Source: Stappia albiluteola (GTDB lineage Bacteria > Pseudomonadota > Alphaproteobacteria > Rhizobiales > Stappiaceae). From it: 64,000 nt of DNA. The DNA lies in the NCBI RefSeq assembly GCF_014050225.1, contig NZ_JACFXV010000061.1, positions 62,001-126,000 of the forward strand. Direction: 5' to 3'. The notes under the pieces were generated by a model. It did not search any database. It saw only the letters and a program-made list of their open reading frames with translations, and was not told the DNA's origin. Position numbers and translations under genes: made by a program. Of this stretch, positions 1 through 64,000 are shown piece after piece (within the stretch, counting starts at the first letter, position 1; the number at the start of each line of letters is the position of its first letter).

Positions 1-845
1 ACCTCGTCCCCGGCATTGTCCTCGGCTCGATCTACGCGCTTGGCGCCGTCGGCATCACGCTCGTCTTCGCCATCCTGCGCTATGCGCATCTGGCCCATGG
101 CGATCTTGCCACGCTGGGCGCGTTCCTGGCGCTCGCTGTGGTGAGCGCGATCGGCCTGCCGGTCTATGCAGCCTTGCCCGTGGCGATGATCGTCACGGCA
201 GGTGTCGCCGTCGGCGTGGACCGCCTGTTCTACGACTACCTGCGGGAGCGGCCGAAGATCGTCACCGTCATGGCCTCGCTCGGCGTCGCGCTGATGATCC
301 GTTCGCTGGTGCAGGTGATCTGGGGCGTCGATGCGGAGTCCTACACGCGCGGCATCTCGCGGCCGGAGAACTGGTGGGGCATCCGCTTGAAGGACCGGGA
401 GATCGCCACCGTTGCGGTGATGATCGGCCTCGTGCTGGCGCTGCAACTGTTCCTGCTGCGCACCAAATGGGGCAAGGCGATGCGGGCCATGTCCGACAAT
501 CCGGACCTGGCGCTGCTTTCGGGCATCGACAACCGCAAGGTCGTCACGCTCACCTGGATCATCGTCGGGGGACTGTGCGCGGCATCCGGCTACTTCCTCG
601 GGCTCAACACGGAGCTGAAATCGCTGATGGGCTGGCAGATGCTGCTGCCGATGTTCGCCGCCGCCATTCTCGGCGGCGTCGGGCGCATCGAGGGCGCGGT
701 CATCGGCGGCCTTGTCGTCGGCATCGCCGAGGAACTCTCGGTCCTCGTGCTGCCGAGCGAATACAAGGCGGCGATGGCCTTCGCCATCCTGCTCGTCATG
801 CTCTTGGTGCGGCCGACCGGGCTGCTCAGGGGCAAGGTGCTTTAG
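1..845 (+). CDS. livH: Branched-chain amino acid ABC transporter permease LivH (5' truncated)
   Basis: Inner-membrane permease of a HAAT-family ABC importer for branched-chain or related amino acids. The reading frame is open from base 3, so the true start lies left of the window. The visible protein is a run of hydrophobic helices, with the LivH-like N-terminal stretch LVPGIVLGSIYALGAVG and, later, the permease-ATPase coupling region around TKWGKAMRAMSDNPDLALLSGID. Its stop at 843-845 is nine bases before livM, so the two are co-transcribed. ATPase genes (livG, livF) are not in the window and probably lie upstream. Substrate cannot be told from the permease; amides, urea and other amino acids are used by relatives. 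Confidence 0.93.
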   Translation, partial: LVPGIVLGSIYALGAVGITLVFAILRYAHLAHGDLATLGAFLALAVVSAIGLPVYAALPVAMIVTAGVAVGVDRLFYDYLRERPKIVTVMASLGVALMIRSLVQVIWGVDAESYTRGISRPENWWGIRLKDREIATVAVMIGLVLALQLFLLRTKWGKAMRAMSDNPDLALLSGIDNRKVVTLTWIIVGGLCAASGYFLGLNTELKSLMGWQMLLPMFAAAILGGVGRIEGAVIGGLVVGIAEELSVLVLPSEYKAAMAFAILLVMLLVRPTGLLRGKVL

Positions 846-854
846 GAGACGGCA

Positions 855-1811
855 ATGGAGTGGATCGGGCTTCTGAACTACGCCGTCTTCATGGCGATAT
901 TCATCGGCATCTATGCCCTGCTGGCGATCGGCCTGAACATCCAGTGGGGCTTCACCGGGCTTTTCAATGCGGGCATCGCCGGCTTCTTCGCGGTCGGCGC
1001 CTATGTTTCGGCAATCCTGACCTCGCCCTATGCCGAAGGGCGCATCGGCGGGTTCGAAATGCCGGTGGTGATCGGTTGGCTGGGGGCGATGGTGGCTGCC
1101 GGGGCGATTGCATGGCCCATCGGTAAGGTCTGCCTGCGCTTTCGTTCCGACTACCTTGCGATTGCGACAATAGGTGTTGCCGAGATCATCCGCCTCGTCA
1201 TCAAGTCGGAGGACTGGCTGACCAATTCGGCGCGCGGCATTACGGATATCCCGCGGCCCTTCGGCGATCTTCCCTACGTGCAGTCGCAGCTTGCCTATCT
1301 GGCGATCGTCGCGGCGGTGCTGCTGGCCGCCTATCTGCTGGTCGAACGGCAGATCGCTTCGCCCTGGGGGCGCATGATGCGGGCGATCCGCGACAACGAG
1401 ACCGCGGCCAGGGCGATGGGCAAGGACGTGCCGTTCCGGCGGCTTGAAGCCTTTGTCTTCGGCGCGGCGCTGATGGGGCTGGGCGGTGCGCTCTTCGCGC
1501 ATTTGAACCGTGCGATCACGCCGGAGGCGATCGATCCGATGGTCGCCACCTTCCTCGTCTGGATCATGCTGATCCTCGGCGGCTCGGGCAACAATCGCGG
1601 CGCGATCCTTGGCGTGGCGGTCGTGTGGATCATCTGGTCCATGTCCGAGATCCTGACCGACCGCCTGCCGGCGGAAATGGCGGTGAAGGCGAAATATATC
1701 CGTGTCTTCCTGATCGGGCTGATGCTGCAGCTGGTGTTGCGCTTCCGTCCCGAAGGCATACTCCCCGAGCGCCAGCGGGAGGCTGAAATCTCAACAGATT
1801 CCGCTAAGTAA
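855..1811 (+). CDS. livM: Branched-chain amino acid ABC transporter permease LivM
   Basis: Second membrane subunit of the same importer, 318 aa, the usual length for LivM. It starts with ATG nine bases after the livH stop, behind AGGAGA at 844-849. The protein is a chain of hydrophobic segments; the loop WGRMMRAIRDNETAARAMGKD is the conserved cytoplasmic contact for the ATPase, and LGGSGNNRGAILG sits in the C-terminal conserved block of the family. Together with livH and the binding protein that follows it forms most of one transport operon. Assignment to the family is firm; the substrate is inferred only. Confidence 0.93.
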   Translation: MEWIGLLNYAVFMAIFIGIYALLAIGLNIQWGFTGLFNAGIAGFFAVGAYVSAILTSPYAEGRIGGFEMPVVIGWLGAMVAAGAIAWPIGKVCLRFRSDYLAIATIGVAEIIRLVIKSEDWLTNSARGITDIPRPFGDLPYVQSQLAYLAIVAAVLLAAYLLVERQIASPWGRMMRAIRDNETAARAMGKDVPFRRLEAFVFGAALMGLGGALFAHLNRAITPEAIDPMVATFLVWIMLILGGSGNNRGAILGVAVVWIIWSMSEILTDRLPAEMAVKAKYIRVFLIGLMLQLVLRFRPEGILPERQREAEISTDSAK

Positions 1812-1913
1812 GATCTTGAGCGCATCGGGCTTCCGGCTAAGACTGCGCCGGGAATTGCAGTCACAAGGCGGCGGGAGCGAGGTCCTGCCGCGAAGAAGGG
1901 TGGAGGATTGAAA

Positions 1914-3113
1914 ATGAGGAAATCCAGTCTGGCCTTTGTCGGCGTCCTGCTCGGCGCGACGGCGTTGGCCCATCCGGCGAGCGCCGACGTGAAGATTGGC
2001 TTGCTCGGCGGCGTTTCCGGCCCGATCGCGGCCATGGCCCCGGCGATGATCGATGCCGCCCAGCTCGCGATCCAGCAGGTGAACGAACAGGGCGGCCTCC
2101 TTGCCGGCGAGAACCTCGTCGGCGTCGTCGGCGACAGCGGCTGCAATCCGCAAAACGCCACCGATGCCGCCACCAAGGCCGTGAACATCGAGGGCATTTC
2201 GGCGATGGTCGGCCCGCATTGCTCCGGCGCCGTGCTTGCGGCCGCCAATTCGGTCACGATCCCGGCCGGCATCACCATGATCACGCCGTCGGGCACTTCG
2301 CCGGAAATTAGCAAGCTTGCGGACAAGGACACCGTGTTCCGCACGGTTCCGTCCGACGACTATCAGGGCCGAGCCCTGGCTCGCACGCTGCTTGAGCGTG
2401 GCACCGGGAAGGTCGCCGTCGCCTATCTCAACAACGATTACGGCAAGGGTCTCGCCGAAGCCTTCAAGGCGGAATTCGAGGAAAAGGGCGGCGAGATCGC
2501 CGGCTTTGCGGCGCATGAGGACGGCAAGGCGTCCTATCGCTCGAACCTTGCCGAGCTTGCGGATGGCGGCGCCGACACGCTCGTCCTCTTCGATTATGGC
2601 GACGGCACCGGACTGACGATCCTGCGTCAGGCGCTGGAGAACGGCTTCTTCGAGACCTTCATCGGCGGCGACGGCATGAAGTCGGATGCGCCAATCCGAG
2701 AACTCGGTGCGGAGAACCTCGGCACCTTCTATGCCTCCTCGCCGGTGGGCGAGCAGTCGGCTGGGCTGGAAGCGTTCAACGCGGCCTTCAAGGCAATTGG
2801 CGGCGATCCGAACGCCATCTTCGTCACCACCTCCTACGATGCCACGTTCCTTGCCGCACTGGCGCTGGAAAAGGCCGGTGGCGACAAGGCCAAGGTGCAT
2901 GAGGCGCTGCGCGAGGTTTCCAACGGCGAAGGCGAGGCGATCCTGCCCGGCGAATGGAAGAAGGCCAAGGAGCTGATCGCGGCCGGCACGGCTATCGATT
3001 ACAAGGGTGCGGCCGGCGACCATAATTTCGACGCCAACGGCGATGTGCCCGGTACCTATGCGCTCTGGCGCGTCGAGGGCGACACCTTCGCCGTCGAGAC
3101 CGAAATGAAGTGA
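1914..3113 (+). CDS. ABC transporter periplasmic substrate-binding protein (LivK type)
   Basis: Periplasmic binding protein of the adjacent LivHM importer, 399 aa. The chosen ATG at 1914 has GGAGG at 1902-1906 with seven bases of spacing; a TTG six bases earlier is less likely. The N-terminus is a classic signal peptide (MRKSS, hydrophobic core, cleavage after HPASA), followed by DVKIGLLGGVSGPIAAMAP, the typical first strand of the Peripla_BP_6 fold. Later blocks such as AYLNNDYGKGLAEAFKAEF also belong to this family. It lies about 100 bp after livM and is probably the last gene of the operon. Ligand is not determined by sequence; leucine-like amino acids are the default guess. Confidence 0.9.
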   Translation: MRKSSLAFVGVLLGATALAHPASADVKIGLLGGVSGPIAAMAPAMIDAAQLAIQQVNEQGGLLAGENLVGVVGDSGCNPQNATDAATKAVNIEGISAMVGPHCSGAVLAAANSVTIPAGITMITPSGTSPEISKLADKDTVFRTVPSDDYQGRALARTLLERGTGKVAVAYLNNDYGKGLAEAFKAEFEEKGGEIAGFAAHEDGKASYRSNLAELADGGADTLVLFDYGDGTGLTILRQALENGFFETFIGGDGMKSDAPIRELGAENLGTFYASSPVGEQSAGLEAFNAAFKAIGGDPNAIFVTTSYDATFLAALALEKAGGDKAKVHEALREVSNGEGEAILPGEWKKAKELIAAGTAIDYKGAAGDHNFDANGDVPGTYALWRVEGDTFAVETEMK

Positions 3114-3130
3114 TTTGAGCGGACGTGGTT

Positions 3131-3156
3131 CCGGCCGGGCAACATTGTCCGGCCGG
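3131..3156. terminator. Stem-loop between the liv binding protein and the Rrf2 gene
   Basis: Two copies of CCGGCCGG (3131-3138 and 3149-3156) around a ten-base loop can form a strong 8-bp stem between two converging genes. There is no T tract directly after it on either strand, so it may end transcription weakly or simply protect 3' ends. Confidence 0.4.
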
Positions 3157-3169
3157 GATCGCCGATCTT

Positions 3170-3625
3170 TCAGGCGAAGGCGCCGACCGGCTCGTCCATC
3201 TGCAGCAGGACGCGGATATTGGAGCGGTCCGCCGCCAGTTCCGCGATCGTGTGTTGGTCCAGCACGCTCATGAAGGCTTCCAGCGCCTCATGCAGCAGGC
3301 CGTTGAAACCGCAGGACGGGATCAGCGGGCAATCCCGGCGGCCGGAATTGAAGCATTCGGCCAGCTGGAAATTTTCTTCCGCGGCACGAACCACTTCGCC
3401 GACCGTGATGCGTTCTGCCGGCCGGGCAAGCGTGATGCCGCCGTTGCGGCCGCGAGTGGTCGTCACCAGGCCGGCATCGACCAGCACCTTCATGATCTTG
3501 AAGAGATGCGTTTCCGACATACCGAAGCTTGCGGCAATGTCGGGCACCTTGCTTGGCCGATCCGGATTCGCGGCACAATACATGAGCGTACGTACTGCGT
3601 AGTTGGTTTGCTGAGTGAGGCGCAT
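3170..3625 (-). CDS. Rrf2-family iron-sulfur transcriptional regulator (RirA-like)
   Basis: DNA-binding repressor of the Rrf2 family, 151 aa from ATG at 3625; a longer upstream frame exists, but Rrf2 proteins begin exactly at MRLTQQTNYAVR. A winged helix occupies roughly residues 1-70, with the RGRNGGITLARP wing. Three cysteines at 91, 99 and 105 are placed as in RirA and NsrR, where they ligate a [4Fe-4S] cluster that senses iron, oxygen or nitric oxide. It resembles rhizobial RirA but differs enough (TRTLMY region, C-terminus) that it may be a paralog rather than the master iron regulator. It converges on the liv operon, with a LacI gene on the same strand upstream. Target genes are not evident. 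Confidence 0.85.
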   Translation of the reverse strand: MRLTQQTNYAVRTLMYCAANPDRPSKVPDIAASFGMSETHLFKIMKVLVDAGLVTTTRGRNGGITLARPAERITVGEVVRAAEENFQLAECFNSGRRDCPLIPSCGFNGLLHEALEAFMSVLDQHTIAELAADRSNIRVLLQMDEPVGAFA

Positions 3626-3706
3626 GGCCCTACATATGCTGCCCCGCGCCGGCCGCGTCAACGCGCATGATGCGGGAGGCCCGGCAAAACCCGGTATCTT
3701 CAAGGC

Positions 3707-4735
3707 TCAGGGCAGGTTCTCGCGGATATAGATCTCGATGCGGATGCGCTCCTGCCCCTCGACGATGGGCGCCTTGTCGACGAGTGCCTTGAGCACGCGC
3801 ACCGCACTGCGAATCTCGTGACCCGGATCCTGGCAGATCAGCGCGTCGAGCAGGCCCGCGCTCAGTGCCTGACGGGCATGGGGCGTCAGTTCGTGGACGA
3901 TGGTCACCGGCTTGGTCCCGGCCGGCCACGCCTCGAGGGCCGCGATCAGGCCGCGCGTGCCGGAGCCCACATTGTAAAGGCCGACGAGATCGCTGTTCTT
4001 CCTGAGCAGATCGGTGGCGGCCTCGCGGGTCAGCACGTCGTCGTCGCGCCCTTCGCGGATCGGCAGGACTTCCAGGTGAGGAAAATCGGCGGCGAGCACC
4101 GAGCGGCAGCCTTCCACGCGCTGGGCGTGGTCGGTCAGCGCCAGCGTGCCGCAGATGAGCGCCACCTTGCCGGGGGCTTCCGGCAGGAAGCGGCCGATCA
4201 GGCGGCCGGCGACACGGCCCGCCGCCACGTTGTCGATGCCCACGAAATGCTCGCGGCCGCGCGTTGCGACGTCCGAGATGAGGGTGACGACATGCACGCC
4301 GCGATCGGCGAGGGCATCGATTGCCGCACGCACGACGGGCGCATCCTGCGCAACGATGGCGACACCTTCGATCTCCGCCGGGTTCACCTGCGAAAGGGCC
4401 AGGGAAAGGGCGGCCTTGTCGAAGGTATCGACATGGCGCACGGAAAGGCGCACGCGGTCCATGAACACCCGTTCGGCCGTCTCGTGCGCCTCGCGGGCAA
4501 GCTGCTGCATGAAAGGGTTCCGGCCCTCGGGCAACAGGAACAGGAAGCGGTCGCTGCGCTTCTTGGCAAGGCTTGCGGCATAGGGGTCGGGCTTGTAGTT
4601 CAATTCGCGTGCGGCGGCCTCGACCTTGGCGATCGTCTGCGGCCGGACGCCCGGCCTGCGGTTCAGCACGCGGTCTACGGTGGCGAGGCTGACGCCGGCG
4701 CGCGCCGCCACATCGTGGATCGTGGTCTTGGTCAT
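3707..4735 (-). CDS. LacI-family transcriptional regulator
   Basis: Sugar- or polyol-responsive regulator, 342 aa, full length for the family. Residues 1-60 hold the helix-turn-helix TIHDVAARAGVSLATVDRVLN and the hinge helix (AASLAKKR); the rest is a periplasmic-binding-protein-like effector domain (HVVTLISDVATRGREHFVGID). The TVDRVLN recognition helix is a subtype common in rhizobial regulators of inositol or sugar ABC operons, but no transport or catabolic operon lies beside it here, so effector and targets are unknown. The neighbours are the Rrf2 gene downstream and a flavoprotein gene upstream, both on the same strand but with their own spacing. Confidence 0.9.
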   Translation of the reverse strand: MTKTTIHDVAARAGVSLATVDRVLNRRPGVRPQTIAKVEAAARELNYKPDPYAASLAKKRSDRFLFLLPEGRNPFMQQLAREAHETAERVFMDRVRLSVRHVDTFDKAALSLALSQVNPAEIEGVAIVAQDAPVVRAAIDALADRGVHVVTLISDVATRGREHFVGIDNVAAGRVAGRLIGRFLPEAPGKVALICGTLALTDHAQRVEGCRSVLAADFPHLEVLPIREGRDDDVLTREAATDLLRKNSDLVGLYNVGSGTRGLIAALEAWPAGTKPVTIVHELTPHARQALSAGLLDALICQDPGHEIRSAVRVLKALVDKAPIVEGQERIRIEIYIRENLP

Positions 4736-4795
4736 GAACCGCCCGTCTTCATGCGTGCCTAACCGCGTATTGCCGGCGGCGGCCGGTTGCCGTCC

Positions 4796-5977
4796 TCAGG
4801 CAAACTGCCCCGCCGCGTGGCCGGATGCCCAGGCCCACTGGAAATTGTAGCCGCCAAGGTGCCCCGTGACATCAACCACTTCACCAATGAAGTAAAGACC
4901 GGATACCCGCCTCGTTTCCATCGTTTTAGATGACAATTCGTCGGTATCGATGCCGCCGAGCGTCACTTCCGCCGTTCGGTAGCCTTCACTGCCGACCGGT
5001 TTGACGATCCAGCGCGCGATCGCGTCGGCGGCTTTCGCCAGCGCCTTGTCGGACTGGTCGGCGAGGCGCCCGCCGAGGCCGTGCAGTTCCGCAACGAATT
5101 GCGCCAGCCGCTTGGGAAGCAGGTCGGCGAGTGCCGTGCGCAGATCCTGTCTCGGCTGTTCCTTGCGCACAACTTTCAGGCGGTCGAGGACGTTCTCATC
5201 CGGCGAAAGATTGACGGTGATGGTGTCGCCCGGCTGCCAGTAGGAAGAAATCTGCAGCACGGAGGGGCCGGAAAGGCCCCGATGGGTGAAAAGCAGGCCT
5301 TCGCGAAAGCGCGTCTTGCCATGCGAAACCACGGCGTCGACCGAAATGCCGGCAAGATGCTTCGTCCTGTCCCGCAAGGCCTCATCGAAGGTCAGGGGAA
5401 CGAGGGCCGGGCGCGGGGAGATGACCTTCAACCCGAAGCGCCTCGCCACGTCGTAGCCGAAACCCGTGGCGCCGATCTTCGGGATGGAAGGGCCGCCGGT
5501 CGCAATGACGAGGGAGGTCGCCCGGCAAGGTCCCGTTGAAGTCTCCACCAGAAAGCGGTCGTCGGGCTTTGAAATGTCGGAGACGGCCGTCGCGAGGCTG
5601 AAACGGACCCGTGCACGCTCCGCCTCGCCAAGCAGGAGATCGATGATGGCTTGCGAGCGATCGTCGCAGAAGAGTTGGCCGAGCGTTTTTTCGTGCCAGG
5701 CGATGCGGTGGCTTTCGACCAGTTTCAGGAAATCGGCGGGCGTGTAGCGCTTGAGGGCGGAGACCGCAAATCGCGGGTTGGCAGACAGGAAATTGACCGG
5801 CGAGCAATGGATGTTGGTGAAGTTGCAGCGCCCGCCGCCGGAGATGCGGATCTTCTCGGCCGGCCTGCGTGCGTGGTCGATAACGAGGACGCTGCGGCCG
5901 CGCTTGCCTGCTTCTATGGCGCACATCAGGCCGGCGGCGCCGGCGCCGAGGATCAGAACGTCGACCGTCTGCGACAT
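4796..5977 (-). CDS. HI0933/BaiN-family FAD-dependent oxidoreductase
   Basis: Soluble flavoprotein, 393 aa, typical family length. The N-terminus has the FAD dinucleotide motif DVLILGAGAAGLMCAIEAG, followed by the family signature RISGGGRCNFTNI, and the C-terminus carries the second flavin contact region SGLYFIGEVVDVTGHLGGYN. The family (COG2081) is related to the bile-acid reductase BaiN, but most members, including those in rhizobia, have no proven substrate. It stands alone between the LacI gene and the cold shock gene. A second distant relative lies at 7076-8293. Confidence 0.88.
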   Translation of the reverse strand: MSQTVDVLILGAGAAGLMCAIEAGKRGRSVLVIDHARRPAEKIRISGGGRCNFTNIHCSPVNFLSANPRFAVSALKRYTPADFLKLVESHRIAWHEKTLGQLFCDDRSQAIIDLLLGEAERARVRFSLATAVSDISKPDDRFLVETSTGPCRATSLVIATGGPSIPKIGATGFGYDVARRFGLKVISPRPALVPLTFDEALRDRTKHLAGISVDAVVSHGKTRFREGLLFTHRGLSGPSVLQISSYWQPGDTITVNLSPDENVLDRLKVVRKEQPRQDLRTALADLLPKRLAQFVAELHGLGGRLADQSDKALAKAADAIARWIVKPVGSEGYRTAEVTLGGIDTDELSSKTMETRRVSGLYFIGEVVDVTGHLGGYNFQWAWASGHAAGQFA

Positions 5978-6014
5978 GAATGCGTTGCTTCAGGACCGAA
6001 AGGTGGCGGGAATG

Positions 6015-6043
6015 AAAAACGCCGCCGAAGGGATCCGGCGGCG
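6015..6043 (-). terminator. Rho-independent terminator of the cold shock gene
   Basis: On the minus strand CGCCGCCG pairs with CGGCGGCG (6020-6027 and 6036-6043) around an eight-base loop, followed by a run of five T (complement of 6015-6019). It lies 36 bases after the csp stop codon. Confidence 0.8.
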
Positions 6044-6078
6044 AAACTTGCGTATCAGGCGATGTCGCCCGAAGTCAC

Positions 6079-6291
6079 TTAGGCGAGCTGCAGCTCGGCA
6101 GCCTGCGGACCGCGGCCGCGACGGTCTTCTTCCGCAACATAGGAAAGCGTGGTGCCTTCCGGCGGAACGGCGAGGCCGGAGCGCTCGAAAGCAGTGATGT
6201 GAACGAAAATGTCCTTGCCGCCTTCGCTCGGCGTGATGAAGCCGAACCCACGATCGTGGTTGAAGAACTTAAGGGTGCCTGTCTGGCGCAT
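6079..6291 (-). CDS. CspA-family cold shock protein
   Basis: Small single-stranded nucleic-acid-binding OB-fold protein, 70 aa. RNP1-like GFGFITP and RNP2-like DIFVHITAF are both present. Start at 6291 is fixed by AGGAG (complement of 6298-6302) six bases upstream and by the family N-terminus MRQTGTLKFFN. It likely acts as an RNA chaperone, as known for CspA proteins. A long upstream region without a gene (6292-6675) could include a structured leader, common for csp mRNAs, and a clear terminator follows. Rhizobia have several csp paralogs; which one this is cannot be said. Confidence 0.94.
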   Translation of the reverse strand: MRQTGTLKFFNHDRGFGFITPSEGGKDIFVHITAFERSGLAVPPEGTTLSYVAEEDRRGRGPQAAELQLA

Positions 6292-6675
6292 GGGAAACTC
6301 CTGTCCCGCTGGTCTAAAGGTATGCAAGCGCACGGATAGCGCGTTTGCTTGCACGAGCGTGTCATTCAGAAGCGGGAAAGGCAGTTCGTATCAGCATTTC
6401 CTCGCCGACCCGGCGGTAGGATGGAGCCGTTTGTAACTTTCTTAACCGGGGTTCGAATTCGCAAGCCCGTAGTCTGCCGGAGGGTCGTCCGGCGGGCCGT
6501 ACTTTAAGGGCTGGCAGGGCGAATCGCAACCGCTCCCGTAATGGAGGAGCATCGCAGCGGTTTTCCGCCATCCCGTGATACCCGTCACATCAACATGGCG
6601 TGGCATTGCCTATCTTCTGACCATCGGCGGTCGAAATATCCGGCCGTCAGGAAATCCAGTCAGAGGGGAATGAAA
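6292..6675. other. Divergent intergenic region between csp and the BA14K gene
   Basis: 384 bases without a supported gene. It must hold the promoters for the leftward cold shock gene and the rightward BA14K gene. A T/A-rich patch near 6430-6446 stands out in the GC-rich background. A short CCGGA/TCCGG inverted pair occurs at 6477-6492. No promoter hexamers were clear enough to call. Confidence 0.5.
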
Positions 6676-7020
6676 ATGTTCAGGAAAGCTGCCATGTCCG
6701 GTCTGGCCGTTGCGCTGGTTGCCGGTGCCGTCATCACCACCGCATCTGCTCCGGCGGAGGCGAAGAAGTGGTATAACACGCCTGGAGCAGCGGCGGCCGG
6801 CGGCTTCGTTGCCGGTGCACTGGTCGGCTCCGCCCTTTCCCAGCCGCGCTACTACTACGAACCGGCACCCGTCTACGTGGAGCCTGCCCCGGTCTACTAC
6901 GCCCGTCCGGCGCCCTGGACCCCTGCCTGGTACCAATATTGTTCGGCCCGCTACCAGACCTTCAATCCGAATACCGGATATTATTTCTACCGTCCGGGCC
7001 AGGCGCGCTTCTGCCGCTGA
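6676..7020 (+). CDS. BA14K-family secreted or surface protein
   Basis: Small exported protein, 114 aa, with a signal peptide (MFRKAAMSG, hydrophobic run, cleavage near APAEA) followed by a Gly/Ala hydrophobic segment, a Tyr/Pro-rich stretch (PAPVYVEPAPVYYARPAP) and a C-terminal block WYQYCSARYQTFNPNTGYY ending RFCR. The C-terminal block matches the BA14K family, first known as a lectin-like immunoreactive Brucella protein. ATG at 6676 has GAGGGG at 6663-6668 with seven bases of spacing; an ATG at 6670 is too close to it. It is a single gene ending in a strong terminator. Function in free-living rhizobia is unknown. Confidence 0.85.
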   Translation: MFRKAAMSGLAVALVAGAVITTASAPAEAKKWYNTPGAAAAGGFVAGALVGSALSQPRYYYEPAPVYVEPAPVYYARPAPWTPAWYQYCSARYQTFNPNTGYYFYRPGQARFCR

Positions 7021-7034
7021 CCGGTCGTTGACTG

Positions 7035-7073
7035 CGACAAAACCCCCGGTTCCTCCCACCGGGGGTTTTGTCG
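7035..7073. terminator. Strong bidirectional terminator
   Basis: A perfect 16-bp inverted repeat (7035-7050 with 7058-7073, loop TCCTCCC) with ACCGGGGGTTTT on the right arm. Because the arms contain AAAA and TTTT it can end transcription both from the BA14K gene and from the converging flavoprotein gene, whose stop is 3 bases away. Confidence 0.9.
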
Positions 7074-7075
7074 TT

Positions 7076-8293
7076 TCAGGCCCTTGCGATCCATTTTTCG
7101 ATACCGCGGGCCGCGGCGATGCCGGTGGCGAAACAGGCCTGCAGCAGGTAGCCGCCGGTCGGGGCCTCCCAATCGAGCATTTCCCCGGCAACGAAGACGC
7201 CTGGCCGGCGCAGCAGCATGAAATCCTCGTCGATCTCGTTGAAGCGGATGCCGCCTGCGCTTGAGATGGCCCGGTCGATCGGCGCTGTCCCCGTCAGCGT
7301 CACGAGCATCGCCTTGATTCGGCGCGCGAGAATACCGGCGTCCTGTGGCAATGGCCCGGCCTCGCGCAGCAGCCCTATGGCGACCGGCGCAAGGCCGGCC
7401 TTCTTCCTCAGGAAAGTGCTTGCCGTTTGACGTCCGCGAGGGGCTGCGAGGCGTTTGGCAAGTTCCGCCTCGGAAACATCCGGCCTCAGGTCGATGGACA
7501 GGTCCGCCGATCGCCGATCGCCAATTGCATCGCGCAATTCTGCGGACAGCGCATAGATGGCTCCGCCTTCAAGCCCGTTCGCGGTGATCATCGCTTCGCC
7601 CATGATGCGCTGCCCGCCGAAGGTGATGGCGATCCGCTTCAGGGGCGTGCCGGCGAAGCGGCCGGCGAAAACAGGGGACCAGGAGGCGAGAAAGCCGCTA
7701 TTGGCGGGGCGGAAGGGGGCTATGTCGATGCCCAGTGCCCGGAAAGGCCCGCTCCAGGATGCATCCGAACCAAGACGCGCCCAGCTTGCCCCGCCCAGTG
7801 CAAAGAGGCTCGCCAGGGGGTTTCCAGTCGTCTTCTTGCCATCCGGAGTGGCAAAGGCGAGGCCGCCGTCTTCGCTGAATCCGATCCAGCGATGGCGCGT
7901 GAAGAGCCTTGCGCCGTTCTCCTGCAGGCGTCTCAAGAGGGCGCGCAGCAGGGGCGAGGCTTTCAGCGACATCGGAAAGACGCGACCACTGGTGCCGACG
8001 AAAGTGTCTTCGCCGAGCTCCCCGCAGAATGCGCGCAAGGCGTCGGCATCGAAGGCCTCGATTGCCGGAGCAAGGTTCGGTCGCGCTTCCCGGTAGCGCG
8101 CAAGGAAAGCCTCTTTCGGCTCGCTATGGGTGAGGTTCAGCCCGCCACGGCCAGCCATCAGGAATTTGCGAGCCGGGGAAGGCATTTGTTCGTAGATGTC
8201 CACGCCGTGACCGTCGCGGCTGAGCCGGTCGGCGGCGATCAAGGCGGCCGGTCCCGCGCCGATGATTGCGATTCGCGAGGCGGTTTCGCTCAT
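7076..8293 (-). CDS. TIGR03862-type NAD(P)/FAD-dependent oxidoreductase
   Basis: Flavoprotein of the HI0933 superfamily, about 405 aa. The start at 8293 gives MSETASRIAIIGAGPAALIA, with the FAD motif at the very N-terminus as in relatives; the frame is open 31 codons further up but those residues look non-conserved. The signature KFLMAGRGGLNLTHSEP replaces the RISGGGRCNFTN block of the 4796-5977 paralog. The C-terminal GVFVAGEMLDWEAPTGGYLLQACFA is the second FAD contact. Substrate unknown. It converges on the BA14K gene and shares its terminator. Confidence 0.85.
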   Translation of the reverse strand: MSETASRIAIIGAGPAALIAADRLSRDGHGVDIYEQMPSPARKFLMAGRGGLNLTHSEPKEAFLARYREARPNLAPAIEAFDADALRAFCGELGEDTFVGTSGRVFPMSLKASPLLRALLRRLQENGARLFTRHRWIGFSEDGGLAFATPDGKKTTGNPLASLFALGGASWARLGSDASWSGPFRALGIDIAPFRPANSGFLASWSPVFAGRFAGTPLKRIAITFGGQRIMGEAMITANGLEGGAIYALSAELRDAIGDRRSADLSIDLRPDVSEAELAKRLAAPRGRQTASTFLRKKAGLAPVAIGLLREAGPLPQDAGILARRIKAMLVTLTGTAPIDRAISSAGGIRFNEIDEDFMLLRRPGVFVAGEMLDWEAPTGGYLLQACFATGIAAARGIEKWIARA

Positions 8294-8550
8294 GCCGGCA
8301 GCGTATCCCTTGATGCGGCGGAGACAGGCGCCGCACCCCCGTGCGGCAAGACCCTGCTCTATAGCGCCGGCATTTGCGGTTGTCACCGCGGGCGATGCCG
8401 CGCGTCGCCCGACGCATTAACCAAAGCCTAAGCAAGGTGACCGAAGCTTGGCTTCGTTAAGCGCGTGTATGAATTTCCCCTGCCACCCTTGCCTGTAGCA
8501 ATCGTTGGGCGGGCGCACCGCTTGCCGGCGTCGACAGAGGGATGGCACAG

Positions 8551-9537
8551 ATGCGGCCCAGGATCATGTTCGTGGATGACGAGGTGCGGATCCTGACCGC
8601 CCTGCAGCGTCACCTTGCCGCGACCGGCGTCAAATGGGAGCTGCATTTCGAAAGCGACCCGCGTGTGGCGCTGGAAACGGCAATCCGTGAAAGGCCGGAC
8701 GTCGTCGTCTGCGACATGCGCATGCCGGTGATGGACGGTATCTCCCTGCTCGCCGCGATGCGAGACGGCGGCGTCCACGCCTCCGCGATCATGCTGACCG
8801 GTTCGAACGAGCTTGCGGTGGCGACCGCCGCAATCAACGAGGCGGGCGTATTCCGGTTCTTCACCAAGCCCTGTCCGCCCGAGGCCCTGGTCAAGGGCAT
8901 CAAGGAGGCACTCGAACACCGCGAACAGGCGCGTGCCGCAAGCTCCGGGGAGGCGGAATTCAAGCCCTTCGAGCTGGTGACGGCAGGTGTCTTCGTGATC
9001 GATGGCGAGGCGCATGTGGACTATGCCAATCCGGCGGCGCTCGAGATGATGCTCACTGGAAACAGCGTGCGAACGGTCGGCGACGGACGCCTGCGACTGT
9101 CCGGGGAGACCGGAAAGCCGATCGACCTGGAGCCCCTCATCCGGGATCTTTTGGAAAGTGGCGGCGAAACCCAGTTCGGCCTGGCCCGCAAGGAGGCGAT
9201 CCATCCCTTTTCGGTGACGATGCGCCGGTTCGACGACCGCGACAAGATCGTCGTCATCATGACCGATCCGCAACGTGTCGATCCGCCATCCGCAAGCGTG
9301 ATCGGGCAGGTGCTGAGGCTGACGCGGAGCGAGGCGGCCCTTGTGCGCCAGCTTGCCCTCGGTCTCAGCGTCACGGAGGCGGCGGAGGCTTGCGAACTTT
9401 CCGTCCAGTCGGCGCGCACTTACCTGAAGCGGATCTACCAGAAGACCAGAACGAACCGTCAGTCGGACCTGATGCGTCTGGTCTACAGCGCCTTCCCGAG
9501 CCATCTTGCGCTACGCGGACCGGGCGGCGACGCCTGA
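8551..9537 (+). CDS. Response regulator: receiver, PAS-like middle, LuxR-type HTH
   Basis: Transcription regulator of 328 aa. Residues 1-120 are a CheY-type receiver with acidic pair (VDDE), phosphoacceptor Asp55 (VVVCDMRMPVMDG), threonine in IMLTGSN and lysine in FFTKPCPP. Residues about 140-240 look like a PAS domain (VFVIDGEAHVDYANPAALEMM). The C-terminus (LTRSEAALVRQLALG ... KTRTNRQSDLMRL) is a LuxR/GerE helix-turn-helix. ATG 8551 is preferred because AGAGGG at 8536-8541 is nine bases away; ATG 8542 would be too close. The histidine kinase gene 370 bp downstream is the obvious partner. Targets unknown. Confidence 0.85.
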   Translation: MRPRIMFVDDEVRILTALQRHLAATGVKWELHFESDPRVALETAIRERPDVVVCDMRMPVMDGISLLAAMRDGGVHASAIMLTGSNELAVATAAINEAGVFRFFTKPCPPEALVKGIKEALEHREQARAASSGEAEFKPFELVTAGVFVIDGEAHVDYANPAALEMMLTGNSVRTVGDGRLRLSGETGKPIDLEPLIRDLLESGGETQFGLARKEAIHPFSVTMRRFDDRDKIVVIMTDPQRVDPPSASVIGQVLRLTRSEAALVRQLALGLSVTEAAEACELSVQSARTYLKRIYQKTRTNRQSDLMRLVYSAFPSHLALRGPGGDA

Positions 9538-9910
9538 CGAGGCGTCGTAATTCTACGTATTCTTGCTTAAGAAAAAGAAAAGGCGCGCTGCGGGGGGCGG
9601 CGCGCCTTATTCGGTGCTTGGGGGTGCTGTCATTGACGGGTTAAGCGTAACTGCCGGAACCGGATGGGGGTGGTTGCCTTGGCAGGGAAGCGCCATGTCC
9701 CTTCGAAATCTGTTATTTCACAGCCGGGATCTTGTCCAAATCCCACTTTTGGGACAGGGGCCTGCACAGCTGAGATTAACATTAACAGAACGTTGCGAAC
9801 GGATATCGCGAGCGGAGAAATTCGCCCATTCGTTCGAATTTTAAGCATTTGCCCAAGGGAATTGAAATTGCCGCCGCCTAGTCTTCCCCGCATCGGGCGC
9901 AGAGGGCGAG
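9538..9910. other. Intergenic region between response regulator and kinase genes
   Basis: 373 bases without a supported gene. It begins with an A-rich run and the 9581-9609 stem-loop. A second small hairpin (TCCCA at 9741-9745, TGGGA at 9750-9754) lies mid-way. The right half (9775-9880) is relatively AT-rich and probably carries the kinase promoter. An open frame through this region has no coding character. Confidence 0.5.
9581..9609. terminator. Stem-loop after the response regulator gene
   Basis: AAGGCGCGC (9581-9589) pairs with GCGCGCCTT (9601-9609), loop eleven bases. There is no T tract on the plus side, only TTATT; the A-rich run before it would serve as the T tract on the minus strand. 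Likely the end of the regulator transcript, moderate certainty. Confidence 0.5.
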
Positions 9911-11350
9911 ATGGCGGCAACGTCGGGCAGAATAGTCAGCATTCACGGACAGCACTTTCCGCCGCTGATCAGGCACAGCGACTTTCGCCAATCGGATGCA
10001 AGGCCGGCCGGTCATGCCGCGCCGCGCGCGTCGGCGGCGATCGTGGCTCCGCCTCGCGAGGAAGCGGATATCCTGGCGCAGCTTCTGTGCCGCTTGACCC
10101 AGGAAGAAGGGCCGCAGGGCTTCGCCGAAGCGGTCGCGCGCGACATTGCCGCCGCGTTTCCGCCGGCAACCTGCTTTCTCGTGCTGAAGCGCGTGTCCGG
10201 CTATCTGGTGGAAGCCATAAGCCGGCAGGATGCCGTGGTGTTCGAAGCGGACCTGAGCGGCTTGCTGTCTTCCTTGAGCAATGAGCCTCTCGAAGTGATT
10301 GAAGATCTCTCCCTTCTTTCCTTCTGGAACGAGCGGGAAGGCGGGATTTCGCGGATCGGCAGGACCGCCTTTGCCAGCTCCCATCTGGTGGACGGGGAGA
10401 CGAGCATCGTCCTGTGCCTATGGCCGGAGGGATGCCGCCCTTCGGAGCGGGATGCGCGCCTTTTTCGCGTCATGGCGCAGGCGGGACACGAGGCGACGCT
10501 TCGGCTGAAAAGCGAGCGCGAGCGCAATTTCCAAATGGCCAAGTTCCGCCAGGGGCAGAAGCTCGAGGCACTGGGACAACTCGCCAGCAGCATCGCTCAC
10601 GAGATCAACACGCCGGTGCAGTTCGTCACCGACAACCTCACCTTCCTGCGTGATATCCTGCCCGACCTCATGGCGCGCGCTTCCGGCGGGGGCGTTTCCG
10701 GCGATGAGCGTGTGGAAGCGCTCCTGAAGGAAGCGCCGGACGCGATCCAGGACGCGATTGCCGGTATGGAGCAGATCGCGAGGATCGTACGCACCATGCG
10801 CGGGGTCAGCCATCCGGGCATGCGCGAGGTCATATCCTGCGATGTCAATGCAGCGCTGGAAAATGCGGCGACCCTGTGCCGGGGCGACCTGAAGCAGGTG
10901 GCCGATGTCTATCTCGATCTCGACCGGTCCTTGCCATCTATCGAGGCGCTTGCCGGTGAGCTCGACCAGGTCTGGCTCAACCTGATCGTGAACGCATTGC
11001 ATGCGCTGCGCAAATCGGAAGCGGTCGCGCTGGGCGGGCGCGGCTTTCTGACCTTGCGGACGCGGCACGAATATCGCGACACGATCATCGTGGAAGTGGA
11101 AGACAGCGGTTGCGGCATAGAATCCGCGATCGTCGACCGCATCTTCGATCCATTCTTCACCACCAAGGACGTGGGCGAAGGTACCGGGCAAGGTCTTGCG
11201 ATCGTTCGCGACATCATTGTCAATCGCCATGGCGGGCGGATCGACGTCATCTCGACCCCGGGCGAGGGAAGCTGCTTTACGATCGTGCTTCCGGTGAAGA
11301 AGGGGCTCGATCCGGCCTCAGACATCCTTGGCAGGAGGCCGGCCGCCTGA
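9911..11350 (+). CDS. Soluble sensor histidine kinase (GAF-like sensor, HisKA, HATPase)
   Basis: Kinase of 479 aa without membrane segments, so a cytoplasmic sensor. Residues about 50-195 form a GAF-like domain; an H-box follows with His230 in SSIAHEINTPVQF; the ATPase domain has the N-box (DQVWLNLIVNALHAL), G1 (VEDSGCGI), F-box (FDPFFTTK) and G2 (GTGQGLAIV). The HEINTP box is typical of NtrB/DctB-like kinases. GAGG at 9902-9905 precedes ATG 9911. It probably phosphorylates the regulator at 8551-9537. Its last 33 bases overlap the converging glycosyltransferase gene. Signal unknown. Confidence 0.88.
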   Translation: MAATSGRIVSIHGQHFPPLIRHSDFRQSDARPAGHAAPRASAAIVAPPREEADILAQLLCRLTQEEGPQGFAEAVARDIAAAFPPATCFLVLKRVSGYLVEAISRQDAVVFEADLSGLLSSLSNEPLEVIEDLSLLSFWNEREGGISRIGRTAFASSHLVDGETSIVLCLWPEGCRPSERDARLFRVMAQAGHEATLRLKSERERNFQMAKFRQGQKLEALGQLASSIAHEINTPVQFVTDNLTFLRDILPDLMARASGGGVSGDERVEALLKEAPDAIQDAIAGMEQIARIVRTMRGVSHPGMREVISCDVNAALENAATLCRGDLKQVADVYLDLDRSLPSIEALAGELDQVWLNLIVNALHALRKSEAVALGGRGFLTLRTRHEYRDTIIVEVEDSGCGIESAIVDRIFDPFFTTKDVGEGTGQGLAIVRDIIVNRHGGRIDVISTPGEGSCFTIVLPVKKGLDPASDILGRRPAA

Positions 11351-12127
11351 ATTCGCGCGGCCCAGGTCCGCCTCATAGGCTTTTGCGACCCTCAGGAAGC
11401 GCGAATAGGCGTAGTTCACCGCAATCACCAATCCCCACCAGCCATAAAGGGCATAGCGGCGGGCGACATAAGCCTTGAAAAACGCGAACGGAAATTCGCT
11501 CAGCAGTCGCCAGCGCGGCAGGTTTCGCCCGCGAGCCCCGAGATCCGCCACCTGCATGGTCGAATAGCGGTTCATCTTTTCCAGCTGAAATTCGATGGAG
11601 CGGATAGAGCGGTGCTCCATGGCGCCTTTCAACATCGCAAGGCGCGCGCCGGCTTCGGGACGTACGGTGTCATGCACCGTCGAATCCGAGAAGCGGCCCT
11701 TCCCTCGATCATAAAGACGGATCTGGATGTAGCCGTAGGCCCAGGGCGCGGGAGCCGATTCATGGGCGAAAATGTCCTTGATCGCCACCTGCCAGCAGTC
11801 CGCGCGGTTGATCTCTTGGCTATCGAAAAGCCGGCGGATTTCCTCTGCAAGCGCGGGCGTCACCGCTTCGTCGGCGTCCAGGTTCAGCAGCCAGTCATTG
11901 CGGCACTGCTCCTCGGCGAAGCGCTTTTGCGGTCCGTAGCCCGGCCAGTCGTTATGGACCACCCGCGCGCCACGCGCTTGGGCAACGGCCGGCGTGCCGT
12001 CGGTGGAGCCGCTGTCGACGACGATCACCTCGTCGACCAGATCGATCACGCTATCGATGGCGCGGCCGATACGATCTGCCTCGTCGCGGGCAATGATGAA
12101 GGCTGAGACAGGCAGGGTTGCGGTCAT
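11318..12127 (-). CDS. Family 2 glycosyltransferase (LPS core type)
   Basis: GT-A fold transferase, 269 aa. The N-terminus shows the donor-binding region SAFIIARDEADRIGRAIDS, the VVDSGSTDGT loop and the metal-binding LNLDADEAV motif. The rest resembles the WaaE/KdtX and LgtF-like group that adds glucose or heptose-type sugars to lipopolysaccharide core (HDTVRPEAGARLAMLKGAMEHRS). A C-terminal amphipathic or membrane-near segment (FFKAYVARRYALYGWWGLVIAVNYAY) suggests membrane association. It stands alone and overlaps the end of the histidine kinase gene tail to tail. Exact sugar and acceptor are not determined. Confidence 0.85.
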   Translation of the reverse strand: MTATLPVSAFIIARDEADRIGRAIDSVIDLVDEVIVVDSGSTDGTPAVAQARGARVVHNDWPGYGPQKRFAEEQCRNDWLLNLDADEAVTPALAEEIRRLFDSQEINRADCWQVAIKDIFAHESAPAPWAYGYIQIRLYDRGKGRFSDSTVHDTVRPEAGARLAMLKGAMEHRSIRSIEFQLEKMNRYSTMQVADLGARGRNLPRWRLLSEFPFAFFKAYVARRYALYGWWGLVIAVNYAYSRFLRVAKAYEADLGRANSGGRPPAKDV

Positions 12128-12300
12128 CGGGTGCGCTTCGGCCCTTTCGGTTCCATTGGGCGGCTGCAGGCGTTGCTTGTCGGGTTTACGGGCAAATGTG
12201 CCGGTTTTTCAAGCGCCTTGCCGCCAGGCGATGCCTGCTCGGCTTGGTTATCGGGCCTGCTTCCGCTACTCTTTGGGCAAGGGCAGGGGGAGGAGCAGGC

Positions 12301-13098
12301 GTGTTACAGCTGACGGCCAACATATCGCTACTTTTCACGGAGATGCCGTTTCTCGACCGCTTCGCCGCAGCAAGGGCTGCAGGATTTGACTGCGTCGAGT
12401 GCCATTTCCCCTATGAACACTCGATCGAGACGCTCGCAGAGACACTGGAGAAGGCCCAGGTCAAGCTGACCGGTATCAATACTCAACCGGGCGACATGGC
12501 GAAAGGCGAGTTCGGCACGGCGGCGGTCCCCGGTCAGGAGGCGGCTTTCGAGGAGCATTTCCAGCAGGCGCTTTCCTATGCTCAGGCGCTCGGCGTGCCG
12601 ATGATCCACGTAATGGCGGGTGTGGTGCAGGACGCCGACCGCGAGGCTGCCGAGGACGCCTTCGTCGCCAACCTCTCCCGGGCGGCGGAGAAGGCGCAGG
12701 CCTCCGGCATCACCCTGCTGATAGAACCGTTGAACGGTCGGGATCGGCCGCATTACTTCCTTCGTTCGGTGGAGCAGGCATCGTCGATCATCGACCGGGT
12801 AGGTTCGAAGGCGGTGAAGATCCTGTTCGACGTCTATCATGTCCAGATATTGCAGGGGGACATCGTCACGCGCCTCGATGCCCATTGGCACAATATCGGC
12901 CACATCCAGATCGCCGCCGTACCGGACCGCGGCGAGCCGGATGCCGGCGAAATCAACTATCCCTATGTCATCGAGCACATTCATTCGAATGGCTATCGCG
13001 GCCTCATCGGCGCAGAATACAAGCCAAGAACCACAACGGAGCAGGGGTTGGCCTGGGCCTGGGCCTACGGATTGGGGCGCACAGGCAATCCGGAATGA
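12301..13098 (+). CDS. hyi: Hydroxypyruvate isomerase
   Basis: TIM-barrel sugar-isomerase family enzyme, 265 aa, interconverting hydroxypyruvate and tartronate semialdehyde in the glyoxylate/glycerate route. Starts at GTG 12301, five bases after AGGAG at 12291-12295; the frame is open further up but without a ribosome site. Metal and active-site blocks of the family are visible: LLIEPLNGRDRPHYFL, LFDVYHVQILQGDI and GAEYKP near the end. No gcl, glxR or ttuD lies next to it, so here it is separated from the usual operon. 2-oxo-tetronate isomerase (OtnI) activity is a possible alternative. Confidence 0.85.
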   Translation: MLQLTANISLLFTEMPFLDRFAAARAAGFDCVECHFPYEHSIETLAETLEKAQVKLTGINTQPGDMAKGEFGTAAVPGQEAAFEEHFQQALSYAQALGVPMIHVMAGVVQDADREAAEDAFVANLSRAAEKAQASGITLLIEPLNGRDRPHYFLRSVEQASSIIDRVGSKAVKILFDVYHVQILQGDIVTRLDAHWHNIGHIQIAAVPDRGEPDAGEINYPYVIEHIHSNGYRGLIGAEYKPRTTTEQGLAWAWAYGLGRTGNPE

Positions 13099-13233
13099 GA
13101 ATAATAAATTGAAAGTTATGGTGAATATCGATTCCGTTGACGTGCAAGTAAATAAAGCGCTTGCGCGCGGGCCTTGTTGGTGGAACGATCCGCGCCAAAT
13201 CTTCCGGGAAACGCTTCTGCAGGAGTGGAACCA

Positions 13234-14400
13234 ATGACAGCGGCCATAATCGGCTGGGCGCATACGCCCTTCGGCAAGCATTCGGACGAGACCGTCGAAA
13301 GCCTTATCATCGGCGTGGCGCGCGACGCGATTGCCGATGCGGGTCTCGAGCCTGCCGATATCGACGAGATCGTGCTCGGCCATTTCAACGCGGGCTTTTC
13401 CGCACAGGATTTCACGGCGTCGCTGGTTCTGCAGGCCGACCCGGCGCTGCGCTTCAAGAAAGCGACGCGGGTGGAAAATGCCTGCGCCACGGGGTCGGCG
13501 GCGGTCCATCAGGGCGTGCGTGCCATTTCCTCCGGCGAGGCGCGTCATGTGCTCGTCGTCGGCGTCGAGCAGATGACCACGACGCCCGGGCCCGAGATCG
13601 GCAAGAATTTGCTGAAAGCTTCCTATCTGCCCGAAGACGGCGATACTCCGGCCGGATTTGCCGGCGTGTTCGGCAAGATCGCCCATGGCTATTTCCAGAA
13701 ATACGGCGACCAGTCGGACGCGTTGGCGAAGATCGCCGCCAAGAACCACAAGAACGGCGTCAACAATCCTTATGCGCAGATGCGCAAGGATTTGGGTTTC
13801 GATTTCTGCCGTGCGGAAAGCGAGAAGAATCCCTTCGTCGCCGGGCCGCTGAAGCGCACCGATTGCTCGCTCGTGTCCGATGGCGCCGCCGCGCTCGTCT
13901 TGTCCGACATTCCTTCCGCGCTTGGCCGCCGCAAGGCGGTCGCCTTCCGCTCCCTGGCGCATGTGCAGGATTTCCTGCCGATGTCCAAGCGGGATATCCT
14001 GCGGTTCGAGGGCTGCGGCGAAGCGTGGAAGCGTGCGCTTGCACGGGCGGGAGCGACGCTCGACAATCTTTCCTTCGTCGAGACGCATGACTGCTTCACC
14101 ATCGCCGAACTCATCGAGTATGAGGCAATGGGCCTTGCGCCCGAGGGCGAGGGTGCGCGGGCGATTCTGGAGGGCTGGACCGAGATGGACGGCAAGTTGC
14201 CGGTCAATCCTTCCGGCGGCCTGAAGGCAAAGGGCCATCCGATCGGTGCAACCGGCGTTTCAATGCACGTGCTGTCGGCCATGCAGTTGACCGGGCAGGC
14301 CGGCGACATCCAGGTGAAGGGGGCCGAACTCGGTGGCATCTTCAACATGGGCGGCGCTGCTGTCGCCAATTACGTCTCGATCCTGCAGCCGATCCGCTGA
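13234..14400 (+). CDS. Thiolase-family acyl-CoA acetyltransferase (SCP2-thiolase subgroup)
   Basis: 388 aa thiolase. ATG 13234 follows AGGAG (13221-13225) by eight bases. The nucleophilic cysteine lies in ENACATGSAAVH; HDCFTIAEL and the C-terminal GGLKAKGHPIGATG provide the other catalytic histidine and glycine loop. The second classical thiolase cysteine is replaced by this HDCF arrangement, as in the SCP-x/SCP2 subgroup, which cleaves or forms 3-oxoacyl-CoA and is sometimes paired with a DUF35 protein; none is present here. Probable role is fatty acid or related acyl-CoA breakdown; substrate unknown. Confidence 0.87.
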   Translation: MTAAIIGWAHTPFGKHSDETVESLIIGVARDAIADAGLEPADIDEIVLGHFNAGFSAQDFTASLVLQADPALRFKKATRVENACATGSAAVHQGVRAISSGEARHVLVVGVEQMTTTPGPEIGKNLLKASYLPEDGDTPAGFAGVFGKIAHGYFQKYGDQSDALAKIAAKNHKNGVNNPYAQMRKDLGFDFCRAESEKNPFVAGPLKRTDCSLVSDGAAALVLSDIPSALGRRKAVAFRSLAHVQDFLPMSKRDILRFEGCGEAWKRALARAGATLDNLSFVETHDCFTIAELIEYEAMGLAPEGEGARAILEGWTEMDGKLPVNPSGGLKAKGHPIGATGVSMHVLSAMQLTGQAGDIQVKGAELGGIFNMGGAAVANYVSILQPIR

Positions 14401-14428
14401 GGGCCTTCTGAAAACGCAATCGAAGCGA

Positions 14429-14464
14429 CGGCTGTCGGGGGGGCTCCGGCAGCCGTTTTCTTTT
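14429..14464 (+). terminator. Rho-independent terminator of the thiolase gene
   Basis: CGGCTGTCGG (14429-14438) pairs with CCGGCAGCCG (14446-14455, one T-G wobble), followed by TTTTCTTTT. It lies 28 bases after the stop codon. Confidence 0.85.
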
Positions 14465-14472
14465 GGGGACTG

Positions 14473-14910
14473 TCAGGCCGCCGTCGCGATTTCGATGAGT
14501 TCGACTTCGAAGACGAGGTCCTTGCCGGCCAGCGGATGGTTGGCGTCGAGCGTCACGGTCGTCTCGTCAGCCGCCGTGATCGTGAAAACGACGGTGCGCC
14601 CGTCGCCGCTTTCCGCCTGCAGGCGCGTGCCTATCGTGGGGACGATTTCAGGCGGCAGCAGGTTCCGGTCCACTTCCTGAACATGCTCGGCAATGTGCGG
14701 TCCGTAGGCATCTTCCGCGCTGATCATGACGTTCTTTCTGGCGCCGACGGCCATGCCGTCGATCTCGCGCTCCAGGCCGGGAATGATTTCACCTGCACCG
14801 AGCGTGAATTCCAGGGGAGAGCGGCCGACCGAGCTGTCGAACTCCGTCCCGTCGTCGAAGCGCCCCGTATAATGGATGCGCACGATATCGCCCTGCTTTG
14901 CCATGGTCAT
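14473..14910 (-). CDS. FKBP-type peptidyl-prolyl isomerase, SlyD-like
   Basis: Cytoplasmic proline isomerase and chaperone, about 145 aa. The FKBP part (IVRIHYTGRFDDGTEFDSS, EFTLGAGEIIPGLE, MISAEDAYG) is interrupted by the insert-in-flap domain and ends with NHPLAGKDLVFEVELIEI, the SlyD signature. The histidine-rich metal-binding tail of E. coli SlyD is missing, as in most alphaproteobacterial relatives. ATG at 14910 or 14904 are both possible; the longer upstream frame is not conserved-looking. It converges with the thiolase gene. Confidence 0.9.
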   Translation of the reverse strand: MTMAKQGDIVRIHYTGRFDDGTEFDSSVGRSPLEFTLGAGEIIPGLEREIDGMAVGARKNVMISAEDAYGPHIAEHVQEVDRNLLPPEIVPTIGTRLQAESGDGRTVVFTITAADETTVTLDANHPLAGKDLVFEVELIEIATAA

Positions 14911-15354
14911 GGGCCTGACCCTTTCCTGCTGGTTCGTCGGCTTTTCGAGGGAATGCGGCCCCTGGGCCTTCTCCGTCGATCGTGCCTCACTGTTACCCGA
15001 CCGGTCTGCCGGTCCGCGCCCCGCAACCCCCGCGAGACATGCCGTTGGTAGATGTCCAAATATGGGCATGAAACGGAACTTGAGCAAATTTGCGGCTTGA
15101 TTGGAATGATTTTGCTTAACGCGTCGTCGAACTTCGAGAGTTTCGCTATAGCCATTGCTCTATTTGCCGGCGCGTGGGGAATAGGATTGCTTTGATGCGT
15201 GAATTGCTGGAATCGCATGGCGTCCTGCTCCCGGCCGCGGGAAGTGGAATTCTTTTCTCCCGATAGCTTAGGCATTGAAACGCCATGCCCGGAATTCCGG
15301 GCGCTCAATCGCTATTTCTTGTGGCGTCAGTGGATAAGCCACGCGGAGTGCGCC

Positions 15355-16812
15355 ATGCGGTTCGGCAAGGCAGGTCAGCAAAAGGACAATGACGGCAAGC
15401 TTGCCGTGTTCCCGGCCTTTCAGAAGGTCGAGGGGCGGCGCGTGCTTGTTGTCGGCTCCGGCGATGAAGCGGCGGCCAAGGTCCGGTTGCTTTCTCAGAC
15501 CTCCGCGCTGATTGAGGTCGTCGCCGAAGACTTGAACGCCGCTCTTGCCCAGGCAATCGAAAATGCGGGCGCCCGCCACATCGCCGGGGTCTTCCGTGAC
15601 GAGCATGCACACGGCGCGGCACTCGTATTCGCGGCGAGCGGCGATGCCGAGCTTGACCGGCAGGTGGTTGCCGCCGCGCGACGCTTCGGCGTGCCGGCCA
15701 ATGCGGTGGATCGGCCCGAGCTTTGTGATTTCTACGTTGGAGCGCTCGTCAACCGTGCGCCCGTCGCCGTTGCCATAACCTCGACAGGCGTCGGCCCGGT
15801 GCTTGCCCGCCATATCCGTGCGCGGATAGAGGCCATGTTGCCGCGAGAGACCGGCGATCTTGCCCGCCTCGCCGAAAGCTTCCGCGAAACGGTGGCGCGG
15901 GTGATTTCCGGGGGTGCCGAGCGCCGCCGTTTCTGGGCGCGTTTCTTTTCCGGCCCGGTCGCCGACAATGTCCAGGCCGGGCGGATCGACGTAGCCCGCT
16001 CCGAGGCGCAGCGGCTGTTGAATGGCTCGAGCGACGAGGCGGGGTTCGTATGGCTGGTCGGCGCCGGTCCGGGTGCGGAAGACCTGCTGACGCTTCGCGC
16101 GCAGCGTCTCCTGCAGGAAGCCGACGTGATCGTCCACGATGCGCTGGTGCCGGAGGCCGTGATCGCCATGGGCAGGCGGGATGCGCGGCGCATTGCTGTC
16201 GGCAAGCGCAAGGGTGCGCATTCCGTTTCCCAGGCCGAAATCAACGGCATCCTGGTGAGTGAGGCGTCCAGAGGCGCGCGCGTGGTGCGTCTGAAATCCG
16301 GCGACCCCCTGATTTTTGGTCGCGCGGGCGAGGAACTGACGGCGCTGCGCGAGGCCGGCATCGGCTGCGAGGTGGTGCCGGGCGTCACCGCCGCGGCGGC
16401 AGCCGCCGCAAGTGCCCGCATCCCACTCACCCTGCGCGGCGTTGCCTCGCAGATCGTCTTCGCCACCGGTCACGACTGGCGCGGCGAGACGCTGCCGACA
16501 TGGGCAGGCCTTGCGCTGAAGGGCGCCACGGTCGCCGTCTATATGGGCCGCAGCGTTGCCGGCAAGGTTGCCGACCGTCTGATCGATGCCGGGCTTGCCG
16601 GCTCGACTCCTGTCGCGGCAGTCGAGAATGCCAGCCAGCCTGGCGAAACCGTGCTTGCGGGAACCCTGCGGGAGCTTTCCAGACTCGAGGGAAGCGAAGG
16701 TGCGGATGATCCCGTTCTCATCATCATCGGCGAGGTTGTCGCAAAGGGGGTGCTGGAAGGCGCCCGGCCGCTGACATCCATCGACCAGTCCTGTTCCGTT
16801 TATGCCGCATGA
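15355..16812 (+). CDS. cysG: Siroheme synthase (uroporphyrinogen-III methyltransferase / precorrin-2 dehydrogenase / ferrochelatase)
   Basis: Trifunctional enzyme making siroheme, the cofactor of sulfite reductase encoded next door; 485 aa. Residues about 10-220 form the precorrin-2 dehydrogenase/ferrochelatase part, with an NAD-binding VLVVGSGDEAAAKVRLL; residues about 225-475 are the SAM-dependent methyltransferase with VWLVGAGPGAEDLLTLRA, VRLKSGDPLIFGRAGEE and the VPGVTAA loop. ATG 15355 has GGAG at 15345-15348; 52 upstream in-frame codons look non-coding. First gene of the cys operon: the next gene starts 11 bases after its stop. Confidence 0.94.
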   Translation: MRFGKAGQQKDNDGKLAVFPAFQKVEGRRVLVVGSGDEAAAKVRLLSQTSALIEVVAEDLNAALAQAIENAGARHIAGVFRDEHAHGAALVFAASGDAELDRQVVAAARRFGVPANAVDRPELCDFYVGALVNRAPVAVAITSTGVGPVLARHIRARIEAMLPRETGDLARLAESFRETVARVISGGAERRRFWARFFSGPVADNVQAGRIDVARSEAQRLLNGSSDEAGFVWLVGAGPGAEDLLTLRAQRLLQEADVIVHDALVPEAVIAMGRRDARRIAVGKRKGAHSVSQAEINGILVSEASRGARVVRLKSGDPLIFGRAGEELTALREAGIGCEVVPGVTAAAAAAASARIPLTLRGVASQIVFATGHDWRGETLPTWAGLALKGATVAVYMGRSVAGKVADRLIDAGLAGSTPVAAVENASQPGETVLAGTLRELSRLEGSEGADDPVLIIIGEVVAKGVLEGARPLTSIDQSCSVYAA

Positions 16813-16823
16813 GGTTTCCGTTC

Positions 16824-17129
16824 ATGAAGCTCGTTACTGCCAATCGTTTGTCCGACGGTGAAGTGGTCTGGCTCGGTGCCGCCGGGCGCTGGGTCGAGAC
16901 GCTCTTCGAAGCGCGCTTGCTGGAAAGCCGCGAGGAAGAAGCGGCCGCGCTTGCCGAGGCCGACGCCTCGGTGGCTCGTCAGGAAGTCGTCGAGCCCTAC
17001 GCCATCGACGTCATCCGCGAGGAAGGGCACCTGAAGCCGGTTCGCTTCCGCGAGCAGATCCGCGCCGCCGGCCCGACCATTCGCCTTGATCTCGGCAAGC
17101 AGGCCCGCCGGCAGGAAAGCGCTGCCTGA
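16824..17129 (+). CDS. DUF2849 domain protein of the sulfite reductase operon
   Basis: Small soluble protein of 101 aa. Start ATG 16824 is preferred over the ATG at 16809, which overlaps the cysG stop, because GAGG at 16811-16814 is nine bases away and family members begin MKLVTANRLSDG. Family DUF2849 is found almost only beside cysG and cysI in alphaproteobacteria, so it is assumed to help sulfite reductase or siroheme insertion; no activity is known. The sequence shows a WLG...GRWVETL N-terminal block and a charged middle rich in Glu and Ala. Confidence 0.85.
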   Translation: MKLVTANRLSDGEVVWLGAAGRWVETLFEARLLESREEEAAALAEADASVARQEVVEPYAIDVIREEGHLKPVRFREQIRAAGPTIRLDLGKQARRQESAA

Positions 17130-17153
17130 TCGGCGGCTGAAGGAGTTTTTCGC

Positions 17154-18809
17154 ATGTACCGCTACGATGAGTTCGACCGCGAATTCGTTGACGCCCGCGT
17201 CGCCCAGTTCAGCGACCAGGTGCGCCGCCGGCTTTCCGGAGAGCTGACGGAAGACCAGTTCAAGCCGCTTCGTCTGATGAACGGCCTCTACCTGCAACTG
17301 CATGCCTATATGCTGCGGGTCGCCATACCCTATGGCACGCTGAATTCCCGCCAGATGCGAAAGCTGGCGGAGATCGCCCGCAAGTACGACCGCGGCTACG
17401 GCCATTTCACCACGCGGCAGAACGTGCAGTTCAACTGGCCGCGCCTCGACGAGACGCCGGCGATCCTGAACGAACTGGCCGAAGTCGAGATGCATGCGAT
17501 CCAGACTTCGGGCAATTGCATTCGCAATGTGACCGCCGACCACTTTGCCGGCGCTGCCGCCGACGAAATCGCGGATCCGCGCGTCTACGCGGAAATCCTG
17601 CGCCAGTGGTCGTCACTCCATCCGGAATTCTCGTTCCTGCCGCGCAAGTTCAAGATCGCGATCACCGGCGCGCCGCACGATCGTGCAGCCGTGCAGGTGC
17701 ATGACATCGGTCTGCAGCTCGTGCGCAATGAGGCGGGCGAGACAGGTTTCACCGTCTTTGTCGGCGGCGGTCTTGGCCGCACGCCGATGATCGGCCGCAA
17801 GGTACGCGACTTCCTGCCCGAGGCCGACCTGCTCGCCTATTCGGAGGCGATCCTGCGCGTCTACAATCTCTATGGACGGCGCGACAACAAGTACAAGGCC
17901 CGCATCAAGATCCTGGTGCACGAGACCGGCATCGAGGAATTGAAGGCGGATATCGAGCGCGAGTTCGAGGCCATCCGCCACGGCATTCTCACCCTGCCGA
18001 AGGAGGAGGTCGACCGGATCGAGGCCTATTTCGCCGCTCCGGAGTTCGCCGCGCCCGGTGACGAGGCGCTGTTTGACGCCGCGCTGGAGACGGTGCCGGG
18101 CTTCGCGAATTTCGCGGCGCGCAATCTCAACGCGCACCGTCAGGCGGGTTATGTCTCCGTGACCATCTCGCTGAAGCCGATCGGCGGTGCTCCGGGCGAT
18201 GCCACGGCCGAGCAGATGGAAGTCGTGGCCGATCTTGCCGCGCGGTATGGCCATGACGAGATCCGCGTGAGCCATGAGCAGAATCTCGTGCTGCCGCATG
18301 TGCGCAAGGCAGACGTACCGGCAATCTACAAGGTTCTGGCGGAAAACGGCCTGGCGGAGGCCAACGCCGGACTGGTCACCGACATCATCGCCTGCCCGGG
18401 GATGGATTATTGCGCGCTTGCCACGGCGCGGTCGATCCCGGTCGCCCAGCGCATTTCCGAACGGTTCGGGGCGAGCGAGCGCCAGCAGCAGATCGGCGAC
18501 CTGAAGATCAAGATCTCGGGCTGCATCAATGCCTGCGGCCATCACCATGTCGGCCATATCGGCATTCTCGGCGTGGAGAAGAAGGGCAAGGAATACTACC
18601 AGATCACGCTCGGTGGTTCGGCTGACGAGAGCAGCTCGATCGGCGAGATCATCGGCCCGGGCTTTTCCTACGAGGAAGTCGTCGATGCGGTCGAGAACCT
18701 TGTCGACACCTATGTGAACATCCGCGACGGCGAAGGCGAGACCTTCCTGGAGACCTATCGGCGCGTGGGCGAGACCCCTTTCAAGGAGGCGCTCTATGGG
18801 ACGCAATGA
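17154..18809 (+). CDS. cysI: Assimilatory sulfite reductase hemoprotein (nitrite/sulfite reductase family)
   Basis: Siroheme/[4Fe-4S] enzyme of 551 aa reducing sulfite to sulfide. Two NIR/SIR half repeats are seen, with FTTRQNVQFNWPRL and TSGNCIRNVTADHFAG in the first half. The cluster ligands are Cys414 and Cys420 (CPGMDYC) and Cys457 and Cys461 (GCINACGHHH). AAGGAG precedes ATG 17154. No flavoprotein partner cysJ is present; the fpr gene at the end of the operon suggests ferredoxin as donor. The 3' end overlaps cysH by 14 bases, so translation of the two is coupled. A ferredoxin-type nitrite reductase role is less likely in this operon. Confidence 0.93.
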   Translation: MYRYDEFDREFVDARVAQFSDQVRRRLSGELTEDQFKPLRLMNGLYLQLHAYMLRVAIPYGTLNSRQMRKLAEIARKYDRGYGHFTTRQNVQFNWPRLDETPAILNELAEVEMHAIQTSGNCIRNVTADHFAGAAADEIADPRVYAEILRQWSSLHPEFSFLPRKFKIAITGAPHDRAAVQVHDIGLQLVRNEAGETGFTVFVGGGLGRTPMIGRKVRDFLPEADLLAYSEAILRVYNLYGRRDNKYKARIKILVHETGIEELKADIEREFEAIRHGILTLPKEEVDRIEAYFAAPEFAAPGDEALFDAALETVPGFANFAARNLNAHRQAGYVSVTISLKPIGGAPGDATAEQMEVVADLAARYGHDEIRVSHEQNLVLPHVRKADVPAIYKVLAENGLAEANAGLVTDIIACPGMDYCALATARSIPVAQRISERFGASERQQQIGDLKIKISGCINACGHHHVGHIGILGVEKKGKEYYQITLGGSADESSSIGEIIGPGFSYEEVVDAVENLVDTYVNIRDGEGETFLETYRRVGETPFKEALYGTQ

Positions 18810-19554
18810 AGCAACGCTGCTCGCCCTCGATCCCGTCGAGGCCGTTGCCGCGGAAGCCCGCGCGCTCGACGCCCAGTATGGCGGGGCAGGCGCCACGGAT
18901 ATCCTGAAGGCTGCGCTCGATCTCTATGATGGGCGGATCGCCCTCGTCTCCTCCTTTGGAGCGGATTCGGTGACGCTGCTGCATCTTCTGTCGGAGGTGG
19001 ACCGCAATGTGCCGGTGATCTTCGTCGACACGAAGAAGCATTTCGGCGAGACCCTGCGCTATCGCGACGAGGTTGCGCGCCGTCTGGGGCTCACGAATAT
19101 CCGGTCGGTAACGCCGGAAGCGGAAGACGTGCTTGCGGCGGATGCCGACGGCGCCCTCTGGCTGCGGGACAACGACCGCTGCTGCCATATCCGCAAGGTG
19201 CTGCCGCTGGCGCGCGCCTTGAAGGGGTATGATGCCTGGATTTCCGGGCGCAAACGCTTCCAGAGCGCCGAACGATCGGATATTCCGGTCTTCGAGCCCG
19301 AAGACGGCCGCATCAAGGTCAATCCCCTGGCATCCTGGACGGCACAGGACATCATTGCCCATATGCAGGAGCATGATCTTCCCCGTCATCCCCTGGTGGC
19401 CCAGGGCTATCCGTCGATCGGCTGCATGCCGTGCACGGACAAGGTGGCTGACGGCGAGGATCCGCGCGCGGGCCGCTGGCGCGGCAAGGACAAGACGGAA
19501 TGCGGCATCCATTTCGCCTTGCCGGGTGAGAACGAGGACGGAGCGGGAATCTGA
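18796..19554 (+). CDS. cysH: Adenylyl-sulfate / phosphoadenylyl-sulfate reductase
   Basis: Thioredoxin-dependent reductase giving sulfite, 252 aa. The PP-loop nucleotide site is SSFGADSVTLLHL. Cysteine pairs at 129-130 (RCCHIRK) and 210/213 (GCMPC) are the [4Fe-4S] ligands that mark APS-using bacterial enzymes, and Cys236 in ECGIHFA is the catalytic residue. It starts inside the 3' end of cysI and ends two bases before the DUF934 gene. Using APS rather than PAPS is inferred from the cluster cysteines, as known for rhizobial and Pseudomonas enzymes. Confidence 0.94.
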   Translation: MGRNEATLLALDPVEAVAAEARALDAQYGGAGATDILKAALDLYDGRIALVSSFGADSVTLLHLLSEVDRNVPVIFVDTKKHFGETLRYRDEVARRLGLTNIRSVTPEAEDVLAADADGALWLRDNDRCCHIRKVLPLARALKGYDAWISGRKRFQSAERSDIPVFEPEDGRIKVNPLASWTAQDIIAHMQEHDLPRHPLVAQGYPSIGCMPCTDKVADGEDPRAGRWRGKDKTECGIHFALPGENEDGAGI

Positions 19555-19556
19555 AG

Positions 19557-20096
19557 ATGGCTGATACAATCTACAGAAACGGCGCCTTCGAAGCGGATTC
19601 CTGGCTGAAGGTTGCCGACGACGAAGCACTTCCGGCTGAAGGCCAGGTGCTGTTGTCGCTGGAGCGGTTCCTGTCGATCGCAGACGAGAATGCCGAGGGC
19701 CTTCGGGTCGGCGTCGTGTTGAAGGCAGGCGAGCGGGCGCAGGCGCTGGAAGGAAGGCTCGAGGCGGTCGCGCTGATCGCCATCGAATTCCCGAAATTCT
19801 CGGACGGGCGAGGTTATTCCTCAGCCCGCCTGCTGCGGGAGAAACACGGATATCAAGGTGAGTTGCGTGCCATCGGCGACGTGCTCCTCGATCAGATCCC
19901 TTTCATGATCCGCTGTGGTATCGACAGCTTCGAGGTGGTGAACGAGCCGACCCGACGTGCGCTTGTCGAGGGCCATTCGGTCGAGGTTCCCGTTTATCTG
20001 CAGCCCGTCGGAAGAGCCGATGAGGTGCCGCTTGGCACCCGTCCCTGGGCGCGCCGGCATGTCGCAGCCCAAAGGGTGGGCCAGCAGGCCGATTGA
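19557..20096 (+). CDS. DUF934 domain protein of the sulfate reduction operon
   Basis: Soluble protein of 179 aa, starting two bases after the cysH stop, so translationally coupled. The conserved centre is IAIEFPKFSDGRGYSSARLLREKHGYQGELRAIGDVLLDQIPFM in pieces such as FSDGRGYSSARLL and QIPFMIRCGIDSFEV, typical of family DUF934 (sometimes called oxidoreductase, without proof). Such genes follow cysI/cysH in many proteobacteria. No cofactor motif is visible. It may assist sulfite reductase assembly or electron delivery; this is inference from context only. Confidence 0.87.
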   Translation: MADTIYRNGAFEADSWLKVADDEALPAEGQVLLSLERFLSIADENAEGLRVGVVLKAGERAQALEGRLEAVALIAIEFPKFSDGRGYSSARLLREKHGYQGELRAIGDVLLDQIPFMIRCGIDSFEVVNEPTRRALVEGHSVEVPVYLQPVGRADEVPLGTRPWARRHVAAQRVGQQAD

Positions 20097-20164
20097 TCGT
20101 ATTATACCCCCGGCTTGATAGGTGACGCTGAAGCGGTCACTTGCCGGGCCTCGGGCAATTCTGG

Positions 20165-20986
20165 ATGAGCGTAATGAACGTGTTGAGCAGAGCCGACCAG
20201 TTGGCCAGCGTCGTGCCGGCCGGAACATTCATCGAGACGGTAACCTCGGTGAAACACTACACCGACCGCCTCTTCAAGTTCCGCATCACGCGCCCGGCGA
20301 GCTTCCGCTTCCGTTCCGGCGAGTTCGTGATGATCGGACTGATGATCGGCGACAAGCCGATCTTCCGCGCCTATTCGATCGCCAGCCCTTCCTGGGATGA
20401 GGAGCTTGAGTTCTTCTCCATCAAGGTGCCGGATGGTCCACTGACCCAGCACCTGCAGAAGATCAAGGTCGGCGACGCGATCCTGATGAAGAAGAAGCCG
20501 ACGGGCACGCTGGTCAATGATGCGCTGGTCCCCGGCAAGCGGCTCTACATGTTCTCCACCGGCACGGGTGTGGCGCCGTTTGCCAGCATCATCCGCGACC
20601 CGGAGACGTACGAGAAGTTCGAGGATGTCATCCTCACGCAGACCTGCCGCGATGTAGCGGAACTGCAGTATGCCAAGGATCTGGTCGAGGAGACGAAGAA
20701 CGATCCGCTGATCGGCGAATTCGCTGCCGAGAAGCTGCGGCTCTTCACCTCCGCGACGCGCGAGGACTATCCCGTCAAGGGGCGGATCACGACGCTGATC
20801 GAGAATGGGGAGCTTTTCCGTCATCTCGACGTGCCGCCGCTCGATCCGGCGACGGACCGCGCGATGATCTGCGGTTCGATGGCGATGTTGAAGGACACCA
20901 AGGCGCTGCTTGAAGCTCGCGGCTTCAACGAAGGCGCCAATAACAAGCCTGCCGAATTCGTCGTGGAGCGCGCTTTCGTCGATTGA
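20165..20986 (+). CDS. fpr: Ferredoxin--NADP(+) reductase
   Basis: FAD enzyme exchanging electrons between NADPH and ferredoxin or flavodoxin, about 273 aa. The FAD site RAYSIASP and NADP site STGTGVAPFASIIRDPETY, as well as ICGSMAMLKDTK and the C-terminal EFVVERAFVD, are those of bacterial (subclass I) FprA proteins. ATG 20165 and 20174 are both possible; neither has a good Shine-Dalgarno site. The gene begins about 70 bases after the DUF934 stop, so it may be read with the cys operon and feed CysI through ferredoxin; Fpr is also known in oxidative-stress responses. Confidence 0.93.
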   Translation: MSVMNVLSRADQLASVVPAGTFIETVTSVKHYTDRLFKFRITRPASFRFRSGEFVMIGLMIGDKPIFRAYSIASPSWDEELEFFSIKVPDGPLTQHLQKIKVGDAILMKKKPTGTLVNDALVPGKRLYMFSTGTGVAPFASIIRDPETYEKFEDVILTQTCRDVAELQYAKDLVEETKNDPLIGEFAAEKLRLFTSATREDYPVKGRITTLIENGELFRHLDVPPLDPATDRAMICGSMAMLKDTKALLEARGFNEGANNKPAEFVVERAFVD

Positions 20987-21013
20987 TCGGAAGGCGAGCG
21001 CGAAGGTGTCATG

Positions 21014-21045
21014 GAGGCTCGTGCCGTTGAGGTGCGGGCCTCTTT
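21014..21045 (+). terminator. Probable terminator after fpr
   Basis: GAGGCTCG (21014-21021) pairs with CGGGCCTC (21035-21042, one wobble) and is followed by TTTCGGTTT. It starts 27 bases after the fpr stop. Confidence 0.6.
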
Positions 21046-21118
21046 CGGTTTGCGGTGCCGGTGCTTGACCCGGGGCGCATCCGCGCTTCCTTTGCACACA
21101 AGCCAGGGGCGAGGCGAA

Positions 21119-21727
21119 ATGGCAGACAGACGAGCCGATACCCGATCAGAAATCGTCGAACGCGATGTGATCCACTCCGGTTTTTCGCGATTCGAACGCG
21201 TTCTCGTGCGCCATCGACGTCGCGACGGAAAAGAGCAACTGCTTGAACGGGAATTCCAGCATCGCGGCGATGCGGTCGGCGTGTTGCCCTACGATCCCGA
21301 ACGCAGGGTTGGCATTCTGGTGCGCCAACTGCGCGTTCCCCTGCTGGCACGCGGCGACGGTTCTTCGAACCTCATCGAGGTTCCCGCCGGACATCTGGAG
21401 GAAGGGGAAGACGCCGCCGGGACGGCGCGCCGCGAAGTCCTGGAAGAGGCCGGCCTTGCGCTCCGGGATGTCGAGCATGTCGTCGACGTGTTCCCCTCGG
21501 CCGGCATGATCACGGAGAAGCTCCATCTGTATCTTGGCCGCTATGTGGCGGCCGACCGAATTGACGCCGGTGGCGGTCTGTCCCATGAGGGCGAGGATAT
21601 CGAGGTCATCGAATGGCCGCTTGCGAGGATGGTGCAGGCGATCGCCACGGGAGAAATCCGCGATGCGAAGGCGATCATTCTCATCCAGGCCCTGATGCTC
21701 AGGGAGCCCGGCCTTTTCGCGACGTAA
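21119..21727 (+). CDS. NUDIX hydrolase (ADP-ribose / nucleotide-sugar pyrophosphatase type)
   Basis: Hydrolase of nucleoside diphosphates linked to another group, 202 aa. The complete Nudix box runs from GHLEEGEDAAGTARREV to LEEAGL, matching Gx5Ex7REUxEExGU. Flanking regions (VLPYDPERRVGILVRQLR before, FPSAGMITEKLHLYLG after) resemble the NudF/NudK group, acting on ADP-ribose or GDP-mannose. ATG 21119 has GAGGCG just upstream; the open frame further up is not supported. It sits between fpr and the transglycosylase gene, all rightward, with no obvious shared function. Confidence 0.87.
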   Translation: MADRRADTRSEIVERDVIHSGFSRFERVLVRHRRRDGKEQLLEREFQHRGDAVGVLPYDPERRVGILVRQLRVPLLARGDGSSNLIEVPAGHLEEGEDAAGTARREVLEEAGLALRDVEHVVDVFPSAGMITEKLHLYLGRYVAADRIDAGGGLSHEGEDIEVIEWPLARMVQAIATGEIRDAKAIILIQALMLREPGLFAT

Positions 21728-21791
21728 GGGGTTGCGAAGCGGACGTGATGCGGCAACCTTAGGCGGGCGTGTCGTATCGACGGAAAGGGCC

Positions 21792-22991
21792 ATGCTGCGG
21801 ATCGCACTCTTCCTCGCCTGTCTTGCCGTCCTCGTGCTTCCGGCACAGGCACAGAGCTATCAGGTCGAGTTTGAGCGGTTCCTGGCGACAAAGGTCGTGC
21901 CCGCCGCAAAACGTGCCGGCATCTCGGACAAGACGTTGCGCCGCGAGCTGGGCGGCCTGAAGCCGGATACCTCCCTGCCCGGTCTCGCCAGGCCCGGGCA
22001 GGACAACGTACCGCCCAAGGTCAATTACCAGGCCGAGTTCAAGGCACCGGCCAGCTATTTCAGCGAAAAGCAGTTCAACGCACTGGTGCCGAAAGGGCGA
22101 GCGATCCTTCAGCGGGATGCCAAACTGCTGGACAGGATCGAGAAGACCTACGGAGTGCCGCGCGGCATTCTGGTCGCGATCTGGGCGCGGGAAACCGGCT
22201 ACGGAGCGGCGAAACTGCCCTATGACGCCCTGACCGTGGTGGCAACACGGGCCTTCATGGGACAGCGGCAGTCATTTTACTTCGAAGAGCTGATCGCCGC
22301 GCTGAAAATCCTCGATCAGGGCTATATCGGCCGAGCGGCATTCCGCGCTTCGTGGGGAGGAGCACTTGGGCAGCCGCAATTTCTGCCGTCGAGTTTTTTG
22401 AAGTTTGCGGTCGACTTCGACGGCGACGGCCAGCGCGACATCTGGCGTTCGGATGCGGATACACTGGCCTCGATTGCCAACTACCTGAAAAGTCACGGCT
22501 GGGTGACGGGTCGGGACTGGGGTTTCGAGATCGTGTTGCCCGCACATGTCTCCTGCACCGGCGAAGGGCCGGATCGCGGCAAGCCAATTGCCGATTGGGC
22601 AAAAGCGGGTGTGACCCGCGTCAAGGCGAGGGAATTCCCCGGACACGAGGTTCCGCGTGACGGTTTCCTGCTTTTGCCCGCCGGCAGATACGGCCCCGCG
22701 TTCCTTGCCACCGAGAATTTCTATGTTCTGAAGGCCTATAACGAGTCCGACGTCTACGCGCTTTTCGTCGGCCATCTCGCCGACCGGCTGTCGGGGGGAG
22801 GCGGGTTCGCCTCGGGTTGGAAGGCAATCCCGACGGCAACGCGCGGCGCGGTGCGCAAGCTTCAGCTCGGGATGGAACAGCAAGGTCACGACGTCGGCGG
22901 CGCCGATGGCCTGATCGGCTTCAAGACGCGCCGCACTTTGGGGCTTCTGCAAGAAAAAAACGGGCGCGCGGCGACCTGCTGGATAGACTGA
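21792..22991 (+). CDS. MltB-type lytic murein transglycosylase with peptidoglycan-binding tail
   Basis: Periplasmic enzyme, 399 aa, cleaving glycan strands of peptidoglycan to 1,6-anhydro products. An N-terminal signal sequence (MLRIALFLACLAVLVLPAQAQS) is not followed by a lipobox cysteine, so it is probably soluble. The GH103 domain spans about residues 20-320 with the catalytic glutamate in IWARETGYG and SWGGALGQPQFLPSSF. The last 60 residues are a PG_binding_1 repeat (TRGAVRKLQLGME ... DGLIGFKTRRTLGLLQ). GGAAAGG at 21782-21788 precedes ATG 21792. It converges with a small zinc-ribbon gene eight bases away. Confidence 0.92.
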   Translation: MLRIALFLACLAVLVLPAQAQSYQVEFERFLATKVVPAAKRAGISDKTLRRELGGLKPDTSLPGLARPGQDNVPPKVNYQAEFKAPASYFSEKQFNALVPKGRAILQRDAKLLDRIEKTYGVPRGILVAIWARETGYGAAKLPYDALTVVATRAFMGQRQSFYFEELIAALKILDQGYIGRAAFRASWGGALGQPQFLPSSFLKFAVDFDGDGQRDIWRSDADTLASIANYLKSHGWVTGRDWGFEIVLPAHVSCTGEGPDRGKPIADWAKAGVTRVKAREFPGHEVPRDGFLLLPAGRYGPAFLATENFYVLKAYNESDVYALFVGHLADRLSGGGGFASGWKAIPTATRGAVRKLQLGMEQQGHDVGGADGLIGFKTRRTLGLLQEKNGRAATCWID

Positions 22992-22998
22992 CCGGCTC

Positions 22999-23226
22999 TC
23001 ATCCATGTTCCGCCGGCCAGAAGCCGGTGACGGGATCGCGGCTGAGGATCCTGATCTCGACTTCCCTGGAGCCACAACGGTGGCAGGAGAGCCGCTGCTG
23101 AAGCATCGCCGGCGTTTCGTTGTCGCCAACACCGCGTCCGAGATACCTCAGCCTTCCGCAGTCCCGGCACAGGACGGCAAGCCGAGCTCCTCGCTCCCTG
23201 ATGTCTTTCGCTGTCTCTTCAGTCAT
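22999..23226 (-). CDS. Small protein with two CxxC pairs (zinc-ribbon-like), function unknown
   Basis: 75-aa protein starting at 23226 behind an AGGAACAGG-type ribosome site. Cys20/Cys23 (LCRDCG) and Cys48/Cys51 (SCHRCG) would make a zinc knuckle, and the tail DPVTGFWPAEHG is conserved-looking. The frame stays open on the minus strand far upstream through the aldehyde dehydrogenase gene, but that extension is antisense noise; MTEETAKDIRERGARLAVL with its own ribosome site is the likely true start. It converges on the transglycosylase gene. Role unknown; rubredoxin-like or nucleic-acid-binding functions are both possible. Confidence 0.65.
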   Translation of the reverse strand: MTEETAKDIRERGARLAVLCRDCGRLRYLGRGVGDNETPAMLQQRLSCHRCGSREVEIRILSRDPVTGFWPAEHG

Positions 23227-23352
23227 TTGCCTGTTCCTGCCATTGCGGCAGTTGGGCCCATCGGCTACCGTTTTTCCATACAGGATCGGCGCTCCAGGTA
23301 AATACCAACAGAACAAAAACCTGGAAGCAGGGACGAGTCGCGGGGAGGAAGC

Positions 23353-24798
23353 GTGGGAAGCGACTATCTCGCCTTGGTGGACGGACGCTCGTGTCAGGCT
23401 GCGACAGGCGTCTACATCGACATGGTCTCGCCTTCGGACGGACTGCCTTTCGCTCGCGTCCCGCGCTGCGATGCAGCAGATGTGGGTCGGGCCGTGGTCG
23501 CCGCGCGGCGCGCTTTCGAAGATGGACCCTGGGCGAGGACTTCGGCTCTCGAAAGGGGGCGCATTCTCAGCCGGCTGGGCGAATTGATCCGCAATTCTTC
23601 TGAAGAACTTGCAGAGATCGAAGCGCGCGATACGGGCAAGCCGATCCGCCAGGCAAGGGCGGATATTGCCGCCGCCGGCCGCTATTTCGAATTTTACGGC
23701 GGGGCTGCCGACAAGATGCATGGAGACACGATCCCCGTGCAGGAGGGCTTTCTGGCGCTGACCCTGCGCGAACCCCATGGCGTGGTTGGCTCCATCGTTC
23801 CGTGGAACTATCCGTCGCAGATCATGGCGCGCGTTGCTGGTGCCGCGCTGGCCATGGGCAACACCCTGGTCATGAAGCCGGCCGAAGAGGCCTGTCTTTC
23901 CGTGATCCGGATCGCGGAACTGGCCCTGGCAGCGGGTTTGCCGGCAGGATGCTGGAACGTCGTGACCGGATACGGCGAGGAGGCGGGCGCGGCTCTGGCC
24001 AACCATCCCGGGATCGATTTCATCACTTTCACCGGGTCGCCTGAGGTCGGGGCGCTCATCCAGTCGGCGGCCGCGAAAAATCACGTCGGCTGCACATTGG
24101 AGCTTGGCGGCAAGTCGCCGCAGATCCTGTTCGCCGACGCGGATCTCGACGCAGCCCTTCCTGTGATCGTCAATGCGGTTATCCAGAACGGCGGGCAGAC
24201 CTGTTCCGCCGGCAGCCGGTTGCTGGTCGAGGTGGGTATCCTGCCGAAGATATGCGAATTGCTGCGTATCAGATTCCGTTCGCTCGTCGCGGGAGCGCAC
24301 GACCGCGATCTCGACCTCGGCGGGCTGATCAGCGCCCGGCAGGCCGCGCGGGTGGAGGCGTTCGTGGAGGAAGCGCGGGCGGCAGGTATCCCGCTGATCG
24401 CCGAAGGCAGTATCGCGCCGGATGCTCCAGATGGCGGCTTCTATTCGCCGGCGCGCGTGTTCGGGCCCGTTGGGCCGGGAGAGAGGCTTGCCCGGGAGGA
24501 GGTCTTCGGGCCGGTCCTTTCCGTTATCCCCTTCGCGGACGAAGGGGAGGCGGTGAAGCTGGCGAACGCAACCGATTACGGGCTTGTCGCCGGTGTGTGG
24601 ACACGGGATGGCCAAAAAGCGATGCGGGTGGCGCGCAAGGTGCGGGCGGGGCAGGTATTCGTGAATTCCTATGGCGCCGGTGGCGGCGTCGAACTTCCGT
24701 TTGGGGGCTTCGGGAAATCCGGCCATGGTCGCGAGAAGGGCCTGGAGGCCCTGCGTGAATTTTCGGCGCTGAAAACTGTCATCTTCAACCACGGTTGA
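23353..24798 (+). CDS. NAD(P)-dependent aldehyde dehydrogenase
   Basis: Aldehyde oxidising enzyme of the ALDH superfamily, 481 aa. Rossmann-associated residues PWNYPS and the FTGSPEVG turn, general-base glutamate in LELGGKSP, catalytic cysteine in NGGQTCSAGSR and the C-terminal PFGGFGKSGHGREKGLEAL are all present. It starts at GTG 23353 after GGGGAGGAA (23342-23350). An SDR gene follows 41 bases downstream, so the two form an alcohol/aldehyde oxidation pair. Betaine aldehyde, gamma-aminobutyraldehyde or aromatic aldehydes are candidates; nothing in the sequence settles the substrate. Confidence 0.9.
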   Translation: MGSDYLALVDGRSCQAATGVYIDMVSPSDGLPFARVPRCDAADVGRAVVAARRAFEDGPWARTSALERGRILSRLGELIRNSSEELAEIEARDTGKPIRQARADIAAAGRYFEFYGGAADKMHGDTIPVQEGFLALTLREPHGVVGSIVPWNYPSQIMARVAGAALAMGNTLVMKPAEEACLSVIRIAELALAAGLPAGCWNVVTGYGEEAGAALANHPGIDFITFTGSPEVGALIQSAAAKNHVGCTLELGGKSPQILFADADLDAALPVIVNAVIQNGGQTCSAGSRLLVEVGILPKICELLRIRFRSLVAGAHDRDLDLGGLISARQAARVEAFVEEARAAGIPLIAEGSIAPDAPDGGFYSPARVFGPVGPGERLAREEVFGPVLSVIPFADEGEAVKLANATDYGLVAGVWTRDGQKAMRVARKVRAGQVFVNSYGAGGGVELPFGGFGKSGHGREKGLEALREFSALKTVIFNHG

Positions 24799-24839
24799 TC
24801 CGGCGACCCGGAACGAAAAAAAGCGGGAGGAAACAGGTG

Positions 24840-25592
24840 ATGGCGGGACGGCTCGACGGCAAGGTTGCGATCGTCACCGGGGCGGCGTCGGGATTTGGCG
24901 AGGGCATGGCGAAGCGTTTCGCCGAGGAGGGCGCCAGGGTCATCGTCGCGGATCTCAACCGCGCCGAGGCATCGCGCGTTGCCGCGGAGATCGGCGAAGC
25001 GGCGCGCGCGGTCACGGTGGACGTCACGGTTGCCGCCGACGTCGAAGCGATGATAGCCGCTGCGACCAGCGGGTTCGGCGGTCTGGATATTCTCGTCAAC
25101 AACGCCGGCTACACGGACCGCAACGGCTCGTTGCTGGAGGTTGACGAGGAGACGTTCGACCGCATTTTCGCGGTGAATGCCAAGGCGATCTATCTCGCTG
25201 CGTTGAAGGCCGTGCCGGCCATGGAGGCTGCCGGTGGCGGCGTCATCATCAACACTGCGTCCACCGCCGGCCTGAGGCCGCGCCCCGGCCTGACCTGGTA
25301 CAATGCCTCGAAAGGCTGGGCGATTACCGCAACGAAATCGATGGCCGTCGAACTGGCGCCGAAGAATATCCGCGTAAATGCGCTTTGCCCGGTTGCCGGA
25401 GAGACCGGGATGCTTCACCTCTTCATGGGGGAAGACACGCCGGAAAAGCGGGCGCAATTCAAGGCGTCCATTCCGCTTGGCCGGTTGTCGAGGCCGCTCG
25501 ACATAGCCAACGCCGCGCTATGGCTTGCTTCAGATGAAGCGGAATTCATCACCGGCGTTGCGCTCGAGGTCGACGGCGGGCGCTGTATCTGA
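24840..25592 (+). CDS. Short-chain dehydrogenase/reductase
   Basis: Classical SDR of 250 aa. Cofactor motif TGAASGFGEG (TGxxxGxG), NNAG, active-site serine in NTASTAG and YNASKGW (YxxxK) are all in place; the C-terminal GVALEVDGGRCI is typical of 3-oxoacyl-ACP-reductase-like and glucose-dehydrogenase-like members. The acidic residue after strand 2 (ADLNRAE) favours NAD over NADP. ATG 24840 follows GGGAGG by a normal distance. It lies behind the aldehyde dehydrogenase gene and likely shares its transcript; the natural substrate is unknown. Confidence 0.88.
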   Translation: MAGRLDGKVAIVTGAASGFGEGMAKRFAEEGARVIVADLNRAEASRVAAEIGEAARAVTVDVTVAADVEAMIAAATSGFGGLDILVNNAGYTDRNGSLLEVDEETFDRIFAVNAKAIYLAALKAVPAMEAAGGGVIINTASTAGLRPRPGLTWYNASKGWAITATKSMAVELAPKNIRVNALCPVAGETGMLHLFMGEDTPEKRAQFKASIPLGRLSRPLDIANAALWLASDEAEFITGVALEVDGGRCI

Positions 25593-25597
25593 GGTCC

Positions 25598-26851
25598 TTA
25601 TCTGGCGACGATACGGTTGCGGCCGTTGTTCTTGGCGTCGTAGAGCCTGACATCTGCGACGCGAAGCGCATTCTGCAAGTTGTCCTCATCGCCATCGGAA
25701 AGGCCGACACTGACTGTCAGTTGTCCAAGGCCTTTCAGAAAAGGGTCCGACTCCGGCGCCAGTGCAAGGCGGTCACGCACCTTGTTCAGGAGTGAGACGG
25801 CTTCATCCATCGGGCAACCCGGCAGGATGACGCAGAACTCGTCGCCGCCGAGGCGGGCAGCGAAGGCATTTTCCGGCAGCAGCTCTGTCAATGTCTGACC
25901 CAGATAACGGATCAGGTGGTCACCGACCTCGTGTCCGAGCGTGTCATTGACGCGTTTGAACCGGTCGATGTCCAGGGCCGCGACCGGAACCGATTTCTGG
26001 CCGGAACGACAGCGGCGATAGAGCGCATCGCCATCGGCGAAAAGGTGACGACGATTGGACAGGCCGGTCAGCGGATCCCGATGCGCCAGTTCCGAAAGCA
26101 GCTCGATACGGTCGAGCATGTCGAGGTTCTGGGAAAGGCGTAGCATGAACTCTTCCGGCGTGCTGGACTTCGAAATGAAATCATTCGCGCCGGATTTCAG
26201 GAAGCGGGCGGTCGTTTCCGGACCGGCCTGACCCGACAGGCCGATGACGGCAACCTGATGCATGCCGTAGCGCTGGCGCAGGGCCTTCAGCACTTCGAAA
26301 CCGTCCATATTCGGCATTCGGTGATCGAGAATGACAAGCTTCAGGTTCTCGATCCCGTCAAGCATCTCCAGGGCCTGTTTCGCGCTGAGGGCCACATGGA
26401 CGCGAAGCTGATAGGCCTTTAGGCGTCGTTCGATCACGGCAAGATCGGCGCGGGAGTCGTCGATTACCAGAGCATCGATCGACCGGTTCGCGACGATGCG
26501 TTGCACGAGCGTCGTCAGGAACGAGAGGCTTGAAGGGCTTTCCTTCAGCACATAGTCGACGACGCCCTTTTCGAGGACCGTGCGGCGCAATTCGTCGTCG
26601 AAGCGCCCGGAAAATACGATTGTCGGAAGCCCGGCGGCGATCGTGAGATCCACGATTTCGCCATTGGGGGCATCGGGCAGCGTGAGGTCGACCAGGGCGG
26701 CGGCCGGCTTGAAATCCGGGTTGTCCAGCAACTCGCGAGCCTGGGCACAGGTCGTGGCGGAAACCACATTGAAGCCGTGTTGATCGGTCAGTTGTCGCCT
26801 GATGACGCGCTCAAAGAAAGCCGCATCCTCGACTAGCAGCACCTCGGTCAT
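25598..26851 (-). CDS. Diguanylate cyclase response regulator (REC-REC-GGDEF)
   Basis: PleD-like protein of 417 aa making cyclic di-GMP. The first receiver has Asp55 (AALVDLTLPD), the second has Asp176 (VILDHRMPNMDG), and the GGDEF domain has an intact active site at 335-339. Unlike PleD, the second receiver keeps a phosphorylatable aspartate. The RxxD inhibitory site expected nine to six residues before GGDEF reads PENA, so product feedback is probably lost. Start 26851 is chosen because GGAGG (complement of 26856-26860) is four bases away; 26854 is too close. It converges with the SDR gene and no kinase is adjacent. Confidence 0.9.
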   Translation of the reverse strand: MTEVLLVEDAAFFERVIRRQLTDQHGFNVVSATTCAQARELLDNPDFKPAAALVDLTLPDAPNGEIVDLTIAAGLPTIVFSGRFDDELRRTVLEKGVVDYVLKESPSSLSFLTTLVQRIVANRSIDALVIDDSRADLAVIERRLKAYQLRVHVALSAKQALEMLDGIENLKLVILDHRMPNMDGFEVLKALRQRYGMHQVAVIGLSGQAGPETTARFLKSGANDFISKSSTPEEFMLRLSQNLDMLDRIELLSELAHRDPLTGLSNRRHLFADGDALYRRCRSGQKSVPVAALDIDRFKRVNDTLGHEVGDHLIRYLGQTLTELLPENAFAARLGGDEFCVILPGCPMDEAVSLLNKVRDRLALAPESDPFLKGLGQLTVSVGLSDGDEDNLQNALRVADVRLYDAKNNGRNRIVAR

Positions 26852-27118
26852 CATTCCTCCGCCGCTCATAGTCCGACCGTTCAGCCCGAACCGTTCTGCG
26901 CTCCGGCGGCGCGCAGACGCAGGAATGTTCAGCGCCTTCGTGTTTGCAAACCCGCCTGCGCAATCCCCTGACGGGATGGCGTCTGCGATGGAAACGCCTT
27001 CTTAAAGGCTTTTGCAGTCAAGCACAGAAAGGTTGACTCTTCTTAAAATTCAAGAATGTAAGTATTTTCCCGTCATACAAGGACGGGATTCGGCAACTGC
27101 CGCCCAAGCGGGCCACGT

Positions 27119-28408
27119 CTACAGCCGATCCCGCAGCGCGAACCAGCTCATGGCGAGCACCAGGATCGGCCAGCGCAATAGCCGTCCGCCGGGAAACCGA
27201 GCTACCGGCAGGGACGACATGATGTCGAAACGCTCGCTGTCGCCGATCATCGCCAGCGCTGCGATATGGCCCGAGAAACCCGCGATTGCCACGCCATGGC
27301 CAGAGAAGCCCGCGGCAGCGTAGACGTTCTTTCGGACGCGCCTCAGGTAAGGCAGGCGGTTCTGCGTCACCGCAAGAGTGCCGCCCCAGGCATGGTCGAT
27401 CTTCACGTCGGCCAGTTGCGGGTAGATGCCGAGCAGGTGCTTGCGGACGAAGGACGCGATGTCGGCGGGAAAGGAGGGGCTGTAGGTCTCGCCGCCGCCG
27501 AAGAGCATGCGCCGATCCTTGGTCAGGCGCCAATAGTGGACGACGAAGCGGCTGTCGGCCGCCGCTTCTCGGCCAGGTATGAGCGCATCGGCTCTGGCTT
27601 CATCCAGCGGTTCCGTGGTCAGGATATAGTTGTTGATCGGCATGACCCGGGCATCGAGATCGGTATCCAGCCCTGCCAGGTATCCGTTGCCGGCAAGAAG
27701 CACGTCCCCGGCATCCACGCGTCCGTTCGTTGTTTCGACGACAACGCGGCCATTTTCTTCAACGAGCCGTGTCGCGCGCGTGGCCTCGTGGATCGTCACA
27801 CCGGCGGCCTCGGCGGCCCGTGCCAGCCCAAGCGCCAGATTCAGCGGATGAAGGTGGCCCGCCTCCCGGTCGCGCGTGCCGCCGAAATAGACATCGGTGC
27901 CGATTGCCTTTGCCAGGGCGTCGCGATCGAGCTTGTCGATCGCGTCATAGCCGTAGTCGCGGGAGAGTTTCTCGGCATAGGCCAGCTCTTCGGAGAGATA
28001 CCGCTCCTTGTGAACGGCATGGATCAGTCCCGGCATCCAGTCGCAATCGATTCGATGGCGGTCGATCCGCCCTTTCACGAGAGCTTTGGCTTCCTGGGAG
28101 AGGTCCCAGAGCCGCCGGGCCATCTCCTTGCCGAAAGTATCCTCCAGGTAGCTCTGATCCCGGCGCTGGCCGGTATGCAGCTGGCCACCATTGCGACCCG
28201 ACGCGCCCCAACCGATCAGGTTTTCCTCCAGAAGCACGACCTTTCGGCCGGCTTCCGCAAGTGTCAGTGCCGCATGGAGCCCCGTATAGCCGCCGCCGAC
28301 GATGCAGACATCGGCCGAAGCGGAGCCTGCGAGTGCCGGCGCCGGCTCGCGGGGATGGGCGGTTGCCGTGTAATAGGACGGCGCGTGGGCCTGCGCGATT
28401 TCGGTCAT
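27119..28408 (-). CDS. puuB: Gamma-glutamylputrescine oxidase
   Basis: FAD-dependent amine oxidase of the DAO family, 429 aa, oxidising gamma-glutamylputrescine to the aldehyde with release of ammonia and hydrogen peroxide. The FAD motif VCIVGGGYTGLHAALTLAEAG is followed by the PuuB-typical WGASGRNGGQ block; FGGGETYSPS and AAAGFSGHGVAIAGFSG lie in the C-terminal half. It is the last gene of the leftward set aminotransferase-puuB, 16 bases after the aminotransferase stop. Family and context agree, so the pathway role is well supported though other gamma-glutamyl-amines could be used. Confidence 0.9.
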   Translation of the reverse strand: MTEIAQAHAPSYYTATAHPREPAPALAGSASADVCIVGGGYTGLHAALTLAEAGRKVVLLEENLIGWGASGRNGGQLHTGQRRDQSYLEDTFGKEMARRLWDLSQEAKALVKGRIDRHRIDCDWMPGLIHAVHKERYLSEELAYAEKLSRDYGYDAIDKLDRDALAKAIGTDVYFGGTRDREAGHLHPLNLALGLARAAEAAGVTIHEATRATRLVEENGRVVVETTNGRVDAGDVLLAGNGYLAGLDTDLDARVMPINNYILTTEPLDEARADALIPGREAAADSRFVVHYWRLTKDRRMLFGGGETYSPSFPADIASFVRKHLLGIYPQLADVKIDHAWGGTLAVTQNRLPYLRRVRKNVYAAAGFSGHGVAIAGFSGHIAALAMIGDSERFDIMSSLPVARFPGGRLLRWPILVLAMSWFALRDRL

Positions 28409-28424
28409 CGGGCGAGGTCTCTGA

Positions 28425-29822
28425 CTATGCGGCCAGACGTCCGTCGCGCTTCAGCGCCTGATAGGTGTCGTCCAACGTCTTTTGCGTGCGCTCCACCAGG
28501 ATATCCGCCTCGTCATGCGAAAGAACGAGTGGCGGCGAGATGATCATGCTGTCGCGCACCGCGCGCATGACGAGACCGTTGTTGAAGGAGATGTCGCGAC
28601 ACAGCGTACCGACCTCGCCAACAGGGGCGAAGGCCTTCCTGCGGTCACCCTTGGCCGGGACCAGTTCCAGCGCGCCGACCAGACCCACCATGCGCGCTTC
28701 GCCGACGAGCGGGTGTTCGGCCAGCGCCTTCCACTTCGCCTGCAGATAGGGGCCGATATCGCTCGCCACGCGCTCCACCAGCTTCTCGCGTTGCATGATC
28801 TCCAGATTGGCAATGGCAGCCGCGCAGCAGGCCGGATGACCGGAATAGGTATAGCCGTGGAAGAATTCGCCGCCGCGCTCGATGAAGGCATTGGCGACGC
28901 GATCGGAGACCATGACGCCGCCGATCGGCAGGTAGCCCGAGGACAGGCCCTTGGCGATCGGCATAAGGTCGGGCTCGATGCCGTAATATTCGCTGCCGAA
29001 CCAGGTGCCCAGCCGGCCGAAGCCGCAGATCACTTCGTCGGCGACGAGCAGGATGTTGTATTTCTTCACGATCCGGGAAATCTCGGGCCAATAGGTATCC
29101 GGCGGAATGATGACGCCGCCCGCGCCCTGGACCGGTTCGGCGATGAAGGCGCCAACCTTTTCCGGCCCGATTTCCTCGATTGCCCGTTCGAGCTCGCGGG
29201 CAGCCCACAGGCCGAATTCATCCGGGCTCATGTCCCCGCCCTCGCCGAACCAGTAGGGCTGGGCGATGTGGTGAACGCCGGGCACGGGAAGATCTCCCTG
29301 GGAGTGCATGGCCTTCATGCCGCCCAGGCTGGTGCCGGCGAGCGTCGAGCCGTGATAGCCGTTCCAGCGCCCGATGATGACCTTGCGCTCGCCTTCGCCC
29401 ATCAGGTCCCAGTAGGTCCGCACCATCCGGAAGACAGTGTCGTTGGCTTCGGAGCCAGAGCCGACGAAGAATACGCGGTTGAATTGCGGTGGCGTCAGTT
29501 CGGCGAGCTTTTCGGCGAGTTCGATTGCCGGCGGATGGGTCGTCTTGAAGAAAGTGTTGTAATAATCAAGTTCGCTCATCTGAGCATGGACCGCCTCGAC
29601 GATCTCCTTCCTGCCGTGCCCCACCTGGCTGCACCAGAGCCCGGCCATGCCGTCCAGGTAGCGGTTGCCGTCGGAATCGGTCAGCCACACGCCTTCGGCA
29701 TGGGTAATGATGCGGGACCCTTCGCGGCTGAGCGCGCCGGTATCGGTAAAGGGATGGATGTGATGAGCGGCATCGCGAGCCTGCAGGTCCTTGGTCGGAT
29801 AGAGATTGGAATGGGCAGGCAT
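28425..29822 (-). CDS. Class III aminotransferase, putrescine/polyamine type
   Basis: PLP enzyme of 465 aa that moves the amino group of putrescine, a gamma-glutamylated amine or a product such as GABA to pyruvate or 2-oxoglutarate. The fold-type I signature is LLVADEVICGFGRLGTWFG and the PLP lysine is in PIAKGLSSGYLPIGG; GSGSEANDT binds the phosphate. Start 29822 is preferred because AGAGG lies nine bases upstream; ATG 29831 touches that site. It resembles the Pseudomonas SpuC family. It sits between puuA and puuB on the same strand. Confidence 0.9.
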   Translation of the reverse strand: MPAHSNLYPTKDLQARDAAHHIHPFTDTGALSREGSRIITHAEGVWLTDSDGNRYLDGMAGLWCSQVGHGRKEIVEAVHAQMSELDYYNTFFKTTHPPAIELAEKLAELTPPQFNRVFFVGSGSEANDTVFRMVRTYWDLMGEGERKVIIGRWNGYHGSTLAGTSLGGMKAMHSQGDLPVPGVHHIAQPYWFGEGGDMSPDEFGLWAARELERAIEEIGPEKVGAFIAEPVQGAGGVIIPPDTYWPEISRIVKKYNILLVADEVICGFGRLGTWFGSEYYGIEPDLMPIAKGLSSGYLPIGGVMVSDRVANAFIERGGEFFHGYTYSGHPACCAAAIANLEIMQREKLVERVASDIGPYLQAKWKALAEHPLVGEARMVGLVGALELVPAKGDRRKAFAPVGEVGTLCRDISFNNGLVMRAVRDSMIISPPLVLSHDEADILVERTQKTLDDTYQALKRDGRLAA

Positions 29823-29919
29823 GTCTCGCATCCTCTGATTTTCCTCGGCCGTCTCGAGCGGCCGCAGCAACGCAATTGTCGATCGAACATCCAGGCAAGG
29901 GTGCCGAACGAAAGGAGCC

Positions 29920-31314
29920 TCACACGTTGAGCAGCAGGTACTCGCGCTCCCAGGGGCTGATGACGGCCATGAAGGTCTCGAACTCCTCCTGCTTTACGGC
30001 CCTGTAGGTATTGACGAATTTCTCGCCGAACACCTCGATCAATTCCTCGCACTCGCCGAAGAGCGCGACGGCTTCCAGAAGGCCGCGGGGCAGGGCGTGC
30101 ATGACGTCGCTCGAATAGCCTGTCTTGGGTTCGTCCGGCGTCAGGTTGCGCGTCATGCCCAGATAGCCGCAGGCAAGCGACGCGGCGATGGCAAGATAGG
30201 GATTGGCGTCGGAGGAGGGGACGCGGTTCTCGAGCCGGCGCGCCGCGGGCTTGGAGTTGGGAACCCGCAGGCCGACCGTGCGGTTGTCGTAGCCCCAGAA
30301 GATATTCACCGGCGCCGTCGTGTTGCGGCTGAAGCGGCGGTAGGAATTCACGTAGGGCGCCATGATGCTGGTCACGGATGGCAGATAGGCCTGATGCCCG
30401 GCGATGAAGGACAGGAATTTCGCCGAAGCATCTCCATCCGGCGTCGAGAAGATGTTGTCCCGCGTTTCCTTGTCGAGCACCGACTGGTGGATGTGCATGG
30501 ACGAGCCCGGCTGGTTCGACATGGGCTTGGCCATGAAGGTGGCATACATGTCGTGCCGCAGGGCGGCCTCACGGATCGTGCGCTTGAACAGGAATACCTG
30601 ATCGGCGAGTTCCAGCGGATGGCCGTGACGCAGGTTGATCTCCATCTGCGCCGCGCCTTCCTCGTGGATCAGCGTGTCGATCTCCAGGCCCTGGGCTTCG
30701 GACAGGTCGTAGATGTCGTCGATGAGGTCGTCGAACTCGTTGAGCGCCGAGATGGAATAGGACTGGCGGCCGACCTCGGGCCTGCCAGAACGCCCTTTCG
30801 GCGGCTCAAGCGGGTAGTCCGGGTCGGTATTCGGCTTGACTAGATAGAACTCGATCTCCGGTGCGATCACCGGCTCCCAGCCTTCTTCGGAATAGAGCTG
30901 GAGGACGCGCTTCAGCACGTTGCGCGGCGCGGTCTCGATCGGAATCCCGTCACGGGTATAGGCGTCGTGGATGAGCTGCGCGGTCGGATCCGTTTCCCAG
31001 GGCACCGCCGTCAGCGTCGAGTAATCCGGCCGGAAGAACAGGTCGCCATCCGTCGGATTGTGCTGGAAACGGTCGTCGTCGGGCGGGTAGTCGCCGGAGA
31101 TCGTCTGGGCGAAGATCGATGACGGCATGGTCATCGTCGGGCCGGAGAAGAACTTCTCCGTCGGCATCATCTTGCCGCGCGCCACGCCCGCGAGGTCCGG
31201 CACCACGCATTCGATATCCTCGATGCCGCGCTCGGCAAGCCAGGCGTGAGCTTCCTCCAGCGTTTTCACGCCGCGGCGGCTGTCGATGGAAAGGGCTTTC
31301 TTCTTCTTGCTCAT
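29920..31314 (-). CDS. puuA: Gamma-glutamylputrescine synthetase (glutamine-synthetase family)
   Basis: ATP-dependent ligase of 464 aa joining glutamate to putrescine, first step of the Puu pathway. Glutamine-synthetase fold residues are clear: PEIEFYLVKPN, GAAQMEINLRHG, the ATP/metal region SMHIHQSV and RVPNSKPAARRLENRVPSSDANPYLA. The KGRSGRPEVGRQSYSI insert and lack of an adenylylation-site tail separate it from GlnA. It has its own upstream region containing a GTGATCAC palindrome 92 bases before the start, just after the GntR gene. The aminotransferase gene follows about 100 bases downstream. Confidence 0.9.
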   Translation of the reverse strand: MSKKKKALSIDSRRGVKTLEEAHAWLAERGIEDIECVVPDLAGVARGKMMPTEKFFSGPTMTMPSSIFAQTISGDYPPDDDRFQHNPTDGDLFFRPDYSTLTAVPWETDPTAQLIHDAYTRDGIPIETAPRNVLKRVLQLYSEEGWEPVIAPEIEFYLVKPNTDPDYPLEPPKGRSGRPEVGRQSYSISALNEFDDLIDDIYDLSEAQGLEIDTLIHEEGAAQMEINLRHGHPLELADQVFLFKRTIREAALRHDMYATFMAKPMSNQPGSSMHIHQSVLDKETRDNIFSTPDGDASAKFLSFIAGHQAYLPSVTSIMAPYVNSYRRFSRNTTAPVNIFWGYDNRTVGLRVPNSKPAARRLENRVPSSDANPYLAIAASLACGYLGMTRNLTPDEPKTGYSSDVMHALPRGLLEAVALFGECEELIEVFGEKFVNTYRAVKQEEFETFMAVISPWEREYLLLNV

Positions 31315-31405
31315 GAAGAACCGTAGGTGTCCGGATGCACATGTTGGCAGCCGGAGAAGGCAGACTTCTCTGCTGCGTTGGGAAAATGGTCGAAACAGGT
31401 CAATT

Positions 31406-31415
31406 TGTGATCACA
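31406..31415. promoter_or_regulatory. Operator-like palindrome upstream of puuA
   Basis: TGTGATCACA is a perfect palindrome; with its right flank it reads GTGATCACATTT, identical over 12 bases to a site at 32161-32172. It lies between the end of the GntR gene and the start of puuA. Most likely a binding site of that GntR regulator. Confidence 0.65.
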
Positions 31416-31428
31416 TTTCGAATGATTG

Positions 31429-32118
31429 TCAATCGCCGGCCTCCTGGAGGAGGTGCATGCCGGCGCCGATATCGGCGGCGATGGCCGCTTTCAGGGCCTG
31501 TCGGTCTCCGGCAATGATCGCTGCAATCGCATCCTTGTGGTGATCTTCGAGGGCGGCGGTGCCCACTCGGCCGTAGACGATGCGCATGAAGGGCGCGAAC
31601 TGCAGCCAGAGGCTTTCCACCAATGGCAGGAAGACCTTCGATTCCGCCGCCCGATAGATACGGAAATGGAAGTCGTGGTTGAGCCGCATATAGGCTTCGG
31701 CATCGCCGCTTTCGATGCTGCGGTCGATGGCATCGTCGATGCGGGTGAGGTCTTTTGCATCCGCCCGACTGAGGTTCCCGGTCGCCATGGCCGCGAGCTC
31801 AGGCTCGAGCATCTCCCTTGCCCGCATGATTTCGACCAGCCTTGCCGGGGTCATCCGGGGTACCTCGATGCGGCCGTTCGGCCTGATATCGAGTGCGTTC
31901 TCGGCCGCCAGCGAGCGGATCACCTCGCGGATCGGCATCGGGCTCACGCCAAGATCCTGCGCAAGTCCACGCAGCGTTACGGGGCGTCCCGGAACGAAGC
32001 GGCCGGTCAGCAGCGCATGACGAATGGTTCGCTCGACGCGTTCGCGCGCCGAGCCCCGCTGTGGAGGCGTGCCATCGCCGACGTCGGGCGGAATTGTCTT
32101 CGCGAGCGGGTCGTTCAT
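31429..32118 (-). CDS. GntR-family regulator, FadR subfamily, of the polyamine island
   Basis: Regulator of 229 aa. The winged helix (VERTIRHALLTGRFVPGRPVTLRGLAQDLGVSPMPIREVIRSLAAE in pieces such as LGVSPMPIREVIRSL) is followed by an all-helical FCD ligand domain with metal-type residues DFHFRIYRAAES. It lies between puuA (same strand, downstream) and a divergent glutamine-synthetase-like gene. Near-identical GTGATCAC palindromes flank the gene, upstream of both ligase genes, so it probably represses puuA, itself and the rightward set until a polyamine or glutamylated intermediate binds. The effector is inferred. Confidence 0.88.
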   Translation of the reverse strand: MNDPLAKTIPPDVGDGTPPQRGSARERVERTIRHALLTGRFVPGRPVTLRGLAQDLGVSPMPIREVIRSLAAENALDIRPNGRIEVPRMTPARLVEIMRAREMLEPELAAMATGNLSRADAKDLTRIDDAIDRSIESGDAEAYMRLNHDFHFRIYRAAESKVFLPLVESLWLQFAPFMRIVYGRVGTAALEDHHKDAIAAIIAGDRQALKAAIAADIGAGMHLLQEAGD

Positions 32119-32160
32119 CGAGGCTGGCGGTCTTTGGTTGCTTGACAGGTCTCTTTCTAC

Positions 32161-32170
32161 GTGATCACAT
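32161..32170. promoter_or_regulatory. Operator-like palindrome in the gntR / ligase divergent region
   Basis: GTGATCAC palindrome followed by ATTTT, 43 bases upstream of the GntR start codon and about 120 upstream of the rightward ligase gene. It shares GTGATCACATTT with the site at 31406-31418. Confidence 0.65.
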
Positions 32171-32282
32171 TTTCATCGGCTCGGCAATGATCCACGCAAA
32201 GCAGCTCGCCACAGGGACGGGCCGGACGGCGGAGCGGAAGGGGAAGCCGTGCGGCGCCGCCGCCGGCAATTTGGAGGATTTC

Positions 32283-33674
32283 ATGCTGCAATCCGTGCGC
32301 GCCCCGATGGGGCGACCGGCGGGGACCGAGAGCTGGAAGGATGTTGTCGACGCCTTTCTGGCCGAAAACCCGGATCTCGATACGCTTGAAGTCGTCCTGC
32401 CCGACACCAACGGCGTGCTGAGAGGCAAGTGGCTGCCCGGCAGTGCGCTACGCAAGGTTTTCGAGGACGGCGTCGCCTTGCCGTTCTCGCTGTTTGGCCT
32501 CGACGTCTGGGGCCGCGAGGTGGAAGAAACCGGCCTTCATATCGAGACAGGCGACAAGGACGGCGTGTGCTGGCCGATCGCCGAGACGCTGAAGCGGGTT
32601 CCCTGGGCCGAGCGGCCGACCGCGCAGGTGCTGCTTTCCATGTATCACCGGGATGGCAGCCCGTTCCTCATCGATCCGCGCCATGTTCTCAGCCAGGGGC
32701 GCGACAGGCTGGCGGCGATGGGGCTTTCGGCGACTTCAGCCTTCGAGCTTGAATTCTACCTCTTCGAGGATCAGGCGGACGGCGACTGGGGCGGCCCGCC
32801 GAAGCCGCTTTTTTCCACCCATCTCGGGCCGGCGCGGCAGAACATGTATGCGTTGTCGGACCTGGAAGCGCTGATGCCGCTGGTCGACGACATCCGGCGC
32901 GGTGCGGATGCGCAGGATATTCCCGCCGACGCCGCGGTCTCGGAGGCGGCACCCGGGCAATTCGAGCTTAACCTGCATCACCGGGACGATCCCCTGGCGG
33001 CCGCCGACGACGCGGTTCTGCTGCGCCGTCTGGTGGCCGGTGTCGCGCGCAAGCACAATCTCAAGGCTTCCTTCATGGCCAAGCCTTTCGTGGAATGGCC
33101 GGGCAACGGCATGCATGTGCATGTCAGCATGGAGGATGGCGAAGGCAATATCTTTGCAAATGCGGAAACCGGCGCGACCCGGCAAGGGCATGCAATTCGC
33201 GGCCTGCTCGACACGATGACGGAAGCGCACCTTCTTTTCGTGTCGACCTTCAACGGCTTCCGCCGCATGCAGCCGGGCTCCTATGCGCCGACCTCTATCT
33301 GCTGGGGATTTGACAATCGCTCCGTGGCGCTTCGCGTGCCGGCGGCCAAGCCGGAAGCCGCGCGCATTGAACACCGCATTGCCGGCGCGGACGCCAACCC
33401 CTACCTCGTGCTGACCGGGGTGCTCGCCGGCGTGGTCGAAGGCCTTCAAAGGGCCGAAGAGCCGCCCCCGCCGGTGGAAGGCAATGCCTATGAGAAGACG
33501 GCAACCCGCCTGACGCCCTGGATGGATGAGGCGATCGATGCCTTTGCGGCATCCGCCCGCATGAAGGATGCGGTCGGCGTTGATCTGCACAAGGTACTGG
33601 TGGATATCAAGCGCGAGGAACTGACCGCGTTCGGGCGCGAGATCTCGTCGCTCGAGCGGCAAACCTACTTGTAA
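32283..33674 (+). CDS. Glutamine-synthetase-family ligase, second copy (gamma-glutamyl-polyamine synthetase-like)
   Basis: 463-aa member of the glutamine synthetase superfamily, divergent from puuA in sequence. ATG 32283 follows GGAGG (32273-32277) by five bases; an upstream open frame lacks a ribosome site. Conserved blocks are SAFELEFYLFED, GQFELNLHHRDDP, the GNGMHVHVSM metal/ATP strand and RVPAAKPEAARIEHRIAGADANPYL. Having two such ligases around one regulator suggests different amines (for example putrescine and a longer or acetylated polyamine, or ethanolamine). It precedes the potFGHI transporter on the same strand by 290 bases. Confidence 0.85.
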   Translation: MLQSVRAPMGRPAGTESWKDVVDAFLAENPDLDTLEVVLPDTNGVLRGKWLPGSALRKVFEDGVALPFSLFGLDVWGREVEETGLHIETGDKDGVCWPIAETLKRVPWAERPTAQVLLSMYHRDGSPFLIDPRHVLSQGRDRLAAMGLSATSAFELEFYLFEDQADGDWGGPPKPLFSTHLGPARQNMYALSDLEALMPLVDDIRRGADAQDIPADAAVSEAAPGQFELNLHHRDDPLAAADDAVLLRRLVAGVARKHNLKASFMAKPFVEWPGNGMHVHVSMEDGEGNIFANAETGATRQGHAIRGLLDTMTEAHLLFVSTFNGFRRMQPGSYAPTSICWGFDNRSVALRVPAAKPEAARIEHRIAGADANPYLVLTGVLAGVVEGLQRAEEPPPPVEGNAYEKTATRLTPWMDEAIDAFAASARMKDAVGVDLHKVLVDIKREELTAFGREISSLERQTYL

Positions 33675-33964
33675 ACTGCGGGGCTGCGGCCTTCGCGAAA
33701 ATGAGAAACGGGGAAAAACCGGAGCGGGGCGACTGTCAGGTGCCGGGATCGGATGGCGAAGCGCTGAGGAAGGCCCGAGATCCGGGCTTTGGATAGCGTT
33801 GCGCTTCCTGCGATTGAAGGTTTCCTTCCGACCGCAGGTTGATCTAGGGTCAGGACAATTCGACTGCCGGGATGTGGACGTGGTGGCATCGGGTGAGCCT
33901 GCGACAACCGCTTCCGGGACAGTCGGTCATTCGGGAATACGGGGAAGAGCGGAAGGTAAGCATC

Positions 33965-35056
33965 ATGAAAAAACTGCTTCTCGCGGGCGCTGCTGTGCTT
34001 GCTCTGGCAGCCGGCTCGGCCGATGCCCAAGACCGGGTCGTGAACGTCTACAACTGGTCCGATTATATCGACGACACCATCCTTGAGGATTTCACCAAGG
34101 AAACCGGCATCAAGGTCGTCTACGACGTCTTCGACAGCAACGAAGTGTTGGAGACGAAGCTGCTCGCCGGTGGCACCGGCTATGACATCGTGGTGCCGAC
34201 AGGCACTTTCCTCGGCCGCCAGATCTCGGCCGGCGTGTTCCAGAAGCTCGACAAGTCGAAGCTGACCAACTGGGACAATGTCTGGCCGGAAATCATGGCC
34301 CGCATCGAGAAGTTCGATCCTGGCAACGAGCACGCCATCAACTATATGTGGGGTACCACCGGCATCGGCTACAATGTCGACAAGGTGAAGGAAGTGCTCG
34401 GGCCGGACGCTCCGGTCGACAGCTGGGACCTCGTCTTCAAGCCGGAAAATGCCGAGAAGCTCGCCTCCTGCGGGTTCTATGTGCTCGACACGGCGGATGA
34501 GATCGTTCCGGCGGCACTCAATTATCTGGGGCTCAACCCGGACAGCAACGAAACTGAGGACTTCGAAAAGGCGGGCGAACTGCTGAAGTCGATCCGGCCC
34601 TACATCCAGAAGTTCCATTCGTCGGAATACATCAATGCGCTTGCCAATGGTGACATCTGCGTCGCCATTGGCTGGTCGGGCGACATCCTGCAGGCGCGCG
34701 ACCGCGCTGCGGAAGCCGGTGCGGGCGTCACGGTTGAATACGTGATCCCGAAGGAAGGCGCCCTGATGTGGTTCGATAACATGGCGATCCCCGCCGACGC
34801 GCCGCATGTGGAGGAAGCGCACGAGTTCCTGAACTACATGCTGCGCCCCGAGGTCGTGGCCAAGGCGTCGAACTACATCTTCTACGCCAACGGCAACAAG
34901 GCGAGCCAGCAGTTCGTCGACAAGGAAGTGCTGGAGGATCCGGCGATCTACCCGTCGCAGGAAACGATCGACAAGCTCTACACGACGACCACCAAACCAC
35001 CGAAGGCCCTTCGCGCCCGTACCCGGTTGTGGACGGCGATAAAGAGCGGCCAATAA
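33965..35056 (+). CDS. potF: Polyamine ABC transporter periplasmic binding protein
   Basis: Periplasmic receptor of 363 aa for putrescine or spermidine. A signal peptide (MKKLLLAGAAVLALAAGSADAQ) precedes VVNVYNWSDYIDDTILEDF, the typical PotD/PotF opening in which Trp and Asp contact the amine. Later VPTGTFLGRQ, GTTGIGYNVDKVKE and GWSGDILQARDRA are family blocks. ATG 33965 has GGAAGG upstream; 31 further in-frame codons lack such a site. A stem-loop after the gene may lower expression of the genes that follow. The symbol follows E. coli usage; substrate range is not proven. Confidence 0.92.
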   Translation: MKKLLLAGAAVLALAAGSADAQDRVVNVYNWSDYIDDTILEDFTKETGIKVVYDVFDSNEVLETKLLAGGTGYDIVVPTGTFLGRQISAGVFQKLDKSKLTNWDNVWPEIMARIEKFDPGNEHAINYMWGTTGIGYNVDKVKEVLGPDAPVDSWDLVFKPENAEKLASCGFYVLDTADEIVPAALNYLGLNPDSNETEDFEKAGELLKSIRPYIQKFHSSEYINALANGDICVAIGWSGDILQARDRAAEAGAGVTVEYVIPKEGALMWFDNMAIPADAPHVEEAHEFLNYMLRPEVVAKASNYIFYANGNKASQQFVDKEVLEDPAIYPSQETIDKLYTTTTKPPKALRARTRLWTAIKSGQ

Positions 35057-35070
35057 CGATTTGAAATCGT

Positions 35071-35096
35071 GGCCCGGATCGGTTTCGGTCCGGGCC
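35071..35096 (+). terminator. Stem-loop between potF and potG (attenuator)
   Basis: GGCCCGGA (35071-35078) pairs with TCCGGGCC (35089-35096) and is followed by TCTTTCTTGTT. Placed 15 bases after the binding-protein gene, it could act as a partial terminator so that the binding protein is made in excess over the membrane parts. Confidence 0.6.
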
Positions 35097-35132
35097 TCTT
35101 TCTTGTTCCATGCAGGTGCGGCGAGGGGTGCC

Positions 35133-36281
35133 TTGGCGAAGAAACCGATCGGCCCGGTAAGGCGCAGTTTTGCTCCTTGGGAAAATCCCGATGCGAAGCC
35201 GTTTATCGAGTTTCGCAACGTCACGAAGCGCTTCGGCGATTTCACTGCCGTCGATAACCTGTCGCTGAAAATCTACGAAAGGGAGTTCTTCGCCCTGCTC
35301 GGCGGCTCGGGCTGCGGCAAGACGACGATGATGCGCATGCTCGCCGGCTTCGAGGAGCCGAACGAAGGCGAGATTTTCCTGGACGGACAGAACTTGCGCG
35401 GCGTGCCGCCCTATCGTCGGCCGGCGAACATGATGTTCCAGTCCTATGCGCTTTTTCCGCATATGACGGTGGAGGGCAACGTCGCTTTCGGCCTTAAACA
35501 GGACAGGCTGCCGAAGGGCGAGATCGAAGCGCGTGTCCAGGAGATGCTGAAACTGGTGAAGCTGGAGGCCTTCGCCAAACGCAAGCCGCATCAGCTTTCC
35601 GGCGGCCAACGCCAGCGTGTCGCCCTTGCCCGCTCATTGGCAAAAAAGCCGAAGGTGCTTCTCCTCGACGAGCCTCTTGGCGCGCTTGACCGCAAGCTTC
35701 GCGAAGAGACGCAGTTCGAGCTGACGGACCTTCAGGCAGAACTCGGCATGACCTTTCTGATCGTCACCCACGACCAGGAAGAGGCCATGACGGTAGCCGA
35801 CCGGATTGCCGTCATGGACAAGGGCCGCATCATTCAGGTCGCGACGCCGGCCGAGATCTATGAAGTCCCCAATTCGCGTTTCGTCGCCGACTTCATTGGC
35901 TCGATCAACATGATCGAGGCAAAGGTCGCAACCCGCAATGGCGAGGCGACCCACTTGCGTGCCTCCGGCTTCGATCGTGAAATCGTGGTCGACCAGCAGA
36001 CCGAAGCGTCTGTGGGCGATACGGTGTGGTTTGCCATACGGCCGGAAAAGGTGCGGCTCAGTTTCGATGCGCCGGCAGATGGCTGCAATGCGGTGCAGGG
36101 CGAAATCTGGGATATCGGCTATCTCGGCGACGTCTCCATCTTTCACGCGAAGGCAACGGAGGACGTCGTTCTCAAATCTACGGTTGCCAATGTGACGCGG
36201 ACGGTGGAACGGCCGATCAGCTGGGACGATCGCGTCTGGCTGTCCTGGGATCGGGACGCCGGTGTCATTCTCACCAGGTAA
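35133..36281 (+). CDS. potG: Polyamine ABC transporter ATP-binding protein
   Basis: ATPase subunit, 382 aa. Walker A is GGSGCGKTT, signature LSGGQRQRVALARSLA, Walker B LLLDEPLGALD, H-loop IVTHDQEEAM; residues from about 290 form the TOBE/MOP regulatory domain. No ATG or GTG fits; the most likely start is TTG 35133 (MAKKPIGPVRRSF), four bases after GAGGGG. Relatives begin with the same PVRRSFAPW-like stretch, which supports this. It is followed by potH 12 bases later. Confidence 0.92.
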   Translation: MAKKPIGPVRRSFAPWENPDAKPFIEFRNVTKRFGDFTAVDNLSLKIYEREFFALLGGSGCGKTTMMRMLAGFEEPNEGEIFLDGQNLRGVPPYRRPANMMFQSYALFPHMTVEGNVAFGLKQDRLPKGEIEARVQEMLKLVKLEAFAKRKPHQLSGGQRQRVALARSLAKKPKVLLLDEPLGALDRKLREETQFELTDLQAELGMTFLIVTHDQEEAMTVADRIAVMDKGRIIQVATPAEIYEVPNSRFVADFIGSINMIEAKVATRNGEATHLRASGFDREIVVDQQTEASVGDTVWFAIRPEKVRLSFDAPADGCNAVQGEIWDIGYLGDVSIFHAKATEDVVLKSTVANVTRTVERPISWDDRVWLSWDRDAGVILTR

Positions 36282-36293
36282 GGCGAGGCGGAT

Positions 36294-37250
36294 ATGACCG
36301 AGACGCTGGCCCTTGGGGCGGCCGAGGAAAGCAAGGCTCCGGCGAAAAAACGGCGGTCGCTGGGGAACTGGCTGCTCATTGCCGTTCCCTATGCCTGGCT
36401 GCTGTTCTTCTTCCTGGTTCCCTTCTTCATCGTCTTCAAAATATCGCTGTCGGAAGTGGCGGTGGCGATCCCGCCTTATCTCCCGACCTTTGATCTGTCG
36501 GAAGGCTGGGCCGGCCTCAGGGAGAACCTGTCGTCCTTCAGTTTCGAAAATTACCTCTTTCTGTTCGAAGACGATCTCTATTGGAAATCCTATCTCTCCA
36601 GCGTATGGATTGCCGCCACCTCGACGCTGCTGACACTTCTTGTCGGCTTCCCGCTGGCGTACGGCATGGCGCGCGCACCCAAAGCCTGGCAGCCCACCCT
36701 TCTCATGCTGGTCATCCTGCCCTTCTGGACCAGCTTCCTGATTCGCGTCTATGCTTGGATTGGCATCCTGAAAAATGAGGGGCTCCTCAACCAGCTGCTG
36801 CTGTGGCTGGGCGTCATCGACCAGCCACTGACGATCCTCAACACCAATGCGGCGGTCTATGTCGGTATCGTCTATTCCTATCTGCCGTTCCTGGTGCTGC
36901 CGCTTTATGCGACGCTGGAAAAGCTCGACGAAAGCCTTCTTGAAGCTGCATCGGATCTCGGCTGCCCACCCTGGCGCGCCTTCTGGTCGATCACGGTCCC
37001 GCTGTCGCTGCCGGGCGTCATCGCCGGCTGCTTCCTTGTCTTCATTCCGGCAGTGGGCGAGTTCGTCATTCCGGATCTGCTCGGTGGTTCGGAAACCCTC
37101 ATGATTGGCAAGACGCTCTGGGCGGAATTCTTCAACAACCGTGACTGGCCGGTGTCCTCCGCCGTCGCGGTGATCCTGCTTCTGATCCTCGTCGTGCCGA
37201 TCGTGCTCTTCCAGAACCAGCAGCAAAGGGCACAGGAGAAGGACGCATGA
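36294..37250 (+). CDS. potH: Polyamine ABC transporter permease PotH
   Basis: Membrane subunit of 318 aa with about six hydrophobic helices. A cytoplasmic N-terminal tail (residues 1-25, charged) is followed by the first helix LLIAVPYAWLLFFFLVPFFIV. The coupling loop is EAASDLGCPPWRAFWSITVPLSLPGVIAG, the EAA motif that docks on the ATPase. It starts 12 bases after potG behind GAGGCGG. Works with PotI as the translocation pore. Confidence 0.93.
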   Translation: MTETLALGAAEESKAPAKKRRSLGNWLLIAVPYAWLLFFFLVPFFIVFKISLSEVAVAIPPYLPTFDLSEGWAGLRENLSSFSFENYLFLFEDDLYWKSYLSSVWIAATSTLLTLLVGFPLAYGMARAPKAWQPTLLMLVILPFWTSFLIRVYAWIGILKNEGLLNQLLLWLGVIDQPLTILNTNAAVYVGIVYSYLPFLVLPLYATLEKLDESLLEAASDLGCPPWRAFWSITVPLSLPGVIAGCFLVFIPAVGEFVIPDLLGGSETLMIGKTLWAEFFNNRDWPVSSAVAVILLLILVVPIVLFQNQQQRAQEKDA

Positions 37251-37280
37251 GGCGGACAACCGGGACTGGGGAGGGTGGTC

Positions 37281-38102
37281 ATGCGTAAGGGGCCAAGCTG
37301 GTTCAACGTCACCTCGTTGGTCCTCGGCTTTTCCTTCCTCTATCTGCCGATCGTCCTGCTCGTCATCTACTCGTTCAATGAATCGAAGCTTGTGACGGTC
37401 TGGGGAGGATTTTCGACCAAATGGTACGGGGAAATGCTGCGGAACCAGCAATTGCTGGACGCAGCGTGGGTAACCATCCGCGTTGCTTTCGCATCGGCCA
37501 CGATCGCGACGGTCCTCGGCACGCTCGCCGCGCTCGTCCTGGCGCGATCCGGGCGCTTTTCCGGGCGCACGCTCTTTTCCGGCATGATCTATGCTCCGCT
37601 GGTTATGCCGGAGGTGATCCTGGGCCTTTCATTGCTGTTGCTTTTTGTTGCCATCGACCAGGCGCGCGGTTTCTGGACGATCATCATCGCCCATACGACC
37701 TTCGCCATGTGCTATGTGGCCATCGTTGTGCAATCGCGCCTTGCCGGCTTCGACAGGTCGGTGGAGGAGGCCGCGCTCGATCTCGGCTGTCCGCCGGTGA
37801 AAACCTTCTTCGCAATCACCTTGCCAATCATCCTGCCTGGCGTCATTGCCGGCTGGATGCTGGCCTTCACGCTGTCGCTTGACGATCTGGTGATCGCCAG
37901 CTTCACGACAGGCCCGGGGGCGACGACCTTGCCGATGCGTATCTACAGCCAGGTGCGCCTTGGCGTCACGCCGGAAATCAACGCAGTCTGCACGTTGCTT
38001 GTCGCTTTCGTGACGGTTGGCGTGATTGCGACCTCGATTGTCACCAAGCGGCAGGAAGTGCAGCGGCAACGCGACATGCGCAGAGCGGAAGCCCAGGCCT
38101 GA
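37281..38102 (+). CDS. potI: Polyamine ABC transporter permease PotI
   Basis: Second membrane subunit, 273 aa. It starts at ATG 37281 after GGGAGGG (37269-37275). The first helix follows FNVTSLVLGFSFLYLPIVLLVIYSFN in type, and the EAA loop is EEAALDLGCPPVKTFFAITLPIILPGVIAG. Last gene of the potFGHI operon; it ends six bases before the converging AsmA-like gene, with no terminator visible between them. Confidence 0.93.
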   Translation: MRKGPSWFNVTSLVLGFSFLYLPIVLLVIYSFNESKLVTVWGGFSTKWYGEMLRNQQLLDAAWVTIRVAFASATIATVLGTLAALVLARSGRFSGRTLFSGMIYAPLVMPEVILGLSLLLLFVAIDQARGFWTIIIAHTTFAMCYVAIVVQSRLAGFDRSVEEAALDLGCPPVKTFFAITLPIILPGVIAGWMLAFTLSLDDLVIASFTTGPGATTLPMRIYSQVRLGVTPEINAVCTLLVAFVTVGVIATSIVTKRQEVQRQRDMRRAEAQA

Positions 38103-38108
38103 AAACGA

Positions 38109-39899
38109 TCAATCGCTGCCGGCCGGCGCTTGCGACACGCCTTTCAGGTCGGGCAGCAGTTTGGGCTGGCGCCACGTGCCGCGTATGAGGAATGGAACGT
38201 AAGGGGCGCCAGCGTCGGCTTCCGTTTCAGCGTCCGCCGACGGTAGCGTACGGGCCTTTGCCCTGAGGGCCAATCCTCCATCCACGAATTGCAGTTTGCC
38301 TCTCGCATCGATCAGGTAACCCGCGGCGGCCCAGCTTAGCTTCTCGATCTGCATTTCCTGCGGCGAAAAATCGGCCTCAAGCTTCAGACCCTGCCTCGCG
38401 CTGCCAGAATTGCTGACGATACCGGCGCGAGCGGCCGCATTCATGCGTGCCACTTCGGCGCCGAGATCGAGGCCCGATACTCTCGGGTTGTCAATGCTGC
38501 CGGCGATCTTGCCGCCAAGGTTGCCGGCGAGATCGGCAAGCGTCGTGCCTGTTGATTTCGCCCTCAGGGAGAGGCTTGCCTTGCCACCGTTCGGCGTCAC
38601 AGTCGCATCCGCCAAAGGCAGGTTCGCCATTTCGATATTGGCGGCATTCAGCTCGATGTCGAGCGAATGGAGAGGCAGGGCATCCGGGGAAAGGCGCAGA
38701 TGGCCCCGGCCCGTGCCGCCGATCAATTCGGCTTCGCTGATATCGACCACGAGATCGTCTTCACGCATCAGGAAAGCGAGGCCCGTGCGTCCAAGGGTTA
38801 CATGGCCGAGCTCTATGCTGAGGGCGGACATGCGCAAGTCGATATCGGCGGCATCCAGCAGGCCTGTGAGGTTCGGAGAGGCCTGGTTCCGCCGGTCGAA
38901 CAGCGCCTTCAGATCATCCAGATAGGCGGTGGCATCCACTCGATCGAAGGCAAGGGTTCCTTCGATCGTCGGCCGCACGCCGAAAGGCCTGATGGCAAGC
39001 CGGCCTTCGCCGGAATTTCCATCGATGTCGATACGAAGCTGGTCGAATTCGGCGCCATTCCCGTTGAAAGTTCCCTGCCCGGAGAGGCGGGCCGCGCCGA
39101 AGGATGCGCGGTGGGGGAAATCGGCACCCATCTCGCGGCTGAGGCGGCGCAGGTCGCTTGTCGAAAGGTCGAGCGTGCCGATCACGCGGCCGTCGCCTTC
39201 AATCGTCCTGCCGGCAAGTTTCGCGGAAATGACCGGTGATACGAGCGACGCAGCCAATTCGCCGGGAGCCTTGTTGTTGAGCATGGCGATGTCGCTCAGC
39301 GTCAGCCGCAGCTCGAACGGATGTGCGTGATATTCGAATTTCGCCCGCAGGATGGCGTTTTTGCCCTCGTTCGCGGAAAGCGACAGGTCGATATTGGTGA
39401 CAGCCTCGCCGGGCGCGCTACCTTTCCCCCGCAGCTGGCCATTGTTCAGCTTCAGGCGGTATCGGAAAAGGCGAGCCAGTTCGTGCTGGACTTGTTGAGA
39501 CAGCGACGGGACGTCGGTTCGGCTGCTTCGCCAGTATGCCGTCTCGATCCGTGGTTCCTGCAATTCGAACGTCGAGGCGGAGACCTTGCCAAGCACCAGA
39601 CCGAATAGATCCAGATGGGCGGTCAGACGCGGTGCATCGAGGCGCCAAAGCCCGTCCTGGCTGGCAAGGTGAATATCGTTGAGCGTAAGGCGGGCGTCCG
39701 GAATGAACCTGAGTTCATGATCGCCGGCGATCGTGACAGAAACGCCAAGCCAGTTGGAGAGCGCTGCCTCGACGCGATCTTTCGCAGCATCACTCGATAG
39801 AAGCAGCGGCAGAAGCAGACCCGTGGCGAGGGCCATGGCGGCGAGGCCAACTGCGGCGAGCGCAGCGCGGCGAATGGTCCTTGCGTGTTTTCCAGGCAT
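38109..39899 (-). CDS. AsmA-family outer-membrane-biogenesis-like protein
   Basis: Inner-membrane-anchored periplasmic protein, 596 aa from ATG 39899 (MPGKHARTIRRAALAAVGLAAMA). One N-terminal transmembrane helix is followed by a long beta-rich region typical of AsmA/TamB-like bridge proteins (LGVSVTIAGDHELRFIPDARLTLNDIHLA, and a C-terminal GNLGGKIAGSIDNPRVSGLDLGAEV block). Such proteins are thought to affect lipid transport to and composition of the outer membrane. The frame is open 103 codons further up but with non-conserved, Arg-rich sequence. Stands alone, converging with potI. Confidence 0.85.
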   Translation of the reverse strand: MPGKHARTIRRAALAAVGLAAMALATGLLLPLLLSSDAAKDRVEAALSNWLGVSVTIAGDHELRFIPDARLTLNDIHLASQDGLWRLDAPRLTAHLDLFGLVLGKVSASTFELQEPRIETAYWRSSRTDVPSLSQQVQHELARLFRYRLKLNNGQLRGKGSAPGEAVTNIDLSLSANEGKNAILRAKFEYHAHPFELRLTLSDIAMLNNKAPGELAASLVSPVISAKLAGRTIEGDGRVIGTLDLSTSDLRRLSREMGADFPHRASFGAARLSGQGTFNGNGAEFDQLRIDIDGNSGEGRLAIRPFGVRPTIEGTLAFDRVDATAYLDDLKALFDRRNQASPNLTGLLDAADIDLRMSALSIELGHVTLGRTGLAFLMREDDLVVDISEAELIGGTGRGHLRLSPDALPLHSLDIELNAANIEMANLPLADATVTPNGGKASLSLRAKSTGTTLADLAGNLGGKIAGSIDNPRVSGLDLGAEVARMNAAARAGIVSNSGSARQGLKLEADFSPQEMQIEKLSWAAAGYLIDARGKLQFVDGGLALRAKARTLPSADAETEADAGAPYVPFLIRGTWRQPKLLPDLKGVSQAPAGSD

Positions 39900-40376
39900 A
39901 AGCTCTGTCGATTCCGCTTCGGGGATCTGCCGGTTCCATTCGGGGCGGGCGGATCGGTGTGGCTCCTGACGAGTCCTCCCGCCGCGTCCCGCGCCAAAGG
40001 GCACGAAGGCAATGGCGGGGATAGGCGATCTTTCGCCAGGCATCAATCCTGTCGCGCCATGAAATCGCGTCCGCCTCGCCAAAGGGCGGTGCTTGTGGTG
40101 TCGCCGGTTCGACGCTATCACAATGCGCCTGCCATGGATGAAGTCCATGGATTGCGGCGGCGCTGAGGCAAAGCCAAGGCGAAAGAATCGAAAGCGGGCG
40201 ATTTGCACCGGAGATCGACCCCCAACCCGTCGGCGTGGCCTGTGGCGGCGTGATGTGGGGTGAGCGGCAGGTAGCGCCGGCTTTCAAAAGCGGTTGACAC
40301 TTTTGGAGCGCTCCCTCGGCCCCGAACGGCGAGGCCGCCTGGGGCAAGCTCCTGGAATGCAGGCAAGGAGAACCTC
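39900..40376. other. Divergent intergenic region between asmA-like and CoA-transferase genes
   Basis: 477 bases without a supported gene. A small hairpin (CCATGGA 40132-40138, TCCATGG 40144-40150) lies in the middle. TTGACA occurs at 40294-40299 but no good -10 box follows at the right distance. AGGAG at 40364-40368 is the ribosome site of the next gene. Promoters for both genes should lie here. Confidence 0.5.
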
Positions 40377-41075
40377 ATGAACAAGGTGTACCCGAACGCG
40401 GCGGCCGCGCTCGAGGGGCTGTTATTCGACGGAATGACGATCATGGCCGGCGGCTTCGGCCTTTGCGGCATTCCCGAGAACCTGATCGTCGCCCTGCGCG
40501 ACAGCGGCACGAAGGGCATCACGGCCATCTCCAACAATGCCGGCGTCGACGATTTCGGCCTCGGCCTGTTGCTGCAGACGCGCCAGATCAGGAAGATGGT
40601 GTCGTCCTATGTGGGCGAGAACGCCACTTTCGAGCGCCAGTATCTGAATGGCGAGCTGGAGCTTGAATTCAACCCGCAGGGCACGCTGGCCGAGCGCATC
40701 CGCGCCGGCGGTGCCGGCATTCCCGGCTTCTACACCAAGACCGGTGTCGGCACGCTGATCGCCGAGGGCAAGGAGCACAAGGAATTCAACGGCGAGACCT
40801 ACATCCTGGAGACCGGGCTGGTCGCCGACCTTTCGCTGGTCAAGGCCTGGAAGGCCGACAAGGAAGGCAATCTGGTCTACCGGAAAACCGCCCGCAACTT
40901 CAATCCGATGATGGCGACTGCCGGCAAGGCCTGCGTCGTGGAGGTCGAGGAACTGGTGGAGGTCGGCGAGCTCGATCCGGACCAGATCCACACCCCCGGC
41001 ATCTTCGTCGACCGCATCATCGTCGGCACGCATGAGAAGCGCATCGAAAAGCGCACCGTGCGGACGGCCGCCTGA
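40377..41075 (+). CDS. 3-oxoacid CoA-transferase subunit A
   Basis: Alpha subunit, 232 aa, of a two-part CoA-transferase (succinyl-CoA:3-oxoacid or acetate:acetoacetyl type). The CoA-binding pattern [19 protein letters not shown] and [20 protein letters not shown] are family signatures. The beta subunit gene starts 22 bases downstream. In rhizobia such enzymes let cells use acetoacetate released from poly-3-hydroxybutyrate, which fits the two phasin genes elsewhere in the window, but 3-oxoadipate as substrate cannot be excluded from sequence alone. Confidence 0.9.
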
Positions 41076-41097
41076 GAACCTTGAGGAGATACGCATC

Positions 41098-41739
<642 letters not shown>

Positions 41740-41764
41740 GCATTGCTCGTTTGACTTAAGATCG

Positions 41765-41798
41765 AACCGGCCGGGCACGTCGCCTGGCCGGTTTTTTT
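41765..41798 (+). terminator. Rho-independent terminator of the CoA-transferase operon
   Basis: AACCGGCC (41765-41772) pairs with GGCCGGTT (41786-41793), extended inward by GGGC/GCCT pairs, followed by seven T. It lies 25 bases after the stop. Confidence 0.9.
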
Positions 41799-41829
41799 GT
41801 GTCGGCGCATGCAGGCGGACGCGGAGAGA

Positions 41830-43680
41830 CTAGCCCTTGTGTTCTTCGAGCTCGGTGCTTCGATCCGACTCGTTTCGCGCGCGGCCGGCCGTCCGGAGGG
41901 GAGGGAAATCCTCGTCGGTCAGCGTTTCCTTTTCCAGCAGCAGCCTGGCGCCCTCGTCGAGCTCGGCGCGCCGGGCCTTGAGAATGTCCCTGGCCGCCGC
42001 GTAGGCGCTTTCCACCCTGTCGCGCACAGCAAGGTCGATTTCGCGCAAGGTCTCCTGCGAGACCTCGGGCCCGTCGTTGAGGGCCTGTCCCAGGAAGTTC
42101 TGGCGCTGGGCGGCATAGACCCGGTTTCCGAGCGTGCCGTCCATGCCGTAGCGCATGACCATTTCGCGGGCGACTTCGGTGGCGCGCTGCAGATCGTCCG
42201 AGGCGCCGGTCGAGATGCGGCCGAAGACGGTTTCTTCCGCGGCACGCCCGCCCATCAGCACTGCCATGCGGTTTTGAAGATCCTCGGTCGAGAGCAGGAA
42301 CCGGTCTTCCGTCGGTCTTTGCATGGTGTAGCCGAGTGCGCCAACGCCGCGGGGAATGATCGAGACCTTGTGCACCGGGTCGACGCCCTTGAGGCTTGCG
42401 GCTACCAGCGCATGCCCCATCTCGTGATAGGCCACCACCTTTCGTTCCTCGTCGGAAAGAAGGCGTGAGCGCTTTTCCAGCCCCGCGACGACGCGTTCCA
42501 CGCCTTCGGTGAAATCTCCGAGGGTGACCGCATCCGCGTTGCGCCGTGTGGCGAGCAAGGCCGCCTCGTTCACGAGGTTTGCAAGGTCGGCGCCGGTAAA
42601 GCCCGCGGTGATCTGTGCAATGCGCTCCAGATCGATATCGGGGTCGAGCTTGATCTTGCGGATATGGACTTTCAGTATCTCCAGCCTGCCCTTGCGGTCG
42701 GGCCGGTCGACCAGCACTTGCCTGTCGAAGCGTCCGGCCCTCAGCAGCGCCGGATCGAGGATTTCCGGCCTGTTCGTTGCGGCCAGCAGGATGATACCGG
42801 ATGTCGGGTCGAAGCCGTCGAGCTCTGCCAGCAACTGATTGAGGGTCTGTTCCTTCTCGTCGTTGGAACTCATCGGATTGGAGCCGCGTGCGCGACCCAG
42901 CGCGTCCAGTTCGTCGATGAAGATGATGGCGGGCGCCTTCTCGCGTGCCTGGACGAAGAGGTCGCGCACGCGCGCGGCGCCAACACCGACGAAGAGCTCG
43001 ACGAATTCAGAGCCCGAGATCGAAAAGAACGGTACCTGGGCCTCGCCGGCTACAGCGCGTGCGAGGAGCGTCTTGCCGGTGCCCGGCGGGCCAATGAGCA
43101 GGATGCCTTTGGGTGCATGCGCTCCGAGGCGGCCGTAGCCGTGCGGATTGCGCAGGAAATCGACGATTTCCTTCAGTTCCACCTTCGCTTCATCGACGCC
43201 GGCGACATCGTCGAAACCGACCTTGATATCGGTCTCCACATAGACCTTTGCCTTTGACTTGCCGACGGTCAGGAAACCGCCCATGCCCTGCTTTTCCGCA
43301 ATCCTGCGTATGAAGAACATCCACAGGGCGAAGAAGAAGGCGACCGGAAGGATCCAGGACAGAATGTCGCGCAGGAATGTCGACTGGATGACGCCGGTGT
43401 ATTTGACCCCGTATTTGCTGAAATCCTCCGCCAGCGCAGGGTCGACGCGCGTGGTGACGAAATAGGATTTTCCGCCGTCCAGGGGTTCCTTGAAACGCCC
43501 TTCGATCGTGTTTTCCTTGATGGCGATTTCAGAAATACGCCCGTCCTTCAGCAGTTGCTCGAACTCGGAATAGGGTATCGTTTCGTAGGTCTTGTAAGCG
43601 ATCCACCAGCTTTGGAAGAGAAAGACGAGAAAGATCGCGGCCAGCGCGTACCAGAAATTGATCTGGGCTTTCTTCTCCAT
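41830..43680 (-). CDS. FtsH-family ATP-dependent zinc metalloprotease (probable second copy)
   Basis: Membrane-bound AAA protease of 616 aa. Two transmembrane helices (about 9-27 and 106-125) enclose a small periplasmic domain; then come Walker A GPPGTGKT (197-204), Walker [12 protein letters not shown], the second region of homology [22 protein letters not shown] and the zinc site HEMGH (419-423) with the third ligand in [10 protein letters not shown]. Start 43680 has GGAGGAG upstream. Sequence details (HEMGH rather than [20 protein letters not shown]) and solitary context suggest a paralog of the main ftsH, which in rhizobia usually sits by tilS and glmM. A dispersed repeat lies in its upstream region. 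Confidence 0.9.
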
Positions 43681-43725
43681 GCCGGGCTCCTCCGGTCGTC
43701 CCTGCACTCGATGCGCGGGGACATT

Positions 43726-43840
43726 CTAGAGCGCTTTCCACGAAAGCGGGATCGCTTTCGTGACAAGAAGTCGCTCCAGGATCAATCTCTTGAGCATATC
43801 CTTGTCGCCAAATCCGATTCAGATTTGGCGGGATATGCTC
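43726..43840. repeat. Dispersed palindromic intergenic element, copy 1
   Basis: Two nested stem-loops: CGAAAGCG/CGCTTTCG (43741-43760) and AGCATATCC...GGATATGCT enclosing GCCAAATC/GATTTGGC (43793-43839). A close relative occurs at 60797-60887 (shared: CGCTCCAGGATCAAT and TCGCCAAATCCGATTCAGAT). It fills most of the gap between fbpB and the ftsH-like gene. Resembles the class of short palindromic mosaic repeats known from rhizobial genomes. Confidence 0.8.
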
Positions 43841-43884
43841 TGGCGTCAGCTCATGTCACGGAGCAAAATAGCGGTAGAACAGCC

Positions 43885-45624
43885 TCAGTTTCGACTGGCT
43901 CGGCGGCTTGTCCTGTCGCGGTAGGTCGCGGCGGAGGTGCGCGCCAACAGGATCACGGGCACCAGCCCGACCAGGACGATCAGCAGGGCCGGGATCGCGC
44001 CATCCGCGAAGACCTCGCGAGATGCGGCATTGTAGACGCTCGTTGCCAGCGTTTCGAAATTGAAGGGCCGAAGTAGGATCGTGGCCGGCAGTTCCTTCAT
44101 GCAGTCGACGAAGGCGAGCAGGATGGCGGAAAGGAGCACCGGCCGGATCAGGGGAAGATGCACTTCGATGAGCGTGCGCAGCGATGTGCGTCCGAGCGTT
44201 CTGGCCGCCATGTCGAGATTCGGCGTGATCTTGGCGAGCCCGCTTTCGATCTGGCCGTAGGAGACGGCCAGGAACCTCACGACATAGGCATAGACCAGGG
44301 CCGCTCCCGAGCCGACGATCAAAAGGCCCGTCGCGACGCCGAAGAGCGACTTCATGGTGCTGTCGATCGCATTGTCGAGTGCAGCCATCGGGATGAGGAT
44401 GCCGACTGCAAGCACTGTTCCCGGGACGGCATAGCCGATGGAGGCGATCCGGCCGAAAAGGCGGACCGTGGGCTGGCGGCTCACGCGGTTGGCATAGGTC
44501 AGCACGAGACCGACCGCTGCCGTCAGGATTGCGGCGGAGAGTGCAAGGCTCAGGCTGTTAAAGGTTGCCGAAAGCAATGCGGGATCGGTGAGGTCATCGA
44601 GGCGTCGGCTTACATATTGGAGAAGCTGCCATGACGGCAGCAGAAAGCCGAGAACGATGGGCAGCGCACAGGCGAACCATGCACCGGCGGCGCGCGCACC
44701 TGTGAGAGAATAGCTTGGCAGGCCGGCATGGCGCGTCGTCGCCACATGAAAGCGCTGGTGCCGGCGGGCGTGGCGCTCCGCCCACAGAAGGGCGAAGACG
44801 ATCACCAGCATGGTACACGCGAGCTGGGCAGCGCCAGCCAGGCTCGAACGGTTGACCCAGGTATCATAGACCGAGAACGTGAGCGTCTTGACGCCGAAGA
44901 AGGTCACCGCGCCGATATCGTTCAGGCATTCCATCATCGCCAGCGAGAGACCGACGGCGATTGCCGGGCGGGCGAGCGGCAGGGCGACGCGGAAGAAGAG
45001 GCGCAAAGGCCCTGCGCCAAGCGTCCGCGAAACGTCCAGCGCCGAGGCGGATTGCAGCAGGAAGGTCGCCCGCGTCGTCAGGTAGACGTAAGGGTAAAGC
45101 ACGAAACCCATGACGAAGATGGCGCCGCCGAGCGAGCGGATTTCAGGAAACCAGTATTCGCGCGGCGTCCTGAACCCGAAGACGGTGCGAAGGGCAGTCT
45201 GCGCGGGGCCGGTGAAGTCAAGCAATTCCACATAGGAAAAGGCGATGATGTAGGTTGGCACCGCAAGCGGGATCAGCAGGGCCCAGTCGAAGATGCGCCG
45301 TCCTGGGAAACGGCACATGGTGACGAGCCACGCGGTGCCCACGCCCACGAAAAGAGTGATGGCGCCAACGCCCGCCATCAGCAAGGCGGTTGTGGCGAGC
45401 GCTTCCGGCAGAACTGTCGAAAGGAGGTGTTGCCAGACGGCGGTGGCGGGTTCGGCGGCGATGAAGGCCAGTGTCGCCAGCGGTAGCAGCACGAAGAGAG
45501 TGACGATCGCTCCGGCGATCAGCCAAATGGCATCTTCACGCGTCATTGCAGGCAGCGATATCAGGCGGGCGAGGAAACGCCGATAGGAGGAACTGGAACG
45601 CGCGGGACGTGTCGTATCGGTCAT
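43885..45624 (-). CDS. fbpB: Iron(III) ABC transporter permease (double-length FbpB type)
   Basis: Inner-membrane permease of 579 aa with about twelve helices, built of two fused permease halves; each has an EAA-like loop (SRTLGAGPLRLFFRVALPLARPAIAVG and ARTLGRTSLRTLIEVHLPLIRPVL in type). This double form is characteristic of FbpB/SfuB/AfuB iron transporters. The binding-protein gene lies 111 bases upstream on the same strand, with a stem-loop between. No ATP-binding subunit gene is in the neighbourhood. Confidence 0.9.
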   Translation of the reverse strand: MTDTTRPARSSSSYRRFLARLISLPAMTREDAIWLIAGAIVTLFVLLPLATLAFIAAEPATAVWQHLLSTVLPEALATTALLMAGVGAITLFVGVGTAWLVTMCRFPGRRIFDWALLIPLAVPTYIIAFSYVELLDFTGPAQTALRTVFGFRTPREYWFPEIRSLGGAIFVMGFVLYPYVYLTTRATFLLQSASALDVSRTLGAGPLRLFFRVALPLARPAIAVGLSLAMMECLNDIGAVTFFGVKTLTFSVYDTWVNRSSLAGAAQLACTMLVIVFALLWAERHARRHQRFHVATTRHAGLPSYSLTGARAAGAWFACALPIVLGFLLPSWQLLQYVSRRLDDLTDPALLSATFNSLSLALSAAILTAAVGLVLTYANRVSRQPTVRLFGRIASIGYAVPGTVLAVGILIPMAALDNAIDSTMKSLFGVATGLLIVGSGAALVYAYVVRFLAVSYGQIESGLAKITPNLDMAARTLGRTSLRTLIEVHLPLIRPVLLSAILLAFVDCMKELPATILLRPFNFETLATSVYNAASREVFADGAIPALLIVLVGLVPVILLARTSAATYRDRTSRRASRN

Positions 45625-45673
45625 TGCTGCTCGGTTTTCGCCCGGCCGTCAGCCGCATCCTTATAAATGGCTT

Positions 45674-45705
45674 TCGGCACCGGACGGACAGGCCGCCGGT
45701 GCCGA
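45674..45705 (-). terminator. Intercistronic stem-loop between fbpA and fbpB
   Basis: TCGGCACCGG (45674-45683) pairs perfectly with CCGGTGCCGA (45696-45705). Minus-strand sequence after it (AAGCCATTTATAAGG) is not a T tract, so it more likely protects the fbpA message or partly stops transcription than ends the operon. Confidence 0.55.
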
Positions 45706-45735
45706 ATGATCCGTAAACCGGTCAAGGTCAAGCGA

Positions 45736-46776
45736 TCAGCTTGCCGGCCCGTTGTCGAAGCCGACCGCGTCGACCAGTTCACTCGCCTTCTTGCGGTTCT
45801 TTGCCACATCCGAAAGCGACAGCGTGTCCGGCTTGAAGCTGCCCCAGGCCTTGACGATCTCCGATGGCGCCACGCCCGGCTCGACCGGGTATTCGTGGTT
45901 GGTCTCGGCATAGATGTGCTGAGCCTCGTCGGAGGCGAGGAATTCCATCAGCGCCTTCGCCTGTTCGGCATTGGGCGCATGCTTCGCCATCAACATGCCG
46001 GAGATGTTCACATGCGTGCCGCGGTCATTGGTGTTGGGGAATATGATGCGGACGGCGGACGCCCATTCCTTCTGCTCGGGCTCCTTATCGTTGGTCTGCA
46101 TCAGTCCCATGTAATAGGTGTTGCCGAGCGCGATGTCGCACTCGCCGGCGTAGATCGACTTCACTTGGGCGCGGTCGTTGCCGGCAGGCTTGCGGGCAAG
46201 GTTGTCGCGCAGCTTCGCGAGCCATTCTTCGGTCTTTTCGGCTCCGTCATTGGCGATCATCGAGGCGAACAGGCCGATATTGTAATCGTGCTGGCCGGAG
46301 CGGGTGCAGATGCGGCCCTTCCACTTCGGATCGGCCAGTTCCTCATAGGTAATGGTGTCCTGCTCGACGCGCTCGCGCGAAGCGTAGATAACCCTGGCAC
46401 GGCTGGTCAGACCGAACCAGTGCCCCTCGGGATCGCGGAACTCGGCAGGAATGCTGGAATTGATCGTGTCGGAAGCGACGGGCTGCGTGATGCCGAGCTG
46501 CTTGGCACCGTCAAGGCGACCAATATCGACCGTCAACATGACATCGGCGGGCGAATTCTCACCTTCGGCCTGTATACGTTCGGCAAGGCCCTTGTCCGCG
46601 AAGATCACATTGGTCTGGATGCCGGTCTTGGCGGTAAAGGCGTCAAGCAGCGGCTGGATAAGCTCAGGCTGCCGATAGGAGTAGATATTCACCTCAGCCG
46701 CAATGGCTGGCAATGAAACGCCGACAAGACCGGCGGCCAGGACGGCCGCCCGCGCTGTTACACCTGCAATCGTCAT
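45736..46776 (-). CDS. fbpA: Iron(III) ABC transporter periplasmic binding protein
   Basis: Periplasmic ferric-ion receptor, 346 aa. Start 46776 is chosen since GGAG lies seven bases upstream; ATG 46782 is only one base from it. The signal peptide (MTIAGVTARAAVLAAGLVGVSLPAIAAE) precedes VNIYSYRQPELIQPLL, where the Tyr and later residues ligate iron; the paired tyrosine region ALGNTYYMGLM near the C-terminal domain is the FbpA iron site. An Irr-like box and a TATACT hexamer lie upstream, fitting iron control. fbpB follows. Confidence 0.92.
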   Translation of the reverse strand: MTIAGVTARAAVLAAGLVGVSLPAIAAEVNIYSYRQPELIQPLLDAFTAKTGIQTNVIFADKGLAERIQAEGENSPADVMLTVDIGRLDGAKQLGITQPVASDTINSSIPAEFRDPEGHWFGLTSRARVIYASRERVEQDTITYEELADPKWKGRICTRSGQHDYNIGLFASMIANDGAEKTEEWLAKLRDNLARKPAGNDRAQVKSIYAGECDIALGNTYYMGLMQTNDKEPEQKEWASAVRIIFPNTNDRGTHVNISGMLMAKHAPNAEQAKALMEFLASDEAQHIYAETNHEYPVEPGVAPSEIVKAWGSFKPDTLSLSDVAKNRKKASELVDAVGFDNGPAS

Positions 46777-46822
46777 TTTCATTCTCCACACAAGCGAGGT
46801 TCAAGGCCCCGTCGTTGGTGCG

Positions 46823-46834
46823 CGCGTACGCGCC
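46823..46834. promoter_or_regulatory. GCGCGTACGCGC palindrome in the fbpA leader
   Basis: A perfect 12-base palindrome 46 bases upstream of the fbpA start. Could be an operator or an mRNA hairpin; no regulator can be named. Confidence 0.4.
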
Positions 46835-46889
46835 TTATTCTGAGCGAACGCTGGGGATCATATCGGCGCTTTGTCGGCTGTCAATGAAA

Positions 46890-46924
46890 AGTATAGATAA
46901 GTCAATATGTTAGAATGATTCCAA
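46890..46924 (-). promoter_or_regulatory. Irr-type (ICE-like) box and -10 hexamer upstream of fbpA
   Basis: TTAGAATGATTCCAA at 46910-46924 has the dyad TTAGAA-N3-TTCYAA of the iron control element bound by Irr in rhizobia, with one mismatch. On the minus strand a TATACT hexamer (46890-46895) follows 14 bases later, so the box would cover the -35 region of an fbpA promoter. Binding by Irr is inferred. Confidence 0.5.
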
Positions 46925-47272
46925 TGTAACATGAGGAAAAAACTCCGATTTTCCAATGGTGATGGCTCGGCCTGCGTCGTGTCGGGCGCGACTGAACACG
47001 ATTTGTTACCTGCAGAGCTGGCGCCTGCAGTGCTGAAAATCCGGGCAAGACGGCTTTTCGGTGGCAGGTCGATTTGGGATGGCGTTGCCACAGGTATATC
47101 CACTATGTAGGCTCAGTGCCTTAATAAGTTAAAATAATACTTGATGTCCTTTCTGTAAGTCTTGCTCGAATAGCTGCGGTGTTATCAGGGGTGGTGACAA
47201 CGGTAGTTGAGAGACGTTTCGATGATAACAACATTATAGTGAGTAAATCCGATTTGAATTGGAGGATTAACT
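46925..47272. other. AT-rich non-coding stretch upstream of the decayed gene
   Basis: About 350 bases with no supported gene, noticeably richer in A and T than the surroundings around 47110-47260. GGAGG at 47261-47265 looks like the remaining ribosome site of the decayed gene that follows. Short open frames here (46858-47103 minus, 47179-47427 plus) have no coding character in this part. Confidence 0.45.
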
Positions 47273-47556
47273 ACGAAAAAGACATTTCTCGCTATTTCGG
47301 ATTATACGGAAACGGAAGGCGACTTCGAGGCACGCATCACCGGCATTTCAGGCTCATCGCCGAAAAGGGCATGCTGGCCGCCACGGACTTCGGCGGGGCA
47401 GGAGCGGCAAATGCAAGCCATGCGTGACGCACCTTGCCCACTTTCTGGCAGAGGTCCGCAAGGCCGGATAGGGATACAAGCGTCAAGCCAAAGACAGGGA
47501 ATTGCCCGCAACCTTCCACCTGCGCATTGCCCCCGGAGGCGCCGATCCGGGGGCAT
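47273..47556 (+). pseudogene. Remnant of a small gene, start codon lost and two frameshifts
   Basis: Seven bases after GGAGG (47261-47265) a frame begins with ACG where ATG is expected and reads (T)KKTFLAISDYTETEGDFEARITG. Coding-like sequence then moves to a second frame (LIAEKGMLAATDFGGAGAANASHA, stop at 47427) and to a third (THLAHFLAEVRKAG, stop, then GYKRQAKDRELPATFHLRIAPGG). Joined, they would make a protein of about 90-100 residues. Codon use is normal for the genome in each piece. I infer a recent pseudogene; the ancestral function is not recognised. A real ACG start in a shorter gene is the alternative. Confidence 0.5.
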
Positions 47557-47585
47557 TATCTGTCGGCTTCTGTCTCAAGACGCGG

Positions 47586-48449
47586 CTAGTTCGTCGTCTT
47601 TTGCGGCGGCAGCGTCCTCAGATAGGCGACGATGGCGTCGAGATCGCCGCCGGTAATGTTGGCGTAGTAGCCGAAGGCCATCGGCGGCATGAGATGAGTG
47701 CCGTCCTTGCGCACGCCGGTGGTGATGGCGGCCTTGATCTCGTCGTCGCTCCAGGAACCGATGCCGTCCTCAAGGTCCGGGGTGATGTTGCGGGAAACCG
47801 ACACGCCCCAGGGCCCCGGAAACGAATTGCCGCCCGCGCCCGCCCGCTTCATGTCGAGATGGCCATCGGACCCGCGCGGGGTATGGCATTCCAGACAATG
47901 AGAGATGGCCACGAGGTAGCCGCCATAGGCGATCTTGTCGTCGGGCGAGGGCGATCCCTGGCTGACGATAGGCGGGCCGTAATTGGGGGGCAGCGGGATA
48001 TTGAAGGTCGAGCGCGGAACCTCGTTCTTTACGACCGCCAGATGCCGCAGGTAGGCGACGATCGCCTTCAGGTCGTCATCGGAAAGATGACGATAGAACT
48101 CGATCGGCATGGGCGGTCCGATGACGGTGCCGTCCGGGCGAATGCCTTCGCGGATTGCCCTTGCGATTTGATCGTCGCTCCAGGAACCGATGCCGGTCTC
48201 GGGATCGGGCGTGATATTGGCAGAGAATGCCATGAATTCTGGAAAGTCGAAGGGCGTGCCACCGGCGAGTTCCTTGGAGAGATCGGGGCCGTTCGGGCCG
48301 ACCGGCGTGTGACAGTTGCCACAGGCAACCGGACCGTTCATCAGGTAGGCGCCGCGCTTCAGCACGTCATCGTCGGCGGCGAGCACAGCAGTCGCCTGAA
48401 GTATGACGGCGGAAAGAAGACAGGAAAATCCAAGATAATCACTTCGCAT
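47586..48449 (-). CDS. Exported diheme cytochrome c
   Basis: Periplasmic or membrane-facing electron carrier, 287 aa. The start at 48449 has GGAGGGG upstream and gives a signal peptide (MRSDYLGFSCLLSAVILQATAVLAAD). Two class I cytochrome domains follow, each with a heme motif, CGNCH and CLECH, and with the downstream MPPMAFGYY/PPMPIEFYRH methionine regions. The arrangement resembles the cytochrome subunits of membrane alcohol, aldehyde or gluconate dehydrogenases, but no dehydrogenase gene is adjacent, so the partner is unknown. The upstream open frame beyond 48449 is not conserved-looking. Confidence 0.9.
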   Translation of the reverse strand: MRSDYLGFSCLLSAVILQATAVLAADDDVLKRGAYLMNGPVACGNCHTPVGPNGPDLSKELAGGTPFDFPEFMAFSANITPDPETGIGSWSDDQIARAIREGIRPDGTVIGPPMPIEFYRHLSDDDLKAIVAYLRHLAVVKNEVPRSTFNIPLPPNYGPPIVSQGSPSPDDKIAYGGYLVAISHCLECHTPRGSDGHLDMKRAGAGGNSFPGPWGVSVSRNITPDLEDGIGSWSDDEIKAAITTGVRKDGTHLMPPMAFGYYANITGGDLDAIVAYLRTLPPQKTTN

Positions 48450-48762
48450 ATGCTTCCCCTCCTCTGACTTTTCAAGAAAAGTCACAGGCGAAGACATTAT
48501 ACGAAGGTGCGGCGGCGAAAAGCAGATTCTGTCGTTGCGGAAGAAAGCAGTGCGCAGCGCCTGGTGCCAAAAAAAGAGACCGCCCGTTGGGGCGGTCTCC
48601 GGCGGCTGTTCGCTGACAGGAGGGGGTGGGTGCCGGCGAGGCCGCCGTTTCAGTATCCAGAGCAACCGCCCGGGGAGGGAACGGGCGATCGCTCTGGATG
48701 AGCCGGCCCGAAACTGGCTGCGGAGAGGGCCGGGTTATGAAAACATCGGACGACCGGAGCGC
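48450..48762. other. Intergenic region between the cytochrome and gcrA genes
   Basis: 313 bases without a gene. It holds the cytochrome promoter (leftward) and the terminator of gcrA at 48570-48600. Nothing else was recognised. Confidence 0.5.
48570..48600 (-). terminator. Rho-independent terminator of the gcrA-type gene
   Basis: GAGACCGCCC (48577-48586) pairs with GGGCGGTCTC (48591-48600), loop GTTG; on the minus strand it is followed by at least six T (complement of 48571-48576). It lies 163 bases after the gcrA stop. Confidence 0.85.
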
Positions 48763-49314
48763 TCAGCTTGCCGCCAGCTTGAGCAATTGTTGCTCTGTCT
48801 TGGCGGAAGACTGCATCTGGCGGCCGCGAACGTTGCGATAGGCAAGGCGATGGTGGAAGGCGCAATAGGAGCCGTTTCCTTCCGCATCGCGGCTGCAGAA
48901 ATGGAAATCCTCGGAACCGGGATCGCCAATCGGCCACTTGCAGGTGCGGCTGCCGAGCGTCATCAGCGTCACGCGATCCTCGGCCTGGACGTTTGCGTGT
49001 TCCGTTTCGAAGATCGAGCGTTCAATTTCGAGGTCTAGGCTGGTACGCAGGCGAATATCGGTCGCTGAAGACGAAACGCGCGCACTTGTGTGGCTCGAAC
49101 CGCCGATGCGGGCCAGCGAGGGCTGCGCCCTGACGCGGCGAGCCTTGGGCCGTGTGCTCGTCGAAGGCGTGCGCTTGGGCAGGTTGAGACGATGTGCCTT
49201 GCCGATGATGGCGTTTCGCGTAAACCCGTCCATCATGTAGGCGATCTGGCTGGCGCTGAGCCCCTGCAGCCAGAGTTTCTTGAGAAGGTCTTCCCGTTCG
49301 CTCGTCCATGCCAT
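48763..49314 (-). CDS. GcrA-family cell cycle regulator
   Basis: 183-aa protein of the GcrA family, which in Caulobacter works with sigma-70 at promoters methylated by CcrM at GANTC. The N-terminus (MAWTSEREDLLKKLW, GLSASQIAYMM, TRNAIIGKAHRLNLP) is the DNA-binding domain; the basic middle is disordered; the C-terminus with TCKWPIGDPGSEDFHFCSRDA and YCAFHHRLAY is the sigma-binding part. N-terminal departures such as YMMDGFTRNAII suggest it could be a paralog of the main GcrA. No close partners; its own terminator follows. Confidence 0.9.
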   Translation of the reverse strand: MAWTSEREDLLKKLWLQGLSASQIAYMMDGFTRNAIIGKAHRLNLPKRTPSTSTRPKARRVRAQPSLARIGGSSHTSARVSSSATDIRLRTSLDLEIERSIFETEHANVQAEDRVTLMTLGSRTCKWPIGDPGSEDFHFCSRDAEGNGSYCAFHHRLAYRNVRGRQMQSSAKTEQQLLKLAAS

Positions 49315-49586
49315 CGTTTTCGTCCAATCGCTTCAAGATCACGGAGATCTCAGGGCTCCGGGCACTACTTCGCCGTTTCCGGCCGGTCACCTGTGCGGCA
49401 ACCCGGCCGGGTCTTTCGAAAAACACCCGGTTTCCTGCATGGTTACGCTTTCATCCGGCCGCCATTCGCGGTGCGGATATCAGGAACGACTGACGAAACA
49501 CTGAAGCGCCGTTCCAAGCCATATGTAGATCATAGTGAACGAGTTCTTAATTGGTCAACGAGATGAAATTTTCAATCTGAACAATT

Positions 49587-50009
49587 CTATTTTCGCTCTA
49601 AAATTATTTTATCAAGAGAGTCAATGACGATATCCATTACTTCTTTTCTAAAATTATTATTAATTTTTTCGATCGTTTGATCCGGGTGTGCACTTCTGGC
49701 GTCGTTGGAAAGCCGGTAGATAATCTTGTTTTGAGCTTTGATCGCCTGCAGGACTCCTTCGAGGCACATTTTTTCAACGCGACGCCGTACAGTCGAGTAC
49801 GGAATTTCCGTCTCTTCAGATATTAAATCGATGTCGGCTTCAATATTATTTGCGTTTGCAATCGCTATTGTTGTCAAAATCATAAGTTGACTAAATTCCT
49901 TAACTTTATATTCTTCCATAAATCTGAAAGTCAAGCTGAAATACATCTCATAGATGTGTAAAATTCTACGTGCATCTGTAGATAACAGTTCGTTATCGTT
50001 ACTCATCAT
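49587..50009 (-). CDS. AT-rich winged-helix DNA-binding protein, unknown role
   Basis: 140-aa protein whose gene is far richer in A and T than its surroundings, with Asn, Ile, Lys and Glu-rich sequence; a sign of foreign origin. Residues about 60-100 (DIDLISEETEIPYSTVRRRVEKMCLEG) form a winged helix of the MarR/GntR-like kind, and the RL-rich wing follows. It aligns with the GC-rich gene next to it (50172-50606) over the helix-turn-helix (STVxRR). AGGA lies five bases before ATG 50009. Likely a small transcription regulator; no targets known. Confidence 0.75.
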   Translation of the reverse strand: MMSNDNELLSTDARRILHIYEMYFSLTFRFMEEYKVKEFSQLMILTTIAIANANNIEADIDLISEETEIPYSTVRRRVEKMCLEGVLQAIKAQNKIIYRLSNDARSAHPDQTIEKINNNFRKEVMDIVIDSLDKIILERK

Positions 50010-50171
50010 TCCAATCCTTGCGCCGGCACGTTTGTCATTTTGACGAACAAAAGGCGCTTGACTCGAAGTGATAGGTGTTCACCCGAACGTGTTGCCCCTT
50101 AGGTTGTGCAGATTCGATTCGCCTAACGGGCTGAGCGTGAAGTCTTTCTCCGGTTGCGGCGGAGAGTTCCG

Positions 50172-50606
50172 CTATTCCTCGTTCACGAGATCCCTCACCA
50201 GATTCATCAAGGTTCCGACCATTTCGGCGGTGATGTCCGCCCCACCGGGCCATCTTCCCTGTGGATTGTCGATGACGCCTGGACCTAGCCGGAACAGTGC
50301 GGCCTTGCCCTGCCGCTCCTTCACGACCAGACCGCGGTCCAGAAAACCGCGCAGCCTCCGTTCGACAGTGGATCGCGAGGCGCCGAGCTTCTCAGTCAGC
50401 AGTTCCGCGTCCATAGGTACGTCCCCGAGATCGCCGATCGCGATCAGCACGACCATCACAAGGTCAATCGGGTCCTCCGCGCCGAAGCGCTCCTTTAATT
50501 GAAGGGTGAGGTCGTAATAGGCGCCAAGCAGCCGCAGGGCGCGATGACGCGCGCCGGGGCTCTCACCCTGGTAATTCGTAGCCGGCGGCAAACAGCAAAC
50601 CCCCAT
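50172..50606 (-). CDS. Winged-helix DNA-binding protein, GC-rich relative of the neighbour
   Basis: About 144 aa. The region LGAYYDLTLQLKERFGAEDPIDLVMVVLIAIGD leads into a winged helix, DAELLTEKLGASRSTVERRLRGFLDRGLVVKERQGKAALFRL in outline, that matches the AT-rich gene beside it in length and layout. The start is uncertain: ATG 50606 has GAAGG about ten bases before it; 50627 and a GTG at 50738 are alternatives. It is transcribed in the same direction as the AT-rich gene. Function unknown beyond probable DNA binding. Confidence 0.7.
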   Translation of the reverse strand: MGVCCLPPATNYQGESPGARHRALRLLGAYYDLTLQLKERFGAEDPIDLVMVVLIAIGDLGDVPMDAELLTEKLGASRSTVERRLRGFLDRGLVVKERQGKAALFRLGPGVIDNPQGRWPGGADITAEMVGTLMNLVRDLVNEE

Positions 50607-50986
50607 CGCCTTAGGGCCTTCAGACATGAAAAGGCCCACACGGCAACCCAGTCTCGCGGAGGAGGGGCGCCGCTCGTTTTCCGGTGCCGAGCTGCTGCCG
50701 TTTGAAAGCAAAGCTTCAAACAGCAGGCAATCACTCACACCTTGTAGATCTTTGGCTGGATACCGGCTTGCATTGTTATTTTTCGCCTCCCCGGTTCCGC
50801 CTTATAGATCGCGGTTCGCCGACAGACATGCAACCACAGCTTGGCATCTTGGTAAATTCGGAAAAATGACGCTGCGTCAGGGCTGTGGGAGAGGAAAACG
50901 GGTGCGATATTCAATCAATTTCCGCGAAAAGTGCGGGCGAAATACCATGAATGATTGTGATCTGTGCGATTGAAAAAATGGCTAAA

Positions 50987-51063
50987 TGGTACAGACGGGT
51001 GGATTCGAACCACCGACCTTCGGAGCCACAATCCGACGCTCTAACCAACTGAGCTACGTCTGC
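50987..51063 (-). tRNA. tRNA-His (GTG anticodon)
   Basis: On the minus strand the sequence folds as a tRNA: acceptor GCAGACG with CGTCTGT, D-loop AGCTCAGTTGGTTAGAGC, anticodon arm TCGGA-TTGTGGC-TCCGA with GTG, T-arm GGTTCGAATCC, and encoded CCA at 50989-50987. The first pair is G1:U72 and the discriminator is A73, not the usual C73. This is the pattern known from a clade of alphaproteobacteria whose histidyl-tRNA synthetase does not need G-1. Confidence 0.95.
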
Positions 51064-51290
51064 CCAAACCTGCGACCCTCAGCATCTGACCATCAGGGAG
51101 AGCCCTGAAGGCCGTTTCCGCAAGGCGGGGAGGGGCCGCTGCGCTGTGTGCCGCAAGCCTGCAAGGCATGTTGCACCTACGCGAATGGCGCGGAACCTAA
51201 GCGGAAATTCCGCCGATTGCAAGAGGGCTGAACAGTGCGCTTCCGCGCTCATCCACAGCGAGGGCGCGACGCACGAAATTGGGCCCTCAT

Positions 51291-51323
51291 AAACGAAAAC
51301 CCGGACCGACGACGGCCCGGGTT
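51291..51323 (-). terminator. Terminator of the first phasin gene
   Basis: AACCCGG (51298-51304) pairs with CCGGGTT (51317-51323); on the minus strand it is followed by TTCGTTT. Located 33 bases after the gene's stop. Confidence 0.75.
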
Positions 51324-51355
51324 CTCTTAGATATTCATGCCTTCGGGCGGCCGGT

Positions 51356-51856
51356 TCAGGCGGCTTTGAAAGCGGAGAAGGACTTTTCGAACGCGGCCTT
51401 GACCGGCTCGCCGACTTCGGTCGCGACCTTCACGGAAAAATCCTGCAGGTCCTTGACCTGGCCGGAAACCGCGTCGAACTGGCTGCGGGCGAAGGAGGAC
51501 TGCAGTTCGATCACTTCGGCCACCGTCTTGGCGCCGAGCACGTCCTTCATGAACTTGAAGGTAGCATCGGTGTTCGCCTTGGCGGCGTCGAGAGCCTTGA
51601 ACTGGAAGTCGAGTGCGCCCTGACGGGTGCTTTCGAAAGTGTCCTCCAGGAGGTCGGTGGCGTCTTCCGCAACCGTCTTCACCTTTGCGTAGGCGTCACG
51701 AGCCTGCTCGATGCTCTTTTCCGCCATTTCACGGGCGGCGGCGGGCACTTCAAGATTCGGCATGGAAAAAGCCTCGAAATTCGGGAAAGCGGCCTTGGCG
51801 GCAGCGGATTTGGTCGACTTGGCGCGCGGCGCCTTGGCAACGGTCGTCTCGGTCAT
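51356..51856 (-). CDS. Phasin family protein (PHB granule coat)
   Basis: Small helical protein of 166 aa that coats poly-3-hydroxybutyrate granules. A Lys/Ala/Thr-rich N-terminal tail (TVAKAPRAKSTKSAAAK) precedes FPNFEAFSMPNLEVPAAAREMAEKS and long amphipathic helices (DAYAKVKTVAEDATDLLEDTFES), the Phasin_2 pattern. AAGGAG lies eight bases before ATG 51856. A second phasin gene follows upstream at 52341-52724, same direction. Together with the CoA-transferase it points to storage-polymer metabolism. Confidence 0.92.
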   Translation of the reverse strand: MTETTVAKAPRAKSTKSAAAKAAFPNFEAFSMPNLEVPAAAREMAEKSIEQARDAYAKVKTVAEDATDLLEDTFESTRQGALDFQFKALDAAKANTDATFKFMKDVLGAKTVAEVIELQSSFARSQFDAVSGQVKDLQDFSVKVATEVGEPVKAAFEKSFSAFKAA

Positions 51857-52340
51857 GTTTCAGTCTCCTTGATCAGCCGGCATCCGAGCCGGTGGCGATC
51901 GACGGTCGAATATTTTCGGTTTCGAAGCGGAGGTAGGCCGCATGGCTTTAAGGGAGCCTGTTGCGCTCAGCCGCCGCCGTGATCCGTGAGCAGAATATAG
52001 GCGAAGGCATTGTGCATTGCAACATCTTTTTGCACTGCAGCATAGCGCTGGTGTTGAATTTACGTAAGGTCATTGAAAGGGGCGGATAATAAACGATGCC
52101 AGAAGCATGCAGCCCGTGAACTGGCCGATAGAATGCGGAGCTGGATTATCGAGCGCAGTCTAACGCATCTCGATCACGGGCGCATCTGCGTAAATATGAC
52201 GTAGCGTCACAAAATGTCCGGCGGCCAGGAGCGACGAAGGACGGCGGCGGCATGCGTGGGCCGCGCGGTTCCGGGCGCCGGCCGCCTCTCTTTCTATGAC
52301 GAAGGCCGGCGCTCCTTTGGAACCTGGAGGTCGTGCCGCG
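51857..52340. other. Region between the two phasin genes with TGCA-rich motifs
   Basis: 484 bases without a gene. At 52013-52042 the sequence has TGCATTGCAA and TTGCACTGCAGCA, closely spaced TGCA motifs like those bound by PhaR-type regulators of phasin genes in other alphaproteobacteria. Possible binding site 155-185 bases upstream of the 51856 start; direct evidence is lacking. Confidence 0.45.
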
Positions 52341-52724
52341 TCAGTCCTTCACCGCCTTGGCGGCGTCCTGGGCGGTCCTGCTCGCCTTGTCGGAAATCTC
52401 GCGCGCCTGTTCTCCGAGGGCTTCCATCTGCTTGCGCAGATATTCCTGCTGCAGGTTCATGATCTGCTGCACATCATCGGCGCGAACGAGTTTCTGCGCG
52501 AATTCGAAGGCGGAGTTCATATGCTCCTCGGCATATTGCAGAGCCTTGCGGTTGATGTCGGAGGTGCCGGTCTGCATCGCGTTGGCAGAGCCTTCGACAT
52601 TGGACATGGCCTTCTGCGTCGCCGACATGAAGTCGTCGAAAGCCTTCTTCGCCTGATCCATGCTTTTGTCGGCGAAGTCACGCATCTGCTCCGGAATCTC
52701 GAAGCCGGTCTTCTTGTCCGCCAT
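52341..52724 (-). CDS. Phasin family protein, short
   Basis: 127-aa amphipathic helical protein, EQMRDFADKSMDQAKKAFDDFMSATQKAM followed by an Ala/Gln/Glu-rich helix set ending REISDKASRTAQDAAKAVKD, a short phasin. It lacks the Lys-rich N-terminal tail of the neighbouring phasin. ATG 52724 follows GGGAG by nine bases. It is about 480 bases upstream of the other phasin gene, so each probably has its own promoter. Confidence 0.9.
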   Translation of the reverse strand: MADKKTGFEIPEQMRDFADKSMDQAKKAFDDFMSATQKAMSNVEGSANAMQTGTSDINRKALQYAEEHMNSAFEFAQKLVRADDVQQIMNLQQEYLRKQMEALGEQAREISDKASRTAQDAAKAVKD

Positions 52725-53062
52725 GATGATGAATCTCCCTGTCTGTCGTCGGCTGCCGCGCGCAACGCAGCATCACCGCCGGGCGCCTGCGGCCAGCCTA
52801 TTTTCCCAAGGAAAGAGCATGCGCGACGAGGCCACATATTTCAACCGGATAGCGGAAAGAAGGCCATTAACCACATTGCAAGACAAGACCGGCACAGCAG
52901 GGAGGGCGACATGGACGATTCCGTTCGGACAGGATATTTACTGATTGTTTACCGACAATGGCCCTGCGGCTGGCTTGCGTAACACTCCGGTACTTGCCGA
53001 AAGGGCCGGATTTGCCGGAACAAGAGGCGCGGACTGAAAGCGGAGACGGAGTTGGAGTGCCC
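52725..53062. other. Divergent region between phasin and PdhS-like kinase genes
   Basis: 338 bases without a supported gene. It must contain the promoters of both flanking genes. A short AT-rich patch at 52929-52960 (GATATTTACTGATTGTTTACC) is the most promoter-like piece. The kinase reading frame is open back to 52958, but the start at 53063 is better supported. Confidence 0.5.
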
Positions 53063-56000
53063 ATGGACAGTCTGACGCGCGGCTATCTTGCCTTAAGCGG
53101 ACTTGCCGCGGCGAATTCCCTGCTCGGCGATCCGCGGCCCGCCTGGATCTGGGCGGGCGACGGCCAGTCGATCCTGTGGGCCAATGCGGCAGGTGCCGCG
53201 TTTTTCGGCGTGGAAGCGCTGGAAGACCTTGCCGCGATCAGCGGGCTTGCCCGCGCGCCGGCGCGTCCGCATATCGCACGCATCGCCCAGTCCGGGTCCG
53301 CCGACCGCGATACCATCGACAGGCTGCGCTTCTATCGGGGGCTCAGGGTGCTGATCCTGACCTGCCTGTGCCGGAGGCTGATCCTTCCGGACGGGATGAA
53401 GGGCGCGCTGATCGTGGCGACCGACATGCCGCGCACCGGGCAGGAGCCGGCCCCGCTCGATGCTCTCTGCCGTTTCGTCGCCGGGCGGACAAATACCGCC
53501 TGGCGCATCGGTCCTGGCGGAACCGCGCTTGGCAGCCATGGCCCTCTGGATCTTCCGGATCGCGAAGAGATCGCCAGCCTTTCGGCATCCGGCAAGCGGT
53601 CGCCCGTATTCGGGACGCTGCCCGTCGCCGATGGACGTCATGAAGCGGCGCTTGTCGCGCTCGACGAGGGCGAGAGCCTGCTCGTCGTTTCCGGCAACGC
53701 GGCTAAAGACGAAACCCATCCGAGCGAACCGGCTTTCAAGCCCGCGCCGCAACAGCCGGTGGACGAGCCGCAAACCCTTGCGGGCGAACCGGACGCGGAG
53801 GATGCGGCCGAAGAAAAGCACGTCGAGGATGAGGCGGAATTCGCGCGCCTGACGGAGGAAGTTGGTGGCGAGGCGCCGGCGGAGCCCGAACGGGCGTCCG
53901 GAACGGCAGGGGATGACGGAGAGATCATCGCGCCGCCGCATTCCGATTTCGAGTTCGAGGCGGCCGGGCGGCCGGTGCGTTTTGCCTGGAAGATGGATAT
54001 CGACCGCCGCTTTACCTTCCTGTCGCCGGAGTTCGAACAGGTGATGGGGCCTGCCGCCGCAGATATCGTCGGCGAGACATGGAGCGACGTCGCCCGGCGT
54101 TTCGGCCTGGACGAGGACGGCAGGATCGCCTCGGCTCTCGGCCGCCGCGACACCTGGAGCGGACGGACGGTGAACTGGCCGGTTACGGGCAAGGCGCTGC
54201 GCGTGCCGGTCGACATGGCGGCCCTGCCGGCCTTCGACCGCCGCCGGGTCTTCGAGGGGTTCCGGGGCTTCGGCGTCTGCCGCGCAGCCGATGCCTTCCC
54301 CGATCCGGAAGGTGAGGTGGTGGCCGTCGAGCACTTCAACGCACCCGCTGCCGAACCGGACGAGGCGACGGAGCCGGTGGAGGCCGGGGAAATCGCCGAG
54401 GCCCGCTCGGGCACCGACGAGCCGGCGGCGGAAGCTGTGACAGAGGTCGAGGAGGCGACCGGGATCGGCAAGGCATTTGCCGAGACGGCCGAGGAGCCGA
54501 CAGTCGAAGAGCAGGCCGCCGAGGCCGGGGCGCCTGACGAGGGCGTGGAAGTCGGCGAGCCTTTCGAGGAAGCTGCCGATCAGGCTGCATCGATTGCGGA
54601 GGACGCCGAGGCCTCCCGCCTGTCACGGCCGGAGCGGGAGGCCTTCCGCAAGATCGCCGAGGCGCTGGGCGGCAATTCGGTGGAGGACGCCGCGGCTGCG
54701 CCGGACACAGAGAAGGTCGTGCCTGAACCCGAAGGCGAGGCGGACGAGGCCGAAAGTCCGAAGGATATCGAAGCTGCCGACAGCAAGGTGACGCAGCTTT
54801 TTGCCGGCAAGCGGGCCCGCGGCGCCGCGCCGGAACCCGTGGCGGAGCCGGCCGTGCTGGAAGGCGGTGCGGAACTGGAGGCCTATGACGAGGCAGCGCG
54901 CCGGGCGAGGCAGCCCGACGCAGCGGCCCGCAAGTCCGGGCCTCCGACCGCGATCGAGCCGGCCATTCTCGACCGGCTGCCGATCGGGGTTGCCATCATC
55001 CGAGATCCGGACCTGCTTTATGCCAACGATACGCTGATCGACCTGCTCGGCTATGAGGATATCGCCGAGTTGCGCGCCGCCGGCGGCCTGGATGCGGTGT
55101 TCGGCGAACCCGAGGAATGGCCGAGCGCCAATGGCGATCCGGTGGAGGTGGAGCGGACCATGCGCGTGCGCCTCGCCGGCGGAGGCCTGAGGCCGGTGAA
55201 GGCGCGTCTCCATGCCGTTCCCTGGAACGGCGGGCGGGCGCTGATGATCTCCTTCCTCGACCGGCACGACCCGATCCATGAGGCGGCGGTCGACAGTCTG
55301 CATGTGGCGCAGACCGCGCTCGGCGAGGCGGAAGAGCAGATCGCCGAACTCGACGCGGTGCTGGAGACGGCGACCGACGGAGTTCTGGTGCTGGACGACA
55401 AGGGCACGATCCTGAAGGTCAATCGTTCGGCGGAAGCGCTTTTTTCCTCCGCCCGCGAGGAAATGGTCGGCGCGCCGCTCGCCCATTATCTCGCGCCGGA
55501 AAGCCACCGCAGCGCCGCCGACTATCTGGAAGGCCTCGCCCGCAACGGCGTGGCCAGCGTGCTGAACGACGGCCGCGAGGTGATCGGCCGGGTGCGCTCG
55601 GGCGGCCTCATTCCGCTGTTCATGACGATAGGCCGGGTCGGCAGCGATCCGGACGCGCCGAAATTCTGCGCGGTGCTGCGCGACATCACCCAATGGAAGA
55701 CGGCGGAAGAGGAACTGACCCACGCCAAGAAGCAGGCGGAGACGGCCAGCTCGCAGAAATCGGATTTCCTCGCCAAGATCAGTCACGAGATCCGCACGCC
55801 GCTCAACGCCATCATCGGCTTTTCGGAAGTCATGATGGAGGAGCGCTTCGGGCCGATCGGCAACGATCGCTACAAGGAATACCTGCGCGACATCCACAAG
55901 TCGGGCTCGCACCTGATGAGCCTCATCAACGACCTGCTGGATCTCTCCAAGATCGAGGCGGGCAAGCTCGACCTCACCTTCGAGGCGGTTTCCGCCAACG

Positions 56001-56449
56001 ACATTATCCGCGAATGCGTGGCGCTGATGCAGCCGCAGGCGAACCGCGACCGGGTCATCATCCGCGCCAGCCTGCCGGCATCGGTGCCAAATATCGTCGC
56101 CGATGGCCGGTCCGTGCGCCAGATCGTGCTGAACCTCCTGTCCAATGCCATCAAGTTCAACCAGCCGGGCGGTCAGGTGATCGTCTCCTCGGCGCTGGAG
56201 GATTCGGGCGAGGTGGTGCTGCGCGTGCGCGACACGGGCGTCGGCATGAGCGCCAAGGACCTGCAGGCCGCGATGGAGCCGTTCCGCCAGCTTCACACCT
56301 CGCGCCACGGCGGCGGTACCGGTCTCGGCCTGCCGCTGACGAAGGCGCTGGTCGAGGCGAACCGCGCGAGCTTCCGCATCGATTCGGAGCCCAACCACGG
56401 TACGCTGATCGAGATCACCTTCCCGCCGCAACGAGTGCTTGCCGAATAA
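53063..56449 (+). CDS. PAS-domain sensor histidine kinase of the PdhS/PleC/DivJ group
   Basis: 1128-aa kinase. GGAG at 53054-53057 sits five bases before ATG 53063. No transmembrane segment is seen. An N-terminal region (1-210) is followed by acidic, Ala/Glu/Pro-rich linkers at about 213-290 and 430-620, PAS-like domains around 295-400, 633-745 and 761-880, then HisKA with His908 (SHEIRTPLNAIIGFSEV) and an ATPase domain ending GGGTGLGLPLTKALVEANRASF and FPPQRVLAE. The HisKA-ATPase part matches kinases that control CtrA through DivK in Rhizobiales (PdhS, CbrA, PleC, DivJ). Which paralog this is cannot be decided here. Confidence 0.9.
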   Translation: MDSLTRGYLALSGLAAANSLLGDPRPAWIWAGDGQSILWANAAGAAFFGVEALEDLAAISGLARAPARPHIARIAQSGSADRDTIDRLRFYRGLRVLILTCLCRRLILPDGMKGALIVATDMPRTGQEPAPLDALCRFVAGRTNTAWRIGPGGTALGSHGPLDLPDREEIASLSASGKRSPVFGTLPVADGRHEAALVALDEGESLLVVSGNAAKDETHPSEPAFKPAPQQPVDEPQTLAGEPDAEDAAEEKHVEDEAEFARLTEEVGGEAPAEPERASGTAGDDGEIIAPPHSDFEFEAAGRPVRFAWKMDIDRRFTFLSPEFEQVMGPAAADIVGETWSDVARRFGLDEDGRIASALGRRDTWSGRTVNWPVTGKALRVPVDMAALPAFDRRRVFEGFRGFGVCRAADAFPDPEGEVVAVEHFNAPAAEPDEATEPVEAGEIAEARSGTDEPAAEAVTEVEEATGIGKAFAETAEEPTVEEQAAEAGAPDEGVEVGEPFEEAADQAASIAEDAEASRLSRPEREAFRKIAEALGGNSVEDAAAAPDTEKVVPEPEGEADEAESPKDIEAADSKVTQLFAGKRARGAAPEPVAEPAVLEGGAELEAYDEAARRARQPDAAARKSGPPTAIEPAILDRLPIGVAIIRDPDLLYANDTLIDLLGYEDIAELRAAGGLDAVFGEPEEWPSANGDPVEVERTMRVRLAGGGLRPVKARLHAVPWNGGRALMISFLDRHDPIHEAAVDSLHVAQTALGEAEEQIAELDAVLETATDGVLVLDDKGTILKVNRSAEALFSSAREEMVGAPLAHYLAPESHRSAADYLEGLARNGVASVLNDGREVIGRVRSGGLIPLFMTIGRVGSDPDAPKFCAVLRDITQWKTAEEELTHAKKQAETASSQKSDFLAKISHEIRTPLNAIIGFSEVMMEERFGPIGNDRYKEYLRDIHKSGSHLMSLINDLLDLSKIEAGKLDLTFEAVSANDIIRECVALMQPQANRDRVIIRASLPASVPNIVADGRSVRQIVLNLLSNAIKFNQPGGQVIVSSALEDSGEVVLRVRDTGVGMSAKDLQAAMEPFRQLHTSRHGGGTGLGLPLTKALVEANRASFRIDSEPNHGTLIEITFPPQRVLAE

Positions 56450-56469
56450 CCACGAAAACCGGGACGAAG

Positions 56470-57438
56470 ATGCTGACACTCGCCGCCATGGAAGACGCCG
56501 CAAGGATCGTCTACGGGACCATGAAACCGACGCCGCAATATGCCTGGCCGCTGCTTGGCGAGGCCGTCGGCCGGCCGGTCTGGGTGAAGCACGAGAACCA
56601 TACGCCGACCGGCGCGTTCAAGGTGCGCGGCGGGCTCGTCTACCTGCAGAATGTCGCCCAGCACAGCCCGAGCGGCACCGGCATCATTTCGGCAACGCGC
56701 GGCAATCACGGCCAGAGCCTTGCCTATGCCGCGCGCCGCTTCGGCCTTGGTTGCACCATCGTGGTGCCGCACGGCAATTCGCGCGAGAAGAACGCGGCGA
56801 TGAAGGCGTTCGGGGCGAGGCTCGTCGAGCACGGGCGGGACTTCGACGAGGCCAAGGCCCATGCGGCGGAGCTGGCGGATGCCGAGGGCCTGCTCTTCGT
56901 GCCGAGCTTCCATGCCGACCTCGTGCGCGGCGTGGCAACCTATGCGCTGGAGTTCCTGCGTGCGGTGCCCGATCTCGACGTGATCTACGTGCCGATCGGG
57001 CTGGGGTCGGGGCTGTGCGGCGTCATCTCGGCCCGCGACGCGCTGGGCCTTCCCACCAGGGTGATCGGTGTCGTCTCGGAAAAGGCGGATGCCTATGCCC
57101 GCGCCTTCGAGGCCGGCAGCTACCGGGAGACGGACAGCGCCAACACCTTCGCCGACGGCATGGCGGTACGCTGCCCGTCCGAGGAGGCGCTCGCTGTGAT
57201 CCGCGCCGGGGTGGAGGACATCGTGCGCGTCAGTGAGAAGGAGATCGCAGAGGCGATGCGGCTTTATTTCCGCGCCACCCACACGGTCGCCGAAGGGGCG
57301 GGTGCTGCCGCTCTCGCCGCGCTGATCGCCGACCGAAAGCGCGGATCGACGCCGGGCGTCATCCTGACCGGCCAGAATGTCGACATGGACGTCTTCGCCG
57401 AAGTGCTGCAGGGCGGCACGCCGGCGGTCGGCGAATGA
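56470..57438 (+). CDS. PLP-dependent threonine/serine dehydratase-like enzyme
   Basis: Fold-type II enzyme of 322 aa without an ACT regulatory domain, like catabolic threonine dehydratases and hydroxyaspartate ammonia-lyases. The PLP lysine is in HTPTGAFKVRGG, the substrate loop is SATRGNHGQSLA and the phosphate-binding glycine loop is IGLGSGLCG. It starts 20 bases after the kinase stop, so it may share its transcript, and ends at the base before the converging gene's stop. Substrate is uncertain: threonine, serine or 3-hydroxyaspartate. Confidence 0.88.
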   Translation: MLTLAAMEDAARIVYGTMKPTPQYAWPLLGEAVGRPVWVKHENHTPTGAFKVRGGLVYLQNVAQHSPSGTGIISATRGNHGQSLAYAARRFGLGCTIVVPHGNSREKNAAMKAFGARLVEHGRDFDEAKAHAAELADAEGLLFVPSFHADLVRGVATYALEFLRAVPDLDVIYVPIGLGSGLCGVISARDALGLPTRVIGVVSEKADAYARAFEAGSYRETDSANTFADGMAVRCPSEEALAVIRAGVEDIVRVSEKEIAEAMRLYFRATHTVAEGAGAAALAALIADRKRGSTPGVILTGQNVDMDVFAEVLQGGTPAVGE

Positions 57439-58347
57439 TCAGAAGCCATAGCCCGCGTCGAGCAGGAAGGACATCAGCGCTTCCGGATAGCCGACCGTGA
57501 CCATACGGTTCGTCGGGCAGTCGCCGGGAAAGGGCTGGCCAGGGCACATCTCGAAGCCGGCATCAAGCTTGGGATCGTAGGCCGCGAGCATTTCCGACCA
57601 GGCCTGGGCACCCTTGCCGACAAGCGCCGACTGGGCGACATAGCCGGCGAAGAAGCCGGGCGAGAATGCGTCATCCGCCGCCTGTTCGCGCCACTCCCTG
57701 AGCTGCGCCAGCCATGCCGCCTGTGCCTTCGCGAAACGGGCTTCGCGGGAGACGTCGCGGATCGTGCCCTGATGCAGGGCGAAGATCTGCTGCGGCGCGG
57801 CGCTGCAGGCATAACAGTCGAAGGCATAGAGAAAGCGCTGGTCCGGCGCGGCAACTTCCGCGAGGCCGTCGCCGTCGATATCCTCCGGATGCAGCCCGTC
57901 GCCGTCGAAGGCGCCGAGGTCGACAGCCTGCCAGCGGCCGTCGGCCAGCTTCGTCACCGCATATGCCTGGGTGCAGCAATGGGCGCCGCCGGAATAGCTG
58001 GTGAAGAAGATTTCGGGCGTATCGTTGCTGGCGTCCATCTCAATGAAGCGGGCGCTGCCTTGCGGGACGCCGAAGCCATCCGGTGTGCCGAACAGCGAGA
58101 CCACGGGCCTGCCGTCTTGAAGAAGGGTCAGGTGTGGCGCGTCCTCGCCATATTCCGGTTCCTTCGCCATTTCGAGGCGGAGCGTCAGGCCTTTCAGCGC
58201 GACCTCGCCGGCGGGCAGGCCAGATTGCAGAGCAATCGAGGGCATGGCGCCTTGCGCGCCAAGGGGCGCGACATCGGCCAGGACAGCAAATGCGAGAATG
58301 AGTGGCAGCAGCCCGAGGCCGAATATGCGGGTGAGCCGGTGGCGCAT
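57439..58347 (-). CDS. Secreted protein with VCBS/FG-GAP-like repeats, unknown function
   Basis: 302-aa protein with a signal peptide (MRHRLTRIFGLGLLPLILAFAVLADVAPLGAQG) and no other membrane segment. The conserved block SYSGGAHCCTQAYAVTKL and the repeat DIDGDGLAEVAAPDQRFLYAF resemble VCBS/FG-GAP calcium-binding repeats seen in a family of hypothetical exported proteins; a Cys pair (FDCYACS, MCPGQPFPGDCP) suggests disulfides. The frame extends 42 codons upstream of 58347 but the signal peptide argues for this start. No function known. Confidence 0.75.
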   Translation of the reverse strand: MRHRLTRIFGLGLLPLILAFAVLADVAPLGAQGAMPSIALQSGLPAGEVALKGLTLRLEMAKEPEYGEDAPHLTLLQDGRPVVSLFGTPDGFGVPQGSARFIEMDASNDTPEIFFTSYSGGAHCCTQAYAVTKLADGRWQAVDLGAFDGDGLHPEDIDGDGLAEVAAPDQRFLYAFDCYACSAAPQQIFALHQGTIRDVSREARFAKAQAAWLAQLREWREQAADDAFSPGFFAGYVAQSALVGKGAQAWSEMLAAYDPKLDAGFEMCPGQPFPGDCPTNRMVTVGYPEALMSFLLDAGYGF

Positions 58348-58506
58348 GGAGAGAATCCCGATTTTCGGCACAAGTTTAGGCCCAGCCGGCAGCGGTGTCA
58401 TTGTCTGGTTTGACGAGGCGGCCATTGGACGGCGGCAACGGACGCTAACGGGATGCGCGGCTAGGGGCTCCAACCCGGTTGGGAAAACGCGGTCGTGATG
58501 AGCGCC

Positions 58507-60060
58507 TCACTGGCAAATGCCGAGAGCCGCGCGCAGGCCGGACTGCACCATGTCGATCGAGGTCGAAGCGTCGAACACCCGCCAGTTGACGGGTCCGATA
58601 TCGAGGCTTTCCTGGAAGGTTACGACGGTTCGATCGGCGTCCGAGGCGTCGGCGTGGCGGGTGGATACCCGGTCGACCTTGGCCTCGTGCGAAGCTTCCA
58701 GCCAGATACCCTCGAACCGGACCTCGACGCGGCTTGCCACGGCCTCGATCGCCTCGCGCTCGGAGAAGCGGGCAAAGACGGCATCGACAATGACACTGTG
58801 GCCGGCAGCCAGAACACGGTCGGCCGCCTGGTAGAGTGCGTCATAGACGCGGGCGCTCGCCTCCGGCGTATAGGCTTCCTTGGGCGCGGGAGCGGTTTCG
58901 GGGATGCCGAGAAGCTTCTTGCGCAGGGTGTCCGTGCGCAGGATCAGCGCGCCGGGGGCATGGCCGAGGCCTGCGGCCAGAAGCCGGGCCTGCGTGGTCT
59001 TGCCGGTGCCCGACAGGCCGCCGATCGCCACGAGCCTCGGGGTTTCCGGCTCGAGAAAGCGTTCCGCCCAGTCGAAATAGCGGGCGACCGCCGTCGCCGT
59101 CTTCGGACGGTCCGCCGCCGACTGGTGCGGAAGGGCGGCGGCGGTGACCTTGGCGCGGATCGCCGCGCGCATCATCAGGAAGAAGGGCAGGGCCGCCAGG
59201 GCGTCATGGTCGCTGCCGTCGGCGGCCAGCTCGAAATACCGGTTGAAGACGCGATTTGCGGCTGTGTACTCGCCGCGCTCCCAAAGATCCATCAGCAGAA
59301 AGGCGAGATCGTAGAGAACGTCGCCGGTGGCGATCGTCTCGTCGAACTCGATGGCGTCGAAAAGCATCGGGCGATTGTCGATCAATACGATGTTGCCGAG
59401 ATGGGCGTCGCCATGTGCCAGGCGGATGCGGCCCTGCCGACCACGCGCCTGAAGCAGGTCGGCGAGGCGGTGGAGCGTGGCGCGCGCTTCCTGTGTCAGT
59501 TCGCGGGCGCGGCGGAAGGGAAAATGCTCGCTGTCGGCGCGAAAGGCCTGATCGTTCTGTTCGATATAGCGGCCGAGATCCTCGATCCAGGCCGCGGCGT
59601 CACGGATTTCGGCCTTGCCGTGGGCCTCCGCCATCATCGAGGCCAGCTGCACGGCAAGCTCGCTATCGATACCGTTGCGTTCGGCGACGAGGTCGAGCCG
59701 CGCTTCGTCCGCGAAGCGGCGCATCACCACGAGCCAGTCGACCGGTTCTCCCTTGCCGTCAATCTCCAGTCGCCCGGCCCTGCCGCGCGTCACCGGCCGG
59801 GCGCTGAGATAGAGGTCGGGCGCGAAGAGCGTGTTGCGCTCGACCTCGCGCCGGCACATGGCGCGGCGAAGCGTCGGCGTCGAATAGTCGAGGAAGGGAA
59901 ACCTGACGGCGCGCTTCAGCTTGTAGGCACGATCGCCGGCGAGAAAAACGATCGCGGCGTGGGTGTCGAAGCGGCTCACCGTCTTGCCGCCATGGCTTGC
60001 CGGATTGGCGAGAAACTCGATCACTTCGGCCTGCGAGGGGCTTTCTCCGGAATGGGGCAT
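58507..60060 (-). CDS. Fused aminoglycoside phosphotransferase-like and P-loop kinase protein
   Basis: 517-aa cytoplasmic protein in two parts. Residues about 1-330 show an APH-like kinase fold (catalytic IRLAHGDAHLGNIVLID, with the metal-binding DAIEFDE); residues about 345-517 are a zeta-toxin/AAA-like P-loop domain with GLSGTGKTTQARLL and an LRTDTLRKKLLG lid region. This fusion (COG2187-COG0645) is widespread in proteobacteria, with no proven substrate. It stands alone between the secreted-protein gene and the small acidic gene. Confidence 0.85.
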   Translation of the reverse strand: MPHSGESPSQAEVIEFLANPASHGGKTVSRFDTHAAIVFLAGDRAYKLKRAVRFPFLDYSTPTLRRAMCRREVERNTLFAPDLYLSARPVTRGRAGRLEIDGKGEPVDWLVVMRRFADEARLDLVAERNGIDSELAVQLASMMAEAHGKAEIRDAAAWIEDLGRYIEQNDQAFRADSEHFPFRRARELTQEARATLHRLADLLQARGRQGRIRLAHGDAHLGNIVLIDNRPMLFDAIEFDETIATGDVLYDLAFLLMDLWERGEYTAANRVFNRYFELAADGSDHDALAALPFFLMMRAAIRAKVTAAALPHQSAADRPKTATAVARYFDWAERFLEPETPRLVAIGGLSGTGKTTQARLLAAGLGHAPGALILRTDTLRKKLLGIPETAPAPKEAYTPEASARVYDALYQAADRVLAAGHSVIVDAVFARFSEREAIEAVASRVEVRFEGIWLEASHEAKVDRVSTRHADASDADRTVVTFQESLDIGPVNWRVFDASTSIDMVQSGLRAALGICQ

Positions 60061-60265
60061 GCTGTCTCACCCTGGCTGAGCCGCTGCATCTTACGCTTTC
60101 GGGCCGGCGGTTGGCAGTGCGGATTGCCGCAGCTTCGCCGCGTCCCGCGGGAAAAGGCGTTCGCGCCCCGACGTATAGAGCATGTGTTTGATATCGATCA
60201 TTGTTGTATGATGGAGCGCGGCGCATTCAAGGTGGATGGACGGCAACTTTAGGAGGAAGCCCTCA

Positions 60266-60646
60266 ATGAACGCGCATCTGGGCCTGAAAAAAATCAGACT
60301 GAATCTTGCCCGGACAAAGGAATTTCCGAACGGCTCCGCGCATCATGGCTACGAGTTTTCCGCTCCGCTGGACGCGAGCGGCCATATCGACGCCGCCGTC
60401 TGGAGAAAGGTACGCGATCATTGCCGGGTGCGCCGGTTCTGGGGGGACGAGGAGGAGGATATCGGCCATCTGGTGCACCGGCCGGGCGGCGGTTGGGCCT
60501 TCCACTACGACATCGACGGCGACGAGGACGACGAAGCCGGCTATCGCTTCGGCGCCCATCCTTTCCGTCCGGGCGAATATGTGTCTATCCGCGACGAGGA
60601 CGGCGACATGCACACGTTCCAGGTGGTGACCGTCCAGGACGCGTGA
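60266..60646 (+). CDS. Small acidic conserved protein, unknown function
   Basis: 126-aa soluble protein, starting at ATG 60266 nine bases after AGGAGG (60251-60256). Sequence is rich in acidic residues and aromatic/His turns (FWGDEEEDIGHLVHRPGGGWAFHYDIDGDEDDEAGYRFG; only parts quoted from separate segments), ending YVSIRDEDGDMHTFQVVTVQDA. It looks like a compact beta-rich domain. Comparable proteins exist in rhizobial genomes, to my recollection, without assigned role. A GC-rich stem-loop follows 3 bases after the stop. Confidence 0.75.
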   Translation: MNAHLGLKKIRLNLARTKEFPNGSAHHGYEFSAPLDASGHIDAAVWRKVRDHCRVRRFWGDEEEDIGHLVHRPGGGWAFHYDIDGDEDDEAGYRFGAHPFRPGEYVSIRDEDGDMHTFQVVTVQDA

Positions 60647-60648
60647 CA

Positions 60649-60666
60649 GCGCCGGCAGGCCGGCGC
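60649..60666 (+). terminator. Stem-loop after the small acidic gene
   Basis: GCGCCGG (60649-60655) pairs with CCGGCGC (60660-60666), loop CAGG. No T tract follows (GGAAAG), so termination is only possible, not clear. Confidence 0.4.
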
Positions 60667-60796
60667 GGAAAGTTGACCTTGATCAAGGCCCGCGCCGGGC
60701 AGCGGACTATCATTCCACACCGGACGGGAGGCGTGGTCACGACGCGGGGAAATACTCCGCCGGTCGCTCCTGCCGCGTCTCCGGACGTTCGTCGCA

Positions 60797-60887
60797 AGAG
60801 CGCTTTCGTGATGAGAAAGCGCTCCAGGATCAATGCTTTGAGCATATCCTTATCGCCAAATCCGATTCAGATTTGGCGGTATATGCC
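60797..60887. repeat. Dispersed palindromic intergenic element, copy 2
   Basis: Close relative of 43726-43840, with the same AGCATATCC...TATGCC dyad enclosing GCCAAATC/GATTTGGC and the preceding CGCTCCAGGATCAAT. It ends three bases before the GGAGGAG ribosome site of the hsp20 gene, so it will be part of that gene's 5' leader. Confidence 0.8.
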
Positions 60888-60904
60888 TTGGAGGAGCATG
60901 TCCG

Positions 60905-61369
60905 ATGAAGTCGCTGCTGCCATCCCTGTGGGATGAGAAATCCGATCCCTTCGCCAATCTCGGCCAGGACCTCAACCGGGTCTTTGCCGATTTCTCCAAG
61001 CGCTTTCCCGCCTTCGGCGGCTCGGGGGAAGGGACTTTCCCGGCGCTCGACGTGAACGAGACCGACCGCGGGCTCGAGATCAGCGTCGAGGTTCCCGGCG
61101 TTTCCGAGAAGGATATCGACGTCTCGGTGGTCGGGCGGATGCTGACCGTCAAGGGCGAGAAGCGGGCCTCCAAGGAGGTGAGCGAAGAAAACCGCCATGT
61201 GAGCGAGCGCTCCTACGGTGCGTTCCGCCGGACGCTCACGCTGCCGTTCGAGCCGGATCCGGCGAAGGTCGAGGCGCATATGGACAATGGCGTGCTGACA
61301 ATTTCCCTGCCGAAGCCGCCCGAGGAAGTCCGAAAGACGGCGAAGATCGAGGTCAAGCGCAAGGCCTGA
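60905..61369 (+). CDS. Hsp20 / alpha-crystallin small heat shock protein
   Basis: 154-aa small heat shock protein. The alpha-crystallin domain (DRGLEISVEVPGVSEKDIDVSV, MLTVKGEKR, the C-terminal VLTISLPKP with A/VxL-type beta strand) follows a short variable N-terminus. GGAGGAG at 60890-60896 precedes ATG 60905 by eight bases, directly behind the dispersed element. It prevents aggregation of unfolded proteins, as known for the family. Rhizobia keep several hsp20 genes, some under RNA-thermometer (ROSE) control. Confidence 0.93.
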   Translation: MKSLLPSLWDEKSDPFANLGQDLNRVFADFSKRFPAFGGSGEGTFPALDVNETDRGLEISVEVPGVSEKDIDVSVVGRMLTVKGEKRASKEVSEENRHVSERSYGAFRRTLTLPFEPDPAKVEAHMDNGVLTISLPKPPEEVRKTAKIEVKRKA

Positions 61370-61412
61370 GACCGGGACGGCGCCGGTCATTCCAAAACGG
61401 AATGGGATAGGG

Positions 61413-61440
61413 ACGGTCGCGCTTTTGCGCGGCCGTTTCC
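61413..61440 (+). terminator. Terminator of the hsp20 gene
   Basis: ACGGTCGCGC (61413-61422) pairs with GCGCGGCCGT (61427-61436), loop TTTT, one wobble, followed by TTTCC. It lies 43 bases after the stop. Confidence 0.75.
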
Positions 61441-61486
61441 GTTATGCCTATATGGGCGCCACATGCGGCGGGAACAGCGGAAGGTC

Positions 61487-63154
61487 ATGGGCGAGATGGC
61501 GGTTGCGGCGAAGACGGGTGGCGCGCTCCTGGTAGAGGCGCTGGAACGGCACGGGGCGGAGCGGATCTTCTGCGTGCCCGGCGAAAGCTATCTCGCGGTT
61601 CTCGACGCCCTGCACGACGCGAGGATTCCCGTAACCGTCTGCCGCCAGGAAGGCGGGGCGGCGATCATGGCGGAGGCCTGGGGCAAGATGACGGGCAAGC
61701 CCGGCATCTGCATGGTGACGCGCGGACCGGGCGCGACCAATGCCTCGGCCGGCGTGCATATCGCCCAGCAGGATTCCACGCCAATGATCCTGTTTATCGG
61801 CCAGATCGAACGCGGTATGCGCGGCCGCGACGCCTTCCAGGAAGTCGACTACGTGCAGATGTTCGGCTCGATCGCCAAATGGGTGGCGGAGATTGAGGAT
61901 GCGGACCGGGTGCCGGAGATGATCCAGCGCGCCTGCCACGTCGCGACCTCCGGCCGTCCGGGGCCGGTAGTGCTTGCCCTGCCTGAGGACATGCTGGTGG
62001 CGGAGGCGGTCGCGCCGCAGCCGGAACCCTTTCAGGTCGTGGAGAGCTATCCGGGGCCTGCGCAGATGGCGGAACTTGGAGAATTGCTGGCGGGCGCGAG
62101 GAACCCGGTCGCCATCCTCGGCGGCAGCCGCTGGGATGAAGAAGCGCGCGACTCCTTCATGCGTTTTGCCGAACGCTACCAGCTGCCGGTCGGCTGTTCC
62201 TTCCGCCGCCAGATGCTTTTCGACAATCTCCATCCAAACTATGCGGGCGATGTCGGCATCGGCATCAATCCGGCGCTGAAGGAGCGCATCGAGGCGGCCG
62301 ACCTGGTGCTGCTCGTTGGCGGCAGGCTGTCGGAAATGCCGAGCCAGTCCTACACGATGCTCGACGTGCCGCAGCCGGGCCAGAAGCTTGTCCACGTGCA
62401 CCCCGGCGCGGAGGAACTGGGCCGCGTCTATCGCCCGGTGCTGGCGATCAACGCCTCGCCGAAAGCCTTCGCGGGAATGCTCGACGGTCTCGCGGCACCG
62501 CAGAGCGTTGCCTGGGCGGGCGCGGCCGAGGAGGCGCACAAAGCCTACCTCGCCTGGTCGGGTGCCAGGCCGCGCGTGCCGGGCAGGCTGCAGATGGCCG
62601 ATGTGATGGCCTGGATCGAGGACAATCTGCCCGACGATGCGATCTACACCAACGGCGCGGGCAATTACGCCACTTGGCTGCATCGGTTCCACCGCTTCCG
62701 CCGCTACATGACGCAGCTGGCGCCCACCAGCGGCTCGATGGGCTACGGCCTGCCGGCGGCGGTGGCGGCGAAGCTCAGGTTTCCGGAAAGGACCGTCGTT
62801 GCCTTTGCGGGCGACGGCTGCATGCAGATGACGATGCAGGAATTCGGAACGGCGATGCAGGATGGCGCGGCGGTGATCGTGCTCGTCGTCGACAACGGCA
62901 TGTACGGCACGATCCGCATGCATCAGGAGCGCACCTATCCGGGCCGGGTTTCGGCGACGACGATCGTCAACCCAGATTTTGCCGCGCTGGCGCGCGCCTA
63001 CGGCGGCCACGGCGAGACGGTGGAGACGGCCGAGGAGTTCGGCGACGCCTTCCGCCGGGCCGAGGCGAGCGGCAAGCCGGCGATCCTGCATCTGAAGCTC
63101 GATCCGGAAGCGATCACCCCCGCCCGCAGCCTGTCGCAGATCCGGGCGGGCTGA
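61487..63154 (+). CDS. Thiamine-diphosphate-dependent enzyme (acetolactate-synthase-like)
   Basis: 555-aa ThDP enzyme with the three-domain layout of acetolactate synthase and glyoxylate carboligase. The activating glutamate is in CRQEGGAAIMAEAWGKMTGKPG, the central domain has AILGGSRW, and the ThDP-magnesium site is VAFAGDGCMQMTMQEF with DNGMYGTIRMHQ. The FAD-binding residues of acetolactate synthase are not obvious, so oxalyl-CoA- or indolepyruvate-type relatives are possible. Start at 61487 (61463 and 61496 also possible). The substrate is not determined. Confidence 0.87.
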   Translation: MGEMAVAAKTGGALLVEALERHGAERIFCVPGESYLAVLDALHDARIPVTVCRQEGGAAIMAEAWGKMTGKPGICMVTRGPGATNASAGVHIAQQDSTPMILFIGQIERGMRGRDAFQEVDYVQMFGSIAKWVAEIEDADRVPEMIQRACHVATSGRPGPVVLALPEDMLVAEAVAPQPEPFQVVESYPGPAQMAELGELLAGARNPVAILGGSRWDEEARDSFMRFAERYQLPVGCSFRRQMLFDNLHPNYAGDVGIGINPALKERIEAADLVLLVGGRLSEMPSQSYTMLDVPQPGQKLVHVHPGAEELGRVYRPVLAINASPKAFAGMLDGLAAPQSVAWAGAAEEAHKAYLAWSGARPRVPGRLQMADVMAWIEDNLPDDAIYTNGAGNYATWLHRFHRFRRYMTQLAPTSGSMGYGLPAAVAAKLRFPERTVVAFAGDGCMQMTMQEFGTAMQDGAAVIVLVVDNGMYGTIRMHQERTYPGRVSATTIVNPDFAALARAYGGHGETVETAEEFGDAFRRAEASGKPAILHLKLDPEAITPARSLSQIRAG

Positions 63155-63157
63155 TCC

Positions 63158-64000
63158 TCACAGCTTGCCGTGCGCGTCCGCGACCGGGAGCGTCACTTCG
63201 GCGATGGCATCGTCATCGGGCGACGGGTGGATGCGGAAGCCGAGCGCCTCGCACATGGCGAGCATGCCGGAATTCTCCTTCAGCACCTCGCCCTTGATTG
63301 TCTCTATGCCGTCGGCGGCGGCATAGCGGATGATGAGCTGCATCAAGGCCCAGCCGAGGCCCTGACCCTTCATTGCCGAGCGCACGATGATCGCGTATTC
63401 GCCGGTGCGGTGATCGGGATCGGCATGCAGGCGCACGACCCCCTGGATCTGGCCGCTTCGCGGATCGAGCGCAGCGAAGGCCATGGCGCGGGCATAGTCG
63501 AGCTGCACGAGGCGGGCGATGAAGGTGTGGCTGAATTCCTTGACTGGAGCGAAGAAACGCAGCCTGAGATCTTCCGGCGAAAGCGCGTCGAAGAAGTCCT
63601 GATAGAGCGCTTCGTCCTCCGGGCGCACGGGTCGCACGAATACCGTCCTGCCGCCTTTCAGCGTCAGCGTTTCCTCCCATTCCTTGGGATAGGGGGCGAT
63701 GGCAAGCCGCGACGTGCCGTGCCGGCCGCGCCGGCGGGACACCGCGCCGAGCCGGATACGGGCATCCAGGGTCTCAACGCCGCCAGCGTCGACGATCAGC
63801 GGGTTTATGTCGAATTCGCGGATTTCCGGGATGTCGACGGCGATTTGCGACAGTTTCACCAGGGTGAGCGCCATCGCATGCCGGTTCGCGGCCGGACGGT
63901 CGCGGAAACCGGCAAGCAGGCGGTCGATCCGCGTGCGGGATATCTGCGCCTCGGCCAGTTTCAGGTCGAGCGGCGGGAGTTCTATGGCGAGATCGGAGAC
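63158..64000 (-). CDS. Acyl-CoA synthetase (NDP-forming)/GNAT acetyltransferase fusion, C-terminal part
   Basis: The frame is open to the end of the window, so the N-terminus is cut off; 280 residues are visible. The left piece (MALTLVKLSQIAVDIPEIREFDINPLIVD) is the ATP-grasp end of an NDP-forming acyl-CoA synthetase; the rest is a GNAT domain (TVFVRPVRPEDEALYQDFFDAL, RSAMKGQGLGWALMQLIIRYAA, ENSGMLAMCEALGF). Fusions of this kind (Pat/PatZ) acetylate acetyl-CoA synthetase and other proteins in response to acetyl-CoA. It converges tightly with the ThDP enzyme gene. Confidence 0.87.
   Translation of the reverse strand, partial: VSDLAIELPPLDLKLAEAQISRTRIDRLLAGFRDRPAANRHAMALTLVKLSQIAVDIPEIREFDINPLIVDAGGVETLDARIRLGAVSRRRGRHGTSRLAIAPYPKEWEETLTLKGGRTVFVRPVRPEDEALYQDFFDALSPEDLRLRFFAPVKEFSHTFIARLVQLDYARAMAFAALDPRSGQIQGVVRLHADPDHRTGEYAIIVRSAMKGQGLGWALMQLIIRYAAADGIETIKGEVLKENSGMLAMCEALGFRIHPSPDDDAIAEVTLPVADAHGKL

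Follow-up and report, generated by a model that had tools for sequence, protein, structure and literature searches.

GcrA, together with CcrM, forms a master layer of the alphaproteobacterial cell cycle. The protein has been described as a sigma70 cofactor acting at promoters with m6A-methylated GANTC sites (PMC7403470), and the CtrA motif TTAA-N7-TTAA is reported to be functional across Alphaproteobacteria (PMC9437464). GcrA paralogues are already known, an example being Caulobacter gcrB (CCNA_01269), which is 44% identical to gcrA and, when expressed ectopically, partly compensates for gcrA (PMC3885167).

Here we analyse a locus in which a second gcrA gene, gcrA2, lies directly downstream of a tandem pair of genes for winged-helix proteins, B and A. 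On balance, we read B-A-gcrA2 as a single regulatory unit that Stappia and a sister genus have inherited vertically, in which a putatively self-regulated pair of MarR-fold proteins would control a CtrA-linked GcrA paralogue. The support for this reading, drawn from sequence, consists of the common distribution of the three genes, their fixed order, the homology between A and B, the key residues of GcrA2, an operator-like palindrome (O1) and a promoter that includes a CtrA-type box. A limited literature search did not find the linked unit B-A-gcrA2 described.

Positions of the features are collected in Table 1, where the window is the whole 64,000-nucleotide stretch of DNA that was analysed. 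The second gcrA gene, the operator-like palindromes and the CtrA-type box did not figure in the first-pass annotation of this DNA.

Table 1. Features of the B-A-gcrA2 locus and its flank, in window coordinates.
Feature	Position	Strand	Description
gcrA2	48763..49314	minus	GcrA-family protein, 183 aa, 272 bp downstream of A
Putative gcrA2 promoter	49532..49558	minus	TTGAC-N19-TAT, sigma70-like -35/-10
CtrA-type box	49535..49550	minus	TTAA-N7-TTCAC within the gcrA2 promoter spacer
O2	49571..49581	minus	Weaker palindrome TTCA-GAT-TGAA just past the A stop; TCA-N3-TGA core as in O1
Gene A	49587..50006	minus	AT-rich winged-helix protein, 139 aa (or 140 aa from 50009)
O1	50031..50047	minus	Operator-like palindrome TTCGTCA-AAA-TGACAAA, about 25-41 bp before the A start
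Gene B	50172..50606	minus	Winged-helix paralogue of A, local GC content, 17/17 genomes
tRNA-His	50987..51063	minus	Upstream neighbour of B; flank marker outside the unit
Two adjacent phasin genes	51356-51856, 52341-52724	minus	Beside tRNA-His

The winged-helix pair A and B

The helix-turn-helix motifs encoded in the window's genome read STVRRR in A and STVERR in B, and the wings end in YRL and FRL, respectively, bearing out the shared STVxRR signature and the wing ending in RL by which the first-pass annotation had linked these tandem, same-direction genes, both on the minus strand. Its further observation of one strongly AT-rich gene next to one with the local GC content also holds, A having 36.4% GC and B 62.1%. 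The AT-richest 420-nt stretches of the window fall over A (35.7% GC), the minimum elsewhere (outside 49000-50500) being 44.0%. The start of B is uncertain, with in-frame upstream starts up to 50738; from the chosen start, the protein has 144 residues.

A single BLASTP comparison aligned A with B at 26% identity over 93 residues (E 2e-10), and a comparison of their profiles, which are shallow, gave a probability of 98 and an E value of 2.4e-13 over 102 columns, in line with the earlier suggestion that the two proteins are homologous yet no recent duplicates. When the genome itself was searched with A at E<=1, B was the sole match besides A.

The first-pass annotation had recognised no described family for either protein, and our searches of Pfam and NCBIfam agree with it, since no model reached its curated cut-off for A or B. 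The nearest Pfam models, all sub-threshold, were TrmB and Penicillinase_R for A and HVO_A0261_N, MarR_2 and TrmB for B. The match of B to the HVO_A0261 N-terminal domain (PF25213) fell just under the gathering score (32.4 bits against 35), and its scores for MarR_2 (PF12802; 22.1 against 27 bits) and MarR (PF01047; 14.2 against 24.6 bits) were likewise below theirs; for A, MarR was absent among the listed Pfam hits.

AlphaFold models built from 13-row alignments were of moderate quality (pLDDT 76 for A, 66 for B). Both begin with a long helix, followed by a second helix, a winged helix-turn-helix and a final helix, an order that fits a MarR-like fold. The top Foldseek matches of A were mostly MarR proteins, none of them with E<=0.001. 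VIA-align, run for both A and B, produced no single winner among MarR, ArsR, DtxR and similar winged-helix proteins, with DtxR, IclR-type, MarR and ArsR rows within 1 Z of each other.

Distribution of the pair, the second gcrA gene and the history of the locus

A search of 87 Stappiaceae genomes found orthologues of A in 17, namely in every sampled member of genera g1 (three genomes) and g7 (14 genomes); the remaining 70 had none. B has the same distribution except for one additional hit, a lone and distant relative (24% identity) in G053, a genome of genus g6. This relative of B/A lies at about 7805-8233 of L079; its locus has 50% GC, and the genome lacks the unit. A tree of A and B that includes the G053 sequence was poorly resolved inside A, with unsettled bootstrap values, and was taken for the A/B split only.

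In an order-wide sample of 397 genomes, A/B orthologues occurred in 7, all belonging to g1 or g7, together with short, weak HTH matches in one further genome for A and in five for B; a wider A/B family was rejected because the sample outside g1/g7 yields such matches only. A contig scan with A retrieved 12 loci, which match 12 of the 17 genomes exactly in both genes of the pair; these named records comprise Stappia species including S. sediminis, Hongsoonwoonella zoysiae and one MAG labelled Rhodobacteraceae, S. sediminis and H. zoysiae being named records of the same genus as the window's host. Relatives of A were absent from the phage, plasmid and viral-contig collections, and relatives of B from the viral contigs. 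In the plasmid collection, B found just two short HTH matches, with 36-40% identity to ArsR proteins. PHROGs returned weak HTH matches only. A phage or plasmid origin of A/B was rejected on the basis of these missing relatives, which for B concern the plasmid and viral-contig collections.

The first-pass annotation had proposed following the synteny of the pair across Rhizobiaceae. The order B-A is indeed kept in all 17 genomes, while the host family proved to be Stappiaceae. Directly downstream of A, at a distance of 217-380 bp, every one of the 17 carries gcrA2, and hence two gcrA genes in all. Among the other 70 genomes, 62 have one gcrA, one gave no match and four have one gene in two pieces; G027, G059 and G063, without the B-A pair, carry a further gcrA copy or piece. 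Among 199 genomes of the order, two gcrA matches are listed for 12 outside g1/g7, and split genes may account for some of them, so a second gcrA is not unique to the Stappia group.

GcrA2 matches the Pfam GcrA family (PF07750) over residues 1-167 with 160.6 bits, above the gathering cut-off of 26.9, and scores 142.7 bits against the NCBIfam equivalog NF050816, below its cut-off of 280. Over the stretch that it shares with the main gcrA here, gcrA2 is 47% identical to that copy. GcrA2 keeps residues common to at least 95% of 72 GcrA sequences in both the DNA-binding and the sigma-binding parts, among them C125, W127, P128, G130, D131, P132, C140, C151 and H154, and it aligns with the solved Caulobacter GcrA structures (7ye1, 5yiu/5yix) over both domains. 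Consistent substitutions are V8E, V40A and, past the DNA-binding part, SG to PK.

Pairwise distances of A, B and gcrA2 intercorrelate at 0.92-0.95 (r 0.946 for A and B), compared with 0.75-0.81 for each against the main gcrA, as expected of a unit inherited together; plain shared descent may contribute. In two Stappia genomes, G075 and G086 (loci L067 and L078), the cassette has diverged well beyond what the main gcrA would lead one to expect, and part of the gcrA2 promoter block is gone; the whole unit may have been exchanged or may have changed faster.

How the unit came to the two genera is a separate matter. In a gcrA tree, the gcrA2 sequences form one clade (support 100/100) apart from the main gcrA genes of their hosts, themselves one clade, and with a midpoint root gcrA2 falls outside the clade of the family's main gcrA genes and has a long branch, a placement that may reflect either duplication or capture. 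A single capture of the whole B-A-gcrA2 cassette by the common ancestor, from a mobile element or another bacterium, followed by domestication in which A alone stayed AT-rich for its function, would fit this long branch, although duplication and fast change would produce it equally. The confinement to two genera and the existence of GcrA homologues on phages and plasmids also fit such a capture, whereas no donor was seen, the identity of gcrA2 to these homologues being just 28-51%, with some of the plasmid records corresponding to chromosome-sized replicons.

The flank of the locus bears on the same question. We sought tRNA-His in 20 genomes and compared 14 loci of other genera. In 10 of the 14, two phasin genes stand just upstream of tRNA-His in a stretch without B, A and gcrA2, an arrangement that speaks for capture; the remaining four (three of g3, one of g5) differ from the phasin-phasin-tRNA-His layout. 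Taken together, these points make capture a serious contender that we judge to fall somewhat short of probable. Among the 17 pair-bearing genomes, tRNA-His lies less than 0.5 kb from B in 10 and 1.2-6.1 kb away in five (L067, L071, L074, L075 and L078), and it was unseen within the fetched stretches of two. This variable interval suggests an insertion-prone spot upstream of the unit. A few kilobases from gcrA2, the window also encodes on the plus strand (52958-56449) a multi-domain histidine kinase of 1163 residues. PdhS is its best match in NCBIfam, at 799 bits where the cut-off is 2000; this PdhS-like protein is a relative of cell-division kinases, and relatives of it occur near tRNA-His in other genera.

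Composition of gene A

A has a GC content of 35-46% in all 17 genomes, a range that omits the 50% value for A of G077, the product of an overlong ORF, and is set in surrounding loci of 58-69%. At fourfold-degenerate sites, its GC (0.33-0.62) is under the lowest of 6-11 long neighbouring ORFs in every genome. Identity at these sites is 0.398 over all pairs of A, with 0.258 expected from composition alone, and falls to 0.303 between the two genera, with 0.256 expected (1025 site pairs). The corresponding between-genus values are 0.367 for B (0.349 expected) and 0.448 for gcrA2 (0.366 expected; 13 genomes in which the start was found). The synonymous letters of A have thus been largely replaced between genera while the gene has stayed AT-rich, showing that A is not un-ameliorated foreign DNA.

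The mean GC profile of the 17 genomes begins with 0.48 at the A start, drops to 0.32 between +400 and +500 and recovers to 0.59, the trough spanning the gcrA2 promoter together with the 3' end of A. GC3 by thirds declines along A (0.59, 0.49, 0.34) and is flat in B, and none of 145 neighbouring ORFs has a fall as large as the A mean; G005 does not show this fall, nor does A of the window itself, where AT-richness runs through the whole gene. The composition of A is best seen as actively maintained. Because the trough is on average deepest at the A 3' end and the gcrA2 promoter, AT-richness most likely serves either the DNA around that promoter or a low expression of A and is less likely to be a foreign mark. 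The first-pass annotation had also raised the idea of a regulator pair under different selection, and this is supported in part: the mean amino-acid distance between species is smaller for A (0.325) than for B (0.405), while A stays AT-rich.

The composition of A could instead be a by-product of its amino-acid make-up and of weak codon selection in a poorly expressed regulator, the DNA itself having no role. FYMINK residues account for 33-41% of A against 11-19% of B, regulators are often poorly expressed, and the even AT-richness along the window's own A points the same way. Against this explanation stand fourfold-degenerate sites that are AT-rich in all 17 genomes and a mean trough that runs past the A stop codon into the promoter, and B, likewise a regulator, is without such a pattern. 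We regard the by-product explanation as tenable but doubtful.

Operator-like sites, the putative gcrA2 promoter and the proposed circuit

The O1 consensus TTYGTCA-N3-TGACRAA occurs 5' of A in all 17 genomes with at most one mismatch and exactly in 14, compared with none in 200 mononucleotide shuffles; the 17 genomes are related, so that counts over them are non-independent, and the shuffle controls used here leave this kinship in. Once the starts are aligned, the distance from O1 to the A start is nearly constant. No conserved element was seen by eye in the 250 nt upstream of B.

O2 (TTCA-N3-TGAA) was perfect in six of the 17 genomes, and 13 have a copy with one mismatch or none within the first 160 nt, against shuffled means of 0.04 and 1.16 genomes, respectively. 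It stands at the A stop in 12 and is absent at its place in five; G081 has a copy elsewhere. The first ~60 bp after A are the best-conserved stretch of the A-gcrA2 gap. The pattern TTGAC-N19-TAT precedes gcrA2 in 15 of 17 genomes (shuffled mean 0.05), G075 and G086 lacking it as written, and TTAA-N7-TTMAY lies in the promoter spacer in 15 of 17 (shuffled mean 0.03). The strict form TTAA-N7-TTAA is found in eight, the window itself having TTCA instead. As a composite, promoter and box occur once in the window's genome with at most two mismatches and not in the control.

A box-like site with at most one mismatch also precedes the main gcrA, at -53 or -63 in 13 of 17 genomes (exact in two) and at -157 in G000, with none in G004, G005 and G077. 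The CtrA-type box therefore fails to set gcrA2 apart, and CtrA input, if real, is probably common to both gcrA copies.

GANTC sites are scarce upstream of gcrA2, with five found and 17.1 in shuffles. The B-A gap (window 50010-50171) has about 5 per kb, compared with 1 per kb in the loci; over the 17 gaps there are 15 sites in 2915 bp, with at least one in 10 genomes. As shuffled gaps give 11.0 (sd 3.2), GcrA-type control by methylation is only a lead. An alignment of the gaps also shows a DnaA-box-like TGTGGAWAA just after B in most of the Stappia sequences.

A and B might instead act on genes elsewhere, with gcrA2 being independent and nearby by chance. Searched for O1, the window's genome holds one perfect, three one-mismatch and 52 two-mismatch sites, and this total of 56, set against 18 in the reversed control, is a threefold excess that leaves room for targets elsewhere. 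In eight other genomes, there were 2-7 one-mismatch sites each beyond the pair, against 0-2 in the control. The A-gcrA2 gap of 0.2-0.4 kb and the separate promoter signal of gcrA2 would also suit independent genes. Yet perfect O1 is confined to the pair locus in the tested genomes that have it, being single-copy in the window's genome and in seven of the eight others (G005 has a one-mismatch copy at A only), and 10 of 12 inspected one-mismatch sites lie inside long coding-like frames, leaving two outside. With A-gcrA2 adjacency kept in 17 of 17 genomes across two genera, we consider this alternative unlikely.

Two of these 10 in-frame sites share the same letters, ATTGTCACCATGACAAA. In G000 (L082, about 1501-1517), this one-mismatch O1-like palindrome lies over the start codon of a gene for a GntR-aminotransferase-type regulator, which we take to be of MocR type, and the letters recur over a start codon in G005 (L236). 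The palindrome is possibly the regulator's own site.

In the circuit that we propose, the steps of binding and output are inferred from the sequence features. A and/or B would bind O1 as MarR-fold dimers and repress A, and they could influence gcrA2 through O2, which adjoins its -35 element. CtrA at the box may exclude RNA polymerase from the gcrA2 promoter; since CtrA occupancy would block the polymerase, gcrA2 would presumably be made when CtrA is low. GcrA2 itself might then act at methylated GANTC promoters as an alternative cofactor of sigma70, and a signal sensed by A/B could in this way adjust the cell-cycle programme. An AT-binding protein, with MucR as a candidate, may silence or activate around the gcrA2 promoter. 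Counting against the proposal, as do the scarce GANTC sites upstream of gcrA2 and the inexact conservation of O2 and the box, the DnaA-GcrA-CtrA circuit of Caulobacter is reported not to be conserved throughout Alphaproteobacteria (PMC2877005).

In Sinorhizobium fredii, MucR recruitment is described as rising with AT content, some of the targets being genus-core genes (PMC8857273). By analogy, AT-dependent silencing of the A/gcrA2 junction is a testable idea. Taken further, the coding sequence of A could be dual-use DNA, an AT-rich cis-acting platform, on average most AT-rich towards its 3' end and running on into the gcrA2 promoter, that gates gcrA2 and whose composition is conserved while its letters are not. 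Its binder might be an H-NS-like silencer (such as MucR) or A/B, and the A/B pair could be the local counter-silencer of a cell-cycle side circuit, found only in Stappia and the sister genus here. We offer this elaboration as speculation with little claim to being right as a whole.

The arrival of A as a foreign, un-ameliorated AT-rich relative beside a resident B, which the first-pass annotation had put forward, has in its favour a strongly AT-rich gene in a GC-rich genome and a variable tRNA-His-B interval of the kind seen at insertion-prone sites, but we discard it as highly improbable, because the two genes agree in distribution (17 of 17, against 0 of 70) and in order and have correlated distances, the fourfold sites of A are near-randomised between genera and still AT-rich, and no relatives of A were found in the phage, plasmid and viral-contig collections. 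A is a clear AT-rich gene in a GC-rich genome that is not recently foreign, its composition held while its synonymous letters were largely replaced, and its case bears on the common calling of horizontal transfer from GC content.

Returning to the inherited B-A-gcrA2 unit, an extra GcrA limited to two genera, with its own DNA-binding pair and a CtrA-type promoter, would offer a compact natural case for the wiring of a new input into a cell-cycle circuit. Its parts can each be set beside a described system. Like MarR/TrmB/ArsR-type repressors, A and B are predicted to have a long helix, a winged helix-turn-helix and a C-terminal helix, and MarR proteins are among the Foldseek (A) and VIA-align (A and B) matches, as are MarR_2, TrmB and ArsR among their sub-threshold profile hits; they differ in reaching no family cut-off. 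The plasmid partition proteins AspA and TubR, both centromere-binding winged helices, are also similar, AspA being the best PDB sequence match of the A profile (E 1.2e-4) and TubR ranking second for the B profile (E 0.008) behind NmtR (E 5.6e-5), yet for A the winged helix-turn-helix alone aligns, and perfect O1 is a single site and not an array. The putative gcrA2 promoter resembles CtrA-controlled alphaproteobacterial promoters in containing a TTAA-N7-TTAA-like box and departs from them in that the box is exact in just eight of 17 genomes. Compared with Caulobacter crescentus GcrA, GcrA2 shows a match along the entire family profile and keeps the functional parts, whereas it is an extra copy in two genera, with fixed substitutions and a score under the equivalog cut-off. 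A further parallel is GcrB, for both are second GcrA copies of similar identity to the main copy (44% for GcrB and 47% for gcrA2); in the passages on GcrB that we draw on (PMC3885167), no winged-helix partners are mentioned, whereas gcrA2 follows the pair B-A.
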